NCBI GenBank assembly: GCA_025450075.1
Contig: JANWIC010000001.1
Span: 1-57,475 of the forward strand
Reading direction: 5' to 3'
DNA: 57,475 bases
DNA from: Patescibacteria group bacterium
GTDB taxonomy: Bacteria > Patescibacteriota > Dojkabacteria > JAKAPS01
Made by a program: the position numbers and the translations under genes. Position 1 is the stretch's first letter; each line of letters begins with the position of its first letter. The notes under the pieces are model-generated. The model did no database searches. It worked only from the letters and a program-made list of their open reading frames with translations, and was not told the origin of the DNA. This document shows positions 1 through 57,475 of the stretch, piece by piece.

Positions 1-231
1 CCCTTCCACAGAACGATAAGGGTCTATTGAACCTCTCCAAAGATTGCCTGTACCAGTATTTGCAACAAGTTCACCAATAACAAAACTTCTAGTTCGGATT
101 GCTTCAGCCAGTAATTTTAAATATTCCTTTGTAGCATCCCTTTGATCTATGGTAATATCGGGATCATCCAAAGAATCAATATAATTATTGGCTTCTAATA
201 ATGGATCGGATTCTAATTGATGTTCTGGCAT
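1..231 (-). CDS. Hypothetical protein, 5' part only
   Basis: An open frame runs from an ATG at 231 leftward off the window edge, giving the first 77 residues (begins MPEHQLESDP). The visible part is acidic and hydrophilic, with no signal peptide or membrane segment, and reads like a soluble helical N-terminus followed by a Gly/Thr/Asn-rich stretch. I do not recognise the family. It lies on the same strand as mltG, about 50 bases downstream of it, so it may be the next gene of that operon. The missing 3' end prevents any functional call. Confidence 0.6.
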   Translation of the reverse strand, partial: MPEHQLESDPLLEANNYIDSLDDPDITIDQRDATKEYLKLLAEAIRTRSFVIGELVANTGTGNLWRGSIDPYRSVEG

Positions 232-282
232 ATCTAATTATTGATGGCTTATAGTGGCATAAACATACTAATACTACAATGG

Positions 283-1329
283 TTACCGTAGATATTTTGC
301 TATATTAGCATTTTGTTGATTGATATCTATTGCATAGTGGATATTTCCCTGATTATCCGAAATATAGTAGAAATAGTTATTTGAGATAGGAGTCATGGCA
401 TCCGTTATTGAGCCAAGACCTGGATTTGCAATTGGAGTAGGAGGTAAGCCTGGATTTAAACGTGTATTATATGGGGAATTGATATTCAGATCCGTTTCAT
501 AAATAGTTTGTCTCCACCAAGTCTTTTCAGTGGTAGAATATCCTAAAAGATATTGAAGAGTGGAATCAACACCAAGGGGATAATTAGTATTTAGCCTTCT
601 GATTAAAATATCTGCAATCATTCTTTTATCAGTATCGGTTTTTGCCTCTCGCTCAAGTATTGATGCAAGGGTAACAGTTTGGTAAAGATTTAATGATGTT
701 TGCTTTCTTCCTGTAGTATATGCTGCATATGCTTTTGTTGAAAATGCATCCAGCATAATATTGATAATGTCTTTTGCAGTTGCATTCTTATCAACCTGAT
801 ACGTATCTGGAAAAAGAAACCCTTCTAATGACTTTCCATTTGGAATTTGTGAGATAAATGATTGGGTGAAAAATGATGAGTTTTTAGCCTCGTTTATAAA
901 ATCCTGTTCGCTAAATTGTATAGATGGGTTATTGGATTTTAATTGATCGTAAATAATAGATGCCTGTTCTTCTAGCCGCTTCCCTTCAGGGATTGTAATA
1001 TTAGTAAAGAAATTTCCTTTTTGTAATAGTTTTGCAATATCAACTATACTTGCCCTTGCCGGGATTAGGTAAGACCCTGCCTCAATCTTTTTATCATCTT
1101 GATTAAGTTTTAAATAGATGTTAAAGATTGTAGGATTATCTATAACCTGCAGACTCAATAATTCTTGACTTATCTGTTGAATTCCCTCACCTGAAGTAAT
1201 AATAAAAGTTACAGAGTGGCTATTATCTCCCGATTTTACAATTTCAGTGGTGTAATAATGGTAAATTAGCAAAAAACCTGATAAAAGGAATACAATAAGC
1301 AATGTTATTGGAATAATAATTTTTTTCAT
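283..1329 (-). CDS. mltG: Endolytic murein transglycosylase MltG (YceG-like)
   Basis: 348 residues. MltG cleaves nascent peptidoglycan strands within the glycan chain and so sets glycan length at the outer face of the membrane. Residues about 5-25 form one N-terminal membrane anchor; a LysM-like region follows, then the YceG catalytic domain with EGFLFPDTY near 169-177 and the catalytic motif ASILEREA, where Glu226 is the expected catalytic acid. The C-terminal segment with YNTRLNPGLPPTPIANPG is typical of the family. Length matches known MltG. It is the third gene of a compact alaS-ruvX-mltG run, 2 bases after ruvX. The start ATG at 1329 places the hydrophobic anchor correctly. Firm identification. 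Confidence 0.95.
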   Translation of the reverse strand: MKKIIIPITLLIVFLLSGFLLIYHYYTTEIVKSGDNSHSVTFIITSGEGIQQISQELLSLQVIDNPTIFNIYLKLNQDDKKIEAGSYLIPARASIVDIAKLLQKGNFFTNITIPEGKRLEEQASIIYDQLKSNNPSIQFSEQDFINEAKNSSFFTQSFISQIPNGKSLEGFLFPDTYQVDKNATAKDIINIMLDAFSTKAYAAYTTGRKQTSLNLYQTVTLASILEREAKTDTDKRMIADILIRRLNTNYPLGVDSTLQYLLGYSTTEKTWWRQTIYETDLNINSPYNTRLNPGLPPTPIANPGLGSITDAMTPISNNYFYYISDNQGNIHYAIDINQQNANIAKYLR

Positions 1330-1331
1330 GA

Positions 1332-1766
1332 TTATTGTAGCTCTTTGTTATCTAGAAATTCCTGAAGAATAATACGTGCGGCTTCACTATCTAGATGTTC
1401 TTGAATTCGAAACTTTTTGAATCCCTTCTGCTTCAGGTTTCCATATGCTTCAAACGAAGTAAGTGATTCATTCCATAATATAATAGTTGGACTTATCCCA
1501 TGGGTTTGTAATAAAACTTCCAGTTTGGTTGCGAATGTATTAATTATATCAGACATTTCAGTCTTGTTTCCATCCAATCCTAAAGGAAGTCCTATGACAA
1601 TAGTTGAAATATTATCTTTCAGTACAATATCTGTAATATGACTCAAGGCTTTTTGTTCGTCTTTTTTATGAAGTGTTTTGAAAGCTGATGCGATAGTTTG
1701 GGAATCATCTGATATTGAAAGTCCTATTCTTGCTTTTCCATAATCAATGCCAAGTGCTTTTGCCAT
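1332..1766 (-). CDS. ruvX: Putative pre-16S rRNA nuclease / Holliday junction resolvase-like YqgF
   Basis: 144 residues, the usual size for this RNase H-fold family. The first catalytic Asp lies in the N-terminal strand motif LGIDYGKARIGLSISD; a later IVIGLPLGLDG strand-turn and a C-terminal DSEAA segment carry the other expected acidic residues. Family members process the 5' end of 16S rRNA and were earlier proposed as Holliday junction resolvases. It sits 5 bases after alaS and 2 bases before mltG, so the three are probably co-transcribed; linkage of alaS and yqgF is common in bacteria. Confidence 0.93.
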   Translation of the reverse strand: MAKALGIDYGKARIGLSISDDSQTIASAFKTLHKKDEQKALSHITDIVLKDNISTIVIGLPLGLDGNKTEMSDIINTFATKLEVLLQTHGISPTIILWNESLTSFEAYGNLKQKGFKKFRIQEHLDSEAARIILQEFLDNKELQ

Positions 1767-1771
1767 AGATT

Positions 1772-3883
1772 TTATTCAAGTACGGCTCTAATTCTTTTAA
1801 TCCCTTCAGATACAGGCTCTATTTTTAAGATCCTGAAGGTACCAAGCTCTTCTGTATTTGATGCGTGTGTTCCACCACATAATTCAAATGAAAAGTTTCC
1901 AATCTTTACTGTTCGGACTCTATCCAAGTATTTTTCTTCAAATAACCCGATTGCACCTTCTTTCTTTGCATCGGTATATTGCATCTCGGCTATATCGACC
2001 TGAGCATGTTCTTTAATCTTCTCATTTACTAGCGTTTCAATCTTTGAAATATCTTCTTTTGAAACATCTTTATGGGAGGTAAAATCAAACCGAAGTTTAC
2101 CGGCATCAAGATAAGATCCTTTCTGATGGGAATCTTTGCCAAGTACTTCTCTGATAGCCCAATGGAGAAGATGTGTTGCTGTATGGTTATATGAAGATCT
2201 TTTTCTGTTAATTTCATCTACTTCTATCGTAACAGGAATAGGGTAGGAAGTCTTTCCATCGGGAAGCACAATTGCTGAATCATTTTCATCGTTTCTATCA
2301 GCAATATGTACAAATACTCCTCTTTTAGTTTTCTTCACATTTGATATACTTACAATTCCGTTTACGAATGTCATTGTTCCTTTATCACCTGCCTGGCCTC
2401 CAGATTCAGCATACATTGGTGTTTTATCAGTGATAATTAAATATGCACTTTCTGTTCTATCTATATGCAATACATTCGCTTTTTCTACCAGTGAATTATA
2501 TCCATTAAACACTGTTGGGGGAAAGTTTTTAAACTGTTCTTCAATAATCTTCCCTAATGTAAAACTGCTTCCGAGCCTTGAGCGGTTCTTTTGAGTTTGC
2601 ATTGAGCTTTCATATGTTGTTGCAATTGATTCTTTATCAAAGGTAATCCCAAGTCCATTCATTAAATCTATCGCTATTTCTGGTGATAACCCGTATGTAT
2701 CTTGGAGTTTAAAGATATCTTCACCGCTTACCTCTCCTTTTGTATGGAAAATTTTCTCAAGGTTTTTTATTCCTGATTGTAAGGTTTTAGAATATTTCAG
2801 TTCTTCAGCCGTGATAACTTCTTTGATATGTTCTTTTTGTGTTAAAAGATTCGGGTAATAGTCACTATATAGTGAGACAATTAAATCGATAATGTCAGTA
2901 AAGAATGGAGCCTGACCTTTATTGATACTTACTTGGGCCATTGCACGTCGAAGTACTTTCCTAAGGATATATCCTCTATGTTCATTTGATGGCATAACAC
3001 CATCACTAATTAAGAAGACAGCAGCTCGGCTATGGTCAGTAATAATCTTTACGCTTCGCTTTGTTTTTGGATTTGTATCATAATCTGTTATATGAAGCTT
3101 TTTGCATACAAGATCAACAACTTGTCTTAATAGGTCAGTATCAAAACAATCAGTTTTTCCTTGCATAAATGCGGCAACTCTTTCAAGTCCTGCCCCTGTA
3201 TCAACATTCTTCTGAGGGAGAGTTGAAAACTTCCCATATTCATCTTTGTAATATTCCATGAATACTCCTGCATTCCATACTTCAAGATATCGATCACAAT
3301 CACAACCTGGTTTACAATCTTCTTTTCCGCATGATAAAGCTTCACCCATATCATAATATATTTCAGTAGATGGTCCGCATGGACCTGTCTCTCCAGGAGG
3401 ACCCCAGAAATTGTCTTTCCAGCCAAGCTCAACTATCCTCTCATTTGGGATTCCTTCATCTAACCAGTATTTAATCGATTCTGTATCTTTTGGAATCGGT
3501 TCTTCGCCTTTGAATACACTTACCCAGATCTTTTCTTTATCAAATTCCATTTCTTTAACAAGAAGTTCTAGGGCAAGATGAATAGCATCTTTTTTATAGT
3601 AGTCGCCAAATGACCAGCTGCCAAGCATTTCAAAAAAGGTCAAATGTCTTCCATCTATCCCAATGTCATCAATATCAACCGTACGGAAAACTTTTTGAAT
3701 AGATGACATACGGATATGAGGAGGATTTTTCTGCTTTAAAAGATAAGGTAACATTTGGACCATGCCGGAGTTTGTGAGAAGTAATGTCGGCTCATCAGGA
3801 ATGAGGGATGAGCTTGGTGCTTCTAAATGCCCATGCTTAGTGAAAAAATCAATAAATGTTTTACGAATTGTTCGGGTATCCAT
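1772..3883 (-). CDS. alaS: Alanine--tRNA ligase, short form without C-Ala domain
   Basis: 703 residues against about 870 in E. coli. The class II catalytic core is clear: the N-terminal TRTIRKTFIDFFTKHGH start, FRTVDIDDIG, FFEMLGSWSFGDYYKK, and the DTGAGLER motif. A Cys-rich insertion with CGKEDCKPGCDCD near residue 185 may bind metal. The editing domain keeps both zinc motifs, HTATH near residue 565 and CGGTH at 669-673. The protein ends about 30 residues after CGGTH, so the C-terminal oligomerisation and tRNA-elbow domain (C-Ala) is missing. It lies 13 bases downstream of tRNA-Cys and is probably read from the same promoter. The short form may be a lineage trait rather than damage, because the frame is intact. 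Confidence 0.96.
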   Translation of the reverse strand: MDTRTIRKTFIDFFTKHGHLEAPSSSLIPDEPTLLLTNSGMVQMLPYLLKQKNPPHIRMSSIQKVFRTVDIDDIGIDGRHLTFFEMLGSWSFGDYYKKDAIHLALELLVKEMEFDKEKIWVSVFKGEEPIPKDTESIKYWLDEGIPNERIVELGWKDNFWGPPGETGPCGPSTEIYYDMGEALSCGKEDCKPGCDCDRYLEVWNAGVFMEYYKDEYGKFSTLPQKNVDTGAGLERVAAFMQGKTDCFDTDLLRQVVDLVCKKLHITDYDTNPKTKRSVKIITDHSRAAVFLISDGVMPSNEHRGYILRKVLRRAMAQVSINKGQAPFFTDIIDLIVSLYSDYYPNLLTQKEHIKEVITAEELKYSKTLQSGIKNLEKIFHTKGEVSGEDIFKLQDTYGLSPEIAIDLMNGLGITFDKESIATTYESSMQTQKNRSRLGSSFTLGKIIEEQFKNFPPTVFNGYNSLVEKANVLHIDRTESAYLIITDKTPMYAESGGQAGDKGTMTFVNGIVSISNVKKTKRGVFVHIADRNDENDSAIVLPDGKTSYPIPVTIEVDEINRKRSSYNHTATHLLHWAIREVLGKDSHQKGSYLDAGKLRFDFTSHKDVSKEDISKIETLVNEKIKEHAQVDIAEMQYTDAKKEGAIGLFEEKYLDRVRTVKIGNFSFELCGGTHASNTEELGTFRILKIEPVSEGIKRIRAVLE

Positions 3884-3896
3884 AATTTTAAAAGAA

Positions 3897-3970
3897 AGGT
3901 GACGATGGGATTTGAACCCATGAATAACGGTTTTGCAGACCGCGCCCTTAGGCCACTTGGGTACGTCACC
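3897..3970 (-). tRNA. tRNA-Cys (GCA)
   Basis: The minus strand folds into a full cloverleaf: acceptor GGTGACG pairs with CGTCACC, the anticodon stem GCGGT/ACCGT closes the loop CTGCAAA with anticodon GCA, and the T arm is ATGGG-TTCAAAT-CCCAT. The discriminator base is U, as expected for cysteine tRNA. CCA is not encoded. A perfect promoter lies 33 bases upstream and alaS starts 13 bases downstream, so the tRNA is probably cut out of a tRNA-alaS transcript. Confidence 0.95.
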
Positions 3971-4003
3971 ACTAATATATCAATTGATTTCAAAGCTTTT
4001 TTG

Positions 4004-4032
4004 ATTATATAGGAAGGTTTATGCTTAGTCAA
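4004..4032 (-). promoter_or_regulatory. Promoter of tRNA-Cys / alaS-ruvX-mltG
   Basis: On the minus strand TTGACT (4027-4032) is followed after exactly 17 bases by TATAAT (4004-4009). This is a near-consensus housekeeping promoter. The predicted start lies about 25 bases upstream of the tRNA 5' end. Confidence 0.82.
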
Positions 4033-4382
4033 TTTAATTTTTAGATTAGTTGGGATAGAATTTAATGTAAAAAAGGCTTAGATATTAGTAAAACTTTTTA
4101 TAATGTGTTTATTATTTGACGTTGTGTATTAGTATATATACTTTTTAGTATTATTATTTCGAAAATAAAGTGCTTATGAGCAGATTGTTTTTAAATAATT
4201 TTTGACTTACTTAGGATAAAAATTTCTTAACATCGATCTATTTTCTTAAAATGTTATATATAATCATTGGATATTTGCAATGATAAATTTCAAATTGCAA
4301 ACATTTATTACTATATAAATTTCTCTAAATCATTTTAATATTTGAATTTTCAAATTGAATATATAAATCAATCTCAGCAATA

Positions 4383-4411
4383 TTGACTTCGCAAATGTTA
4401 TGGGATATGAT
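4383..4411 (+). promoter_or_regulatory. Promoter of the unknown gene at 4435
   Basis: TTGACT (4383-4388), a 17-base spacer and TATGAT (4406-4411). Transcription would start near 4418, giving a leader of about 17 bases without a Shine-Dalgarno site. The spacer holds the first copy of the 14-base direct repeat. Confidence 0.7.
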
Positions 4412-4440
4412 CTTGACATATTATTTCAAATGTTATGGGA
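4392..4440 (+). repeat. 14-base direct repeat spanning promoter spacer and start codon
   Basis: The sequence CAAATGTTATGGGA occurs at 4392-4405 inside the promoter spacer and again at 4427-4440 across the start codon of the gene at 4435. The copies are 35 bases apart. It could be a repressor site, a local duplication or chance in AT-rich DNA. Confidence 0.55.
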
Positions 4441-5160
4441 ACTGAATCTCAAAAATATATTCAAGGATTAACAGCCCCGATTGATGAACTACCTCTTGAA
4501 TTCTTAGATGGTGTGACAAATATAATCATTAGAGGACCTAAAAATGTAATAGATGGGGATGATAACATACATCAATTATGTAATACTTTAGGTGTGAGTG
4601 AAGATAGTAAGGAACCAGAATATGAAGTTATATTGAAATTAATGGCACTATTTCAAAAAAGAATGGAAGATTCAAATGGAGTGAATAGTGATGTTAATGA
4701 AATGTATGCTGTCTTTGGAGCAATTTCTAAAAGTTTTATAAATGATAATAAAAGTGTATGGAGCGGAATGGTGCGGCCTACTAAATTTGCACGCATGGAG
4801 TATGTTCTTTCTCAAATGGGATTTATTCCACTGCCAAGAAAGTTGTCTGAAAAAAGTGATTACTTTCAATCTGCAATTAAAGCAATTATAATGGCAAAAT
4901 TACTTGCACCTGTATTAGCGAAATGGCTTGATGGCAGTAATGAAGAAGTAATAGATAAATATGCTGTGGCATTATTGCAATTTTGTGGGTTTTATCAAAT
5001 TTCGATAAGATCAAAAGAGATATTTGGCTATTTAACAAAATATTCAAAAAATTCGGATAAAGGATTTGGGAAAAGGATTGTGGAAATTATTAATAAGAGA
5101 CAAGAAGAAACCGCACAATTAACTGCAAGATATAGAGGGGCTACACATAGTAATAGATAA
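4435..5160 (+). CDS. Unknown protein, paralogue of the next gene
   Basis: 241 residues, no signal peptide or clear membrane span, predicted soluble and largely helical. I do not recognise the family. The C-terminal half (KLLAPVLAKWLDG then KYAVALLQFCGFYQISI) matches the neighbour at 5425 (EFVLPVLDKWLKG then HYAKALIEICREQNISI), and a preceding segment ending MGFIPLP pairs with EGITVVP there. The two are therefore diverged tandem relatives sharing a domain of about 110 residues. A good promoter lies just upstream, so the gene is probably expressed. Base composition is more AT-rich than the housekeeping genes on its left, which would fit an accessory gene. Function unknown. Confidence 0.75.
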   Translation: MGTESQKYIQGLTAPIDELPLEFLDGVTNIIIRGPKNVIDGDDNIHQLCNTLGVSEDSKEPEYEVILKLMALFQKRMEDSNGVNSDVNEMYAVFGAISKSFINDNKSVWSGMVRPTKFARMEYVLSQMGFIPLPRKLSEKSDYFQSAIKAIIMAKLLAPVLAKWLDGSNEEVIDKYAVALLQFCGFYQISIRSKEIFGYLTKYSKNSDKGFGKRIVEIINKRQEETAQLTARYRGATHSNR

Positions 5161-5424
5161 GTGTTTCTAAATTTCTTATCAATTTCACTGTTAATAGATG
5201 GAAGAAGAGAAGATAAAAATTTATATGTTCAAAAGATCATCTAGTATCCTGGTAAATAATCAGAAATAAAGATTCCTATGCCAATAACCTTATAATATAT
5301 GAGAGATAAAGAGATTTACCTATTCCATTCACTTAATTATGTTATAATATCATTATAATTTACAGGTAATACTAAGAGTGAATCCGGTTCTGCTGCAGAA
5401 CAAAATAGTGAATTTAACAGATTA

Positions 5425-6045
5425 TTGCAAGGCCCCTTAGTTGATATGTCTTCAGGTGAAGGAGAAAATGAGCTTTGTAATGTTAGTGGTATAGAATTAG
5501 AACATCTTGAATATGCAAGAGATGTTATTAATTGGCTCATAAGATTTGGTACACGTGAAATAGGAAAGCGTACTGGGGCAAATGATAATCCAACAATTAA
5601 CCAATTATATAATGCTATTCGAGCTGATCAAATCGGTTTTCAAAGTAGAACGCCATGGGGTGACACTTTGTTTTATAACAGAATTAAGTCGGAAGGAATT
5701 ACCGTAGTTCCCATTGGAGAAGATACTAGTCAGAATATGAGAGCAATTGTCACGGCATCAGTATTGGAAGAATTTGTTTTGCCTGTATTAGATAAATGGT
5801 TGAAAGGATTTTGGTTTAGAGGAAAGCTTCACTATGCAAAAGCTTTAATTGAAATTTGCCGTGAACAAAATATTTCTATTAATCCTGAACTTCTTAGTAA
5901 ACATTGGGGATACATCTCTTTTCATGACGATGAATTTTGTTATGCTATTTATATAGAACAACATAATGTTGAAGTGTTATTTAATACTGGAGATAGTAGA
6001 TCAGTAGTTGCACATACAAGGCATGGGGAACGAATTAATCATTAA
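5425..6045 (+). CDS. Unknown protein, paralogue of the previous gene; uncertain start
   Basis: About 206 residues from a TTG at 5425; the first in-frame ATG is at 5446. The frame is open back to 5359 without any ATG or GTG, and no Shine-Dalgarno site marks either start, so the N-terminus is uncertain or the original start is lost. The middle and C-terminal parts share the LPVLDKWLKG...YAKALIEIC...ISI pattern with the protein at 4435, which supports real coding. TATAAT-like boxes at 5343-5348 and 5354-5359 could serve as a promoter. The 3' end overlaps the convergent DUF1003 gene by 4 bases. Function unknown. Confidence 0.68.
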   Translation: MQGPLVDMSSGEGENELCNVSGIELEHLEYARDVINWLIRFGTREIGKRTGANDNPTINQLYNAIRADQIGFQSRTPWGDTLFYNRIKSEGITVVPIGEDTSQNMRAIVTASVLEEFVLPVLDKWLKGFWFRGKLHYAKALIEICREQNISINPELLSKHWGYISFHDDEFCYAIYIEQHNVEVLFNTGDSRSVVAHTRHGERINH

Positions 6046-6446
6046 GATTCTTTTTCCAATAATTCAATGATCTTATCAAGTTTATCATTCTCTATATGGG
6101 AGAGATAAAGCTGAAGCGCTTCAATCTCTTTTTCTGCTTTCTTATTTGTCTCGTAATCTGACTCTGCCTGTACTCTGTCTCTATCAGCCTGTCTGTTTTG
6201 TGCCATCATAATGATTGGTGCAGCATATGCTGCCTGTGTAGAGAAGAGGAGATTAAGAAGAATAAATGGATAGGGATCCCAATGATTAAAGAATGCTAAA
6301 AGATTAAGTATAATCCATAATCCTACAATAATTGTTTGGGTAATAATAAAGTGCCAGCTCCCCATATTATTTGCAACTCTGTCCGCAATTTTTTGTCCGT
6401 ATGTGAGTTGGTCTTTATGTTTTTGATGCCAGGTTTTTTCTTCCAT
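6042..6446 (-). CDS. DUF1003 family membrane protein
   Basis: 134 residues. The family pattern is clear: a basic amphipathic N-terminus ending GQKIADRVANNMGSWHFI, two membrane helices at about 35-53 and 60-78, then AAPIIMMAQNRQADRDR and a charged coiled-coil tail. The molecular function of DUF1003 proteins is not established. It is the last gene of the surface operon that begins at 10329, 3 bases after the anchored cohesin-like protein, so a role at the envelope is possible but only inferred from position. Confidence 0.88.
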   Translation of the reverse strand: MEEKTWHQKHKDQLTYGQKIADRVANNMGSWHFIITQTIIVGLWIILNLLAFFNHWDPYPFILLNLLFSTQAAYAAPIIMMAQNRQADRDRVQAESDYETNKKAEKEIEALQLYLSHIENDKLDKIIELLEKES

Positions 6447-6449
6447 TGA

Positions 6450-7511
6450 TTATTCTTTAGGTTTCTCTTTATCTCCATTACCGATATAGTCAGGCTTAAT
6501 TTCCCTAAGTAGTTCATCTCTTGTTCTTTCGAATTCTTGCCTGAATTCATCTTTGCCTTTGGAACCTTTTTCATTCAATATGTCCATCTTACTTTCCAGT
6601 GCTGCAAGCTCACCAAGCTCATGTTCAAAAAGTAGTTCAATTTCTCTTTGTCTCCTTCTTGTCATTTGGAACATTCTAATAGACATGAAAGCGACCATAA
6701 TGATGAGGATCAATAATGGAAGGATAAATAGAAGAGCAGCTGCTGCATTATTAAAATATCCCTGCACTAAAGTTGATATATCACTTTTAGCTGTTCCGCT
6801 TGGTGTAATAATAATTGTCTTAATAATGGGAGTTGGTGTTGAATTTGCTTTTGGTTGGGTGACGACAATTAATGTCGGCTGGTTAGCAGTTGTAATTGTA
6901 GGTTTAGGTGTAGGTTTTGCATTAAATGATCCGGGTGGCTGACCAGAAATTGGAGTTGTTTTTGCGGTAGGTGTAGGAGTTGGTCCATTTGAAGTTGGAG
7001 ATGCTGTTGGCGTCCCACTTGCTGAGGGTGTTGGTGTAGGAGTAGGGGTAGCAGTCCCCCCACTAGAATTAATGGTAACTGGTCCTCCTGTTGAAACTGA
7101 ATCAAAGGTTCCATGCCCGTCATTCATATATACAGTTGCACGAGAAATGCTAAAGGTTGCTGATCCGCTTAATGATACTGATATGAATCCTATGGTTCCA
7201 CTTCCACTAAACCCGTTTGTTTTTCCACATGATATCTCTACTTGTCCTCCTCCTGGAGCTGGAGTTGGTGCAGGCACATTACAAATGCCTCCAGTTGTGG
7301 TTTCGTTAATGCCATCAACTGATCCAACATATGAAACAACAATATCAAATGTGTTTTCTGAGGTTCCATTTGTATTAATATTGACATTAACCGTTGCTGA
7401 TGATCCGCTTGAAGGCGAATTGAGTGTTACAACGGCAGCAGCAAAACTCGGGTCAGCGAAAAGTATTCCCAGAAAAAAAAGACAGATTGTGATTAGGGGC
7501 AGTTTTTTCAT
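6450..7511 (-). CDS. Membrane-anchored cohesin-like surface protein
   Basis: 353 residues: signal peptide (about 1-25), one cohesin-like beta-sandwich domain (about 28-150, ending MNDGHGTFDSVSTGGPVTI), a Pro/Thr/Ser-rich linker (about 150-235), one membrane helix near 258-280 and a charged cytoplasmic tail with coiled-coil character. This is the expected build of a cell-surface anchoring scaffold: the cohesin would face outward and bind a dockerin. The dockerin gene and a second cohesin-like gene lie immediately upstream in the same operon. Cohesin assignment rests on the fold-like pattern and the context, not on strong residue identity. The linker DNA is a low-complexity ACC/CCA run, which explains the long open frame on the opposite strand. 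Confidence 0.72.
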   Translation of the reverse strand: MKKLPLITICLFFLGILFADPSFAAAVVTLNSPSSGSSATVNVNINTNGTSENTFDIVVSYVGSVDGINETTTGGICNVPAPTPAPGGGQVEISCGKTNGFSGSGTIGFISVSLSGSATFSISRATVYMNDGHGTFDSVSTGGPVTINSSGGTATPTPTPTPSASGTPTASPTSNGPTPTPTAKTTPISGQPPGSFNAKPTPKPTITTANQPTLIVVTQPKANSTPTPIIKTIIITPSGTAKSDISTLVQGYFNNAAAALLFILPLLILIIMVAFMSIRMFQMTRRRQREIELLFEHELGELAALESKMDILNEKGSKGKDEFRQEFERTRDELLREIKPDYIGNGDKEKPKE

Positions 7512-7516
7512 CAGTA

Positions 7517-8026
7517 TTATTGACTTAGTATAACCGAAATTGTCTTCTTTTCAAAGCTGTTAAGGACGTTTGTTCCTCTCCCATCATTTTTCAATATCAA
7601 GCTTTTAGGGCTTATAGCGATATCTGACTTCCCATATCCTATCGTATTAAATGTAATGGTTTCAAGTGTATTTGTTCCTGTAAATCCTGGATTTGGTTTG
7701 CCGCAATATAGCCTAACAAATCCTTTATGTGTATCGTATGTTCGATCTGTATAGAGTGTACAAAAGGAACTTTGGGTATCAACTGATGATATCGCAAGGA
7801 TATGAGGATCAAAATATATTGTAATACCTACTGCGTTAATAGCAGTTGGTGTATTTAATTGGACAGCAGCAATAACTGGTGTATTAATTCCTGTTCTTGT
7901 CGTATTTGTGGCGATTGATAATAGCTTAGTGCTATTTCCTAAAAGTGCTGGTGTATCAGGACCAGGAATGATTAAAAATACAACAAATAAAATGGCAACT
8001 AAAAATGGTATATTGTTTTGTTTCAT
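7517..8026 (-). CDS. Secreted single-domain cohesin-like protein
   Basis: 169 residues: hydrophobic signal segment (about 8-25) and then one domain resembling a cohesin, with VIAAVQLNTPTAINAVGITI and FDPHILAISSVDT typical of the strand that describes an amount of change, and an end region KNDGRGTNVL matching the end of the neighbouring cohesin-like domain. There is no C-terminal anchor, so the protein is either released or held by the uncleaved signal segment. It lies 3 bases after the dockerin gene and 5 bases before the anchored cohesin. It could act as an adaptor, but that is inference. Confidence 0.68.
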   Translation of the reverse strand: MKQNNIPFLVAILFVVFLIIPGPDTPALLGNSTKLLSIATNTTRTGINTPVIAAVQLNTPTAINAVGITIYFDPHILAISSVDTQSSFCTLYTDRTYDTHKGFVRLYCGKPNPGFTGTNTLETITFNTIGYGKSDIAISPKSLILKNDGRGTNVLNSFEKKTISVILSQ

Positions 8027-8029
8027 AGG

Positions 8030-9331
8030 TTAAGATCCGAAGTAGTACATCATGATACTGAAGTCAATTAAGTCCACGTTCCCATCACCATTTATATCTG
8101 CCAATGCGCTGTTAGTTCCCCAATAGTATAGCAATATACTAAAGTCAATTAGGGTAACATGTCCATCACAGTTCAGATCTCCTTTAGATATGTCACAAGA
8201 TGGTTTTGGATTTGAAGGTATGGTATTGTCAGAAAGGACTGTAAAACTTTGTGGTAGACTTTGGATGCTTTGGACACTGCCTGGAGTTTGCACTGTTGCT
8301 GTTGCCTGATAATCTCCCGGAGAATACGCATTCATTGATGCAAGAGAATAGGTGAAATTACCACTACTGTCGCTTGTCGTACTGTATTGTACTAAAGGAC
8401 TGTTGACCGAAATTGTAACACTACTGTTAGGGACTGTTTCTCCGGTAAATGTAAAAGAATCGGATTGGTGTACCTGGTTAGTATTCGTGAAGATAATAGG
8501 TGAGAGAATAAGGTTTTGGTAATTAGTATTTTGATATGGCGTCGCATAAATAGAAATGCTGCTGCTTGCCGTTACGTTATTAGTTGCATCGATTCCTTCA
8601 ACCATTATGGTATGAAATCCAGGTGTTAAACCAGTAAGAAGAACAGAAAAATATCCTGATCCATCTGGAGAAGATGTGTTAAGTACTGCACTATTTTCAG
8701 TAAATGTCAGAAAAAATCCAGGGTAAGCATACCCCGTAAGAGTAATCTGTGCGGTATATGGTTGAATATCTGCAGATACAGAAATTTTTCCATTGTAAGG
8801 TTCAGCAACTAAAGTAGCAGAATTTTTTATTATTGATTCTGCCATGTCTGTTGCAATATCAATACTTTCATTAAATTCGCTTGAGAAAGAAGGGTTTGTA
8901 GCAGTAATCCTATTAATATATATTGTTGCACCTGGTATGATAGAGAGATTTGACAGGTATATATTATTTCCGGAAATTGTTACATGAAGTCCCGTTCCAT
9001 CTCCATAAATGAAGGTACCGGTTACAAATAAATCAGCAGTAGAAATTGATTGAAAATACGGCATCTTAATTATGATGTAGTCTGACGGGTTAACAGGACT
9101 TGAATTAGCAGGTAGTGTAAATGTAATTTGATGTTCAATATTTGAAAGAGAAAGGTTATTGACCTGGATAAAATCAGACGGATTATCGAGTGAGGAAGAT
9201 GCGTATATAAGATCAATTGCCGAGAAAATTCTCGTTAAAAATACAAAAAGCAGCAGAATTTTGATAATCCTTCGTTGCATGGGCAGTAATAATCTCATGA
9301 TAATATTACTATGTATGAAGGATCCTTGCAA
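8030..9331 (-). CDS. Secreted Ig-like protein with C-terminal type I dockerin
   Basis: About 433 residues. An N-terminal hydrophobic segment (about 22-42) acts as signal peptide; several beta-sandwich regions follow, including two Ig-like repeats near 190-265 and 275-365. The last 56 residues are a dockerin: two calcium-loop repeats, GDLNCDGHVTLIDFSILLYY and DINGDGNVDLIDFSIMMYY, each with Asp at loop positions 1, 5 and 12. Dockerins bind cohesins, and two cohesin-like proteins are encoded directly downstream. No catalytic domain is visible, so this looks structural or adhesive rather than a cellulase. The start is uncertain: TTG at 9331 lies 2 bases after the previous gene with AAGGAT ahead; ATG at 9298 or 9280 also gives a signal peptide. 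Confidence 0.85.
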   Translation of the reverse strand: MQGSFIHSNIIMRLLLPMQRRIIKILLLFVFLTRIFSAIDLIYASSSLDNPSDFIQVNNLSLSNIEHQITFTLPANSSPVNPSDYIIIKMPYFQSISTADLFVTGTFIYGDGTGLHVTISGNNIYLSNLSIIPGATIYINRITATNPSFSSEFNESIDIATDMAESIIKNSATLVAEPYNGKISVSADIQPYTAQITLTGYAYPGFFLTFTENSAVLNTSSPDGSGYFSVLLTGLTPGFHTIMVEGIDATNNVTASSSISIYATPYQNTNYQNLILSPIIFTNTNQVHQSDSFTFTGETVPNSSVTISVNSPLVQYSTTSDSSGNFTYSLASMNAYSPGDYQATATVQTPGSVQSIQSLPQSFTVLSDNTIPSNPKPSCDISKGDLNCDGHVTLIDFSILLYYWGTNSALADINGDGNVDLIDFSIMMYYFGS

Positions 9332-9333
9332 AA

Positions 9334-10329
9334 TTATCCTTGAGCTATGACTTTCAAAGCTTTTGCAATACGTTTCCTTCCACTAATAACGAGAAGAATG
9401 ATGATAATCAGCGAAACAATGGCAATTGATACGCCAATTACGAGTGGCTTTGGAATTACAGTAAATGTTGTGGAAGCAAGTAATGCTTCATGCTTCTCTC
9501 CATATGTTGCAACTAAAGTAGCAGTAAACCTGCCAATTGGGTTTTTGTTTGTCCAATAAGTAACCATATTTCGAGCAGCATTTGGAAGTACATTACTTCC
9601 ATTCAGTTGAATCTCATCAACTTTTGCTCCGAACATATCGGTAATTATAATTGTTCCCGATGGTTTAATATGAGCATTTCCTGCGTTTTGTACTTTAAGG
9701 GTAAGAGGAACTGGTCCGTATTCTGAGTACCCGGGAGCGGAAAAGCCAACAATTGATGCTTTTTCTGTTACGTTCCCGGATACACGGAGCAGTACTAAAG
9801 AAACTTGACCTGCAGAAACATTTGCTGCTCCAGGAGTATTTCCTGCGCCGCTTTGTATTTGGATTGCACCATAGTGCCCTCCCGGTTCTGCATTATTTGG
9901 AACATTAATTATAAAGCTAATCGTTCCTTCTCGATGTGCTGGTATATCTACTGATGTTTGATCAGCATTAATCCAACTTGCTAAAGAAAATGAGCGTGAT
10001 GAATCTCCTTTGACTAACTGTACTTCTCCGTTATCTCCGCTTGCTTCAAAATCGGCTGCTGAAATGTTATATACTTCTTCAGAACCTGTTTCATTTCGAA
10101 TTGAAATTTTTTCACTTAAAGAATCCCCTGGGTTTGCAAAAAGTTCAAAAGTTGGTGGAACAATAGTTGTACCTCCACTACTTACCTGAGCATGCACACT
10201 ACTTGTAAGAGGGATTAGTGATACGAATAGTGAAAATGATACTAAGGCGCGAATGACAGTATGTTTTTTCACGAAGTTGAGAATGTTAATTAATGGTTTA
10301 ATTGTAGGGATTCTGGTATGAGTTGTCAA
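9334..10329 (-). CDS. DUF916-like (WxL-interacting type) surface protein with C-terminal membrane anchor
   Basis: 331 residues: signal peptide (about 22-48), an Ig-like domain that begins VPPTFELFANPGDS and contains PGGHYGAI near residue 145, a second beta domain (about 195-290) and a C-terminal membrane helix (about 296-315) with a basic tail. This order matches DUF916 proteins, which in Firmicutes partner WxL cell-wall proteins. The divergent gene at 10431 encodes a secreted beta protein that could be the partner. It is the first gene of the cohesin/dockerin operon. The proposed start is TTG at 10329; no nearby ATG precedes the signal peptide. Confidence 0.75.
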   Translation of the reverse strand: MTTHTRIPTIKPLINILNFVKKHTVIRALVSFSLFVSLIPLTSSVHAQVSSGGTTIVPPTFELFANPGDSLSEKISIRNETGSEEVYNISAADFEASGDNGEVQLVKGDSSRSFSLASWINADQTSVDIPAHREGTISFIINVPNNAEPGGHYGAIQIQSGAGNTPGAANVSAGQVSLVLLRVSGNVTEKASIVGFSAPGYSEYGPVPLTLKVQNAGNAHIKPSGTIIITDMFGAKVDEIQLNGSNVLPNAARNMVTYWTNKNPIGRFTATLVATYGEKHEALLASTTFTVIPKPLVIGVSIAIVSLIIIILLVISGRKRIAKALKVIAQG

Positions 10330-10393
10330 ATAATAGTCATATTTTCTTTAGAATACGAACAAATTTTTGTAATGTACCCTACAACAACTTAGT

Positions 10394-10421
10394 TTACATT
10401 CGATTATGAATAACTTACACT
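10394..10421 (+). promoter_or_regulatory. Likely promoter of the surface protein at 10431
   Basis: TTACAT (10394-10399), a 16-base spacer and TACACT (10416-10421). The -10 box ends 9 bases before the ATG, so the transcript would have almost no leader. Moderate match to consensus. Confidence 0.5.
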
Positions 10422-10430
10422 ATATGGCAT

Positions 10431-11513
10431 ATGAAACAATTCATGAGAAGAAAAAAAGTACGTGGATTTATCGCGCTACTCTCTGCTGCTGCCTCATTCA
10501 TGATGGTTTCTATTCCTACGTTAGCTGCGTCGCTTGGTGCAATGAGTGTTGCGCAATCTACCATGCTTCCTGCTACAACAGCAAGTTATACACTTAACTT
10601 TACAACTACAACAGGTTCAACATTAAAAGAAATTGATTTTCAATTTGCAACCACATCAGGAGGAAGTACAAAACCGACAAATTTAGATTTAACAGGAGCA
10701 ACACTAGGCACACTCGTAGGATTATCAGGATCCTGGTCATTAGATACGACTGGCGCAACAGCTGGACTTTTGAAAATTACTTATTCGACTGGTGTGAGTA
10801 TAGCTGCAAGTACTGCAATTCAAGTACCTTTGAATAATATTGTAAATGGACATATTGGAGATTGTACTTCAAGCTCTACAGCATATAGTGATACCTGTTA
10901 TATAGGAATAACAACATATTCTGACCTTGGAATAACGAGTGTTGATAATGGAAATGTTCCATTTAACTTTACCCAGGATCCATCTATGACCTTTACAATC
11001 GGAGGGGTATCATCAGGTACTTCTACTAATGGAGTTTCTACAACAGCAACTACAACATATAATACAATTCCATTTGGCCACATAATTATCAATGATGTGA
11101 ATTATGCAGCTCAACAATTAACTGTTACTACAAATGCACCGAATGGCTATAGCGTATATATGAAAGTGTCAACACAACTGACGGGAATTTACACAGGTAC
11201 ACTGGTAAGTCCGTTTTCTGGTAACAGCGCGACCTGGGCATCTCCACAGAGCTGGAGAGTCCCTACCGGTACAACAAACGGAACAGACACTATGTGGTTT
11301 GGGGCAAATACATCTGATACACGTGTAAGCGGATGGTCATCAGCTTCAGCAAAGTTTGGGCCTGCAAATAGCACAAATAATGTTGTTATGTATTCATCTT
11401 CAGCTGATACAGGGACAAGCGCCTATGTTACCTATGCAATTGAAGGAAATATTTACCAAGATCCTGATACATATAGTGGAAATATTGAATATACTATTGT
11501 CCCTAATTATTAA
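10431..11513 (+). CDS. Secreted beta-rich surface protein A (WxL-like repeat family)
   Basis: 360 residues. A basic N-terminus and hydrophobic core ending near TLAAS form a signal peptide. The rest is Thr/Ser/Asn/Gly-rich beta structure with two close cysteines (GDC...DTCYI) that may form a disulfide. It is homologous along its whole length to the protein at 26262: shared motifs are DPSM, PFGH, TNAPNGYSV / TNAQHGYTV, NSATW, PTGTT and FGP. The end YSGNIEYTIVP resembles C-termini of WxL-type or pilin-like surface proteins. There is no C-terminal anchor or sorting motif. It is divergent from the DUF916-like gene and convergent, with an 11-base overlap, to a DUF2723 glycosyltransferase, which may glycosylate it. 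A coat or S-layer-like role is inferred. Confidence 0.8.
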   Translation: MKQFMRRKKVRGFIALLSAAASFMMVSIPTLAASLGAMSVAQSTMLPATTASYTLNFTTTTGSTLKEIDFQFATTSGGSTKPTNLDLTGATLGTLVGLSGSWSLDTTGATAGLLKITYSTGVSIAASTAIQVPLNNIVNGHIGDCTSSSTAYSDTCYIGITTYSDLGITSVDNGNVPFNFTQDPSMTFTIGGVSSGTSTNGVSTTATTTYNTIPFGHIIINDVNYAAQQLTVTTNAPNGYSVYMKVSTQLTGIYTGTLVSPFSGNSATWASPQSWRVPTGTTNGTDTMWFGANTSDTRVSGWSSASAKFGPANSTNNVVMYSSSADTGTSAYVTYAIEGNIYQDPDTYSGNIEYTIVPNY

Positions 11514-13701
11514 TGTCCAATTTAGATTGTGAGTATTCATTTGTTTGCCCATTCTTTTGATAGCAAAGTAGAAGATACTCTTTTGTCTTTTGATCATCAG
11601 GATTTAACATTAGTGCAGAGAGCAAAAATCCTTCAGCATCTTTCGAGTCATTCTGTGCTAAATCTTCAGTACCTTTTTGGTAATAGTAAGAGAAATCCTC
11701 AATTACTGGTGTACCCGGATTGTATTGCTGCATATACGAATCTAGCTCTGAAATTGGGGTAAGATTAGTCGATTGTAAATCTTTAGCATGCTGCAATTCT
11801 GCTTGTGCAAAATCAGCATATCCCTCATTGAATAATGTAAATGCAATAAGTGCATGTTGAACAGCATAAGACTGCCTAATACTCTGTTTACTAAAATCCC
11901 TCTCATCAGGGGTGATACCAGCCAGTTTTGTGTCAATGGTTTTTGATATGTTCTCACTTTCCTGGAATTGTTTAGTTGTAAAGCTTCCTGGATCCTTTAC
12001 TACTTTTAGTAGATATCCATAAGGAATAGTGTAGTATGGGTTTCCTGATACTCCGATAGCATCTAAGGTTGTATTTGGAACAAATGATAAGAAGATAGGG
12101 TAAGAAGTTACGTCCCGTGCAATGATATCTCGAATGATTGCTTGATCAGCATTGATCTTTGTTTTAAAAATATTGGGGTAATGTTGCAAAATTGTTGTCT
12201 TGTATTTTGATACTGAAACTGGAATGATAATGACATCATCTTTTCGTATTCCCTTTACTTGTTGCTGGTATTCGTATGAAAAACAATCCACATCAGCAAA
12301 ACAGATGAGGAATGACTTAGAAGGAAGAGTTCTAAGAGTTTGGTATGCGATATATTCATATATATCATTATGGCTGTTATTCACTCCCATCCAGTTATAT
12401 CCAAGAAGAGAAATGGGGAGAAGAAATACGGCAAAGTATATCCAAATTGTTTGTTTTTTCTTCCATAGATATCTGATAAGTCCAAATATTCCGATTGGAA
12501 TAAAGAGTGAAAAGATGACTTCAGATTGAAGGTAAAGTCGAAGGTGAATACCAATATCTGTAATCAATGTTGCCTGGCCAGCTTCGCTATCCCATGGAAT
12601 GGCGGTATATGAAGAAAGAAATATACCAGCTATTAAGAAACTAAAAAAAAGAAGAAATGCAATATCATATCCATACCATTTCTTCTTTTTTTTCATAAGA
12701 ATGAAAACAATTCCTAAAAGTGCGAAAGGGAATGTCCATAGAAAATGATTGAGTAAAAATCCAACATAATGAGGAATTTCTGCAAATTGTGTACCAATAT
12801 CAATATGTGAGTTATATGATCCTCCTACACCAGAACTTCCAAAATCTTTACGAAGGATTATATTAATAATATCTTGTGCTGAGGTTGGATTCCTCCAGCT
12901 TAATAATGATCCTGAATGGGAAAGAGTAGGGAGATAAAAATATGGTAGGATAAAAAAGATGAATGATACTAATATACCGCATACTGCTATGAATATATTC
13001 TTCCACAGCTTCTTTTTATCCTGTAGATACAAAGCAGTGATAAATATTGAAATGGCAGGGATAATTAATATTGAAACCTGCTGATTGGAAAGCATCAAGC
13101 CGACAGCTGCACATAAAACAAAAAAAACGATATAGCTTGTTTTAACATCCTTTTCCCAGAAATATTTGAATAAAAGACATAAATACAATACTAAAGCAAT
13201 GAAAAAATCATTTAGTGGAAATACTTCAGTTATGCCAGAGTAGAGGAAAAAAAGATAAGAGAAGGCAAGAATTAATGAACCGGCAATTGAGGCAATGTTT
13301 TTTTGAAGTATTGTAGAGCTTTCATCTTCTTTTGTATGGTCAAAAATGTATACCAATAAATGCGTAGATGAAAGATATATCAAGACTACTGCAAGAGAAT
13401 GAAATAATCCTGATGAAATGTTCAATCCATATGCAGGGTTTAGAAAAGGGATATGCGTAAAAAAATATCCGATAAGCATATATAGAGGATATGCTGGAGG
13501 ATGTGGTATTCCTTTGGTAAAAGCTGCTGTTATCATTTCGCTGCTATCCCCATAACCTAAGGCATAGTGTGAAGTTATGGTAAGGTAGACGAGAAAAACT
13601 AAAAGAAAGAGAAGAATTGCTGTTACAACTTTTGTCCTATTTGGTATAGTAATAGTATGAGTATTTTGTCTTTTCTTCATAAGGATGATGTTATCTGTCA
13701 T
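11503..13701 (-). CDS. DUF2723 family GT-C glycosyltransferase-like membrane protein with TPR-like tail
   Basis: About 732 residues. After a short basic N-terminus come a first membrane helix and the DUF2723 signature: GYGDSSEMITAAFTKGIPHP followed by PAYPLYMLIGY, where the acidic residues after the first helix are the likely catalytic site of a GT-C fold enzyme. About ten membrane helices follow, then a soluble extracytoplasmic part and a C-terminal helical repeat region resembling TPRs (about 610-725). Relatives act on lipid-linked sugars in protein O-glycosylation. A close family member lies at 27601 in the same arrangement beside a homologous surface protein. Start at ATG 13701 or 13680 (MKKRQ); neither has a Shine-Dalgarno site. 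Confidence 0.85.
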   Translation of the reverse strand: MTDNIILMKKRQNTHTITIPNRTKVVTAILLFLLVFLVYLTITSHYALGYGDSSEMITAAFTKGIPHPPAYPLYMLIGYFFTHIPFLNPAYGLNISSGLFHSLAVVLIYLSSTHLLVYIFDHTKEDESSTILQKNIASIAGSLILAFSYLFFLYSGITEVFPLNDFFIALVLYLCLLFKYFWEKDVKTSYIVFFVLCAAVGLMLSNQQVSILIIPAISIFITALYLQDKKKLWKNIFIAVCGILVSFIFFILPYFYLPTLSHSGSLLSWRNPTSAQDIINIILRKDFGSSGVGGSYNSHIDIGTQFAEIPHYVGFLLNHFLWTFPFALLGIVFILMKKKKKWYGYDIAFLLFFSFLIAGIFLSSYTAIPWDSEAGQATLITDIGIHLRLYLQSEVIFSLFIPIGIFGLIRYLWKKKQTIWIYFAVFLLPISLLGYNWMGVNNSHNDIYEYIAYQTLRTLPSKSFLICFADVDCFSYEYQQQVKGIRKDDVIIIPVSVSKYKTTILQHYPNIFKTKINADQAIIRDIIARDVTSYPIFLSFVPNTTLDAIGVSGNPYYTIPYGYLLKVVKDPGSFTTKQFQESENISKTIDTKLAGITPDERDFSKQSIRQSYAVQHALIAFTLFNEGYADFAQAELQHAKDLQSTNLTPISELDSYMQQYNPGTPVIEDFSYYYQKGTEDLAQNDSKDAEGFLLSALMLNPDDQKTKEYLLLCYQKNGQTNEYSQSKLDINN

Positions 13702-13730
13702 AATATACTAACCTTGCATGGCTTTCAACA

Positions 13731-14441
13731 ATGATTGAAATTAATGTAGAACTGGAAAAAAAAGAGATACGAAAGATTAAGGAAAAGAAGAAGATAAAGC
13801 CTCTTCGTATCATCATATCCATTCTCATCTTTTTTTCAATTATAGGTGTTGCTGGATGGTTTGGGTATCAGCAATATCAAAAATATGCGGCATATAATGA
13901 AGCAAAAGTTCAGTTGGAGATAAAGAATAAAATTGCTCAGGGACTTACTGTTCCTGACTCTAATACCGAAGATCCACTTGCCCAAAACTACAAAGAAATT
14001 TATTCTACATTGCCTTACTCACAAACTAAATGGAAAGTGTTGAATAGTGTATTATATAATTTTGAATTTACCTATCCAACTAACACTTCTGCATTAATTA
14101 AGAATGATGATGGGACACAAATCTGGTTGGCAAGAAGAGATGGATATATGTTTCGAATAACAATTAGTGATGCAACTCCAAAAGAAACGGCACAAGATTT
14201 CTATTCACAAATGGGGAACAAAAATTCATATTCTGCAACACCTACAAAATTTGCAGACCAAAAGGCACTTTTTTTACAGCTCATTGATACTACCTTATCA
14301 ATTACCGGAAATCAATACATTATCGTGTATAAAGGGAGAGTATATATACTATGGTATGAAACTTTTCCTACAGGTCAATTTCCTGATGATGTCAGGAGAA
14401 TCCAGGATATACTGAAGAGCTTCGAATTTACCAATACGTAA
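13731..14441 (+). CDS. Bitopic membrane protein with extracytoplasmic PsbP-like domain
   Basis: 236 residues: a strongly basic N-terminus (EIRKIKEKKKIKPLR), one membrane helix (about 27-47), and an extracytoplasmic domain that starts near residue 105 with WKVLNSVLYNFEFTYP and ends DDVRRIQDILKSFEF. This start and end pattern is seen in PsbP/MOG1-like folds of secreted bacterial proteins. No catalytic motif is visible. It is divergent from the DUF2723 gene with a 29-base gap. Function unknown. Confidence 0.75.
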   Translation: MIEINVELEKKEIRKIKEKKKIKPLRIIISILIFFSIIGVAGWFGYQQYQKYAAYNEAKVQLEIKNKIAQGLTVPDSNTEDPLAQNYKEIYSTLPYSQTKWKVLNSVLYNFEFTYPTNTSALIKNDDGTQIWLARRDGYMFRITISDATPKETAQDFYSQMGNKNSYSATPTKFADQKALFLQLIDTTLSITGNQYIIVYKGRVYILWYETFPTGQFPDDVRRIQDILKSFEFTNT

Positions 14442-14516
14442 ATACTTTTACACTTCAAAAGATATCTGATATTATATATTTCATACACAGCAAAGAAAGA
14501 AAAGTAAGGTAATACC

Positions 14517-14546
14517 TTGACCGAATACCCAGAAACGTGATATTAT
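14517..14546 (+). promoter_or_regulatory. Promoter of the patatin gene
   Basis: TTGACC (14517-14522), an 18-base spacer and TATTAT (14541-14546). Transcription would begin near 14553. Confidence 0.72.
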
Positions 14547-14555
14547 GGGTTAGAA

Positions 14556-14594
14556 ATGTTCAGGGTTTTAGATTATTTCTTGACTTTTGAATAA
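14556..14594 (+). CDS. Possible 12-residue leader peptide overlapping the patatin start
   Basis: An ATG 9 bases after the -10 box opens a 12-codon frame (MFRVLDYFLTFE, then TAA) that overlaps the TTG start of the patatin gene at 14587 in another frame. If the transcript is leaderless, this ORF would be translated first and could couple translation to the weak TTG start. It may also be chance. Confidence 0.25.
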   Translation: MFRVLDYFLTFE

Positions 14595-15411
14595 CAAAAA
14601 AAAGCAACCGATAAACCTCATTCTTGGCCCTGGTGGGGCACGAGGATATGTCCACGTTGGTGTAATCAAAGAACTTCTCAAAGAAAATTTCGAAATAAAG
14701 AGTATTATAGGTATTTCCATGGGAGCCGTGGTTGGTTGGGCATATGCTTTTTCTGGAGATATTGCTATATCTGAAGATTTGGCATCAAGATTTAACACAC
14801 AATATAAGAAGTACATAAAAAACTCTAAAAGTATGCTTCAATTGGATGTAAAAGGATTAAAAGAATGTTTGATGGATCTGAGTAATGGGAAAGACTATCA
14901 ATTTTCCGAGTTAAAAGTTCCTCTTTATGTAGTAGTAACAAATATTGCTACTGGAAAAATTGAGTTTATCCATAAAGGATCAGTTATAGATGCGATTATT
15001 GCATCAAGTCTTTATCCATTTATTAATCGACCGTTTCGTATTAATGATGCATACTATCTAGATGGAGGTATTATCGAAGGAAAGATTGTGAAAATTCCTA
15101 AAACAATAAAAGATCAGGATCCATATATTGCTATTGATATCTATAGTATGTACAGTAGTGGATTAGTTAGCCAAATAAAAAGTGTATTGTTAAGGCATGC
15201 TTTCATGTTGTATTACAGAAAAGAATTAAAACAAATTAAGAAAAATAAAGCCGTTGAGGAAGTTATGGAAGAAATTGATCAAATGATACGAATCAATGTA
15301 GTATTAAATCATATAAAGAAGCATGAATTCCATCGGGCAAAGGAATGTTTTGAGTATGGGAAAAAGTTAATTAATGAGAACATGCATCTCATACAGAAAT
15401 TTACTTCTTGA
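14587..15411 (+). CDS. Patatin-like phospholipase
   Basis: 274 residues. The oxyanion-hole glycine motif GPGGARG (14-20), nucleophile elbow GISMG with Ser44, and the catalytic Asp159 in DGG are all present, so the Ser-Asp dyad is complete. These enzymes hydrolyse acyl chains from membrane lipids. No signal peptide is seen, so it acts in the cytoplasm or at the inner face of the membrane. The start is TTG at 14587, since no ATG precedes the GPGG motif in frame. The C-terminus is basic and helical, perhaps membrane-contacting. Its own promoter is at 14517, and its stop codon overlaps the -35 box for the next gene. Confidence 0.9.
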   Translation: MNNKKKQPINLILGPGGARGYVHVGVIKELLKENFEIKSIIGISMGAVVGWAYAFSGDIAISEDLASRFNTQYKKYIKNSKSMLQLDVKGLKECLMDLSNGKDYQFSELKVPLYVVVTNIATGKIEFIHKGSVIDAIIASSLYPFINRPFRINDAYYLDGGIIEGKIVKIPKTIKDQDPYIAIDIYSMYSSGLVSQIKSVLLRHAFMLYYRKELKQIKKNKAVEEVMEEIDQMIRINVVLNHIKKHEFHRAKECFEYGKKLINENMHLIQKFTS

Positions 15412-15436
15412 CTTTGATACAACTATAGGATTTTAT
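15408..15436 (+). promoter_or_regulatory. Possible promoter of the frameshifted gene at 15459
   Basis: TTGACT (15408-15413), a 17-base spacer and TTTTAT (15431-15436). The -35 box overlaps the patatin stop codon. The -10 box is a modest match. Confidence 0.45.
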
Positions 15437-15458
15437 CTCGTGTATTATATTTGAAGTA

Positions 15459-16123
15459 ATGCCGAAACTAAATAGACCAAATAATCCAGAACATCCCGAA
15501 TTGGCTCCAACAAGAGATATTCTACTTATATCTCGAGTAAGAAATTATGTAAGACATATAGCGATTGAGGCAATAAAGGTCAACGTGGCATTGCACGTAT
15601 TGCTACAAGAGCTTTAATTGCATTACATTGTACTCCTTATGGATCAGAAAAATTTCATCGCGTATTGCGAGATGCGATTCAACAGTATCTTGCAAATGGA
15701 GGTAAAAGATTTATTCTTCCAGGGAATCCGTTGGTTGAACTTTCGAATAAAGATGATAATACCCCTTGGTTACGTGGAATTAATGGATCAACTTTTAATA
15801 TAAGAGGTTGGAGGGTTAATAATGGTAATCCAATCTTGGCTAGGGAATTAGGGTTAGAAAAAACAAACTATGACCATTCTATGCATAACAGAAATACCGA
15901 AAGGTTATTTCTTCCTCTTGGAAGTTTTTTTTGTGATCCAGTGTTAATGGCAAAATCCGAATTGCCATCACCTGATGGAAATGGAACTATGATTGATATG
16001 CCACTTATAGGTAAAGGGTCTCAAATTACAGGTGTTGTAACATTAAACGTTGATAGATATGGATGGCATTATTTAAGTTCCTATGTTCGAGATCAGTATT
16101 TCGAATCTATAGTAAGGTCTTAA
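15459..16123 (+). pseudogene. Unknown protein gene interrupted by a one-base frameshift
   Basis: A frame starts at ATG 15459 (MPKLNRPNNPEHPELAPTRD) and stops at 15617. The -1 frame opens immediately after a TGA close to 15569 and runs to 16123. One extra A in the AAA run at 15575-15577 would join them as ...EAIKGQRGIARI... into one 221-residue protein. The downstream part has long well-composed coding sequence (GGKRFILPGNPLVEL, GSFFCDPVLMAKSE) and no family I recognise. This is either a real mutation, a homopolymer sequencing error, or less likely programmed frameshifting, since the site is not a classical slippery heptamer. Function unknown; the composition suggests a soluble protein. Confidence 0.68.
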
Positions 16124-16164
16124 AGGTATATCATACCACTTTGATATCATTTATAAAGACCTTA
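16113..16164 (+). repeat. Inverted repeat after the frameshifted gene
   Basis: TAAGGTCTT (16113-16121) pairs perfectly with AAGACCTTA (16156-16164) across a 34-base loop that itself contains GGTAT-ATC-ATACC. There is no U-run after it, so it is a weak terminator candidate at best. Confidence 0.4.
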
Positions 16165-16216
16165 ATTATATCCTCATGTCTATAGCAATAATACATATTA
16201 TGTTATATGATTAAAA

Positions 16217-16222
16217 TATAAT
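16217..16222 (+). promoter_or_regulatory. -10 box for leaderless expression of the gene at 16230
   Basis: A perfect TATAAT ends 7 bases before the ATG at 16230, so the transcript should start at or next to the start codon. The -35 region is poor. Confidence 0.5.
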
Positions 16223-16229
16223 CAATATT

Positions 16230-17498
16230 ATGTGTATGAAAGTATTATTCTTCCCCTATACTAGTGAATTAGGTGCTACTCAAAGTAGTGTAAAGATTGC
16301 TGAAATATTAAGAAAATGTGGTGATGAAGTTATCTTTGCAGGAGAAGGTCCTTATTGTAGATTTATTGAATCACATGGATTTAAGGTTGTTAAAGTAGTA
16401 GAAGTGGATATTGATATGCATTTACGGTATATTCAAAATGCAAGTATGGGGTTTCATAATAAACAAACGATTGAGCAATTTATTGAAGATGAGCTGAGGA
16501 TAATTAAGGAAATCGAACCTGATGTTGTAGTAGATCTTTTTAGGCCTACACTTTATATAAGCTCTAAAATTGCTGGAATTCCAAGAGTAAGCATATGCAA
16601 CGGAATTTTAACAAGATATTATAATATGCCTCTAGAAATACCTGAAACTCATTGGGCACATAATATCTTTGCAACTCCGGGGTTGCATAAATTAATGTAT
16701 CCTACAGCGAATTTGATAAAAAATATATCATATAAAGTATGGGCGAATCCATATAATTCAGTACTAGAAAAATATAATTTACCTCGTGTAAAAAGTATAC
16801 TTGATTTACTGGAGGGAGACAAAACAATAGTTTTTGATGCCAAAGAATTTGCTCCAATGTTAATTCCTGGGGATAATAGCAGTGTCCATATCTTAGGACC
16901 TATTCTCCACGATATAACAAATAAACTTCCAGATTGGTTAATAGAGATTGATGAAAAAAAGAATGTGATTTATTTATCGATGGGATCTACTGGCAGTATG
17001 CTTCCCAACATAATAGATGATCTGGTATATTTGTACGGAGATAATGAAAATTATCAGGTTATTACAAATACTTTAGGACTCTATCCTGTCAACAAAAATA
17101 AATTGCCACGTAACTTTTATATTGAAGATTATTTAAATGCGAACTCAATTTTAAAGAAATCAAATTTGTTTATTACACATGGCGGTAGAGGATCGATTTA
17201 TCATTCGTTACAAAATGGTGTCCCTATAATTGGCATTCCGCATCAACCAGAACAAGAATGGAATTTAAATAGGCTTGAATCATTAAAACTAGGCAAGAAG
17301 TTAAGTAAGAGAAATTATAATAGAGAAGATTTGAAGAATGCTGTTGAAGATCTTATAAATAATGAGGAATATAAAGTTAATGCTAAAAACTTCCAAGTAA
17401 TTTTAAATAATTATAATGGACCAGAAGAAGCTGCATCTGTAATAAAAAATGTATTAAATGGAAAGAAGAAAGATAAATATAGACAACCAGGAGTTTGA
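16230..17498 (+). CDS. UGT/MGT-type glycosyltransferase (GT1-like)
   Basis: 422 residues, GT-B fold. The N-terminal Rossmann-like half begins MKVLFFPYTSELGATQSSV and the C-terminal nucleotide-sugar half carries NVIYLSMGSTGS and the family signature THGGRGSIYHSLQNGVP followed by HQPEQEWNLNRLE, corresponding to HGGxGT...P...DQ..N of macrolide and sterol glycosyltransferases. No membrane span, so cytoplasmic. The acceptor is unknown. It is the first gene of an operon: the hydrolase gene overlaps its 3' end by 41 bases and a histidine kinase follows. The start ATG is supported by the -10 box 7 bases upstream. Confidence 0.88.
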   Translation: MCMKVLFFPYTSELGATQSSVKIAEILRKCGDEVIFAGEGPYCRFIESHGFKVVKVVEVDIDMHLRYIQNASMGFHNKQTIEQFIEDELRIIKEIEPDVVVDLFRPTLYISSKIAGIPRVSICNGILTRYYNMPLEIPETHWAHNIFATPGLHKLMYPTANLIKNISYKVWANPYNSVLEKYNLPRVKSILDLLEGDKTIVFDAKEFAPMLIPGDNSSVHILGPILHDITNKLPDWLIEIDEKKNVIYLSMGSTGSMLPNIIDDLVYLYGDNENYQVITNTLGLYPVNKNKLPRNFYIEDYLNANSILKKSNLFITHGGRGSIYHSLQNGVPIIGIPHQPEQEWNLNRLESLKLGKKLSKRNYNREDLKNAVEDLINNEEYKVNAKNFQVILNNYNGPEEAASVIKNVLNGKKKDKYRQPGV

Positions 17499-18291
17499 AT
17501 ATCTACAAATAGGATCGAGTGGCCCTGCTTTAATTTGTTTACATGGATGGGCAGCTTCTTACAAAAATTATTCGTACGTAATACCCTTCCTTTCAAAGTA
17601 TTTCAGGTTGTATTTATTTGATTTACCAGGAAATAATTCAGCTTTACAATGGAATCGTGATTACTATATTGAAGATTATGTCTATTTTCTCTTTGAGTTT
17701 ATTAATAGACTAAATTTAAAAGAGATATATTTACTAGGTGAGTCATTTGGGTCATTGTTAGCTTTGCAATGTCTTTTTGAAAAAAGGAAAGAAATAAAAG
17801 GGGTAATTCTCATCAGCTTAGTTATGAGTTATCCCAAAACAATAAATGCTTTTCTTGTCAAAGTTTTGATGAGAATTAGGAGAAAAAAAATAGTATTAAA
17901 ATTTATTTCTTTATTGAAGAAAAATGAATTTTTCCAGAATTATTGGATTAATCTATTAATAGAAAAAAATATTTCACATTTCGATGAAATTCAAGAACTT
18001 ACAATGAGTGAGATGAAGAACGTCTCTCCTGAGGCTTATATTGATGGATATATTTCAATTTTGAAATCAAATACTCCTGTCCTCCTAAAAAATTTACTCG
18101 AAGATACTGATATAAAAAAAATCCTTATATATGGAAAAAAAGATCCTTTTTCAAAATGGGAGACTATTGATAATGTATCAAATACATCTGAAATAGTTAT
18201 AATTGACGGAACTCGTCATTCTCCTCATTTAGAACGACCGGATAATTTCTTTAAAGTTCTAAAGGAAGATTTTATTGATCATATTTTATAA
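17458..18291 (+). CDS. Alpha/beta hydrolase
   Basis: 277 residues. The fold signature is clear: LICLHGWAAS (oxyanion strand), YLFDLPGNN, the nucleophile elbow GESFGS with Ser96, and a C-terminal GTRHSPHLERP holding the catalytic His; KILIYGKKDPF near residue 225 would carry the Asp. No signal peptide. The substrate cannot be told. The gene overlaps the upstream glycosyltransferase by 41 bases and its stop is followed after 1 base by the kinase ATG, so the three are surely co-transcribed. Confidence 0.88.
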   Translation: MERRKINIDNQEFEYLQIGSSGPALICLHGWAASYKNYSYVIPFLSKYFRLYLFDLPGNNSALQWNRDYYIEDYVYFLFEFINRLNLKEIYLLGESFGSLLALQCLFEKRKEIKGVILISLVMSYPKTINAFLVKVLMRIRRKKIVLKFISLLKKNEFFQNYWINLLIEKNISHFDEIQELTMSEMKNVSPEAYIDGYISILKSNTPVLLKNLLEDTDIKKILIYGKKDPFSKWETIDNVSNTSEIVIIDGTRHSPHLERPDNFFKVLKEDFIDHIL

Positions 18292-18292
18292 T

Positions 18293-20557
18293 ATGGAAAT
18301 TGTAAATTTCATTCTAATTATAGAAATAATAGGATATATACTATTATCAATTGTTGTATTTTTTAATAATCGTATTGCTAAGAAGAATCAAATTTTTGCT
18401 TTATTCTTATTAGCATTAAGTCTTTGGATGTTCTCGGCATTTGTTACTCATATTGATAATGGCAGTGTTGTAATATCATTAATTCTTACAAGATTGAATT
18501 TCTTCTTTAGCCTTGTATCTGAGGTTTTCCTTGTTCTATTTTGTGAAGAATTATATTTAAATAGAAAGAAGTGGCACATTCGAGATGCGATTTATATTAT
18601 TCCACCATTGCTTCTATTATACCCATTAGTTTTTACAAATTTATTTGTCCTAAATGAAACCTATATTAATGGAGACCCATTTTACACTGTAGGATCATTA
18701 ATAATACTTGTGTTCCTGCTTGCAGTTTTATATCTTTCATTTGTTATCTACTACCTTTTCAAGGCATATATTACATCAAAAGGAATTTATTTAGTTCAGG
18801 TTAAATATGTTTTAATAGGAACAACAGCCTCAGCAATTTTTATTATTCTCTTAGGCCTAGTGTTGCCATTGATGGGTTTTGTTTTTCTTGAACAATGGAC
18901 AGTAATTGCCACCATTTTTATGGTTGGTACAATACAATATACTATTGTTAAACATAGCTTTCTTGATATTAGAATATTTCTGGGAGAAATACTTCGATAC
19001 TTAATAATTGGGATTTTTACCTATGTATTATTCTATTTAGTTTTATATTTAGACAATCAATTTTTTGGTGGCCCTTACCAAAAAGCTACATATATTATTG
19101 GATTCCTATATGCGATTGCCTTTATTTTTCTACAAAATTTATTACTTAAAATTATATCTAAGGTAGGGATAATTCAGAGTAAAGATCAATTATTTGATAT
19201 TGGTAATCAATTACCAGATATTTTAGGAAATGAATTAGATATAAATAAACTTTCCGTTTTAATTGGAGAATACCTAATGAAAAGTTTTAGACTATCATCA
19301 ATTATTACCATAACAAAATTTTCAGGAAATAAAATGACAAAATTCGGAAATGAAAATATAAATATTCCTGATATTTTTTTTACTTCGTCAAAAGACTTTT
19401 TTTCACTTATTAACGTTCAAGAGAATTTGCTTCTTATGTCGAAAGAAAGAATACATTTTACTGAACATTATATTAGTTTTATAGAATTACTACATTCGAT
19501 GCACGTTGAAATATATATTCCATTGTTAAGTGGGCGCGAGATATATTATTTCATTCTTTTAGGGGAGAAAGAAAATAAAGATGGATATTATTTTGAAGAG
19601 ATCGAGTTGTTAAAACATATGGCAAATCAAATAAATATAGCACTACAAAGATCTCTTTTGTATAAACAAATACAAGAAAGTAATAATAATCTTAAAGAAA
19701 AGATTGAAAATGCTACTCATGAACTACAATCAAAAAATACTGAATTACAAAAAGCATATGATGAGGCAAATGAAACAGCAAGGAAAGAAAGGGACATGCT
19801 TGATATCATGGGACATGAACTTCGTACTCCTGCAACAGTAATTAAAATGGCAACTTATCTTCTTGATGCTAAGGTAACGGATGAAAATGAAAAAAAGCAG
19901 GTTATGCGAATCAAAGATTCAATAGAACGTCAAATTCAGCTTATCAACACATTCATAAATACTGCAAAGATAGATAATAATAAGATAGATTTAGTCCTTA
20001 TTCCGCTTCATCTAAATGAAATGGTAAAGCAGGCTGTGGACGATCACATGAATGAGGCAATTGAAAAAAATCTTTCCTTATCATATGAAGATAGTGTTGA
20101 TACTCCAATTGTACTCGTAGATAATGCAAGAATGCGTGAAGTATTGGATAATCTTATCTCAAATGCTATCAAATATACCCAAGCAGGATATGTCAAAGTA
20201 TCATGTACTGCTAATAATAAAGAAGTGACAGTTAAAGTAGAGGATTCCGGAGAGGGGATAAGCCAAGATGATATGAAAGAATTATTTCAAAAATTCAAGA
20301 GACTTCGAAACTATACGAAAACTTCTGATATAACAAATGTAAAAATGATAAGACCAGGAGGAACAGGATTAGGGTTATATGTTTCAAAGGCAATCATTGA
20401 AATGCATGGTGGAAAGATATGGGTTGAAAGCGAACTTGGAAAAGGATCTGTGTTTAACTTTACCGTACCCATTCCAAATCCTGAAGAAATAGCAAAACAT
20501 CAATCCACTGAAGGTGCGTCAGCAAACCTATTCCACAGGTTAAACATGAGTGCTTAA
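18293..20557 (+). CDS. Multi-membrane-span sensor histidine kinase, orphan
   Basis: 754 residues from ATG 18293; an upstream TTG is less likely because it lies inside the previous gene. The N-terminal third has about nine membrane helices, resembling the 7TM histidine-kinase sensor region. A GAF-like domain follows (about 300-460), then a coiled coil and the kinase core: H-box GHELRTP with His508, N-box DNLISNAIKY, G1 DSGEGIS, and G2 GGTGLGLY. All catalytic boxes are intact. No response regulator gene is adjacent. Co-transcription with a glycosyltransferase and a hydrolase hints at envelope sensing. Its 3' end overlaps the convergent GT4 gene by 4 bases. Confidence 0.92.
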   Translation: MEIVNFILIIEIIGYILLSIVVFFNNRIAKKNQIFALFLLALSLWMFSAFVTHIDNGSVVISLILTRLNFFFSLVSEVFLVLFCEELYLNRKKWHIRDAIYIIPPLLLLYPLVFTNLFVLNETYINGDPFYTVGSLIILVFLLAVLYLSFVIYYLFKAYITSKGIYLVQVKYVLIGTTASAIFIILLGLVLPLMGFVFLEQWTVIATIFMVGTIQYTIVKHSFLDIRIFLGEILRYLIIGIFTYVLFYLVLYLDNQFFGGPYQKATYIIGFLYAIAFIFLQNLLLKIISKVGIIQSKDQLFDIGNQLPDILGNELDINKLSVLIGEYLMKSFRLSSIITITKFSGNKMTKFGNENINIPDIFFTSSKDFFSLINVQENLLLMSKERIHFTEHYISFIELLHSMHVEIYIPLLSGREIYYFILLGEKENKDGYYFEEIELLKHMANQINIALQRSLLYKQIQESNNNLKEKIENATHELQSKNTELQKAYDEANETARKERDMLDIMGHELRTPATVIKMATYLLDAKVTDENEKKQVMRIKDSIERQIQLINTFINTAKIDNNKIDLVLIPLHLNEMVKQAVDDHMNEAIEKNLSLSYEDSVDTPIVLVDNARMREVLDNLISNAIKYTQAGYVKVSCTANNKEVTVKVEDSGEGISQDDMKELFQKFKRLRNYTKTSDITNVKMIRPGGTGLGLYVSKAIIEMHGGKIWVESELGKGSVFNFTVPIPNPEEIAKHQSTEGASANLFHRLNMSA

Positions 20558-21732
20558 GAGAGGAGAATATTTTCAAGTTTTTTGATATAGTTTTCCAGTT
20601 TATATTCTTTCTTTGCATATGCGATATTTTCTTCCGATTTCTTCTTTATATCCTCATTACTCATGGAAGCAACTGATATGAGCTTGCGCCCAAGATCGGA
20701 GATATGAAATGGTTCTGCAAAGAAAATGATGTCTTTGGTCTTTTTAGAATAAATTCCTGGTATCTTAAAAGAAACAATTATTAATCCCATTGCCATTGCT
20801 TCAGCAAGAGCAACTGGAGATCCTTCATATCGTGACAGCATGAGAAAGATGGTCCCTTTTTGTAGAAGTTCTGGCATTGCATTATGATCTACATGCTGAA
20901 CATATTGTACATGCTTATATTTTTTTTGGATTTTCTTTACAACAGGCTCAAGATCTCCAGTTCCTGCAATTATGAATTTAAAATTTTCAAGTGATTTTTT
21001 TTTCTTTAAATATGAGAAAAGCTCCGGAAGCATATCAATACCTTTTTGTCCTGTAAGACGTGAAGACAGGATGACAGTTCGTTTTTTGGGAATACTAATA
21101 TTTGCTTTCTGGCTTGAAAAGAATATTTCTTCGCATGGAAGCTTTACAAGACTAGACCCCTTAATAATTTTTTTATCAGCAATGTTAAGTGATTGGAAAT
21201 GCTTTGTTAGTATTTTTACAATAGTTTTGTATATAAAAGTGGTGTATACCAGGTTATGAAACCTATCAAGAAAAGTTGTTGGTTGGATGTATCGAAGAGG
21301 GGTATAGCCTTGAATAAGTAAACGTTTCCTTAAACCTCTATTTTTTAAAACTGCGAAAAAGATAGGAAGAAGTGAAGGTATGTCACTCCGGACGAAAATA
21401 TAATCCGATTTAGTAAGAGCAGATACTACTTTCCAGAACGGAAATTTTTTGTATTCAGCTTTTCCCAATTTTGCGCGAATTTCTTGAGGTGAATAACGGA
21501 GGGCATCTTCTAGTGTTTTTTTGCCATAAGCAAGGTATTTGATCCTTTGGAAAGGATTTCTTCCGACCTTTAAAGGATTTTTCTTAAATGTATATACAAC
21601 AACATTAAAACCTTTCTTGTTTGCAAAGGCTTTTGCCGTCTCTATCGTCATAAGCTCAGCTCCTCCTCCAAATTCTAAAGGGATGTCGGTGAAGAAAGAT
21701 ATTGTTGTTGCTTTGTTTTTGGCTGATTTCAT
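20554..21732 (-). CDS. Glycosyltransferase family 4 protein
   Basis: 392 residues, GT-B fold. The N-terminus has the acceptor-side glycine loop FGGGAELM; the C-terminal half has VILSSRLTGQKGIDML, FIIAGTGDLEP and the sugar-nucleotide motif SRYEGSPVALAEAMAMG with the EX7E-type glutamates. Soluble, cytoplasmic face. It is divergent from another GT4 gene with 31 bases between them. Likely part of surface glycan or glycolipid synthesis; sugar and acceptor unknown. Confidence 0.92.
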   Translation of the reverse strand: MKSAKNKATTISFFTDIPLEFGGGAELMTIETAKAFANKKGFNVVVYTFKKNPLKVGRNPFQRIKYLAYGKKTLEDALRYSPQEIRAKLGKAEYKKFPFWKVVSALTKSDYIFVRSDIPSLLPIFFAVLKNRGLRKRLLIQGYTPLRYIQPTTFLDRFHNLVYTTFIYKTIVKILTKHFQSLNIADKKIIKGSSLVKLPCEEIFFSSQKANISIPKKRTVILSSRLTGQKGIDMLPELFSYLKKKKSLENFKFIIAGTGDLEPVVKKIQKKYKHVQYVQHVDHNAMPELLQKGTIFLMLSRYEGSPVALAEAMAMGLIIVSFKIPGIYSKKTKDIIFFAEPFHISDLGRKLISVASMSNEDIKKKSEENIAYAKKEYKLENYIKKLENILLS

Positions 21733-21750
21733 ATTTAAATTCGGATGTAG

Positions 21751-21756
21751 TATACT
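21751..21756 (+). promoter_or_regulatory. -10 box for leaderless expression of the gene at 21764
   Basis: TATACT ends 7 bases before the ATG at 21764. It decides this start over in-frame codons further upstream, which lie inside the divergent gene. Confidence 0.5.
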
Positions 21757-21763
21757 TGATTTT

Positions 21764-23044
21764 ATGAAAATAGTCTATATAACAACTGCATTTCTTCCCT
21801 CTTCCATTGGTGGTTCAGAAGTTTTAACAAGGCAGTATGCTTTAGCAGCAATCGAAGGAAAACATGAAGCAATTGTTATTACATCAGATATTAGAACTTG
21901 GTGGGGAAAATACCTTCCATTTGGCGGAAAATTTTCCAAAAAAGAAGAAAGAATTGATGGAATACAAATCATTCGTCTTCCTCATAACTGGATGCTTTAT
22001 ACAATCTCGCAATTTGCTTCAAAGTTTTCTACGCTTCTTTACAAAGTTCCAATAATTAAAAATAGAAAATGGTTACAAAAATTAAGTGCAAATACATCAT
22101 TGTATTCTTATGGTGTTGTATTGAAAGGATTAAAAAATACTTTACATGACATTAATCCAGATATTGTACATGTCACTCCACTTAGCCATGTAACCGTATA
22201 TAAAGGAATTGAAGCAGTCGGAGAGTTAAATAAAGAGAGAGTAAAACGAATTAAACTTATTATAACAACAGCCCTTCATTTTGATTCCGGAGTTTTCACT
22301 AAGACATACGATATAGAGCGTATACGTCTTTCTCTTGCAAATGCTGATGCAATTGTGTGTACAACTGCTTTTGAAAAGATGAAAATCTTAAATAATTTTG
22401 CTTTAAAAAAAGATAAAATTCAGGTTATTAATATAGGGATACCGTTTCCGGGTGAAATTACTAATAAAGAATTTTTAGGTATCCAAAAGTTAAAGAAAGA
22501 AACAAATACTTTAATGATTCTTTTTATGGGAACAAGAACCTCTGGAAAAGGACTTTTTGACTTAATTCATAGCCTGGAACAATTGAAACTTGAAGGGTAT
22601 GATCGGGTAAGGCTTTTTGTAGGTGGAGTTAGGACAATTCAATGGCGCATTTTTGCAATAATGAATAAATTTGTTAAAAGAATAGATTATGTCATTGATC
22701 TTCCTTATCTTGAAGAAGGTGAGAAGGCAACAGTATTTTCTTTAGCTGATATTTTTGTACTTCCATCTCGGGTAGATTCTTTTGGGATTGTATATATTGA
22801 GGCAATGGCACATAGCCTGCCAATTATTTATGCAAACGAGCCTCCTCAACGGGAGATTATTAATGATGCTGGACTTTATGCTGAATTTGGTGATGTTTCT
22901 GGTCTTACAGATGTTCTTAGAACACTACTTGATAGTAAAGAACTTCGAGAAAAAACAGGACATCAAGGTAATGAGTTGTTCAAACAGCTATATACACAAA
23001 AGAGAATGTTTGATAAGGTTATTGAGCTATATAGTGAAATCTAA
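21764..23044 (+). CDS. Glycosyltransferase family 4 protein
   Basis: 426 residues from ATG 21764. The frame is open further upstream but that part is antisense to the divergent gene and shows no protein logic. The N-terminus MKIVYITTAFLPSSIGGSEV is the classic GT4 acceptor loop; the C-terminal half has LMILFMGTRTSGKGLFDLIH, SLADIFVLPSRVDSFGIVYI and the catalytic EAMAHSLPI. Cytoplasmic, retaining enzyme family. Sugar and acceptor are unknown. Its 3' end overlaps the convergent FkbM gene by 4 bases. Confidence 0.92.
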   Translation: MKIVYITTAFLPSSIGGSEVLTRQYALAAIEGKHEAIVITSDIRTWWGKYLPFGGKFSKKEERIDGIQIIRLPHNWMLYTISQFASKFSTLLYKVPIIKNRKWLQKLSANTSLYSYGVVLKGLKNTLHDINPDIVHVTPLSHVTVYKGIEAVGELNKERVKRIKLIITTALHFDSGVFTKTYDIERIRLSLANADAIVCTTAFEKMKILNNFALKKDKIQVINIGIPFPGEITNKEFLGIQKLKKETNTLMILFMGTRTSGKGLFDLIHSLEQLKLEGYDRVRLFVGGVRTIQWRIFAIMNKFVKRIDYVIDLPYLEEGEKATVFSLADIFVLPSRVDSFGIVYIEAMAHSLPIIYANEPPQREIINDAGLYAEFGDVSGLTDVLRTLLDSKELREKTGHQGNELFKQLYTQKRMFDKVIELYSEI

Positions 23045-23877
23045 AATGGCCTTTTGGTTATCATGGATTTATTCCATGCATAAATCATTCCAACTTCATT
23101 ATTGGTAGGAATAACATCAAATGCAAATTGTAATGCCTCTAATCTCTTCAGCAGTTTTGCATAATATTTCATAGGATATGCTTTGTTAACATGATACTCC
23201 ATTGTAATAAGCTTTGTGTGTTTTAAATATGGTTCATGACGTTTTAGGGAAAAAAATTCATATTCTCCTCCTTCTATATCAATCTTGAGAAGATCACATT
23301 GCTGAATTGCATTTTTTTCCCAGAGTTCTGAAAAACTCATTCCCGTTACCCGTTGTTTCATTTTTGGTTTATCAACACCATTTAAGCCATTGTTTCCATG
23401 GTTATTTTTATGAAGCTGCAAAAATAGAATTCTTTTTTTTGCATCAATTGCCTTTTTATATAACTTTACATTTTTTTCATGGTTTAGATGGATGTTTTGT
23501 TTTAAAAGATGATAATTACTTTTTTCAGGTTCAACCGCATATATTTTGGCATTCGGAAAAGTATGGGATGCAAGAATTGTAAAATCACCAATAAAAGCGC
23601 CAAGGTCGATAATTGTCTCAATCGGTGTTTTACTTCGCTTTACTTTATGAATCCGATAGCAATCATGCAAAACTACTTCGTCCATGATTTTGTAATCGGT
23701 AGTATTTGACCTTATATGAAATCTCATACCATGGATATCACAGGAATCAAATTTGTTAGGATTAATATGAAGCCTGGATAAAAGAAGATAGCGGTATTGT
23801 ATTGTATCATTATGCAATGCCTTATATATTCCAACTTCTTTGGTTATATAGTTTTTGGTACGGCTAATGATATTCAT
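23041..23877 (-). CDS. FkbM family methyltransferase
   Basis: 278 residues from ATG 23877 (MNIISRTKNY). An ATG 18 bases upstream overlaps a TATACT box and is rejected. Motif I of the SAM-binding fold is IIDLGAFIGDFT, followed by YAVEPEKSNY, and the FkbM-typical LLKIDIEGGEYEFF near residue 205. Such enzymes O-methylate sugars or other hydroxyl groups. Lying among glycosyltransferases, it probably modifies a surface glycan. Confidence 0.9.
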   Translation of the reverse strand: MNIISRTKNYITKEVGIYKALHNDTIQYRYLLLSRLHINPNKFDSCDIHGMRFHIRSNTTDYKIMDEVVLHDCYRIHKVKRSKTPIETIIDLGAFIGDFTILASHTFPNAKIYAVEPEKSNYHLLKQNIHLNHEKNVKLYKKAIDAKKRILFLQLHKNNHGNNGLNGVDKPKMKQRVTGMSFSELWEKNAIQQCDLLKIDIEGGEYEFFSLKRHEPYLKHTKLITMEYHVNKAYPMKYYAKLLKRLEALQFAFDVIPTNNEVGMIYAWNKSMITKRPF

Positions 23878-23885
23878 ATATGAGC

Positions 23886-23891
23886 AGTATA
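23886..23891 (-). promoter_or_regulatory. -10 box for leaderless expression of the FkbM gene
   Basis: Minus-strand TATACT ends 8 bases before the ATG at 23877. No good -35 box is seen. Confidence 0.45.
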
Positions 23892-23980
23892 GCATGTGAA
23901 AACGGATACTATGTACTATTTAAAGGAAACATTGTTCTCAGGCATAAAAAACGATATGATGAAGTATTACATAAGTTTGT

Positions 23981-25516
23981 ATGTTTCATAAATCGGTTAT
24001 TAATGTTATTGGAAGTGTTTTGCTATCCTTTATTACAGCAATAAATATCCTCATTCTTGCGCGAATCCTTTCTCCGTCCGTACTTGGCCAATATACCTAT
24101 GCATTATGGATGATTAATATCAGTGTGATTATTGCAACAATGGGTATACCTGTTACATTACTTAAATATATCCCAGAAATGACACAAAGGCTTGGAATCA
24201 TGCGAGCAAGGATGCTTTTTATGTTTTTAAGCGGTTTAGGTTTTCTTTTTTCGATAATTATTGCATTATTTATCGCTTTTATTCTTCCAAGACTGCAACA
24301 CGCAACAGGATATCTTACTTATCTTTACCTGATTGCAGGATCAATTCCACTTCTGGTTTTTATTAATTTATTTTCTTCATATTTTAAGAGCAGGATGAAG
24401 TTTGGAAGCATCTATACATTTAATGCTATTTATTCTGTTCTATTATTCTTTGCAACATGCTTTGCTGCTTTTGTAACAAAGAATGTAACTCCTGTATTGT
24501 GGGGTTATTTTATTGCAGCCCTTGTCTATTCAATATTTTTACTTTATTTGGTTTTGAGAAATATTCATATCCGACTTTATATTCCAACTATCAAGGATAT
24601 AAAAACACTCCTTTTTGAAAAGAAAAGCATTGCAGATATGGAATTAAAAGAGGTACTTACTTATATATTTTCAGTTTCCTTCATATTATTACTGGATAAT
24701 ATCATTTGGGATCGTTCAGAAGTATTTTTCTTAAAACATTTTTCAACAAATGAGCAAATAGCATATTATTCAATCGCTTTTTCTGTTGTTCAAAAAATTA
24801 TGTATTTATTGCCAACAGCGTTAAGTGGATATTTGTTAACAACATATTCCTTGCACAGGGCAAAAGGGAGGGAGAAAGAAATCATGGAGATACTCTTTAA
24901 AGCTTGCAAATTTTTATTAATTATAAACATACCATTGGCGTTGGGTGGTGCAGCTCTTTCTACTCCCATAATAGAATACCTGTTTGGTCATGCATATGTT
25001 GGAGCAACAGGAAGTCTTCGTTTCTTATTTCTAGGGGCGATTGCCTCTCCTGCATCTCTTACGGTAAGTACAGTTATCTATGGCCAGAAAAGGCAATATA
25101 TGATCTTGTATTACGGTATTATTTGTACGATCTTGTCAATTATTCTTGATATTATCCTCATTTCACATTTTTCAGCAATTGGGGCTGCAATTGCAAATTC
25201 AATCGTCCAACTGTTATTTGGTTCCCTTCTTTTATTCTATGCATACAGGTCTCTTCATATTGACTATCCATATCGGTTTGGTGCATCCATTACAGGGGTA
25301 TCGCTTCTTCCTGCAATTTTACTATTTTTTCTCAACACAGAATTTCATAGTATAATTGTATTTATCCTTTCAATAATTGCAGCGAGCGTTATTTATTGCT
25401 ATTTGATTCTAAAACTTGGGATAGTAAACCGTAAAGATATCTCATTTATCGATCCTTTTATCAAAAACGATAAGGTGAGGGGAATGCTCGATCGCTTTTT
25501 TCTCGCATCAATATAG
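23981..25516 (+). CDS. Wzx-like polysaccharide flippase (MOP superfamily)
   Basis: 511 residues with about 12-14 membrane helices. The N-terminal pattern INILILARILSPSVLGQYTYA followed by GIPVTLLKYIPEM is typical of polysaccharide biosynthesis/export proteins of the MOP exporter family, which move lipid-linked sugars across the membrane. The length fits. A possible TATGAT box lies about 24 bases upstream. Together with nearby GT4, GT2 and PAP2 genes it suggests a local pathway that builds a glycan on a lipid carrier and flips it outward. Confidence 0.88.
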   Translation: MFHKSVINVIGSVLLSFITAINILILARILSPSVLGQYTYALWMINISVIIATMGIPVTLLKYIPEMTQRLGIMRARMLFMFLSGLGFLFSIIIALFIAFILPRLQHATGYLTYLYLIAGSIPLLVFINLFSSYFKSRMKFGSIYTFNAIYSVLLFFATCFAAFVTKNVTPVLWGYFIAALVYSIFLLYLVLRNIHIRLYIPTIKDIKTLLFEKKSIADMELKEVLTYIFSVSFILLLDNIIWDRSEVFFLKHFSTNEQIAYYSIAFSVVQKIMYLLPTALSGYLLTTYSLHRAKGREKEIMEILFKACKFLLIINIPLALGGAALSTPIIEYLFGHAYVGATGSLRFLFLGAIASPASLTVSTVIYGQKRQYMILYYGIICTILSIILDIILISHFSAIGAAIANSIVQLLFGSLLLFYAYRSLHIDYPYRFGASITGVSLLPAILLFFLNTEFHSIIVFILSIIAASVIYCYLILKLGIVNRKDISFIDPFIKNDKVRGMLDRFFLASI

Positions 25517-25571
25517 GATTGTGTACAAGCCATTCTGGGATAGTGTATAATGTTTAAGCTAAAAAATTCAT

Positions 25572-26177
25572 ATGGTATCAAACATTCTAAGTTTTATCAT
25601 TCCATATATCAGATCACTGATTGTTCTTGGATTAATAGTGGCTACATCTTTTATATTCCAGGTAGTGAATAATGCAAACAGGAGTTATAGGATTTTAAAA
25701 ATTAAGTTTGATGAGCACATTCCATTAATTCCTGTATTTATCTATCCATATATATCGTTTTTGTTGTTCATTCCGGTATCTTTGATGGTTATTGTTAAAG
25801 TTCGTCCCGATCTTTTTCTTCCCGTTATCATAACATTCACTATTGCCGGCATTATCTGTACTCTTTTTTTCTATTTCTTCCAAACCTATATTGAAAAACC
25901 TGAAATTGAAGCAATCTTCCATGCACATAAACTATTGAAAAAAGTTCAGGATGCAGTGGAGCCATACAACTGCTTTCCAAGTTCACATGTTCTCTATACC
26001 GTCTTAACGGCATTTTTTCTTGTAACAGTTTTCCCTGCACTTTTTATATTTGTAAACATTTATACCTTTCTTGTTTGTGCTTCTACTGTGTTTGTAAAGC
26101 AGCACTATATTCTTGATATTTTCGGTGGGCTAGCATTGGCTGCACTGATGTACTTCACGGTTATAAAACTAGTCTGA
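25572..26177 (+). CDS. PAP2-like membrane phosphatase / IPC synthase-like
   Basis: 201 residues, about six membrane helices. The PAP2 motifs are visible: CFPSSH near residue 138 and STVFVKQHYILDIFGG near 170, which carry the active-site histidines and aspartate; the first (Lys/Arg) motif is weak. Possible roles are release of phosphate from polyprenyl-pyrophosphate carriers or head-group transfer on lipids. A TATAAT box at 25546-25551 probably starts its transcript. It follows the flippase, matching a lipid-carrier recycling role. Confidence 0.82.
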   Translation: MVSNILSFIIPYIRSLIVLGLIVATSFIFQVVNNANRSYRILKIKFDEHIPLIPVFIYPYISFLLFIPVSLMVIVKVRPDLFLPVIITFTIAGIICTLFFYFFQTYIEKPEIEAIFHAHKLLKKVQDAVEPYNCFPSSHVLYTVLTAFFLVTVFPALFIFVNIYTFLVCASTVFVKQHYILDIFGGLALAALMYFTVIKLV

Positions 26178-26190
26178 TGAATCTTAGTAG

Positions 26191-26219
26191 TTGACGAATG
26201 AAGAATAAGAATATATTAT
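26191..26219 (+). promoter_or_regulatory. Strong promoter of surface protein B
   Basis: TTGACG (26191-26196), a 17-base spacer and TATTAT (26214-26219). Transcription would start near 26226, giving a leader of about 36 bases that holds a strong Shine-Dalgarno site. Confidence 0.8.
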
Positions 26220-26261
26220 AGAACTAGTAAAAACTCTTCAACAAAAGGGGGTGAATAAATA

Positions 26262-27392
26262 ATGATAAAAACTGCTCGAAAATTATTTGTATTCCTCACA
26301 GTAGCAGGTCTTGCTTTAACACTGAATGTAGCTGGCATTAATGCAGCTCAATTGACTAGCCAATCTATTTCGCTTTCAAATTCAGCTCCAGCAACACCTT
26401 CTTCTTATACTATTAAATTTACCACAGCGGGAACAGCAAGTCTTAATGACGTCGACTTTGTGTTTGCTACAACACCTTCTGGAGCCGCGACGACTCCATC
26501 AGGTATGAGTCTTGCCAGCGCAACCCTGACATCAACTACTAACCTTGGATCAGGATGGACAATTGATACATCACAAGCCGGATCTGGTATCCTTTCAATC
26601 ACGAATGCCACAGCTCAGAATATTGCTTCTGCAACTGTTGCCACAGTGGTATTAGGCGGACTTACAAACCCAGCTATCGGAAGTGGTGCCGCACAGTGTG
26701 CAAAATCTGATGCAAACGGTTCTTCTGGAACTTGTTATATCCGATTTACCACAAAAGCTGCTGGACCTACTACAATAGATACTGGCGCAGCATCGTTTAC
26801 CCTTGTAGCCACAACATCAGCTACTGCAACACTTGATCCATCTATGTCGATGATCATCAGTGGAGTAGCAGCAGGACAGACTAATGATGGAATCGTAGTC
26901 TCAACTGGAGACAGCTCCACATACAATACACTGCCTTTTGGCCACATGGCTGTAAATACGATCTACGACACCGCTCAGGAAATTCAAGTTTACACAAACG
27001 CACAACATGGATATACGGTTACTATGGCTATGACAACTCCAATGACTGGATCAGTCGGATCTAACCAAATTTCTCCATTTACTGCAAATAGTGCAACTTG
27101 GCTTGCCCCTGTAGCATGGACCGCTCCAACAGGAACTACACCAAATACCAACACAGCTTGGATTGGTGGAAATACTACTGATGGAACTCGTGTAGGAGGA
27201 GGTGTAGGAGGCTCACAAGGTGGAAATCAAACCTTTGGACCTGTAAATACAACTCCTGTTAATGTATCTTTATCTAACCAACCTGATAATGGAACTGCTG
27301 TATTTGTTTCATACCAATTACAAGCAAACCCATATCAGCCTGCAGATACTTATACTGGTGTATTGCAATATAACGCAACGCCAACGTATTAA
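26262..27392 (+). CDS. Secreted beta-rich surface protein B, probably highly expressed
   Basis: 376 residues: signal peptide ending near INAAQ, then a Thr/Ser/Ala/Gly-rich beta protein with two close cysteines (AQC...GTCYI). It is homologous over its full length to the protein at 10431 (shared DPSM, PFGH, NSATW, PTGTT, FGPVN, DTYTG). Expression signals are the best in the window: near-consensus promoter, GGGGGTG Shine-Dalgarno (26247-26253) 8 bases before ATG, a perfect terminator 20 bases after the stop, and a visibly higher GC and C-ending codon content than its neighbours. An abundant coat or S-layer-like protein is inferred. No sorting motif or C-terminal anchor is visible. Confidence 0.85.
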   Translation: MIKTARKLFVFLTVAGLALTLNVAGINAAQLTSQSISLSNSAPATPSSYTIKFTTAGTASLNDVDFVFATTPSGAATTPSGMSLASATLTSTTNLGSGWTIDTSQAGSGILSITNATAQNIASATVATVVLGGLTNPAIGSGAAQCAKSDANGSSGTCYIRFTTKAAGPTTIDTGAASFTLVATTSATATLDPSMSMIISGVAAGQTNDGIVVSTGDSSTYNTLPFGHMAVNTIYDTAQEIQVYTNAQHGYTVTMAMTTPMTGSVGSNQISPFTANSATWLAPVAWTAPTGTTPNTNTAWIGGNTTDGTRVGGGVGGSQGGNQTFGPVNTTPVNVSLSNQPDNGTAVFVSYQLQANPYQPADTYTGVLQYNATPTY

Positions 27393-27411
27393 GTCTGTAT
27401 GATATATACAC

Positions 27412-27439
27412 AAAAAGAGCTCCCTAAGGAGCTCTTTTT
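27412..27439. terminator. Bidirectional intrinsic terminator
   Basis: AAAAAGAGCTCC (27412-27423) and GGAGCTCTTTTT (27428-27439) form a perfect 12-base-pair stem with a CTAA loop. It ends in a U-run on both strands, so it can stop transcription of surface protein B and of the small ORF arriving from the other side. Confidence 0.93.
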
Positions 27440-27443
27440 GGCC

Positions 27444-27518
27444 CTATTCAACATAATCTATTGGAAAAAATAGGATACCGTTAAATTCGTATATTTTACC
27501 ATTAAATTTGATTTCCAT
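27444..27518 (-). CDS. Small protein of 24 residues with consensus Shine-Dalgarno
   Basis: ATG at 27518 on the minus strand, stop at 27444-27446; the peptide begins MEIKFNGKIYEFNGILFF and ends PIDYVE. A perfect AGGAGGT (27527-27533) lies 8 bases upstream, and the bidirectional terminator starts 5 bases after the stop. Such a complete translation and termination layout is rare in this window. The peptide has no charge cluster or long hydrophobic stretch; alternating residues suggest a beta hairpin. It lies 82 bases downstream of the DUF2723 gene on the same strand and may be its last cistron. Function unknown. Confidence 0.6.
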   Translation of the reverse strand: MEIKFNGKIYEFNGILFFPIDYVE

Positions 27519-27600
27519 TGTAACGCACCTCCTGTATACTAATGTATTTAATTAATATACTTCCCTTCATTTTAGAAATAGGAATATGAGATATGGAATA

Positions 27601-29994
27601 CTATGATGAAAGAGAGTTTAATGCACTTTGTGCAATATTGTTTCCGGGGTCTAGCTTAAGTATATTTTTGTATTCTTTTTTAGCCATATTATTTTGTTTA
27701 GTATATTGATAATACTGAGCAACGATAAGCCTGGCATTCAAATTAAACGGATTAAGGAAGGTTGCTCGGATTGCAAAATCATATGCGTTTTTTGCTTGTC
27801 CTTGCTTTTGTATTGTCTCTAAAGCATTTTGATAAAATGCATCAGACGAGGGAGATGATTCACCAAGATGGAATGGACCATTATTTTTAGGATGGCTTAA
27901 GTTGTTTGCAACCTGTTGGAATAGTGAATTGCTTTTATCAAGCTTTGCAGCCAGATCTGACAAACTTACTGCATTGGCATTATCTCCTTCTTCCCAATGG
28001 AGGTATGAATTCAATGAGATTAAGCGTGCAAAAAATTCATCATAAAACTTCTTCCAGTAATTCTTGAATTCATAACCGTTATTCGTGTAATTATTGAAAT
28101 ATTCAGCATAAGAAATTGACTCGGTATATGGATAAATTTCTAATGAATTAGGAATCTTTGTAACAATTTTTCCTACATAACCATTCGGAAGAGTGTAGAA
28201 ACTACCCCCATCAAGACCCATAAAATTTACGAATTCACTATCAACATCAGATTCATAAACGTCTTTGCCTTTATACAGGTTCCAGGAAATGATATCAGCT
28301 ATGTTATATGGGCCGGTTTTGTAATAGAACTCTTGTAACCCCGGTTTTTTATCCAGATAGCTTTGTCTTAAGGAATAGTCAGCAGGAACAATGGTAATAT
28401 CATTTCTGACTCCTAATACTTGTTGGGTATATAGGAAAGAAAAACAGGATGGGTCTGAGAAACAGACTAATATACTATTTTTCTTCATACTATTTAGGCT
28501 CACTTTTGCATATTGATCTATATATGTAAATGTATGGAGGTCTGCATCATTATAATTTGATCTAATTAAATAAGAGATACCAACCATCCCTATCATTAGA
28601 AGAAATAGTGTTGCAAATCTAATTGCATAGTTAGTGTATTCACCTTCTTTTGTACTATTTAAAGATGAAAGTATTGAAATAAGTAGCTTGAAAGTTACAT
28701 ATATTCCCACAGGTATGAAGAGAGCAAGGATAACATCAGCCATTATGTATTGCCGTTGAATAATAGCAATATCTCCAAAATGTTTTACGAAATCAGCAAT
28801 TGGAGATGGAAATTTTGCATACATAGCAAAAAGCAATCCTCCTACTAAATACAACGAACCAAGATAGGCGAGAAGACGCCTGTTTCGAAGGATAAGAAAA
28901 ATTGCTCCAAGGCTTGCAAAGAGTAATCCGACATAGGTGAAATCATTATATACTGAAGCTAGATAAGGTTGAATTGAATCAACACTTGCCTGAAAATTAA
29001 ATGAAGATCCATATGCGTTAGATGATGCAGAAGCATAGTTTTGACGAGTTATGTCTGACCACAGACCACTAAGATTATTATTTAGTCCCCATGATACTGA
29101 ATGGTCAAGATTGTTGTAAAAAAAGAGAAGAAAAAATGGAAGGAAAAAAGAGAGCAAAAATGCGATTATTAAATAACTAAGTGTCTTAAATGAAAGTAAT
29201 TGTCTAAAAATATGAGTTCTGACAATTATATAAAGGATATATAAAAAGATGACAGGGTAGATAATAACTATTGTTTGTAGATGAGAAAGCGCTAATCCTG
29301 CTATGATTGCAATCCAAATGAGCCACTTCCTTATCCTATCCGCGGTCTGAGTAGTAGTTTTCCTTTGCTCGTTAAATTCTTTTGTCTCAATATCGGGAAA
29401 TTTTTGCTTATATAAAATTCTTGTTAATCTAAGAGTTAGATAAATTAACAGAATGACGAAAAAATCATTCATTGCAAAAACCTCGACAGTGTTTGCATAG
29501 AACCAGAAAAGAAAAGAAAATGCTAAAAATAGTGCAGATATTGCTGAAATAATAATCTTTATATTTTCAAAGTTTGTCTCTTCTACATAATAAAAGAATG
29601 TTTTATATTTTTTCTTTTTAATCTTTTGTTCAATACCTCTCAGTTTTACATTCTTTAAAATTTCAAGAGATGTTGCATAAACTATAACAACCGTAAGAGA
29701 TTGAAAAAAAACACTGGTGAGATTCGCTTTGAATGCAATTGTCCCAATGGGAATAATATGGGTAAAAAGGAATATGATAAGGATATAAATTGGGTATCCT
29801 GGAGCATGGGCAACACTAAGTTGATAACCCATTAGAGTGAGTTCATCTGAATCTGCCATTGATACATGATATCGTGCACAAGTAAAGAGATAAACTCCAA
29901 ATACGAGACAAAATAGTAATGTTCCAACTTGTTGACTTTTTGATTTCGGAAACAGTTTAAGAATACTCATGAAATGTTTTGGATTTGACACCAT
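27601..29994 (-). CDS. DUF2723 family GT-C glycosyltransferase-like membrane protein with TPR-like tail
   Basis: 797 residues from ATG 29994; ATG 29970 (MSILKLF) is equally possible. The first membrane helix is followed by VSMADSDELTLMGYQLSVAH and APGYPIYILI, the same DUF2723 catalytic-loop pattern as in the protein at 11503. About ten further membrane helices, an extracytoplasmic region and a C-terminal helical repeat region (about 685-795) follow. It is convergent to surface protein B, just as its relative is convergent to surface protein A. A lipid-linked sugar donor and a protein acceptor are likely by family. The promoter of the divergent GT2 overlaps its 5' end. Confidence 0.85.
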   Translation of the reverse strand: MVSNPKHFMSILKLFPKSKSQQVGTLLFCLVFGVYLFTCARYHVSMADSDELTLMGYQLSVAHAPGYPIYILIIFLFTHIIPIGTIAFKANLTSVFFQSLTVVIVYATSLEILKNVKLRGIEQKIKKKKYKTFFYYVEETNFENIKIIISAISALFLAFSFLFWFYANTVEVFAMNDFFVILLIYLTLRLTRILYKQKFPDIETKEFNEQRKTTTQTADRIRKWLIWIAIIAGLALSHLQTIVIIYPVIFLYILYIIVRTHIFRQLLSFKTLSYLIIAFLLSFFLPFFLLFFYNNLDHSVSWGLNNNLSGLWSDITRQNYASASSNAYGSSFNFQASVDSIQPYLASVYNDFTYVGLLFASLGAIFLILRNRRLLAYLGSLYLVGGLLFAMYAKFPSPIADFVKHFGDIAIIQRQYIMADVILALFIPVGIYVTFKLLISILSSLNSTKEGEYTNYAIRFATLFLLMIGMVGISYLIRSNYNDADLHTFTYIDQYAKVSLNSMKKNSILVCFSDPSCFSFLYTQQVLGVRNDITIVPADYSLRQSYLDKKPGLQEFYYKTGPYNIADIISWNLYKGKDVYESDVDSEFVNFMGLDGGSFYTLPNGYVGKIVTKIPNSLEIYPYTESISYAEYFNNYTNNGYEFKNYWKKFYDEFFARLISLNSYLHWEEGDNANAVSLSDLAAKLDKSNSLFQQVANNLSHPKNNGPFHLGESSPSSDAFYQNALETIQKQGQAKNAYDFAIRATFLNPFNLNARLIVAQYYQYTKQNNMAKKEYKNILKLDPGNNIAQSALNSLSS

Positions 29995-30013
29995 TTAGCT
30001 TTGCATTTAGAAT
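29985..30013 (+). promoter_or_regulatory. Promoter of the GT2 gene at 30051
   Basis: Consensus TTGACA (29985-29990), a 17-base spacer and TAGAAT (30008-30013). The -10 box covers an in-frame ATG at 30012, which rules that codon out and points to ATG 30051. Confidence 0.75.
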
Positions 30014-30050
30014 GATCATAAACAACATTGACCTTTATGTCAAACTGCCT

Positions 30051-30988
30051 ATGAAAACCCCTATAAAATGCAGTGTAGGAATTACAGCATATAACGAGGG
30101 AAAAAATATTTCCAGAATTTTAAACGCTTTACTGCGTCAAAAACTTCATGATGTCATTATAGATGAGATTCTTGTAATCTCATCCGGAAGTATTGACGAT
30201 ACAAACAATATCGTAAAAGAATCTGCAAAAAAAGATAAACGGATAAAACTTACTGTAGAAAGTAAACGTAAAGGTAAAGCCAGTGCTGTTAATATCTTTA
30301 TTGATAATGCTAAAAATGAAATTTTGGTTTTAGAAAGTGCTGATACAATCCCGGATAAAAATACTATTGAACGGATGGTCCGGCCTTTTAAAAATGACCA
30401 TATTGGAATAACTGGATCACATCCAATCCCAATAAATTCAAAAAAAACACTTGTCGGCTATGCTGTGCATTGTATGTGGGATTTGCATCATCAGATTTCA
30501 CTTAACCATCCAAAAATGGGTGAAATGATTGCATTTCGTAAATCATTCAAAAAAATACCGGTTCTTTCTGCAGTTGATGAAGTTAATATAGAAGCCCTCA
30601 TAAAAGGACAGGGGTACAAGTCAAAATATATAGCACATGCAATTGTAAGAAATAAAGGACCTGAAACATTAAAAGAATATATATCACAGCGAAGAAGAAT
30701 TGCTTTCGGTCATGTTGCAACAAAGATTGAACATGGTTATAAGGTATCTACATTTAGTGGGAAAAGAGCTTTGTATCTGATGATAAAAAACCTGGCAAAA
30801 GTGGCAGTTACAAAACCATTAACATTACCAAAAGAAATCCTTTTTTCTGCAGGGACTGCTTTTCTTGAAGTATATGTTAGAATCTTGGGAATTATAGATT
30901 ACCGGGTGTATAAGAAGAATTATGCTGTTTGGAAAATAGCTTCAAGTACAAAAGACCTTCGGATTAAGGTAAAGCCTGAGATACAAAC

Positions 30989-30992
<4 letters not shown>
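30051..30992 (+). CDS. Glycosyltransferase family 2 protein
   Basis: 313 residues from ATG 30051; upstream in-frame starts fall in or before the promoter. GT-A fold signs: VGITAYNEGKNISRIL at the N-terminus, SSGSIDDTNNIV, KGKASAVNIFID, and LESADTIPDKNTIERM in the place of the DXD motif. The usual DxD is not exact here (ESAD). A C-terminal hydrophobic region near 250-290 may touch the membrane. Sugar and acceptor are unknown. The 3' end overlaps the ATPase epsilon gene by 4 bases. Confidence 0.88.
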
Positions 30993-33615
<2,623 letters not shown>

Positions 33616-33619
<4 letters not shown>

Positions 33620-35472
33620 ACATTTATTACTTTGATATTTGGTTCTTCTTCAGGTATGTTATTTATGACCTCCCCAAGTTCAGTAATAGGTGGTTCTTTG
33701 TGTACTTTAATCTGAACTTTTTCTTCCTCACGAGGAGTTGGAGGTGCAATTTTTTCTGTTGAGATCGGGGTAACAGGAGTATTGGTGCTTGCTTCAAGCG
33801 ATGGCGATGATGGATTCTGAGGTGCTACTACACCAACTGGGACACCAGATCTCTTAGTATTCAAATCAACTGGAGTTTGTATTCCTTCTTTATTAAGTTC
33901 CTTTTTCTCCTGCTTGTCAATTTCTTGTTTAGTTTCAGTTGCTGCAAGAGATTGTAAGAAGTCAGGAGTGAATATTTTATCTAATTCATCGTTTACATCA
34001 TCAAATCCCACATCAGGAGAACCAATTTTATCTCTCAATTCTTTATATGCATCAGTACGTAATAACTTGAGAAGTTCTTTTTTAATCTTTTTCAAGTCGT
34101 TTAATTCTATATCATCAGTTTTTCCTTGTGTTACGATGAAAAGGAAAACAATTTCCTCTTCAAGAGAGTAGGATACTGCGCTTAGTTGGTTACAGATCTC
34201 AAGCATTCGTTTTCCTCTTTTAATTTCTCTTTCAGTTTCTTCTGTAATTTCTGTATTAATATTCTCATAAGATTTCACTTCGTTATATCTTTGCAGTTGT
34301 GATGCTGCAACCTCACTTAACTTTCTAAGAAGTTTAGTTTGGACACTTCCTCCAATACGAGATACTGAGGTTCCTGAATCAACAGCAGGAAAGATGCCAG
34401 CATGCATAAGATGTGAATCAACATAAATATGTCCGTCAGTAATGCTCATGAGGTTTGTCGTGATGTATTCTGATACATCACCTGATTGAGTTTCTGCAAG
34501 TGGAAATGCTGTTAAAGATCCTCCTCCAAATTCTTTTGAAAGACGTGCGCTTCTCTCTAGAAGTCTTGAATGCAAAAAGAAAATGTCTCCTGGATACGCA
34601 TCTCGACCAGGGGAACGTTTTAACAATAGCGACATTTGACGGTATGATTTTGCTTGTTTTGAAAGATCATCATAAATTATGAGGGCATTTTTTCCCTGCT
34701 TCATAAAATATTCACCTATGGAGCAACCTGCATATGGCGCTATGTAGTTAAGAGAGGGTGGATCATCAGCTGTTGCAAGAACAACTGTGGTATATTCCAT
34801 AGCTCCTGATGCTTCCAAACTTTCAATGATACCTTTCACTTTTGCTTTTTTCCCACCGATACTGACATATATACAAGCAATATCTTTTCCTTTTTGGTTA
34901 TTAATAATGTTTGTCATGAGAGTCGTTTTCCCCGTTTTCCTATCTCCTATGACAAGTTCTCGCTGTCCTCTTCCGACAGGAATGATTGAATCAATGACAA
35001 GTACTCCAGTCCTGATTTGTTCTTTAATTTGTTCACGAGCATTCACCGGTGGAGCAGGTACTTCAATTGGAGCAGATTTGTGAGGCCCCAGTTCTCCCTT
35101 ACCGTCAAGAGGTTTGCCGATTGGATTAATGACTCGTCCTAATACGCCTTCTCCAACAGGTACTGTTACGCGTTTCCTTGATGATTTTACAATGTCTCCT
35201 TTTGAGATTTTCGTAAAATCACCTAATACGACCGATTCTACAAGATCTTGGTTAATACCAAGGATAAGGGCATTAACTTCTTCACCTTTTGCTTCAATTT
35301 TTATCATGTCGTCAATCCTTGCATTTGACAGCCCTTTTATTTTGCAAATTCCATCTCCGATATATACGACTTCACCAATCTCAATGACATGAGGAACAAT
35401 TTTTGTATCTTGAGGGATAGAAGCCTCTAAATAGCTGGTAACTTTATTTTCCGATTCCTTTTTTGGTTTCAT
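33616..35472 (-). CDS. atpA: F-type ATPase alpha subunit with unusual C-terminal extension
   Basis: 618 residues against about 500-515 normally. The core is standard: P-loop GDRKTGKT (176-183; Lys replaces the usual Gln), the SIGGKKAKV region, and VSRIGGSVQTK with the arginine finger. After about residue 515 comes an extra 100 residues rich in Pro, Thr, Glu, Lys and Asn (TPVDLNTKRSGVPVG, PVTPISTEK, ITELGEVINNIPEEEP). This tail looks disordered and has no counterpart in typical alpha subunits. It would project near the top or side of the F1 head. It lies 8 bases after atpH. Confidence 0.96.
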
Positions 35473-35480
35473 GGCAGTAC

Positions 35481-36008
35481 TTAATTTGTCTTGCTCATTG
35501 CTTTTTTCGTCCTCTTTAATGACTTAATCCATTCATTTTCGTAGGATTTCAGATGGTTTCTTAATGAAGCATCAAAGATATACTTGTCTTCTTTAATCAC
35601 AATACCACCGATAAGCCCTGGATCAATTTTGATATTTAGAATGACTTTTTTATTTAGTTTCTTTTCAATTTTATCTGCAAGTTCTTTAATATCTGGTTCT
35701 GTTAAGGGAATTGCAATTGATACATTTACCATCTTGTATGTATTTGTCATATCCTGTATTTTATTCACCAGTACTTTTAATTCTTTTGAACTAAATGCCC
35801 CTAAGTTATCATTTGCTTGGATAAGCAGTATTTCTTTCAACATGGGATTCGTTGCTTCGCTTGCAATAACTTCAAGTACTTTGTCTTTTGTCACTTTTCT
35901 AATCCCTTCAAGTTTACCAAGTATATGTTCAAGATTTAAAAGCACCTGCTCAAGTGTTGATTTCTTATATATTGCCGATGAAATTGTTTTATATAGGCTT
36001 TGTTCCAT
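35481..36008 (-). CDS. atpH: F-type ATPase delta subunit
   Basis: 175 residues, normal length. The N-terminal helical domain and the C-terminal motif IDPGLIGGIVIKEDKYIFD followed by ASLRNHL identify delta (OSCP). It joins the peripheral stalk b to the top of F1, so a stator appears to be made. It lies 2 bases after atpF and 8 before atpA. Confidence 0.92.
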   Translation of the reverse strand: MEQSLYKTISSAIYKKSTLEQVLLNLEHILGKLEGIRKVTKDKVLEVIASEATNPMLKEILLIQANDNLGAFSSKELKVLVNKIQDMTNTYKMVNVSIAIPLTEPDIKELADKIEKKLNKKVILNIKIDPGLIGGIVIKEDKYIFDASLRNHLKSYENEWIKSLKRTKKAMSKTN

Positions 36009-36010
36009 AT

Positions 36011-36520
36011 TTATTCTTCAAATCTCATCTCATCCAGAGATTTTTCAATTATCTCTTTGTGATCGTTATATGATAAGGTCTTTTCAAATATTTTTTGTGT
36101 TACATTCATGACAAGAGATACCATATTTTTTTCAACTTCTTCTCTTTGTTCTTTTTCAAATTCTTTAATGCGCTCAGAAGCCTCTGATCTCATGGTATCT
36201 TCTAAAGTTTGCAGTTCCTGCATTTTCTTATTCATATCCTCCTGCATCTTGTTTAGCTTGATATCACATTCATTATTGATTTTTTGACTTTCTTCCTCAG
36301 CTTTTTTTGCTTGTGTTAGTGCCTCATCCATTTTTTGTTTTGCCTCATTTGCCATTTGTTCACTTTCCTTTGCTCTTTCGTCATATGTTTTTTTTATAAT
36401 TTCGATTTGTTCTTTTATTTTTCCCTCATCTTCTTTTTCTTTGCGGAAAGCTATAAAGAAAAAAAGCATCAGGCCAAGTATGAGGACATTTAATGGTATA
36501 AGGGCGTAACTTAATATCAT
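36011..36520 (-). CDS. atpF: F-type ATPase b subunit
   Basis: 169 residues: one N-terminal membrane helix (about 5-26) followed by a long charged coiled coil with many Glu/Lys residues and a C-terminal segment contacting delta. This is the standard stator stalk. In a normal enzyme b also grips the a subunit, which is not encoded in this cluster. It lies 15 bases after the c-like gene. Confidence 0.92.
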   Translation of the reverse strand: MILSYALIPLNVLILGLMLFFFIAFRKEKEDEGKIKEQIEIIKKTYDERAKESEQMANEAKQKMDEALTQAKKAEEESQKINNECDIKLNKMQEDMNKKMQELQTLEDTMRSEASERIKEFEKEQREEVEKNMVSLVMNVTQKIFEKTLSYNDHKEIIEKSLDEMRFEE

Positions 36521-36535
36521 AGTAGGACGAATAAA

Positions 36536-38641
36536 TTATTTAATGAGTACAGCGGATGCAATAGATAATATAGCAATTCCTAAACATAATACCAAGCTTA
36601 TTGAAAGCGCAACTTGAATTTTTGTTCTTGCAAACGGATTTCTTCCAATTGCTTCAAGCCCTCGAGCTGACATGAATCCAATACTTACAGATGAACCTAG
36701 AAGACCGAGCCCGGCAGCAATTCCTGCAGCAAGAACTTTAGCACTGTTTGATGAATTTTGTGTTGCATTCACGATTACCTGTTTTAAACCGCTTCCTAAA
36801 TTTTGTAATGGATTTGGAGTTTCTTTTCCATTGACATCAAATTCATTACTTGTTCCTGATAATCCAAGTCCATGGATTGTTATGATATCTTTTTGCATCG
36901 GTTTACTAATTGTTACATTTCCTGTCCAAACACCGTTTGTAAATGTATCTCCTGTGGATGGGGAGATTGTTGTTGTTCCGTCAGCTAAAGAAATTGGTCC
37001 CGCGAATGTTCCTAAAATATTATTGTTATTATCCTCCGCAGTAACTACCACTACAAATGGGACTCCCAATAGCTGTGGACTTGGAATTGTCCTGATAAGT
37101 AAATGGCCACCACCGATATTGGTATTTAATATTTTTTGATTAAGAGGAACTGCCTGGATGATTACTTGTGCTTGTGCTTGGACACTTCCTGATTGGTCTG
37201 TTGCTACAGCAGTTATCGATGCATTTCCTGGAGTTGTTCCTGCATTAATGCTTGTTGAAGAGCCATAGCTTTGTGCAAGAGTACCTGCGCCTGCCGATAG
37301 TTGCCAACTTATTTGTGTATCAGTAATTGGGGTATTTGAAGCATCATATGCTTGTGCATTTACTATGACACTTCCACCAGCTGCAACTACAGCTGGATTA
37401 GGGTTAATACTTACGTGATCGATCTTAAGGTTAGATAAGGGTTGATATGGTCCAGTTGGAGTAGGAGAAGCCGTTGAAAGTGGTTGATATGGTCCACCTG
37501 TAGTGAGAGGAGATGGAATAGGGGTAGGGGTTGGTGTTGAACCTCCACCGCTACTACTTCCGCCAGAGCTTCCGCTGCTTCCTGATCCCGGATTATTGTT
37601 ATCACTAATATTTTCGTTAATAACGGTGATGGATGCTACTGCTCCAACGCTTCCCACACTTACCTTTACTGTATTATTGTACACACCAGGAGTAGTCCCT
37701 GAAACAAAATTACCATTTGAATCAATAGTTCCTCCTCCATTTACAACACTCCAAGTTGGGGAAGAAAGACTTATCGGGTTACCGTATTGATCTGTTCCTG
37801 TTACGGAAAATGGCTGTGTTCCGCCTTTTGGAAGAATACTAGTTAAAGGTGAAATCTTAAGTGTAGATAAAGGTCCGCTGGTCGCATTTTCATAAAAATT
37901 TACTCCTGAGGAAATATTAGAACCACCCCCGATTGATCCGTTAATTGTATAGGTACCGATTTTGCTCCCCAGTGTCACGGAAGTCGAAGCTGTACCAGAA
38001 AAATTTGTCGTTACACTATAGTTGGAAAGTCTTTGTCCGCTTGCTCCGGGAGGATATCCCGGAATTGAAAAATTGACACCAATATTGGGAATCGGGTTAC
38101 CGTATTGATCAATTGCTTTTACTGTTAAACCTTGTGAAAGAGTCGTTATGACTTGTCCAGTTTGAGCTGATCCTCCGATTAATGATAGAAAATCCTGGTT
38201 ACCGGGATTAACAACAAAAGACGGAGATATTCCGTTAGTAAATGGCGAGTTATATGCAGTAATCGTATCAGGATAAGCAGTTCGGGTAATAGTAACTGTT
38301 CCATTCCATACACCATTTGAAAAATTATTAGTACGTGATGGAGACATTGTATTTGTCGCATCAGAAAGATTAATCACCCCATTAAAGGAAGTATCAACCT
38401 GAGATGAACTATTACATTTGTATAATGTAACGGAAAAAGGAGTTCCAGCATTGATTGGGTTATTTACAAACGATGTGTCAAATACGACAGTATTTGTTAA
38501 TCCTTGGCATTGTGTGCTTTGTGCATACACAATACCTGCAACAAGCAGGAAAATAGAAGCGAAAGGAGCAAGTATAGCACTGAAAATACTTAACACCATC
38601 GCCTTTCGGAAATATTTCATTTTAATAGGCAGTTGTGTCAT
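36536..38641 (-). CDS. ATPase c-subunit hairpin fused to a large Ig-like ectodomain; ion-binding acid missing
   Basis: 701 residues. A signal peptide (about 15-41) is followed by a beta-rich region: domain 1 (about 42-145), a second domain with DQYGNPIPNIGVNFSIPGYP, a Big-like domain starting LSTLKISPL, a Gly/Ser/Pro/Thr linker with two GPYQPLS repeats, another Big-like domain starting LSNLKIDHV, and a last domain similar to domain 1. The final 68 residues (634-701) are a c-subunit: Gly-rich helix 1 (AAGIAAGLGLLGSSVSIG), polar loop GRNP (666-669), helix 2 KIQVALSISLVLCLG. The Glu/Asp of helix 2 aligns with Leu687 (codon at 36581-36583). c-subunit N-termini lie outside the cytoplasm, so topology is consistent. 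It occupies the atpE position of the operon. Confidence 0.9.
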   Translation of the reverse strand: MTQLPIKMKYFRKAMVLSIFSAILAPFASIFLLVAGIVYAQSTQCQGLTNTVVFDTSFVNNPINAGTPFSVTLYKCNSSSQVDTSFNGVINLSDATNTMSPSRTNNFSNGVWNGTVTITRTAYPDTITAYNSPFTNGISPSFVVNPGNQDFLSLIGGSAQTGQVITTLSQGLTVKAIDQYGNPIPNIGVNFSIPGYPPGASGQRLSNYSVTTNFSGTASTSVTLGSKIGTYTINGSIGGGSNISSGVNFYENATSGPLSTLKISPLTSILPKGGTQPFSVTGTDQYGNPISLSSPTWSVVNGGGTIDSNGNFVSGTTPGVYNNTVKVSVGSVGAVASITVINENISDNNNPGSGSSGSSGGSSSGGGSTPTPTPIPSPLTTGGPYQPLSTASPTPTGPYQPLSNLKIDHVSINPNPAVVAAGGSVIVNAQAYDASNTPITDTQISWQLSAGAGTLAQSYGSSTSINAGTTPGNASITAVATDQSGSVQAQAQVIIQAVPLNQKILNTNIGGGHLLIRTIPSPQLLGVPFVVVVTAEDNNNNILGTFAGPISLADGTTTISPSTGDTFTNGVWTGNVTISKPMQKDIITIHGLGLSGTSNEFDVNGKETPNPLQNLGSGLKQVIVNATQNSSNSAKVLAAGIAAGLGLLGSSVSIGFMSARGLEAIGRNPFARTKIQVALSISLVLCLGIAILSIASAVLIK

Positions 38642-38646
38642 TCAAA

Positions 38647-38669
38647 AATATTGTAAATTCAACAATATT
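38647..38669 (-). promoter_or_regulatory. Hairpin or operator in the ATPase operon leader
   Basis: AATATTGT and ACAATATT form a perfect 8-base inverted repeat around a 7-base loop, 5 bases upstream of the first ATG of the operon. It may form an RNA stem over the start region or bind a dimeric regulator. Confidence 0.5.
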
Positions 38670-38676
38670 ATCATAT

Positions 38677-38706
38677 AAGATACCATTTTATCCAAAGCAA
38701 AGTCAA
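38677..38706 (-). promoter_or_regulatory. Candidate promoter of the ATPase operon
   Basis: Minus-strand TTGACT (38701-38706), an 18-base spacer and TATCTT (38677-38682). A second possible -10, TACAAT, at 38650-38655 ends 8 bases before the ATG and would give a leaderless transcript. Confidence 0.5.
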
Positions 38707-38737
38707 GCAAATTCTTCCCTTAGATAGTGAATAATAT

Positions 38738-38767
38738 TTGACACAAAAAGCTATAGTAGTATATTAT
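38738..38767 (+). promoter_or_regulatory. Promoter of the unknown gene at 38792
   Basis: Consensus TTGACA (38738-38743), an 18-base spacer and TATTAT (38762-38767). The TTG of the -35 box is itself an in-frame start candidate and is rejected for that reason. Confidence 0.75.
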
Positions 38768-38791
38768 ATCAATACTTTATTGGTTAATATA

Positions 38792-39259
38792 ATGAGTGAA
38801 TACGATGATGGTGTTAGAGTGAATGTACATCCAACCACCCTTACAGTTATTAAAAGATTTAATAATGATGGTTTACCACTAATGGCGGAAAATATCACAT
38901 CTTTATGGACTTTAGTTCCAATTTATCCAATATTACTAGAGGATGGGACATACCAATTTCCTTTAAGGGAAGCATTAATCTATCAGGTTCTCACGTTACA
39001 TGGTATACCATTATCAAATAAGATTGATTTACGGATTGTAAATGCTATTAAAGCTTGGGAAGCTGCTAGAGAAATGCATTTTGATATTCCTTTTATCGGA
39101 ATTTATGGAAGTGGGAGAAAGCAATTATGTTTGGATTTCTTTGCAGTAGGAAATTGGAATGCAACTTATGATGAAGAATTTGGTTTGCTAGAAGTTAGGG
39201 GTGTGAGTAATCCTCCTTCTTTAATACTGTATAAAGCAAAAGATGAGAATGAAGATTAA
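38792..39259 (+). CDS. Unknown small soluble protein
   Basis: 155 residues from ATG 38792 (MSEYDDGVRV). No signal peptide, no membrane helix, and no catalytic motif that I can name. It has a mixed alpha/beta look with IPFIGIYGSGRKQLCLDFF near residue 98. It is divergent from the ATPase operon and has its own strong promoter, so it is probably expressed independently. I do not recognise the family. It ends 22 bases before the end of the convergent gene. Confidence 0.68.
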   Translation: MSEYDDGVRVNVHPTTLTVIKRFNNDGLPLMAENITSLWTLVPIYPILLEDGTYQFPLREALIYQVLTLHGIPLSNKIDLRIVNAIKAWEAAREMHFDIPFIGIYGSGRKQLCLDFFAVGNWNATYDEEFGLLEVRGVSNPPSLILYKAKDENED

Positions 39260-39281
39260 TATTTGCATGGTGAGTTTCGTA

Positions 39282-40349
39282 CTAGTCAATACTCAATGAC
39301 TTCACTACTGAAGTAAATGCATTTTCAATAACTTGTGTATGTAATTTTGTATTGGATGGATCAGTTGTAAGACACATTCGTGTTTGCATATTGTTAATCT
39401 GTGTATCCTTTGGAGCAAATGGCCATTTGTCCAATGGGTACAGTATGAGATATTTCAGATCTTGAGATTTAGGATTTAGGAAGCAAACCGTATTATCTGT
39501 ATAGGTAACCTGGACATATGGTGTGTCATTAAGTGTTATGAGAACTGCTTTTTTAATCGGATAAGATAACATATTCCCGCATTTATTCATGTCAATTGTA
39601 ATAACATTCCCTCCATTTTTAAGATTTATAAGGCTTTCCGGATTATTATTGCAATTTGTTGTATTTTGCAAAAGCAAATCAGATATGAAATCAGATGGGT
39701 AGGTTAGTGTATATAACTGTGTTTGGATGATCTTTGGAGTTACCGGATAGTCCGGTGTTTTTGAAGAGAATACAATGGAATTTAATATATTTCTGAAGTA
39801 GAAATAGTGGACATTATTTCCGCTAAATTCAAATACTCCATCCTCATTTCCAAGGTCAACTGTTGCATTTTCATTTGTGACCGTGCCGGTGAGTATGTCC
39901 GAATAATTTGTGTTAAATCCGCCTACCTGAATTGTCATTATCTTTACTTTCTTATACATACTTGCAGGATAGATAATTATTAAGTATCCGCTTGTATTTT
40001 GGAATTTACTCACCCCATCTTTATCATAAATCTGCATAAAATCAGGAGGTAAGGACATTTGAAAACTATGGTAATGCAAATCAATAGTGAATTGGTTCCA
40101 TGAACTTTCATCTGGTGGTAATGGTGTTATTTCCGCGCTTGCTTTGTAAGTTAATGGTGTATCAGTAGGGGTAATAGCAGGGCCAGTATAGTCACGGCGG
40201 GAATCATTTAATCCAAGGATATAGCCACCTAAAAATATGAGAGAAACAATTAAAAGAAGTGATGCAAGGAGGAACAGTACATTATAATAGCTGACTTTAT
40301 TGATAAGTGCGAACAAGAAAGGTTTCTTTGCAGCTGACTTCTTTTTCAA
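39282..40349 (-). CDS. Bitopic membrane protein of unknown function
   Basis: 355 residues, starting at TTG 40349 (LKKKSAAKKPF read as MKKK). A basic N-terminus, one membrane helix (about 22-47) and a large extracytoplasmic part rich in beta structure. The extracytoplasmic part includes WNQFTIDLHYHSFQMSLPPD and YTLTYPSDFISD, two segments that resemble each other and the strand seen in the PsbP-like protein at 13731, so it may hold two such domains. Four cysteines lie in the C-terminal half. Promoter at 40372-40401. No catalytic motif recognised. Confidence 0.7.
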   Translation of the reverse strand: MKKKSAAKKPFLFALINKVSYYNVLFLLASLLLIVSLIFLGGYILGLNDSRRDYTGPAITPTDTPLTYKASAEITPLPPDESSWNQFTIDLHYHSFQMSLPPDFMQIYDKDGVSKFQNTSGYLIIIYPASMYKKVKIMTIQVGGFNTNYSDILTGTVTNENATVDLGNEDGVFEFSGNNVHYFYFRNILNSIVFSSKTPDYPVTPKIIQTQLYTLTYPSDFISDLLLQNTTNCNNNPESLINLKNGGNVITIDMNKCGNMLSYPIKKAVLITLNDTPYVQVTYTDNTVCFLNPKSQDLKYLILYPLDKWPFAPKDTQINNMQTRMCLTTDPSNTKLHTQVIENAFTSVVKSLSID

Positions 40350-40371
40350 ATGCTGATGACTAATTACCTAT

Positions 40372-40401
40372 GTTATAGTAAATTAAAGAAAGAGCTGTCA
40401 A
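40372..40401 (-). promoter_or_regulatory. Promoter of the gene at 40349
   Basis: Consensus TTGACA (40396-40401), an 18-base spacer and TATAAC (40372-40377) on the minus strand. The -35 box overlaps the stop codon of the upstream methyltransferase gene. Confidence 0.72.
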
Positions 40402-40922
40402 CTAATACTGTATATTGCGGTACGTTGCCCTTTAAAATTTAACTTCTCCCGTTGTGTCATTATTCCTTTTTTATTGGCATATTCTTCAATATATTCTAGC
40501 CAATCTGTTACTGAATATGGGTCAATCCCTTCATTAATTATACAGCAGGGAAGAAGAATAAATTCTTTATGATATTCTGCAGCTGCATCTACGATGCGAA
40601 GGTTTGAACCATGACTATGAAGGCCAATGAGTAAATCAAAATCTTTTCCCATTTCTTTTTCAAAAGGACTGGTAATATGTGGGACTGTAGCATCTCCATC
40701 AATTTTAATCTTCTTTTTATCAAGATTGGTATATTTTGTTGGAAGAGGTTGATAGACAGGATCAATTACTGTCGAATCCCATCCACTTTGGTTAAGCAAA
40801 TAGGATAACAAACCTTTTCCGCCTCCAATGTCGGCAACTTTCCCGGGAATATAATGAGAAATGATAAACTCATATACCAGTTGTGATCTAAATTTTTTCA
40901 TTCGTTTCAATGTTGTTGTCAT
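40398..40922 (-). CDS. Class I SAM-dependent methyltransferase-like protein
   Basis: 174 residues. Motif I is VADIGGGKGLLSYLL and an acidic end of strand 2 is VIDPVYQPLP. DLLIGLHSHGSNLRIVDAA at about 95-113 corresponds to the later motif region, and ILLPCCIINEG follows; this last pattern (P-C-C) resembles RNA/tRNA-type methyltransferases such as the TRM13-like group. Substrate is not determined. Soluble. Confidence 0.82.
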   Translation of the reverse strand: MTTTLKRMKKFRSQLVYEFIISHYIPGKVADIGGGKGLLSYLLNQSGWDSTVIDPVYQPLPTKYTNLDKKKIKIDGDATVPHITSPFEKEMGKDFDLLIGLHSHGSNLRIVDAAAEYHKEFILLPCCIINEGIDPYSVTDWLEYIEEYANKKGIMTQREKLNFKGQRTAIYSIS

Positions 40923-40986
40923 AGTTTAATTCTTTCTGTAGGGATACTACATCATCCCTCTTTTATATTGCAAGAGCTATTTATGT

Positions 40987-40992
40987 TACAAT
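40987..40992 (+). promoter_or_regulatory. -10 box for leaderless expression of the gene at 41000
   Basis: TACAAT ends 7 bases before the ATG at 41000. The -35 region is weak. Confidence 0.42.
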
Positions 40993-40999
40993 CTTTATA

Positions 41000-42109
41000 A
41001 TGGATAATGCGATAACTATTTACACAAATCCCTGGGAAGATATATCAGATATTAAAAGAGTTTTGAACGAACATCTTTTGAAATATCGTGTGAAAGATGC
41101 TTTTGAATATGGTATCACAAAAGATCTTCCTGTTGTTGAAATAATGGGTACAAGATATCCAAAGCCAAGTAAAGCACAGCTTGGGAAAATACTCGGCCTT
41201 CCAGACAAAGAGAATAATTATCATGATCTAGTAATAATAGGATCAAATCTCGAATCATTTTTTTGCCTAGATTATGCAATAAAGCATGAGTATGACGTAT
41301 GTGGAATTGGAAATATTTCTGGAAAAAATCTTACTGTATTAAAAAAGGTATACGGCCAGGTACTTCGTGTTCCTAATCCATTTATTCGCGACTTTACTAT
41401 TGAGGGAATTCCTACATCACTTGAAGTATTACATAATAAGACATATATAAAAATACAGGTGGATGACAAAGTATTCTTTACGAGGGGAGCATGTATCATA
41501 CTTGATGAAAAGATATCATATCATGGGACAATTACAAATATTTATAAATCGAAAGAAGATATCTTAAAAGAAGTTACAAAAAAGCGAATTATGAATAAAA
41601 GGAAGAGGACATTTGTCATAATTGGAAATGGTCCATCTGTATTGTATGATACATATGATTTGCACACACAGCTTTTGGCAATCTCACCCCTTATGAATTT
41701 TGAGATAATTGTCATTTCATCTCTATTATTTCCCACCCAAGATCAAGGGTTAGTAAAGATCCTACGTTCCAACCCGAACATTAAGATATTCGGTCAGACG
41801 TATGTTAAAGGATTTCAAAAAAAAGATTATCGTACGATAGTGAAAACAGACCTTATCCCATACACTGCTGACTATATCTGGGAACAGGACAAGAAACTTG
41901 AAAATGAATATGTGAAAAAATTGTTTGATTTAGATCCAGAAGGATATATCGAAACTGACCACTCAGGCAAAACTAAATTTCCGAATATCTATTCTATAAG
42001 AAGACGACCTCTCATTCAGGTCAGGGATAAAAGAACTGCACTGTTGGATAGGTACATGGCATGCTCGAAAGTAATTGAGGATCTATATGCATATATTAAT
42101 CTCACTTAG
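41000..42109 (+). CDS. Degenerate glutaredoxin-thioredoxin reductase-like protein without catalytic cysteines
   Basis: 369 residues. Residues 1-70 look like a thioredoxin/glutaredoxin fold (ITIYTNPWEDISDIKRVL ... DLPVVEIMGTRYPKPSKAQL) but with no CxxC. From about 75, YHDLVIIGSNLESFFCLDYA resembles the FAD-binding strand of thioredoxin reductase with an eroded GxGxxG. The region where CATC should lie reads ISYHGTITNIY. A second nucleotide-binding strand, TFVIIGNGPSVLYDTYDLH, is followed by an ending FDLDPEGYIETDHSGKTKFP with NIYSIRR, matching the TrxR end GYI.TD....T..PGIFAAGD without its GD. This looks like an inactive or repurposed relative. It overlaps the convergent FMN reductase gene by 8 bases. 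Confidence 0.65.
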   Translation: MDNAITIYTNPWEDISDIKRVLNEHLLKYRVKDAFEYGITKDLPVVEIMGTRYPKPSKAQLGKILGLPDKENNYHDLVIIGSNLESFFCLDYAIKHEYDVCGIGNISGKNLTVLKKVYGQVLRVPNPFIRDFTIEGIPTSLEVLHNKTYIKIQVDDKVFFTRGACIILDEKISYHGTITNIYKSKEDILKEVTKKRIMNKRKRTFVIIGNGPSVLYDTYDLHTQLLAISPLMNFEIIVISSLLFPTQDQGLVKILRSNPNIKIFGQTYVKGFQKKDYRTIVKTDLIPYTADYIWEQDKKLENEYVKKLFDLDPEGYIETDHSGKTKFPNIYSIRRRPLIQVRDKRTALLDRYMACSKVIEDLYAYINLT

Positions 42110-42644
42110 TGCACCATTCAATAAATGTTTCGATAAATTTCTCCATCCTGACATATACTTTATCATCAGTAATATCTCCATTTTGATCAAAAATATCCTG
42201 TGCCCTTGAAATATATAACTCAGGAGAATTCATTAAATTGGCGCCAAGATGGGTAAGGATCAAACGAAGATGTAACTGTGCTCTAACTGTACCGAATTGG
42301 CCAGTTGATGCACCAGAAATAGCCATGCATTTGTTTGTAATGAAATTGTCTTTATTTGTAGAAAGCCAGTCAATTGCATTCTTCGTGGCTGATGCTATTG
42401 ACCAGTTATATTCAGGAGTGGCGATTAGAAGACCGCTATGAGAAAGTACTTCTTTTCTAAATTGAGAAACTGCTTCCGGCAATGTTTCAGTAGTCTCTAG
42501 ATCTTCATTAAAAATTGGCAGTTCTTGAAGTGGAAAAATATCAATAGGTACATTAGCGATCTTTTTTAGGCATTGCAAAAGAATTGAGTTATATGAATCT
42601 TTACGAAGACTTCCGCTGATTGCTAATACTCGAAGCTCTTCCAT
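42102..42644 (-). CDS. NADPH-dependent FMN reductase family protein
   Basis: 180 residues, flavodoxin-like fold. LAISGSLRKDSYNSILL is the FMN-phosphate loop; LIATPEYNWSIASATKNAID is the family signature; KCMAISGASTGQFGTVRAQ follows. Such enzymes reduce FMN or quinones with NAD(P)H. A TATTAT box ends 9 bases before the ATG. It lies tail-to-tail with the thioredoxin-reductase-like gene. Confidence 0.92.
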   Translation of the reverse strand: MEELRVLAISGSLRKDSYNSILLQCLKKIANVPIDIFPLQELPIFNEDLETTETLPEAVSQFRKEVLSHSGLLIATPEYNWSIASATKNAIDWLSTNKDNFITNKCMAISGASTGQFGTVRAQLHLRLILTHLGANLMNSPELYISRAQDIFDQNGDITDDKVYVRMEKFIETFIEWCTK

Positions 42645-42753
42645 TGCTTATGAATAATATTATCATTATATATCAAATTGTCATATTTATACATTGAAGG
42701 ATTTAAACTCTTTTACCCTTTCGGAAGGGGTTCATTTGATTTGAGACCTATGG

Positions 42754-42759
42754 TATTAT
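42754..42759 (+). promoter_or_regulatory. Extended -10 box for the VanY-like gene
   Basis: TGGTATTAT (extended -10) ends 6 bases before the ATG at 42766, so the message should be leaderless. The -35 region (TTCATT, 17 bases upstream) is weak. Confidence 0.55.
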
Positions 42760-42765
42760 GGAGTT

Positions 42766-43536
42766 ATGAAAAAATTTCGAGTTTTAGTCATAGGTATTGG
42801 AATATTGACGGGTATAATAGCCGGCTCCTTTTACCTTGAGCATAACAAAAAGGTTGCTACTATCATTGCTCAAAGACCAATAATATCTTCAATTCCTACT
42901 ATAAGTGCATCGCTAAGTACTTCACCTACACCTAGCCCAACACCGTCTAATACTTGTAATGCACCTCTTGTGCTAGTTGATAAAATCCATGCATTACCTC
43001 CAACATATGTTCCACCAGACTTAGTATATATATCACAATATAATATACCTGTTGCAAATACTTCATATCAAATTAGAAAAATAGTTGTTCCTGATCTTGT
43101 CGGGATGATCAAAGATGCAAATGCCCAGGGGATAAATCTTATTGTTATTTCTCCATACAGGTCCTACAATACGCAGGCTGAAGTTTATGATTATTATACA
43201 AGGACTGATGGTGTGACTGCAGCAAATCAGTACAGTGCAATCCCTGGGCACAGCCAGCACCAATTAGGAACCGCTATCGATTTTAGTACAAATGAAATCA
43301 GCAATGGGCTTGACCAAAGTTTTGCTGACACGAATGCTGGAAAATGGATGGCAGAAAATGCATATAAATATGGATTTGTTTTAGCATATCCTATTGGTGA
43401 TGAGTCCATAACTGGTTATGAATATGAACCGTGGCATTGGAGATATATGGGGGTAGATAATGCATTAAAGATAAAAAATAGTGGATTAATTATGCAGCAG
43501 TATTTAGAAAAATACGGATACCTTCCTAATTGCTAG
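42766..43536 (+). CDS. VanY-type D-alanyl-D-alanine carboxypeptidase (M15B)
   Basis: 256 residues: N-terminal membrane anchor or signal (about 6-24), a Ser/Pro/Thr-rich linker, then the zinc peptidase domain with SPYRSYNTQAEVYDYYTR, HSQHQLGTAIDFS (His and Asp zinc ligands) and EPWHWRYMG (catalytic Glu and third ligand His). All metal ligands are present. It trims peptidoglycan stem peptides outside the membrane. The stop codon is directly followed by the ATG of the next gene. Confidence 0.93.
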   Translation: MKKFRVLVIGIGILTGIIAGSFYLEHNKKVATIIAQRPIISSIPTISASLSTSPTPSPTPSNTCNAPLVLVDKIHALPPTYVPPDLVYISQYNIPVANTSYQIRKIVVPDLVGMIKDANAQGINLIVISPYRSYNTQAEVYDYYTRTDGVTAANQYSAIPGHSQHQLGTAIDFSTNEISNGLDQSFADTNAGKWMAENAYKYGFVLAYPIGDESITGYEYEPWHWRYMGVDNALKIKNSGLIMQQYLEKYGYLPNC

Positions 43537-43938
43537 ATGACTAAACAATTCACTGGATATCTCGCATATCCTGAACATATTTCACATATCGGAGTTATCA
43601 TCATTGAAAATGAAAAAAGTTTCGTCGCTGATCGTTTCGCATCTCTCGGTTATATTTGCTTCTCAATTTCGGATTTGCAAAACCTTCATCCCGCATTGCA
43701 ATATATCTATCGCTATTGTGAAAAGATTTTAGCAATATCGATAGGACAGGATAAAACTATAGATGATGTACTCATCGATGGAATCATATATATTAATCCA
43801 CAATCATCAGATTTTTCAAAAGCCTTACAAATATTTGAAAATAGAGATGAAATTCACCAAATGCAAGAAAATATTCCAATTGCATATGGAGAAAACAAAT
43901 TATGGGAAGATATACAAAAAATTATACAATTCTTTTGA
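43537..43938 (+). CDS. Short dienelactone-hydrolase-like protein, catalytic residues not seen
   Basis: 133 residues. The start (TGYLAYPEHISHIGVIIIEN, then ADRFASLGYICFSISDL) follows the opening of dienelactone hydrolases, and LAISIGQD sits where the nucleophile elbow GxCxGG should be. It is about half the family length and the catalytic Cys/Ser, Asp and His cannot be placed. It could be a truncated or repurposed member. The ATG directly follows the VanY stop codon, so the two are translated together. Confidence 0.58.
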   Translation: MTKQFTGYLAYPEHISHIGVIIIENEKSFVADRFASLGYICFSISDLQNLHPALQYIYRYCEKILAISIGQDKTIDDVLIDGIIYINPQSSDFSKALQIFENRDEIHQMQENIPIAYGENKLWEDIQKIIQFF

Positions 43939-43976
43939 TAAGCTGATATAATCAGGATATATCTGACCTTTCAATT

Positions 43977-45644
43977 ATGTTACCTCACGTTGATTTAATG
44001 CTTGAAGATAGAAATGAATTTCTCTCATTCCAATTTATTGGAGATGTTATTGATTTGGCAGATAAGCTGTCTATGGATATCTTCCAACAAAAGAAAAATG
44101 AAACGAGTAATTACGATATTTCTGGAGTTGAATGGCAAATTGTTGCAAAAGCAATTGCAGCTCAAAATCTTCAAGGAATTCCGTTTGACCAGCAGCAAAA
44201 GTTTTTAGCTTTCTCTAGTGATAGACAACAATTCAAACGATCCATAATTTTTGATATCATTTCAGATCCTTCAAATAGTTTGAATTTAACTGAGAATGAA
44301 ACTATATTGCTAAAAGGACTCTTGTCACTTGCTCCACTTGTAGATGAATTGTTTATTGCCTGGAGAGAGCAGGTCGTCTATTCAGATCTTGGAAAATCTT
44401 TTCTAGAAAACCCTGAAAGTTCTACCGAATTTAGAAAAAAACATGCTCTTTTGACAACTCCATATGTCTTCTCAGTTATTCAAGAAAAAGAAGGAACATA
44501 TATAGAACAGCCACTGATCGAAGCTTTTCCTCCATTTGTAAAAAGAATTGTGGAAGAATTACGAAAGTTATCAAGAGAACTTGTCTTGCATGATACAGAT
44601 AGAGAGATTACAGATTATCTCAATGCTTGGGCAGATTTTTATGAAAACACGGATGTCAATGCATATGAATTTTTATCAAAATCACTTGATGCATTATGGG
44701 TTCAGGTTACCGGTAGAATTATTCCCGTCCATGCAATGGAAGTATATGAAGATCCGGGGAAATATATTGTCAGTCCGGAGCTTGGAATTGCAATAATTGA
44801 TGAACGGTTTGACAAAGTAAATAATGGAATTGAAGGTACCAGGACAAAGCTTATTTCTTACCTTTCTAAAAGATATCCTGAGTCAAATGCACTGCGTGAT
44901 TCAATTCCTCTAATGCAAAAAGCAAAAGCTTGCGCATATATCATGGCAGCTGAAGCAGGTGCACGGTTAGTTCTTCGTCCTTTCGGACAAAACATTCCAA
45001 ATTGGGATGAGGTTCGTTATGAAACGGGAGTACGAATACTCATCACTATGGCAACAGCAAAAACTCGTTGGGTAGGTGAGAGGCAGGCATTAGCAACTCT
45101 GCTTGGTGAAGAAGTTGTTCACGATCTTTATGATCCCTATGTTGAAAATGGAAAGCTATTTGATTATGCTGCAATGGTTTTTGTTGGTGGACATGAAATC
45201 GCCCACAATGCATTTATTACTCCTGGATTAAAAGATAGGATAAGCCCTCCTATATTTGCAAAACTTGAAGAAGCAAAAGCAAGTCTTTCGATAGTATCAG
45301 CAATTGATGATCTTTATGACAACGAAGAACAAAAGGTTATTGCTATGTACAGGATTGGTTATTCTTTAGTAAAAATGCAGCAGGTTGATGAGCCAAGTGT
45401 TATAGCGTATGTTTATGAATGCTTTGTTATATTGCAATCTATGCTCGAGGTTGGAATTTTAGATGCAACAGGAAATTTAGATCTTAGTGAAGAAAAAGTG
45501 TCTGCATGGATTAAGAAGTTAAAAGTTGTTTTTGATGAATTGGTAAGGGTATATGAAACAGGGACAACAGAAAATGCCATGCAATATATTGCAACATACT
45601 TTACTCCGACTGGGGATATTAAGGAAATAATGGCAAAACTTTAA
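43977..45644 (+). CDS. M49-like (dipeptidyl peptidase III-related) metallopeptidase
   Basis: 555 residues, soluble, no signal peptide. A zinc-peptidase motif HEIAH lies at 406-410, followed by LEEAKA at 430-435, which matches the HEixH ... EEakAD arrangement of the DPP III-related proteins found as short bacterial versions and in Nudix fusions. The canonical DPP III has HExxGH with one more residue, so this is a distant relative. A TATAAT box at 43947-43952 may start its message. Likely a cytoplasmic peptide-degrading enzyme. Overlaps the convergent M20 gene by 4 bases. Confidence 0.68.
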   Translation: MLPHVDLMLEDRNEFLSFQFIGDVIDLADKLSMDIFQQKKNETSNYDISGVEWQIVAKAIAAQNLQGIPFDQQQKFLAFSSDRQQFKRSIIFDIISDPSNSLNLTENETILLKGLLSLAPLVDELFIAWREQVVYSDLGKSFLENPESSTEFRKKHALLTTPYVFSVIQEKEGTYIEQPLIEAFPPFVKRIVEELRKLSRELVLHDTDREITDYLNAWADFYENTDVNAYEFLSKSLDALWVQVTGRIIPVHAMEVYEDPGKYIVSPELGIAIIDERFDKVNNGIEGTRTKLISYLSKRYPESNALRDSIPLMQKAKACAYIMAAEAGARLVLRPFGQNIPNWDEVRYETGVRILITMATAKTRWVGERQALATLLGEEVVHDLYDPYVENGKLFDYAAMVFVGGHEIAHNAFITPGLKDRISPPIFAKLEEAKASLSIVSAIDDLYDNEEQKVIAMYRIGYSLVKMQQVDEPSVIAYVYECFVILQSMLEVGILDATGNLDLSEEKVSAWIKKLKVVFDELVRVYETGTTENAMQYIATYFTPTGDIKEIMAKL

Positions 45645-46996
45645 GAAAGTTTTGTTAGGAAATTTAATGAGAATAATACTCCACGTTTAAATGCATCAAC
45701 TAAGAGGCGTTCATTAGGAGCGTGCATTCCACAATCTTCTTGTGAAAGAGGAACAGAAAGCACAGGAACATGTAGGTATGATTCGATAGCAATAACTACT
45801 GGTAATGTGCCCCCAACAAAATTGATAATAGGTTCTTTTCCGTAAGTTTCGGCAAGAATAGCTCTTGCTTTTTTCATGTAATCATTATCAATATTAATCT
45901 TAACGGCTGGTACCATATCAGGATTTGAAATTTCATAACGTACTCCATCTGAAATATTATCGTTGATGAATTTTACAAAGTTATCATAAATCTTTTGAGG
46001 ATTCTGATTGGCTACAAGTCTGAAATTAAACTTTGCATAAGCTTTTGAAGGAACAATATTTTTAAATCCTACACCGGTATATCCTGACTGAAGACCCGTT
46101 ACTTGTAGGGTAGGACGCAGTCCAGTGTGTTCATATTTAGAATATCCTTTTTCACCAACAAGTTTTTTTGATCCGCTTAACTCTAAAAATTCTTCATCTC
46201 TTGTTGTCCTGTTTTGTAATGTTTCTTTCTCCTCTGCTGTAATATCTTCTACATCATCATAAAACTGAGGAATAGTGATGCGGTAATCCTTATCATACAG
46301 CTTTGCAATCAAGGATGATAATTCATAAGCTGGATTTGCAATTGCACCTCCAAATACCCCTGAATGGAGATCTTCTTTAGGTCCTGTAAGTGAAATTTCA
46401 CAATTCAATACACCTCTGAAAGATGCTTCAATAACTGGAGTGTCATTTCCAATCATTTCTCCATCTGAAATGAGAGCAACATCAGCCTTCAGAAAATCAG
46501 TATTATCTTTTATTACACTGTCCAGATCTGCTGATCCTGTTTCTTCATCTCCTTCAATGATAAAGGAGATATTTACCGGAAGTTCTTTCTGAGTCTTGAG
46601 AAGTGCTTCCAATGCACTGACATGCATCATGAATTGTCCTTTATTATCCATTATTCCTCGGGCAAAAAGTTTTCCATCTTTTTGTGTAAGGGTAAATGGT
46701 GGTGTAGACCAGTCTTCAACTGGTGCGACCGGTTGGACATCGTAATGCCCGTATAATAGAACAGTTTTAGCATTTGGATTTGCGATATGCCTTCCTAATA
46801 TAATTGGATTTGAAGACGTCTCAATAACCTTTGTTTCAAATCCTAACGATAATAATTTGTTTTGTACCCACTTTGCTGCATCTATAACATTTTGTTTAAA
46901 TGCAGGATCGGTACTGATACTTGAGAATGAAACAATAGCTCCTAATTCTTTGATAAAAGCATCCAGATTTTGTAAAAAATATGTTTGTGCATCCAT
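45641..46996 (-). CDS. M20 family metallopeptidase (dipeptidase-like)
   Basis: 451 residues from ATG 46996 (MDAQTYFLQNL). An ATG 30 bases upstream lies before a TATAAT box and is rejected. Metal-ligand motifs: LLYGHYDVQPV with GHxD, FARGIMDNKGQ with the bridging Asp, IEGDEETGSADL with the catalytic EE, and the dimerisation domain in the middle (LHSGVFGGAIANP). The C-terminal CGMHAPNERL carries the last His. Relatives split dipeptides or deacetylate amino acids. Complete and normal in length. Confidence 0.94.
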   Translation of the reverse strand: MDAQTYFLQNLDAFIKELGAIVSFSSISTDPAFKQNVIDAAKWVQNKLLSLGFETKVIETSSNPIILGRHIANPNAKTVLLYGHYDVQPVAPVEDWSTPPFTLTQKDGKLFARGIMDNKGQFMMHVSALEALLKTQKELPVNISFIIEGDEETGSADLDSVIKDNTDFLKADVALISDGEMIGNDTPVIEASFRGVLNCEISLTGPKEDLHSGVFGGAIANPAYELSSLIAKLYDKDYRITIPQFYDDVEDITAEEKETLQNRTTRDEEFLELSGSKKLVGEKGYSKYEHTGLRPTLQVTGLQSGYTGVGFKNIVPSKAYAKFNFRLVANQNPQKIYDNFVKFINDNISDGVRYEISNPDMVPAVKINIDNDYMKKARAILAETYGKEPIINFVGGTLPVVIAIESYLHVPVLSVPLSQEDCGMHAPNERLLVDAFKRGVLFSLNFLTKLS

Positions 46997-47002
46997 AAGA
47001 CT

Positions 47003-47008
47003 ATTATA
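47003..47008 (-). promoter_or_regulatory. Extended -10 box for the M20 peptidase gene
   Basis: Minus-strand TGGTATAAT ends 6 bases before the ATG at 46996, giving a leaderless message. Confidence 0.58.
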
Positions 47009-47044
47009 CCATAACCATAAGCACATCTGTAAAGCCAGAATACA

Positions 47045-47073
47045 TTGTTTTCATTTGATAAAAGTGATATTAT
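47045..47073 (+). promoter_or_regulatory. Promoter of the 47095-57253 glycan cluster
   Basis: TTGTTT (47045-47050), a 17-base spacer and TATTAT (47068-47073). Confidence 0.6.
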
Positions 47074-47094
47074 CCATATGCTTATTCATGAAAC

Positions 47095-48024
47095 ATGAAG
47101 TATTCAATTGTTATCCCTTTATACAACGAAGAAGAAAGTATTCCTGAACTTTATGAAAGAATAAAGGCGGTAATGGATCAGGTCGCTCCCAAAGATTATG
47201 AAATTATTTTCATAAACGATGGAAGTACTGATAACTCACTTGAAATTATAAAAAAAATACAAAAAACAGACCCTTCTATTCAGGTAATTTCTTTCAGGAA
47301 AAACATGGGGAAAGCAGCTGGTTTGTCTGTGGGATTTGATCATGTTAAAGGAAAATATGTCATAACAATGGATGCTGACCTTCAAGATGAACCAACAGAA
47401 ATTCCTAAAATGATTAAAAAACTTTCTGAAGGATATGATCTTGTATCAGGTTGGAAAGAGGATAGACAGGATCCAATAGACAAAACACTTCCTTCAAAGG
47501 TATTTAATTTCCTTGTTTCAAAATTATCGGGAGTAAATTTCCATGATTTTAATTGCGGATTTAAGTTATATAAAAGACAAGTATTAAAAGAGATTGAAAT
47601 ATACGGACAATTATATCGCTTTATTCCTGTCCTTGCTTATGAAAGAGGATTTAAGGTAACTGAAATGAAAGTGAAACATAATAAAAGGAAATATGGGAAA
47701 TCAAAGTATAACTGGAAAAGAATATTTGCCGGCATTATGGATTTAATGACAGTGATGTTTCTGGTCAGGTATGGAAAAAGACCTTTACATCTGTTTGGAT
47801 TTGTTGGAGGATTGGCAACCCTTATGGGAATAATCAGTTTAGGATATTTAACTATTGTAAAAGTATTTTTTGGTCAACATATAGCTGACAGGCCTCTACT
47901 TATATTTGGAGGAGTACTTTTAATCGCCGGATTACAACTAATCTTTACAGGGCTTATCGCTGAAATGCTTACAAAATATAACCATCAAAACACCCAGTAT
48001 CCGTTTGTAATAGAAGAGGAGTAA
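47095..48024 (+). CDS. GT2 glycosyltransferase, dolichyl/undecaprenyl-phosphate sugar synthase type
   Basis: 309 residues. The GT-A domain has SIVIPLYNEEESIPELYERI, FINDGSTDNSL, GKAAGLSVGFDH and the metal motif TMDADLQDEP (DAD). The C-terminal third holds two membrane helices, as in ArnC/GtrB-type polyprenyl-phosphate sugar synthases. It probably makes a lipid-phosphate-linked sugar that feeds the GT-C enzymes downstream. The TAATG at 48022-48026 shares a base with the next gene, so translation is coupled. Confidence 0.93.
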   Translation: MKYSIVIPLYNEEESIPELYERIKAVMDQVAPKDYEIIFINDGSTDNSLEIIKKIQKTDPSIQVISFRKNMGKAAGLSVGFDHVKGKYVITMDADLQDEPTEIPKMIKKLSEGYDLVSGWKEDRQDPIDKTLPSKVFNFLVSKLSGVNFHDFNCGFKLYKRQVLKEIEIYGQLYRFIPVLAYERGFKVTEMKVKHNKRKYGKSKYNWKRIFAGIMDLMTVMFLVRYGKRPLHLFGFVGGLATLMGIISLGYLTIVKVFFGQHIADRPLLIFGGVLLIAGLQLIFTGLIAEMLTKYNHQNTQYPFVIEEE

Positions 48025-50438
48025 TGGATAAGAAAAAAATACGAAAATATTTCTGGTATTTCATTTATATTCTCTCATTTGTCTTTATCCTCTACTATAT
48101 AGTGAAATATTCATCTTATATCACCCAAATATTTAGCCTTTCATTCTTACCCTTTGTTCTTATTGCGGTTGGGTTAAATATACTGGCATTTATTGCTATG
48201 GCTTCAAGCTGGGCATATATGGTAAAACGGCATCATAAGGCTTCATATATATCGTTGCTTCATATCTTCTTCATTTCTCAAATAACAAGATATGTTCCTG
48301 GAAATATTTGGTCATTCATTGCTCGATTTACTAATAACAAGAAAATAGGAGTGAATAATTCTGCAACTGCATATTTTCTTGCAATAGAGAATTTAAATTT
48401 AATAGTTACTGCAGCAGTTTTCTCGCTTTTTTCTATTGGGCTTCTTCGTATTAATTCATCTGTTCCACTCATTCTTGCCATTCTTTTATCTTTTTGCTTT
48501 ATGATTGTATTTTTCTTTTTTCCACATCTATTTAAAAATGTAATAGATAGATTTGCTGCAAAATTTCATGTAAAGGCTGATTATACAAGTTTGTCAAAAA
48601 AAGACCTTATCGTTGTATTTATTCTATTTATCGCATATTGGACTTTATTTGGAAGTGCATTTTTCATCATTTTGCAAGGATTTCATCGAATATCTTCAAT
48701 ATCTCTTCTTTCAGCAATAGGTATGAATGCAGCAGCGTGGATTATAGGGTATCTCAGTTTTTTGACCCCGAGCGGTCTTGGAGTACGTGAAGGGATATTT
48801 GTATTGTTCCTACAAAAGAGTCTTGGAGCAATTCCTGCACTTACTATAGCGATCATTTCAAGGGTGGTTTTTACCTTCTCTGAAGTTTTATGCTTAGGTT
48901 TTACCTATATAGCTAACAAGGTAAGAAATGGAAAAATTGTAGGGTGGGTAAAGAAACGGGATAAAATGTTCATGTTACTACTTCTTTTAATTCTGATATA
49001 TATTGCATATTTCTCATTCCTTACAATTGTCAGAAACCATAATTTGTATTCCGGGAGATTTGATTTAGGGAATATGGTTCAAGTTATCTGGAATACTTCG
49101 CATGGAAGATTTTTTCAACTTACTAATTCTGATACTGACCATATCGTTTCTCGATTTGCAATCCATGCAGATATTTTTCTGGTGCTATTTGCTCCGATAT
49201 ATAAAATATTTTCAACTCCGAATTTACTACTTATTTTACAATCAACCGCATTAGGCCTTTCTGCAATTCCTATATATATACTTGCAAAGAAAGTCATCTT
49301 AAACAGATTTATTTCCTTTGTTATTGCTGTCTCATTCCTGTTTTATCCTCCCCTAGAATGGGTGAATTTTTATGAATTTCATGCAGTTGCATTTGCTGTT
49401 CCGCTTCTTTTACTTACTTTTCTTTGTGTATATTCACGATCATATCGATGGGCATTTTTGTGGGCACTTCTTGCAATAACAACAAAAGAAGAGATCGGCC
49501 TCATCATTTTTTTATTTGGTTTATATATCATTTTTAAAAACAAAGATGTGCGCCAAGGAGTGGTATTTTTATTGACGGGATTAATCTCAAGTATATTTTT
49601 TCTATTCGTAGTAATACCTTATTTCAGGCCAAATGATAGTGGCCACTTTGCCCTTTCGTACTATACTGATGCTGCCGTTTCTTCAGCAGGAGGAGTTGCA
49701 AAAGATCTCCTGACACATCCTTGGAATATTATTTTAAGGCTTTTCAATCCATTGTCTTTTTATTATCTAATCCAACTTCTTTTTCCATTAGGGTTTCTTG
49801 CATTACTTAGTCCTGCCACATTTTTACTCTCATCTTCTGAGCTTGCAGTGAATTTATTGAGTAGCGATTACTTTATGAAAACAATATTTTTACAATATAC
49901 GAGCGCAATAATTCCATTTGTGTTTATCGCATCTATATTCGGATTTAAGAAAACTGTTGATAAATATGATGGATGGTATAAAAAATATTTAATAAGATAT
50001 CTAAGAATCTCCTGGCAATCCGTATTGCTAATATGGATTATTTCGATGACGATTTTAGGGAGTGCAATTTTTGGTGCATTACCTGTCGGATATAATAATG
50101 CATCTTATGTATTATATGCAAAAGAGGGTACTGATGTGATTAATAGGCTTGAGCAGTTAATTCCAGCACGATATAGTGTTTCTGCAACTAATAGCGTAGG
50201 AGCACATTTCTCAGAAAGGAAATACATATATACATTTCCTATTAAAGCAAACTCAGCAGATGTGATTGTTGTTTTAGAGCATGCTTCATTTGAAATTGTC
50301 GACAATGGAGTAATTCAACGAACAGTTGATTTTTTGGAGGATGGAAAAAATTACATTGAGGTCTATCATAAGGACAACTTATATGTTTTTGAGAAAAAAG
50401 GCCTAAAACTTGACCTTTCTCCTATTAACCATATATGA
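48024..50438 (+). CDS. Fusion of a LPG-synthase-type flippase-like domain and a DUF2079 GT-C-like domain
   Basis: 804 residues, almost entirely membrane. Residues about 1-310 match the lysylphosphatidylglycerol synthase membrane domain (UPF0104/AglD-like): HIFFISQITRYVPGNIWSFI and YLSFLTPSGLGVREG are characteristic. After a loop near 310 a second unit begins, with a hydrophobic helix and RFDLGNMVQVIWNTSHGRFF, the DUF2079 signature, followed by YPPLEWVNFYEFHAVAFAVP and about ten helices. The second unit probably is a GT-C glycosyltransferase. A fused pair suggests lipid handling and sugar transfer in one chain. It starts at the base that ends the previous gene. Confidence 0.88.
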   Translation: MDKKKIRKYFWYFIYILSFVFILYYIVKYSSYITQIFSLSFLPFVLIAVGLNILAFIAMASSWAYMVKRHHKASYISLLHIFFISQITRYVPGNIWSFIARFTNNKKIGVNNSATAYFLAIENLNLIVTAAVFSLFSIGLLRINSSVPLILAILLSFCFMIVFFFFPHLFKNVIDRFAAKFHVKADYTSLSKKDLIVVFILFIAYWTLFGSAFFIILQGFHRISSISLLSAIGMNAAAWIIGYLSFLTPSGLGVREGIFVLFLQKSLGAIPALTIAIISRVVFTFSEVLCLGFTYIANKVRNGKIVGWVKKRDKMFMLLLLLILIYIAYFSFLTIVRNHNLYSGRFDLGNMVQVIWNTSHGRFFQLTNSDTDHIVSRFAIHADIFLVLFAPIYKIFSTPNLLLILQSTALGLSAIPIYILAKKVILNRFISFVIAVSFLFYPPLEWVNFYEFHAVAFAVPLLLLTFLCVYSRSYRWAFLWALLAITTKEEIGLIIFLFGLYIIFKNKDVRQGVVFLLTGLISSIFFLFVVIPYFRPNDSGHFALSYYTDAAVSSAGGVAKDLLTHPWNIILRLFNPLSFYYLIQLLFPLGFLALLSPATFLLSSSELAVNLLSSDYFMKTIFLQYTSAIIPFVFIASIFGFKKTVDKYDGWYKKYLIRYLRISWQSVLLIWIISMTILGSAIFGALPVGYNNASYVLYAKEGTDVINRLEQLIPARYSVSATNSVGAHFSERKYIYTFPIKANSADVIVVLEHASFEIVDNGVIQRTVDFLEDGKNYIEVYHKDNLYVFEKKGLKLDLSPINHI

Positions 50439-50458
50439 TGATTCGATACCGTAGCATA

Positions 50459-50488
50459 TTGTAAAAAGGTACTAAAGCATAGTATAAT
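50459..50488 (+). promoter_or_regulatory. Internal promoter of the glycan cluster
   Basis: TTGTAA (50459-50464), an 18-base spacer and TATAAT (50483-50488). A further TATTAT lies near 50510. This gives the genes from 50559 on their own transcript with a leader of about 60 bases. Confidence 0.62.
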
Positions 50489-50558
50489 ACCCTATAGATT
50501 TTTAAATGGTATTATTCTGGCTTCTAAATAGGAAGTCAGTATATTTTAATCGAATCTT

Positions 50559-52832
50559 ATGCGAAAAAAGGAGTTATCAGTTATTGTTCCTGTCCGAAAT
50601 GAGGAGGGAAATATTTATTCTTTAACAAAGCGTATTGCTCAGGCGTTGGATGGAGAAGGAATTACCTATGAGATTTTATATGTTGATGATCACTCAACAG
50701 ATAATACAAGGTCTCAAATTGCCTCTTTAAGCAATACATATCCCATAAAACTGGTTGACTATGAAGGAAAACCAGGGAAAGCCTATGCATTAATGCATGG
50801 CTTTACCCAAGCAACTTATTCAACAATTGCCATGATTGATGGAGATTTACAATATCCACCAGAAGCATTACCTGGGATGCTGGAAAAATTAGTAAATAAG
50901 AAAGCAGATATTGTTGTTGCAAATAGGATAGAGGCAAATACTCCTCTAGTAAGAAGAGTAGTGAGCAGAGGATTCCATCTTTTCTTTACCAGATTCTTAC
51001 ATAAAATTGATTGTGATACACAATCCGGCTTAAAAGTTTTCAGGAAAGAGATCTTATCACGGTTTAGTCTAAATCCCGCACCCTGGGCATTTGATCTGGA
51101 ATTTCTTATTAAAGCACAGAATGCAGGTTATAAAATAGATACAGTCAATATTGTTTTTGAAAAAAGACAGTCTGGAAACTCAAAACTTCGAGTCATGAAT
51201 GGGTCATATCAAATCGGTAAATCAGCTTTAGCATTATGGATAAAACCTCATGAAATAGTTCCATTCACACCTAAAATGGCAAAGAAAGAAGGAGAAGGAT
51301 TCCATTACAAGGGTCAAAAATTTGTCCATCATACCACATTAGATGTTTCCGAAAGTGCATTGCATCGCGTTACCCCAAAGCAGGTAATTTTCCTTCTTTG
51401 TATTGCTCTGGCTCTCATAATTGATTTAATTATCAACTGGCATGCAACAATTGTTCTTCTTATCGCAGTTTTAACTGCATTATATTTTATTGATCTGCTT
51501 TTTAATCTCTTCTTAATATACAGAAGCTTCTCTAAAACACCAGAAGTACAAATTACAGATGAAGAAATAGAAAAAGTTCAAGAAAGTGCATGGCCTTCAT
51601 ATACTATCTTTTGCCCTCTTTACAAAGAAAGCAATGTTTTACCTCAATTTGTTACAGCAATGAGCCAACTTGAATATCCAAAAGACAAGTTGCAAGTAAT
51701 GTTATTATTGGAAGAAGATGATGCTGAAACAATTAAGGCAGCACAAGATTGCAATCTACCTCAATATTTTGATATTGTAATTGTTCCCCATTCACAACCA
51801 AAAACTAAGCCGAAAGCTTGTAATTATGGACTTACCAAGGCAAGAGGAGAATATGTTGTTATTTATGATGCAGAGGATATTCCTGATCCTAAGCAATTAA
51901 AAAAGGCGGTAATCGCTTTTGAGAAATCAGGACCAAAAGTTAAATGTGTTCAGGCAAAGCTAAATTTTTATAATACGCATCAAAATATTTTAACGAGGGT
52001 ATTTACAGCAGAATATTCCCTTTGGTTTGATTTAGTATTGACAGGACTTCAATCCATAAATGCTCCAATTCCGTTGGGTGGAACTTCAAACCATTTTAAA
52101 ACACAAGATCTTCGATCTTTGCAAGGATGGGATGCATTTAATGTAACAGAAGACTGTGACCTTGGAATGAGGATAGCTAAAAAGGGTTTTCAAACATGTA
52201 TTGTCGATTCAGTAACCCTAGAAGAAGCAAATAGTAATATATTTAACTGGTTTAGACAAAGGACACGATGGATCAAAGGGTATATCCAGACCTACCTTGT
52301 CCATATGCGACGTCCTGGTGAATTTATGAGAGATTTTAAAACTCCGCTTTTTCCTGCTTTCCAACTTATTGTGGGAGGAAAAGTGATGTCTATGTTCATC
52401 AACCCTTTGATGTGGATGATTACCATTAGCTATTTTGCATTCAGGCCCTTTATAGGGAAATTTATTGAATCTTTCTACCCTACACCGGTATTGTATATGG
52501 CAGTATTTTCCTTAATTTTCGGTAACTTTTTGTATTTATACTACTATATGATAGGTTGCGCAAAACGAGGAGATGATGATTTGGTAAAGTATGTTTTTTT
52601 TGTTCCAGTTTATTGGTTGGGAATGAGTATCAGCGCATTTCGTGCAGCAAGTGAAATGCTTTATAAACCGCATTTTTGGGCTAAGACAGTCCATGGACTT
52701 CATTTAAATAACGAAAAATCTAAAGACCAAGCAGAAATGCTTATCGGAAGAGGACTTGTAGACGAAGGGATTTCCAATGCTCATATTACTGTTTCTGCAG
52801 TTTATGCAGATATAGGAGACATTCATCATTAA
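50559..52832 (+). CDS. Two-domain GT2 glycosyltransferase (DPM-like plus cellulose-synthase-like)
   Basis: 757 residues. The first GT2 domain (about 5-230) has SVIVPVRNEEGNIYSL, YVDDHSTDNTR and MIDGDLQYPPEA (DGD). Two membrane helices follow (about 272-325). The second GT2 domain (about 345-600) has TIFCPLYKESNVLPQFV, VIYDAEDIPDPKQL (DAED), VTEDCDLGMRI (TED) and RQRTRWIKGYIQTYL, the Q/RxxRW motif of processive synthases. More helices lie at the C-terminus. Both catalytic centres look complete. One protein therefore may carry out two transfers, or make a lipid-linked sugar and a polymer. Confidence 0.9.
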   Translation: MRKKELSVIVPVRNEEGNIYSLTKRIAQALDGEGITYEILYVDDHSTDNTRSQIASLSNTYPIKLVDYEGKPGKAYALMHGFTQATYSTIAMIDGDLQYPPEALPGMLEKLVNKKADIVVANRIEANTPLVRRVVSRGFHLFFTRFLHKIDCDTQSGLKVFRKEILSRFSLNPAPWAFDLEFLIKAQNAGYKIDTVNIVFEKRQSGNSKLRVMNGSYQIGKSALALWIKPHEIVPFTPKMAKKEGEGFHYKGQKFVHHTTLDVSESALHRVTPKQVIFLLCIALALIIDLIINWHATIVLLIAVLTALYFIDLLFNLFLIYRSFSKTPEVQITDEEIEKVQESAWPSYTIFCPLYKESNVLPQFVTAMSQLEYPKDKLQVMLLLEEDDAETIKAAQDCNLPQYFDIVIVPHSQPKTKPKACNYGLTKARGEYVVIYDAEDIPDPKQLKKAVIAFEKSGPKVKCVQAKLNFYNTHQNILTRVFTAEYSLWFDLVLTGLQSINAPIPLGGTSNHFKTQDLRSLQGWDAFNVTEDCDLGMRIAKKGFQTCIVDSVTLEEANSNIFNWFRQRTRWIKGYIQTYLVHMRRPGEFMRDFKTPLFPAFQLIVGGKVMSMFINPLMWMITISYFAFRPFIGKFIESFYPTPVLYMAVFSLIFGNFLYLYYYMIGCAKRGDDDLVKYVFFVPVYWLGMSISAFRAASEMLYKPHFWAKTVHGLHLNNEKSKDQAEMLIGRGLVDEGISNAHITVSAVYADIGDIHH

Positions 52833-52837
52833 TCATC

Positions 52838-54400
52838 ATGCGTACATTTCTTTATAAGCATTTACTGCTCATTACCGTTGTAATCGCAACAGTATGCAGT
52901 ATTATTGGTTTTATCTATTATTACCATCTAGGGCTTATTGTTCAGTACAATGATTCTGCTTCTCATCTTGATATTGCCCGTAGAATAATAGATTCCCTTA
53001 CTCCAAGTTTTGTGCAAATTGGTAGCACTTGGCTTCCTTTACTACATATTCTTATTCTACCTTTTGTGGCAAATGATTTCTTATGGAAAACCGGAATTGC
53101 CGGCAGTTTTATATCTATGCCCTCCTACATTTTCTCAGCAATTGGAATATTTAAGATTATCGAAGACATTTCTGATGATAAAGTAGCTGCATTTATTGGT
53201 GCATTAGCATTTATCCTTAATGCAAATATGTTGTATATGCAGACGACTCCAATGTTTGAGCCATTATTGATTGTGACTTTTATTTGGTCAATGTATTTCT
53301 TACTCAAATGGAGCAGGAATATGCAAATTGGATATTTGCTTCTAACCGCATTTTTTGTCCTTCTAGCAACTCTTACCAGATATGATGGGTGGTTTTTGTT
53401 TTTAGGAGTTGTTGCACTTGTATTTGGTATAAGCTGGCAAAAAAATGGATATCAATATGCTGAAGGGAAGGTATTACTCTTTTCAGTGCTCGGTGGTTTT
53501 GGTATGTTCTTGTGGCTTTTATATAACCAACTGATTTTTGGAAGCTTTTTATATTTTGCATTTAATCAATATTCTGCTCACAGCCAGCAATTGCTATTAG
53601 AGCAAATGCATCAGTTACCGACTAAACATAATATTATTCTTTCCTTTCTCATATATGGTGAAACTGTCATTTATAATTGTGGGTTATTATTGACAATACT
53701 AGCAATTTTAGGACTTGGATATGTTTTACTTACTAAAAAGAGTAATGTTGTCAAAATAATTCTTCTTGCACTCTTGATACCATTTGTTTTTAATATACTT
53801 GCATTAGAGCAAGGACATTCCGTTATTTGGCTTCCAAACCTACCTCCATTTAATAATACATTTTTTAATGTACGGTATGGTATCTTAATGGTTCCTGTTA
53901 TTGCCATTTTTGTTGGTATCTTATCAGAAAAAAAGACTATTGTAAAAATTCTAGTTACTGTATTGATTCTCTTGCAAGGTATTACATTTTATATGAATAA
54001 TTCATTTGCTTTTAGTTCAAACAATATTGTATTGTTTCGGGACAGTTTAGGAGGAAGAAGTTTTGTTAAAAATGAAACAAGCCAATGGATTCATTCCAAT
54101 TGCGCAGACGGATTAACACTCATAAGTTCTGCTTCAAATGAAGCAATTATTTTTCATAGCGGATTAAGCTTAAAGCACTATATTACAGAAGGAACGGGAT
54201 CATATTGGACAAAATCTTTGGAACATCCTTCCACATTTGCAAAATGTATAGTCATAAGTCACAGCGCTCTAGATGGTGTTCGTAAAGCTATTCTCAAAAA
54301 CGCTAATTTTTACCAGACATTTGCATTTGCAAATTCATTTGACTCTTTAGATGTATATATTCGCTTAGATAATCAATATATCAGAGTAACAGATCAATAA
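52838..54400 (+). CDS. GT-C (GT39/PMT-like) glycosyltransferase, first copy of a tandem pair
   Basis: 520 residues with about 10-12 membrane helices. The first extracytoplasmic loop has QYNDSASHLDIARRIIDSLT, with the Asp and His typical of GT-C active sites, then STWLPLLHILILPFVANDF and LATLTRYDGWFLFL. It transfers a sugar from a lipid-phosphate donor on the outer face of the membrane. It is strongly similar to the next gene, which begins 1 base after its stop. The gene starts 5 bases after the two-domain GT2. Confidence 0.88.
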   Translation: MRTFLYKHLLLITVVIATVCSIIGFIYYYHLGLIVQYNDSASHLDIARRIIDSLTPSFVQIGSTWLPLLHILILPFVANDFLWKTGIAGSFISMPSYIFSAIGIFKIIEDISDDKVAAFIGALAFILNANMLYMQTTPMFEPLLIVTFIWSMYFLLKWSRNMQIGYLLLTAFFVLLATLTRYDGWFLFLGVVALVFGISWQKNGYQYAEGKVLLFSVLGGFGMFLWLLYNQLIFGSFLYFAFNQYSAHSQQLLLEQMHQLPTKHNIILSFLIYGETVIYNCGLLLTILAILGLGYVLLTKKSNVVKIILLALLIPFVFNILALEQGHSVIWLPNLPPFNNTFFNVRYGILMVPVIAIFVGILSEKKTIVKILVTVLILLQGITFYMNNSFAFSSNNIVLFRDSLGGRSFVKNETSQWIHSNCADGLTLISSASNEAIIFHSGLSLKHYITEGTGSYWTKSLEHPSTFAKCIVISHSALDGVRKAILKNANFYQTFAFANSFDSLDVYIRLDNQYIRVTDQ

Positions 54401-54401
54401 A

Positions 54402-55937
54402 ATGAAAAGGTTTCTAAAGTTAGAAAATGGAATACTCGTTTTTGCTTCGATTATCTCTTGTATTGCAATTACCATTTCCTATCGGACGGGGATGTTGTTG
54501 GCATATAACGATGCAACAGCCCATCTAAATACTGCAAGAAGAATATTTGATTCCCTTACACCAGGATTTGTACAGATTGGAAGCGTTTGGCTTCCTCTTC
54601 TTCATATACTTGAAGTCCCTTTTGTTGCCAATGATTTCTTATGGCAATCCGGTCTTGCAGGTTCTATCGTTTCAGCTATAAGTTTTGTACTTAGCGCGCT
54701 GCTTATTTACAAACTTGTCTATTTTATTGCAAAGGATAAATTAGCGGCTTGCATTGGATCTTTAGCATTTATCTTTAATGCAAATATCCTTTACCTGCAA
54801 ACGACTGCAATGTTTGAGCCGTTATTACTTCTTACCGCTTTAGCAACCGTCTATTTCTTGACGAAATGGGCAGTAAATAGTAAGTTACAATCGCTCATTA
54901 TTGGGGCATTTTTTGCTATGCTTGCAACCTTAACTAGGTATGATGGATGGGCATTGTTTTTAGCATCTTCTATTTTTGTTGCTTTAATTTCGCATCTTGG
55001 CCAAAAGAAAAAAGGCAAAGAAGGACTATTGTTAATTTTCCTCGTTTTGGCAGGATTTGGCATCGTCCTCTGGCTTTTATATAACTTGATGATCTTTTCT
55101 GATCCGTTATATTTCCAACATGGTGAATTTTCTGCAGCAGCACAGCAAGCTGTTCTTGCAAGCAGAGGACAGCTGCCAACCAGTCATAATATCATCCTGT
55201 CCCTAGAAACATATAGCCTTACTACACTTCTTAACCTCGGCTTTTTCGGAACAATGCTTATGGTACTTGGAATACTTGTTTTCTTAACAAGGAATTTTAG
55301 GAAGGTATCAAACTTAGGCCCATTGCTATTATTAGTTCCGTTTGTTTTCAATATTTTTGCTTTGTATTTCGGTCAATCAGTAATCTGGATGCCGATGCTT
55401 CCTCCATATTTCCAAACATATTTTAATGCACGATATGGTATTTTAATGCTACCTGCATGTGCGTTCTTTATTGGCTATCTTATAGCAAATCAAAAACTTT
55501 GGCTTAAGGTGATCATAGTTACTCTTATCATTGCACAGGGCTTTGTGTTTATCAGCCCTCTTGTTATTCCATCCTTAAAGGGATATACAGGTATGGTAAC
55601 ATTAAAAGATACAGTATCCTCAGTTAACCAAGATACAGTATTTGCAAGCAGCTATTTGCATGATCATTATTCAGGTGGATTGATTCTTGTCAGTACTGCA
55701 AGCTCTGATTCATTTATATTTCGGGCAGGTTTGCATTTAAATAACTATATTACTGAAGGAACGGCACCATATTGGAAGGAATCGTTAATAAATCCTTCTC
55801 GGTATGCTAGATGGATAGTCTTTTTTCAAAACTATACTGATCGAGTAGGAAAAAGCATGAAGAATTCATCTATATTAAAAAAACAATTTGCTTTAGTGTA
55901 TACAAACAAAACGTATCAAATATGGAAATTAAAGTAA
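54402..55937 (+). CDS. GT-C (GT39/PMT-like) glycosyltransferase, second copy of a tandem pair
   Basis: 511 residues, paralogue of the preceding protein over its whole length (AYNDATAHLNTARRIFDSLT, SVWLPLLHILEVPFVANDF, LATLTRYDGWALFL, and the ITEGTAPYWKESL end loop). The acidic residue and His of the first loop are kept. The two may use different sugars or acceptors. The 3' end overlaps the secreted hydrolase gene by 16 bases. Confidence 0.88.
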   Translation: MKRFLKLENGILVFASIISCIAITISYRTGMLLAYNDATAHLNTARRIFDSLTPGFVQIGSVWLPLLHILEVPFVANDFLWQSGLAGSIVSAISFVLSALLIYKLVYFIAKDKLAACIGSLAFIFNANILYLQTTAMFEPLLLLTALATVYFLTKWAVNSKLQSLIIGAFFAMLATLTRYDGWALFLASSIFVALISHLGQKKKGKEGLLLIFLVLAGFGIVLWLLYNLMIFSDPLYFQHGEFSAAAQQAVLASRGQLPTSHNIILSLETYSLTTLLNLGFFGTMLMVLGILVFLTRNFRKVSNLGPLLLLVPFVFNIFALYFGQSVIWMPMLPPYFQTYFNARYGILMLPACAFFIGYLIANQKLWLKVIIVTLIIAQGFVFISPLVIPSLKGYTGMVTLKDTVSSVNQDTVFASSYLHDHYSGGLILVSTASSDSFIFRAGLHLNNYITEGTAPYWKESLINPSRYARWIVFFQNYTDRVGKSMKNSSILKKQFALVYTNKTYQIWKLK

Positions 55938-57253
55938 TTTTAAAAATTACAATTCTAGCAAGCATCATATTCATGTTCTTCCATAATGCTCCTTCCTATG
56001 CTTCAACTCTTTCAACAAGATTTTGGCAATATCAATGTATAGATACTATGAAGACTTCCCGGGATCGTGCAAGAGTATGGATTCAAGATCCAAAGATGCA
56101 AACATATATTGATAAAGAATTATCTGCTATTGTTGGGATGGGGGGGAATTGTGTTGCAATTGATACTCCATATGACCCAGAGTTTTTGCCTTATCTTGAA
56201 GCATGGGTAAAAGGAGCACGCACCCATCATTTGCATATTTGGTTTCGTGGGGGATTTTCTTCTTGGGAAGGCTGGTTTGATTATCCAGTCGTGACAGATC
56301 CATCCACTTATTTTCCTAAAATCCAAGCCTTTATTACAAAGCATCCCGATCTTTTTATGGTCGGAGATAGCTTTTCAGGATTTGTTGAAGCGGAAAATGG
56401 TGGACCATTTAAAGGAACTGTCCTTGATCAAAAAGATGCATATAGGAGGTTTCTCATACAAGAATTTACGACAGAAGATGCTGCTTTTGCAATTATCCAT
56501 AAGCAGGTGATTACCAATTGGCTTTCCATGAATGGAGGAATTGCAATGAATGTTCTTGATCCAAATACTATTCAGGCTATTCACGGGACAGTAACAATCG
56601 ACCATTATGTCGCTTCAATAGATAAGATGGCAAACGCCATCAACGATATTATCCGAGATTATCATGCAAATATTGTAATAGGTGAATTTGGAGCACCGGT
56701 TCCGCAAATAAATGGTGATATGACAAATACTCAGCAAGCTGATTTTGTCTCGGGGCTACTTAATCAAATGTATCGGTATAAGAATAATGTTATAGGGGTT
56801 AATTATTGGAATCTTTATGATGGTTCAACTGCTTTGTTGCAAGATAACTTTTCATCAAAACCGGTTGTGCAGTCAATCAAAAACTACTTTATCCCTAGTC
56901 TTTTAACGGGAGAAGTAAAAGATGGAATCGGGAATATCCTGCAAGGAGTTCGTGTTGAGCAAAACCCTCAGAACTATGCCTATACTGATGCAAAAGGAAT
57001 CTTTTCACTCACAATACCTGCGGGAAGTGATATGAAAGTTTCTTTTTCCAAAAAGGGATTAACGGGTACTCAGCAAGAGGTAACTCTACAAAGCGGAAAT
57101 ACTACAAACATTGATGTCACCATGAATCCTGCTCATACTGGATTGTCATATACGTTCCATGTTGCAGAATATGCTGTGAAAAGGTTATTTATTGCTGCAG
57201 AGGATGCGTTTTCTAAAGTATGGGTGCCATTGTTTAACCTCATTATGCTTTAA
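55922..57253 (+). CDS. Secreted TIM-barrel glycoside hydrolase-like protein with C-terminal beta domain
   Basis: 443 residues. Signal peptide (about 5-27) ends near SYAST. The catalytic part (about 35-325) looks like a GH5/clan A type barrel: HLHIWFRGGFSSWEGWF, MVGDSFSGFVEAENGG with a candidate acid, and IVIGEFGAPVPQ with a candidate nucleophile Glu, then GVNYWNLYDGS. Residues about 330-405 form a carboxypeptidase-regulatory-like beta domain (GIGNILQGVRVEQN, DAKGIFSLTIPAG). It is the last gene of the glycan cluster, so it may trim or remodel the exported glycan. A C-terminal hydrophobic helix near 420-440 may anchor it. Confidence 0.78.
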   Translation: MEIKVILKITILASIIFMFFHNAPSYASTLSTRFWQYQCIDTMKTSRDRARVWIQDPKMQTYIDKELSAIVGMGGNCVAIDTPYDPEFLPYLEAWVKGARTHHLHIWFRGGFSSWEGWFDYPVVTDPSTYFPKIQAFITKHPDLFMVGDSFSGFVEAENGGPFKGTVLDQKDAYRRFLIQEFTTEDAAFAIIHKQVITNWLSMNGGIAMNVLDPNTIQAIHGTVTIDHYVASIDKMANAINDIIRDYHANIVIGEFGAPVPQINGDMTNTQQADFVSGLLNQMYRYKNNVIGVNYWNLYDGSTALLQDNFSSKPVVQSIKNYFIPSLLTGEVKDGIGNILQGVRVEQNPQNYAYTDAKGIFSLTIPAGSDMKVSFSKKGLTGTQQEVTLQSGNTTNIDVTMNPAHTGLSYTFHVAEYAVKRLFIAAEDAFSKVWVPLFNLIML

Positions 57254-57287
57254 AAAGTATCATATTCTGCCACTTCTTCAGATGATG

Positions 57288-57316
57288 TTGATATGAAATG
57301 TCTCATTTGGTATAAT
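57288..57316 (+). promoter_or_regulatory. Promoter of the partial gene at the right edge
   Basis: TTGATA (57288-57293), a 17-base spacer and extended TGGTATAAT with the -10 at 57311-57316. Near consensus. Confidence 0.78.
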
Positions 57317-57368
57317 CATTGAGTATAAAACTTAATCATAAACACCTATTCGGGGGGTATAAGAAATT

Positions 57369-57475
57369 ATGCTCTCTGAATCTTACTTGTTTTGGAGGTT
57401 TTTAACCTTTATGAAAAATTCGATATTTGGAGTCCTATTGGCAATTTTTGCTATCGGACTTTTTGCGTGCCTTAA
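57369..57475 (+). CDS. Secreted or membrane protein, 5' part only
   Basis: An open frame runs off the right edge. ATG 57369 follows a G-rich ribosome site (GGGGGGT, about 10 bases ahead), and an in-frame ATG 57411 follows GGAGG at 57395-57399. Either start leads into MKNSIFGVLLAIFAIGLFAC, a typical signal or lipoprotein-like hydrophobic segment. Both the promoter and the G-rich site resemble those of surface protein B. The product cannot be named. Confidence 0.6.
   Translation, partial: MLSESYLFWRFLTFMKNSIFGVLLAIFAIGLFACL

What the first reader, a model, noticed from the sequence alone, without database searches (positions are those of the whole stretch)
36536..38641. ATPase c-subunit carrying a 600-residue secreted Ig-like ectodomain
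Seen: one uninterrupted frame joins a signal peptide, about five beta-sandwich domains and, in the last 68 residues, a c-subunit hairpin with the Gly-rich helix and a GRNP polar loop, in the atpE place of an F-type operon. Known: c subunits are normally 70-100 residues and form rings of about 8-17 copies with both termini outside the cytoplasm. Inference: each ring would carry a crown of many large surface domains driven by the motor. I know of no described F-ATPase with this design.
Basis: partly seen in the sequence, partly recalled or inferred. Interest (0 to 1): 0.96.

Follow-up and report, generated by a model that had tools for sequence, protein, structure and literature searches.

The report
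Non-pumping F-ATPase with surface-domain c-subunits
This tiny bacterium carries, beside its normal ATP synthase, a second ATP-burning rotary motor whose membrane-ring subunits have lost the proton-carrying residue and instead carry large domains outside the cell, and relatives of this motor occur across much of the same bacterial phylum, apparently undescribed.

Summary
One 701-aa frame joins a signal peptide, Ig-like/beta domains and a C-terminal ATP-synthase-c hairpin at the head of an F1 operon. A relative of another genus has the same fusion, 48% identical, in the same operon, so it is not an assembly artefact.

The reading needs changing. This is not the cell's ATP synthase: a normal a-c-b-delta-alpha-gamma-beta-epsilon operon lies on another contig. 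The fused hairpin lacks the ion-binding carboxylate (Glu to Leu), the operon has no subunit a, and epsilon is only its N-terminal domain. F1 catalytic residues are intact.

It is one branch of a phylum-wide system. I collected 67 secreted proteins ending in a c-like hairpin (65 with a different, phage-appendage-like ectodomain). All lack the carboxylate; 51 of 56 genomes have an F1 operon on the same locus; alpha+beta trees put all these F1s on one side of a branch (99%). In 24 genomes the system occurs without any subunit a or recognised canonical c.

Best reading: an ATP-driven, non-ion-pumping F1 motor that turns or strains a c-derived membrane rotor bearing cell-surface domains. Nearest known: mycoplasma F1-like ATPases. 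Rotation and purpose are inferred.

The parts
36536..38641 (-). Fused secreted-ectodomain/c-like subunit (701 aa)
   Evidence: ortholog L113:7695-9716 (48% identity)
38522..38641 (-). Signal peptide, residues 1-40, AxA-type end VYA|QS
   Evidence: Sequence reading; N-terminal helix in the low-confidence model
37895..38128 (-). Bacterial Ig-like domain (Big_1), residues 172-249
   Evidence: Pfam PF02369, 44.5 bits
37436..37612 (-). Low-complexity Gly/Ser/Pro/Thr linker, residues about 344-402, between beta domains
   Evidence: Sequence reading; variable in the relative
36542..36733 (-). c-subunit hairpin, residues 637-700, with EAIGRNP loop
   Evidence: PF00137; hhalign prob 98% to canonical c; PDB c subunits E 9e-8
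36581..36583 (-). Codon of Leu687, the position of the ion-binding Glu of canonical c (Pro of the loop + 18)
   Evidence: Alignment with canonical c subunits; Ile in the relative; non-acidic in all 67 family members
36011..36520 (-). Stator subunit b-like (one TM + coiled coil), 169 aa
   Evidence: NCBIfam F0F1 subunit B, E 5.9e-5, below curated cut-off; no Pfam subunit-b hit
35481..36008 (-). Subunit delta (OSCP), 175 aa
   Evidence: PF00213 E 1e-15
33616..35472 (-). Subunit alpha, 618 aa, with about 110 extra C-terminal Pro-rich residues; Arg finger kept
   Evidence: PF00006 E 6e-75
32660..33619 (-). Subunit gamma, 319 aa
   Evidence: PF00231 E 8e-40
31257..32666 (-). Subunit beta, 469 aa, all catalytic residues kept
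   Evidence: PF00006 E 3e-68
30989..31270 (-). Short epsilon, 93 aa, N-terminal beta-sandwich only (no C-terminal helices)
   Evidence: PF02823 only; 82-110 aa in 53 operons of this kind versus 124-150 aa in 12 canonical operons
39282..40349 (-). Upstream gene for a 355-aa protein with one N-terminal TM, conserved at the same place in the relative; candidate partner
   Evidence: Homolog L113:6672-7649; no family match

Best explanation
This is a second, non-ion-pumping F-type motor. F1 (alpha, beta, gamma, short epsilon) hydrolyses ATP in the cytoplasm and is held by a b-delta stalk. Gamma/epsilon grip the conserved GRNP loop of a c-derived rotor in the membrane. With no carboxylate and no subunit a, ATP energy is not spent on ion transport; it turns or strains the rotor and so moves the domains fused to its outward-facing N-termini at the cell surface. 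In this family the load is a stack of Ig-like domains; in the rest of the phylum it is a small phage-appendage-like barrel, which in one checked genome also occurs twice in a giant surface protein encoded next to the operon. Shown: gene content, homology, loss of the carboxylate, absence of a, conserved F1 catalytic residues, phylum-wide linkage. Inferred: ring assembly, rotation, and the task (probably moving or loading surface adhesins or fibres for attachment to other cells).
For: Hairpin is c-like: canonical-c HMM hits 54/65 hairpins at E<1e-3, against 1/390 reversed or shuffled controls; top PDB hits are c subunits; pLDDT 91.6; c subunits at rmsd 1.0-1.7 A. No acidic residue at the ion site in 67/67. 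No subunit a in the window operon; the only a in this genome is in the normal operon; 0/24 genomes that have the system without canonical c have a, 6/6 genomes with canonical c do. Catalytic residues kept in 53/53 beta and 52/52 alpha. Short epsilon. Conserved order ecto-c, b, delta, alpha, gamma, beta, epsilon. All these F1s on one side of a branch, SH-aLRT 99. Same fusion in a second genus.
Against: No multimer prediction, no expression, localisation or activity data. The glycine packing motif of helix 1 is only partly kept (SxSxG in the window protein, weaker elsewhere), so a ring is not certain. The partner that anchors b in place of subunit a is not identified. The hairpins of the wider family are far from canonical c and fall below Pfam's threshold.
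Confidence: 0.66

Rival explanations
1. The rotor does not spin. ATP hydrolysis by F1 causes a strain or conformational change passed through the c-like hairpins to the surface domains (opening, release or reset of bound partners), as proposed for the mycoplasma MIB-MIP ATPase.
For: That model is published for a similar architecture (PMC12994834); reduced Gly packing motif in helix 1 may mean no tight ring.
Against: Gamma, b and delta, the rotary shaft and the anti-rotation stalk, are kept; such a stalk makes most sense if torque is produced.
Confidence: 0.17
2. The F1 drives assembly, export or length control of surface fibres or secreted proteins; the ecto-c is a cap or export base.
For: Giant MerR-TM-fibre-like proteins are neighbours in 18 loci, and one of the two read in full has two copies of the ecto-c ectodomain; secreted proteins lie in the f2 operons.
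Against: No export channel or chaperone in the operon; ecto-c itself carries a normal signal peptide; no such giant neighbour found at the window's locus.
Confidence: 0.09
3. It still moves ions: other residues bind the ion, or the fused hairpins join a mixed ring with the normal c subunits and the normal subunit a, giving a decorated ATP synthase.
For: The fused hairpin is the family's closest to normal c (hhalign 98%), and both operons are in one cell.
Against: Carboxylate absent in 67/67; 24 genomes with the system have no a and no recognised canonical c, four of them on one contig; own complete F1 set with its own gamma, b and delta.
Confidence: 0.06
4. A decayed or artefactual locus: misassembly, or a degenerating duplicate operon.
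For: The window comes from a draft genome of 25 contigs.
Against: Same fusion and operon in another genus at 48% identity; catalytic residues invariant; system kept in about 60 of 380 genomes.
Confidence: 0.02

Closest known systems
Mycoplasma Type 2 (G1, gliding; MMOB1610-1670) and Type 3 (F1-like X0; MMCAP2_0575-0581, MIB-MIP) F1-like ATPases (PMC3369863, PMC12994834)
   Same: F1 core in small host-dependent bacteria beside a normal ATP synthase; no a; a protein with signal peptide, ectodomain and two C-terminal TM helices; ATP hydrolysis coupled to work at the cell surface.
   Different: Mycoplasma clusters lack b and delta and have a 12-TM and a small cytoplasmic protein; their 2-TM tail is not described as a c subunit. 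Here b and delta are kept and the tail is clearly c-derived. Window alpha/beta score far below the MMOB and MSC model cut-offs.
Canonical F1Fo ATP synthase (PF00137/PF00119 type)
   Same: alpha, beta, gamma, delta, epsilon, b and the c hairpin are homologous; gene order as in atp operons.
   Different: No a, no carboxylate, short epsilon, ectodomain of up to 600 aa on c.
N-ATPase (alternate F1F0, TIGR03305/TIGR03324)
   Same: A second F-type operon next to a normal one.
   Different: N-ATPases have a and an ion-binding c and pump ions (established knowledge); window alpha 491 bits against a cut-off of 750, beta 515 against 752.
Phage preneck appendage (phi29 gp12) and capsid cement proteins
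   Same: The ectodomain of the phylum-wide ecto-c has this barrel fold.
   Different: There it is a virion part; here it is fused to a c hairpin. The window's own ectodomain is Ig-like instead.

Membership tests
ATP synthase subunit c (PF00137) | Two-helix hairpin with (R/K)NP polar loop, over curated cut-off | tested here: met
   26.7 bits against 24 for the window protein; wider family by hhalign 95.8% and HMM, but below Pfam's threshold
ATP synthase subunit c (PF00137) | Ion-binding carboxylate in helix 2 | tested here: not met
   Leu687 in the window; 0/67 acidic at that position
Ion-translocating F1Fo ATP synthase | Subunit a with its complex | tested here: not met
   None in the operon; absent from 24/24 genomes that have this system without canonical c
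Ion-translocating F1Fo ATP synthase | Catalytic F1 (Walker A Lys/Thr, Glu181, Arg finger) | tested here: met
   53/53 beta, 52/52 alpha
Ion-translocating F1Fo ATP synthase | Pumps ions or makes ATP | not testable with these tools
   Needs biochemistry
Mycoplasma F1-like X0 / G1 ATPase | alpha/beta over the MMOB1660/1670 or MSC_0618/0619 model cut-offs | tested here: not met
   alpha 365/600 and 260/520; beta 445/850 and 437/570 bits
Mycoplasma F1-like X0 / G1 ATPase | 12-TM protein in the cluster; no b, no delta | tested here: not met
   b and delta present, no 12-TM gene in the operon
N-ATPase | alpha/beta over TIGR03324/TIGR03305 cut-offs | tested here: not met
   491/750 and 515/752 bits
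c-ring rotor | Hairpins oligomerise into a ring bound to gamma/epsilon | not testable with these tools
   Only a monomer could be predicted; its hairpin superposes on c-ring protomers

The most novel reading that the evidence does not exclude
A phylum-wide rotary machine of host-dependent ultrasmall bacteria in which an F1 motor spins a crown of adhesin-like domains, or giant phage-fibre-like proteins docked on them, at the cell surface: an ATP-driven surface rotor, neither a flagellum nor an ATP synthase, used for attachment, gliding or handling of partner cells.
Probability: 0.4. Interest if true: 0.97.

Novelty: new variant of a known kind. Interest (0 to 1): 0.93.

Why it matters
It shows a rotary ATPase re-purposed on the scale of a phylum: an F1 motor kept intact while the ion-translocating machinery was lost and the ring subunit was turned into a surface protein. 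It has a practical consequence: surveys count F1 genes in these bacteria as ATP synthase, or read missing a/c genes as loss or genome incompleteness (PMC8672522, PMC10656485, PMC11738941). In 24 of the genomes examined here the F1 found is of this a-less type and no canonical a or c was found, so bioenergetic inferences for such lineages need revision. It also gives a testable precedent for what the unexplained two-TM surface protein of the mycoplasma F1-like ATPases might be.

Tried and rejected
Assembly artefact: rejected by the relative in another genus. 'It is the cell's ATP synthase': rejected by the normal operon on C16. Mixed ring with normal c/a: unlikely. Recent duplicate of the own canonical F1: not supported; the window pair falls with the other ecto-c-linked F1s, not with its own canonical F1 (beta alone only 79% support). 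AlphaFold2 of the full fused chain with two sequences was uninformative. PF00137 alone missed the wider family; the lead came from second gamma genes without a second c gene in the sister family. Omnitrophota F1 operons with short epsilon were checked as possible kin; their c keeps its Glu. Literature searches found no description of this design; only open-licence PMC papers were searchable.

Full report
WHAT IS IN THE SEQUENCE. The ORF at 36536-38641 (-) is 701 codons without interruption. It begins with a signal peptide (about residues 1-40, end VYA|QS, my reading), continues with beta-rich sequence in which Pfam finds Big_1 (residues 172-249, 44.5 bits), has a Gly/Ser/Pro/Thr linker near 344-402, and ends with an ATP-synt_C hairpin (637-700, 26.7 bits, cut-off 24). 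NCBIfam points the same way, below its cut-offs, and a profile of this hairpin and its ortholog finds only ATP synthase c subunits among all PDB chains (13 at E <= 0.01, best 9e-8). Downstream on the same strand follow b (NCBIfam E 5.9e-5), delta, alpha, gamma, beta and a 93-aa epsilon.

IT IS NOT THE ATP SYNTHASE OF THE CELL. The same genome (1.11 Mb, 93.5% complete) has a normal operon on contig C16 with a, a 68-aa c, b, delta, alpha, gamma, beta and a 143-aa epsilon. The only subunit a found in the genome is in that operon. Against the normal c, the fused hairpin keeps the EAIGRNP loop but has Leu687 where the ion-binding Glu should be (hhalign 98%). The alpha and beta of the window operon are 40% and 52% identical to the normal ones and keep the catalytic residues; epsilon has only its N-terminal domain; alpha has about 110 extra C-terminal residues.

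IT IS CONSERVED. G001, same family but another genus, has both operons too. Its fused protein is 673 aa, 48% identical over the whole length, with Ile in place of the Glu, followed by b-delta-alpha-gamma-beta after an inserted AAA_14/DUF4143 ATPase gene. The gene upstream of the fusion (window 39282-40349) is conserved there as well. This rules out an assembly artefact.

THE WIDER SYSTEM. In the sister family five genomes have a second, divergent gamma but no second Pfam-detectable c. Their loci hold the same a-less F1 operon, and in the four read in full it is flanked by two secreted proteins of 250-273 aa, each ending in a two-helix hairpin with an RNP loop. A profile of these (A5) found full-length relatives in about 60 of 380 sampled genomes of the phylum (my count). 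I read loci from 56 genomes: 67 such proteins in all, the two fusions included. 54 have alpha, beta or gamma genes within 4 kb, and 51 of 56 genomes have both on the same locus; most exceptions are contig ends, second copies, or operons a little further away. Typical order: ecto-c, b, delta, alpha, gamma, beta, epsilon. Epsilon is 82-110 aa in 53 of these operons against 124-150 aa in 12 canonical ones.

THE HAIRPINS ARE c SUBUNITS WITHOUT THE ION SITE. Profile comparison of 65 ecto-c hairpins with 29 canonical c gives 95.8% probability over 73 columns, and 97.5% with the fused pair; a canonical-c HMM hits 54/65 at E<1e-3 against 1/390 reversed or segment-shuffled controls. The full ecto-c profile against the PDB returns ATP synthase c subunits as the best seven hits (E 0.0003-0.01). 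AlphaFold2 on a 64-sequence alignment gave pLDDT 91.6: signal helix, beta barrel 34-160, long hairpin 185-257. Foldseek matches the hairpin to c-ring protomers (TM-score to target up to 0.90, rmsd 1.0 A) and the ectodomain to phage capsid-cement and phi29 gp12 proteins, in viral models to preneck appendage barrels. At the position of the carboxylate (loop Pro + 18) no member of 67 has Asp or Glu (Ile 19, Leu 16, Phe 11, Val 10, others 11); the canonical ones have Glu. Pfam finds PF00137 in none of the 64, which probably explains why the family is unannotated. The ectodomain HMM does not match the window's own ectodomain significantly, so the load differs between branches.

NO SUBUNIT A, ACTIVE F1. 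24 genomes with ecto-c and no PF00137 match also lack PF00119, four of them on one contig; six genomes with a canonical c all have subunit a. Catalytic residues of beta (K155, T156, E181, R182, E185, D242, R246 in E. coli numbering) are kept in 53/53 and the alpha Arg finger in 52/52. Concatenated alpha+beta puts all 27 sampled ecto-c-linked F1s on one side of a branch, SH-aLRT 99, with the window pair nearest the canonical side; beta alone agrees with 79. The tree is not rooted and holds no mycoplasma homologs.

HOW IT PROBABLY WORKS. Shown: F1 with intact catalytic residues, gamma shaft, b-delta stalk, c-derived hairpin with the loop that gamma/epsilon bind in canonical enzymes, no ion path, secreted N-terminal domain. 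Inferred: the hairpins form a ring or rotor; ATP hydrolysis turns or strains it; the output is mechanical work on the surface domains. The loss of epsilon's C-terminal domain, an inhibitory element in many bacterial F1s (established knowledge), fits a hydrolysing machine. [quoted passage not shown] the two I read in full are 4,397 and 4,474 aa, and the first contains two copies of the ecto-c barrel (E 9e-34 and 1e-30). In the sister family, WxL-interacting-protein-like and other secreted proteins lie in the operon. Attachment or motion on partner cells is my guess, not a result.

COMPARISON. The nearest known systems are the mycoplasma Type 2 and Type 3 F1-like ATPases: no a or c described, a protein with signal peptide, ectodomain and two C-terminal TM helices, and a shown need for the beta Walker-A Lys in surface function for Type 3 (PMC12994834). 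They differ in lacking b and delta and in having a 12-TM protein; the window alpha and beta score far below their model cut-offs, as they do for N-ATPase models. I therefore do not file this as a member of either; it may work like them. Surveys describe F-type genes in CPR as ATP synthase or explain missing subunits by loss or incompleteness; I found no mention of this design.

LIMITS. The stator partner of b is unknown. Ring stoichiometry is unknown.

Noticed in passing
L226:126-13319 (+) and L227:399-13823 (+): Giant proteins of about 4,400 aa next to ecto-c F1 operons: N-terminal MerR-like HTH, one TM helix, huge ectodomain; the L227 C-terminal part looks like a phage-fibre intramolecular chaperone (by eye). 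L226 has two copies of the ecto-c ectodomain. Related neighbours in 18 loci.
   Followed up: partly
window 6450-10329: A cluster of secreted proteins with a WxL-interacting-protein-like gene (9334-10329, PF06030 E 1.1e-5, just below cut-off), homologous to a gene inside the sister family's ecto-c operon.
   Followed up: partly
L113:9971-11218: An AAA_14/DUF4143 ATPase gene is inserted between the fused c gene and b in the relative G001.
   Followed up: no
L086:6728-11630, L087, L088: Omnitrophota F1 operons with unusual gene order (short epsilon, 70-aa c, long delta-like, alpha, gamma, beta) and no a recognised nearby; c keeps its Glu.
   Followed up: partly
L128-L131: Sister-family loci carry two different ecto-c genes flanking one F1 operon, plus WxL-like surface proteins and a protein with a weak Big_1 match and several TM helices just upstream of b that could anchor the stator.
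   Followed up: partly
G029:C4:196926-197345, G040:C43:787-1206 and others: c-type proteins of about 160 aa with two PF00137 repeats in several genomes; probably V/A-type K subunits.
   Followed up: no
window 33616-33950 (alpha C-terminus): About 110-residue proline/glutamate-rich extension of alpha absent from canonical alpha.
   Followed up: no
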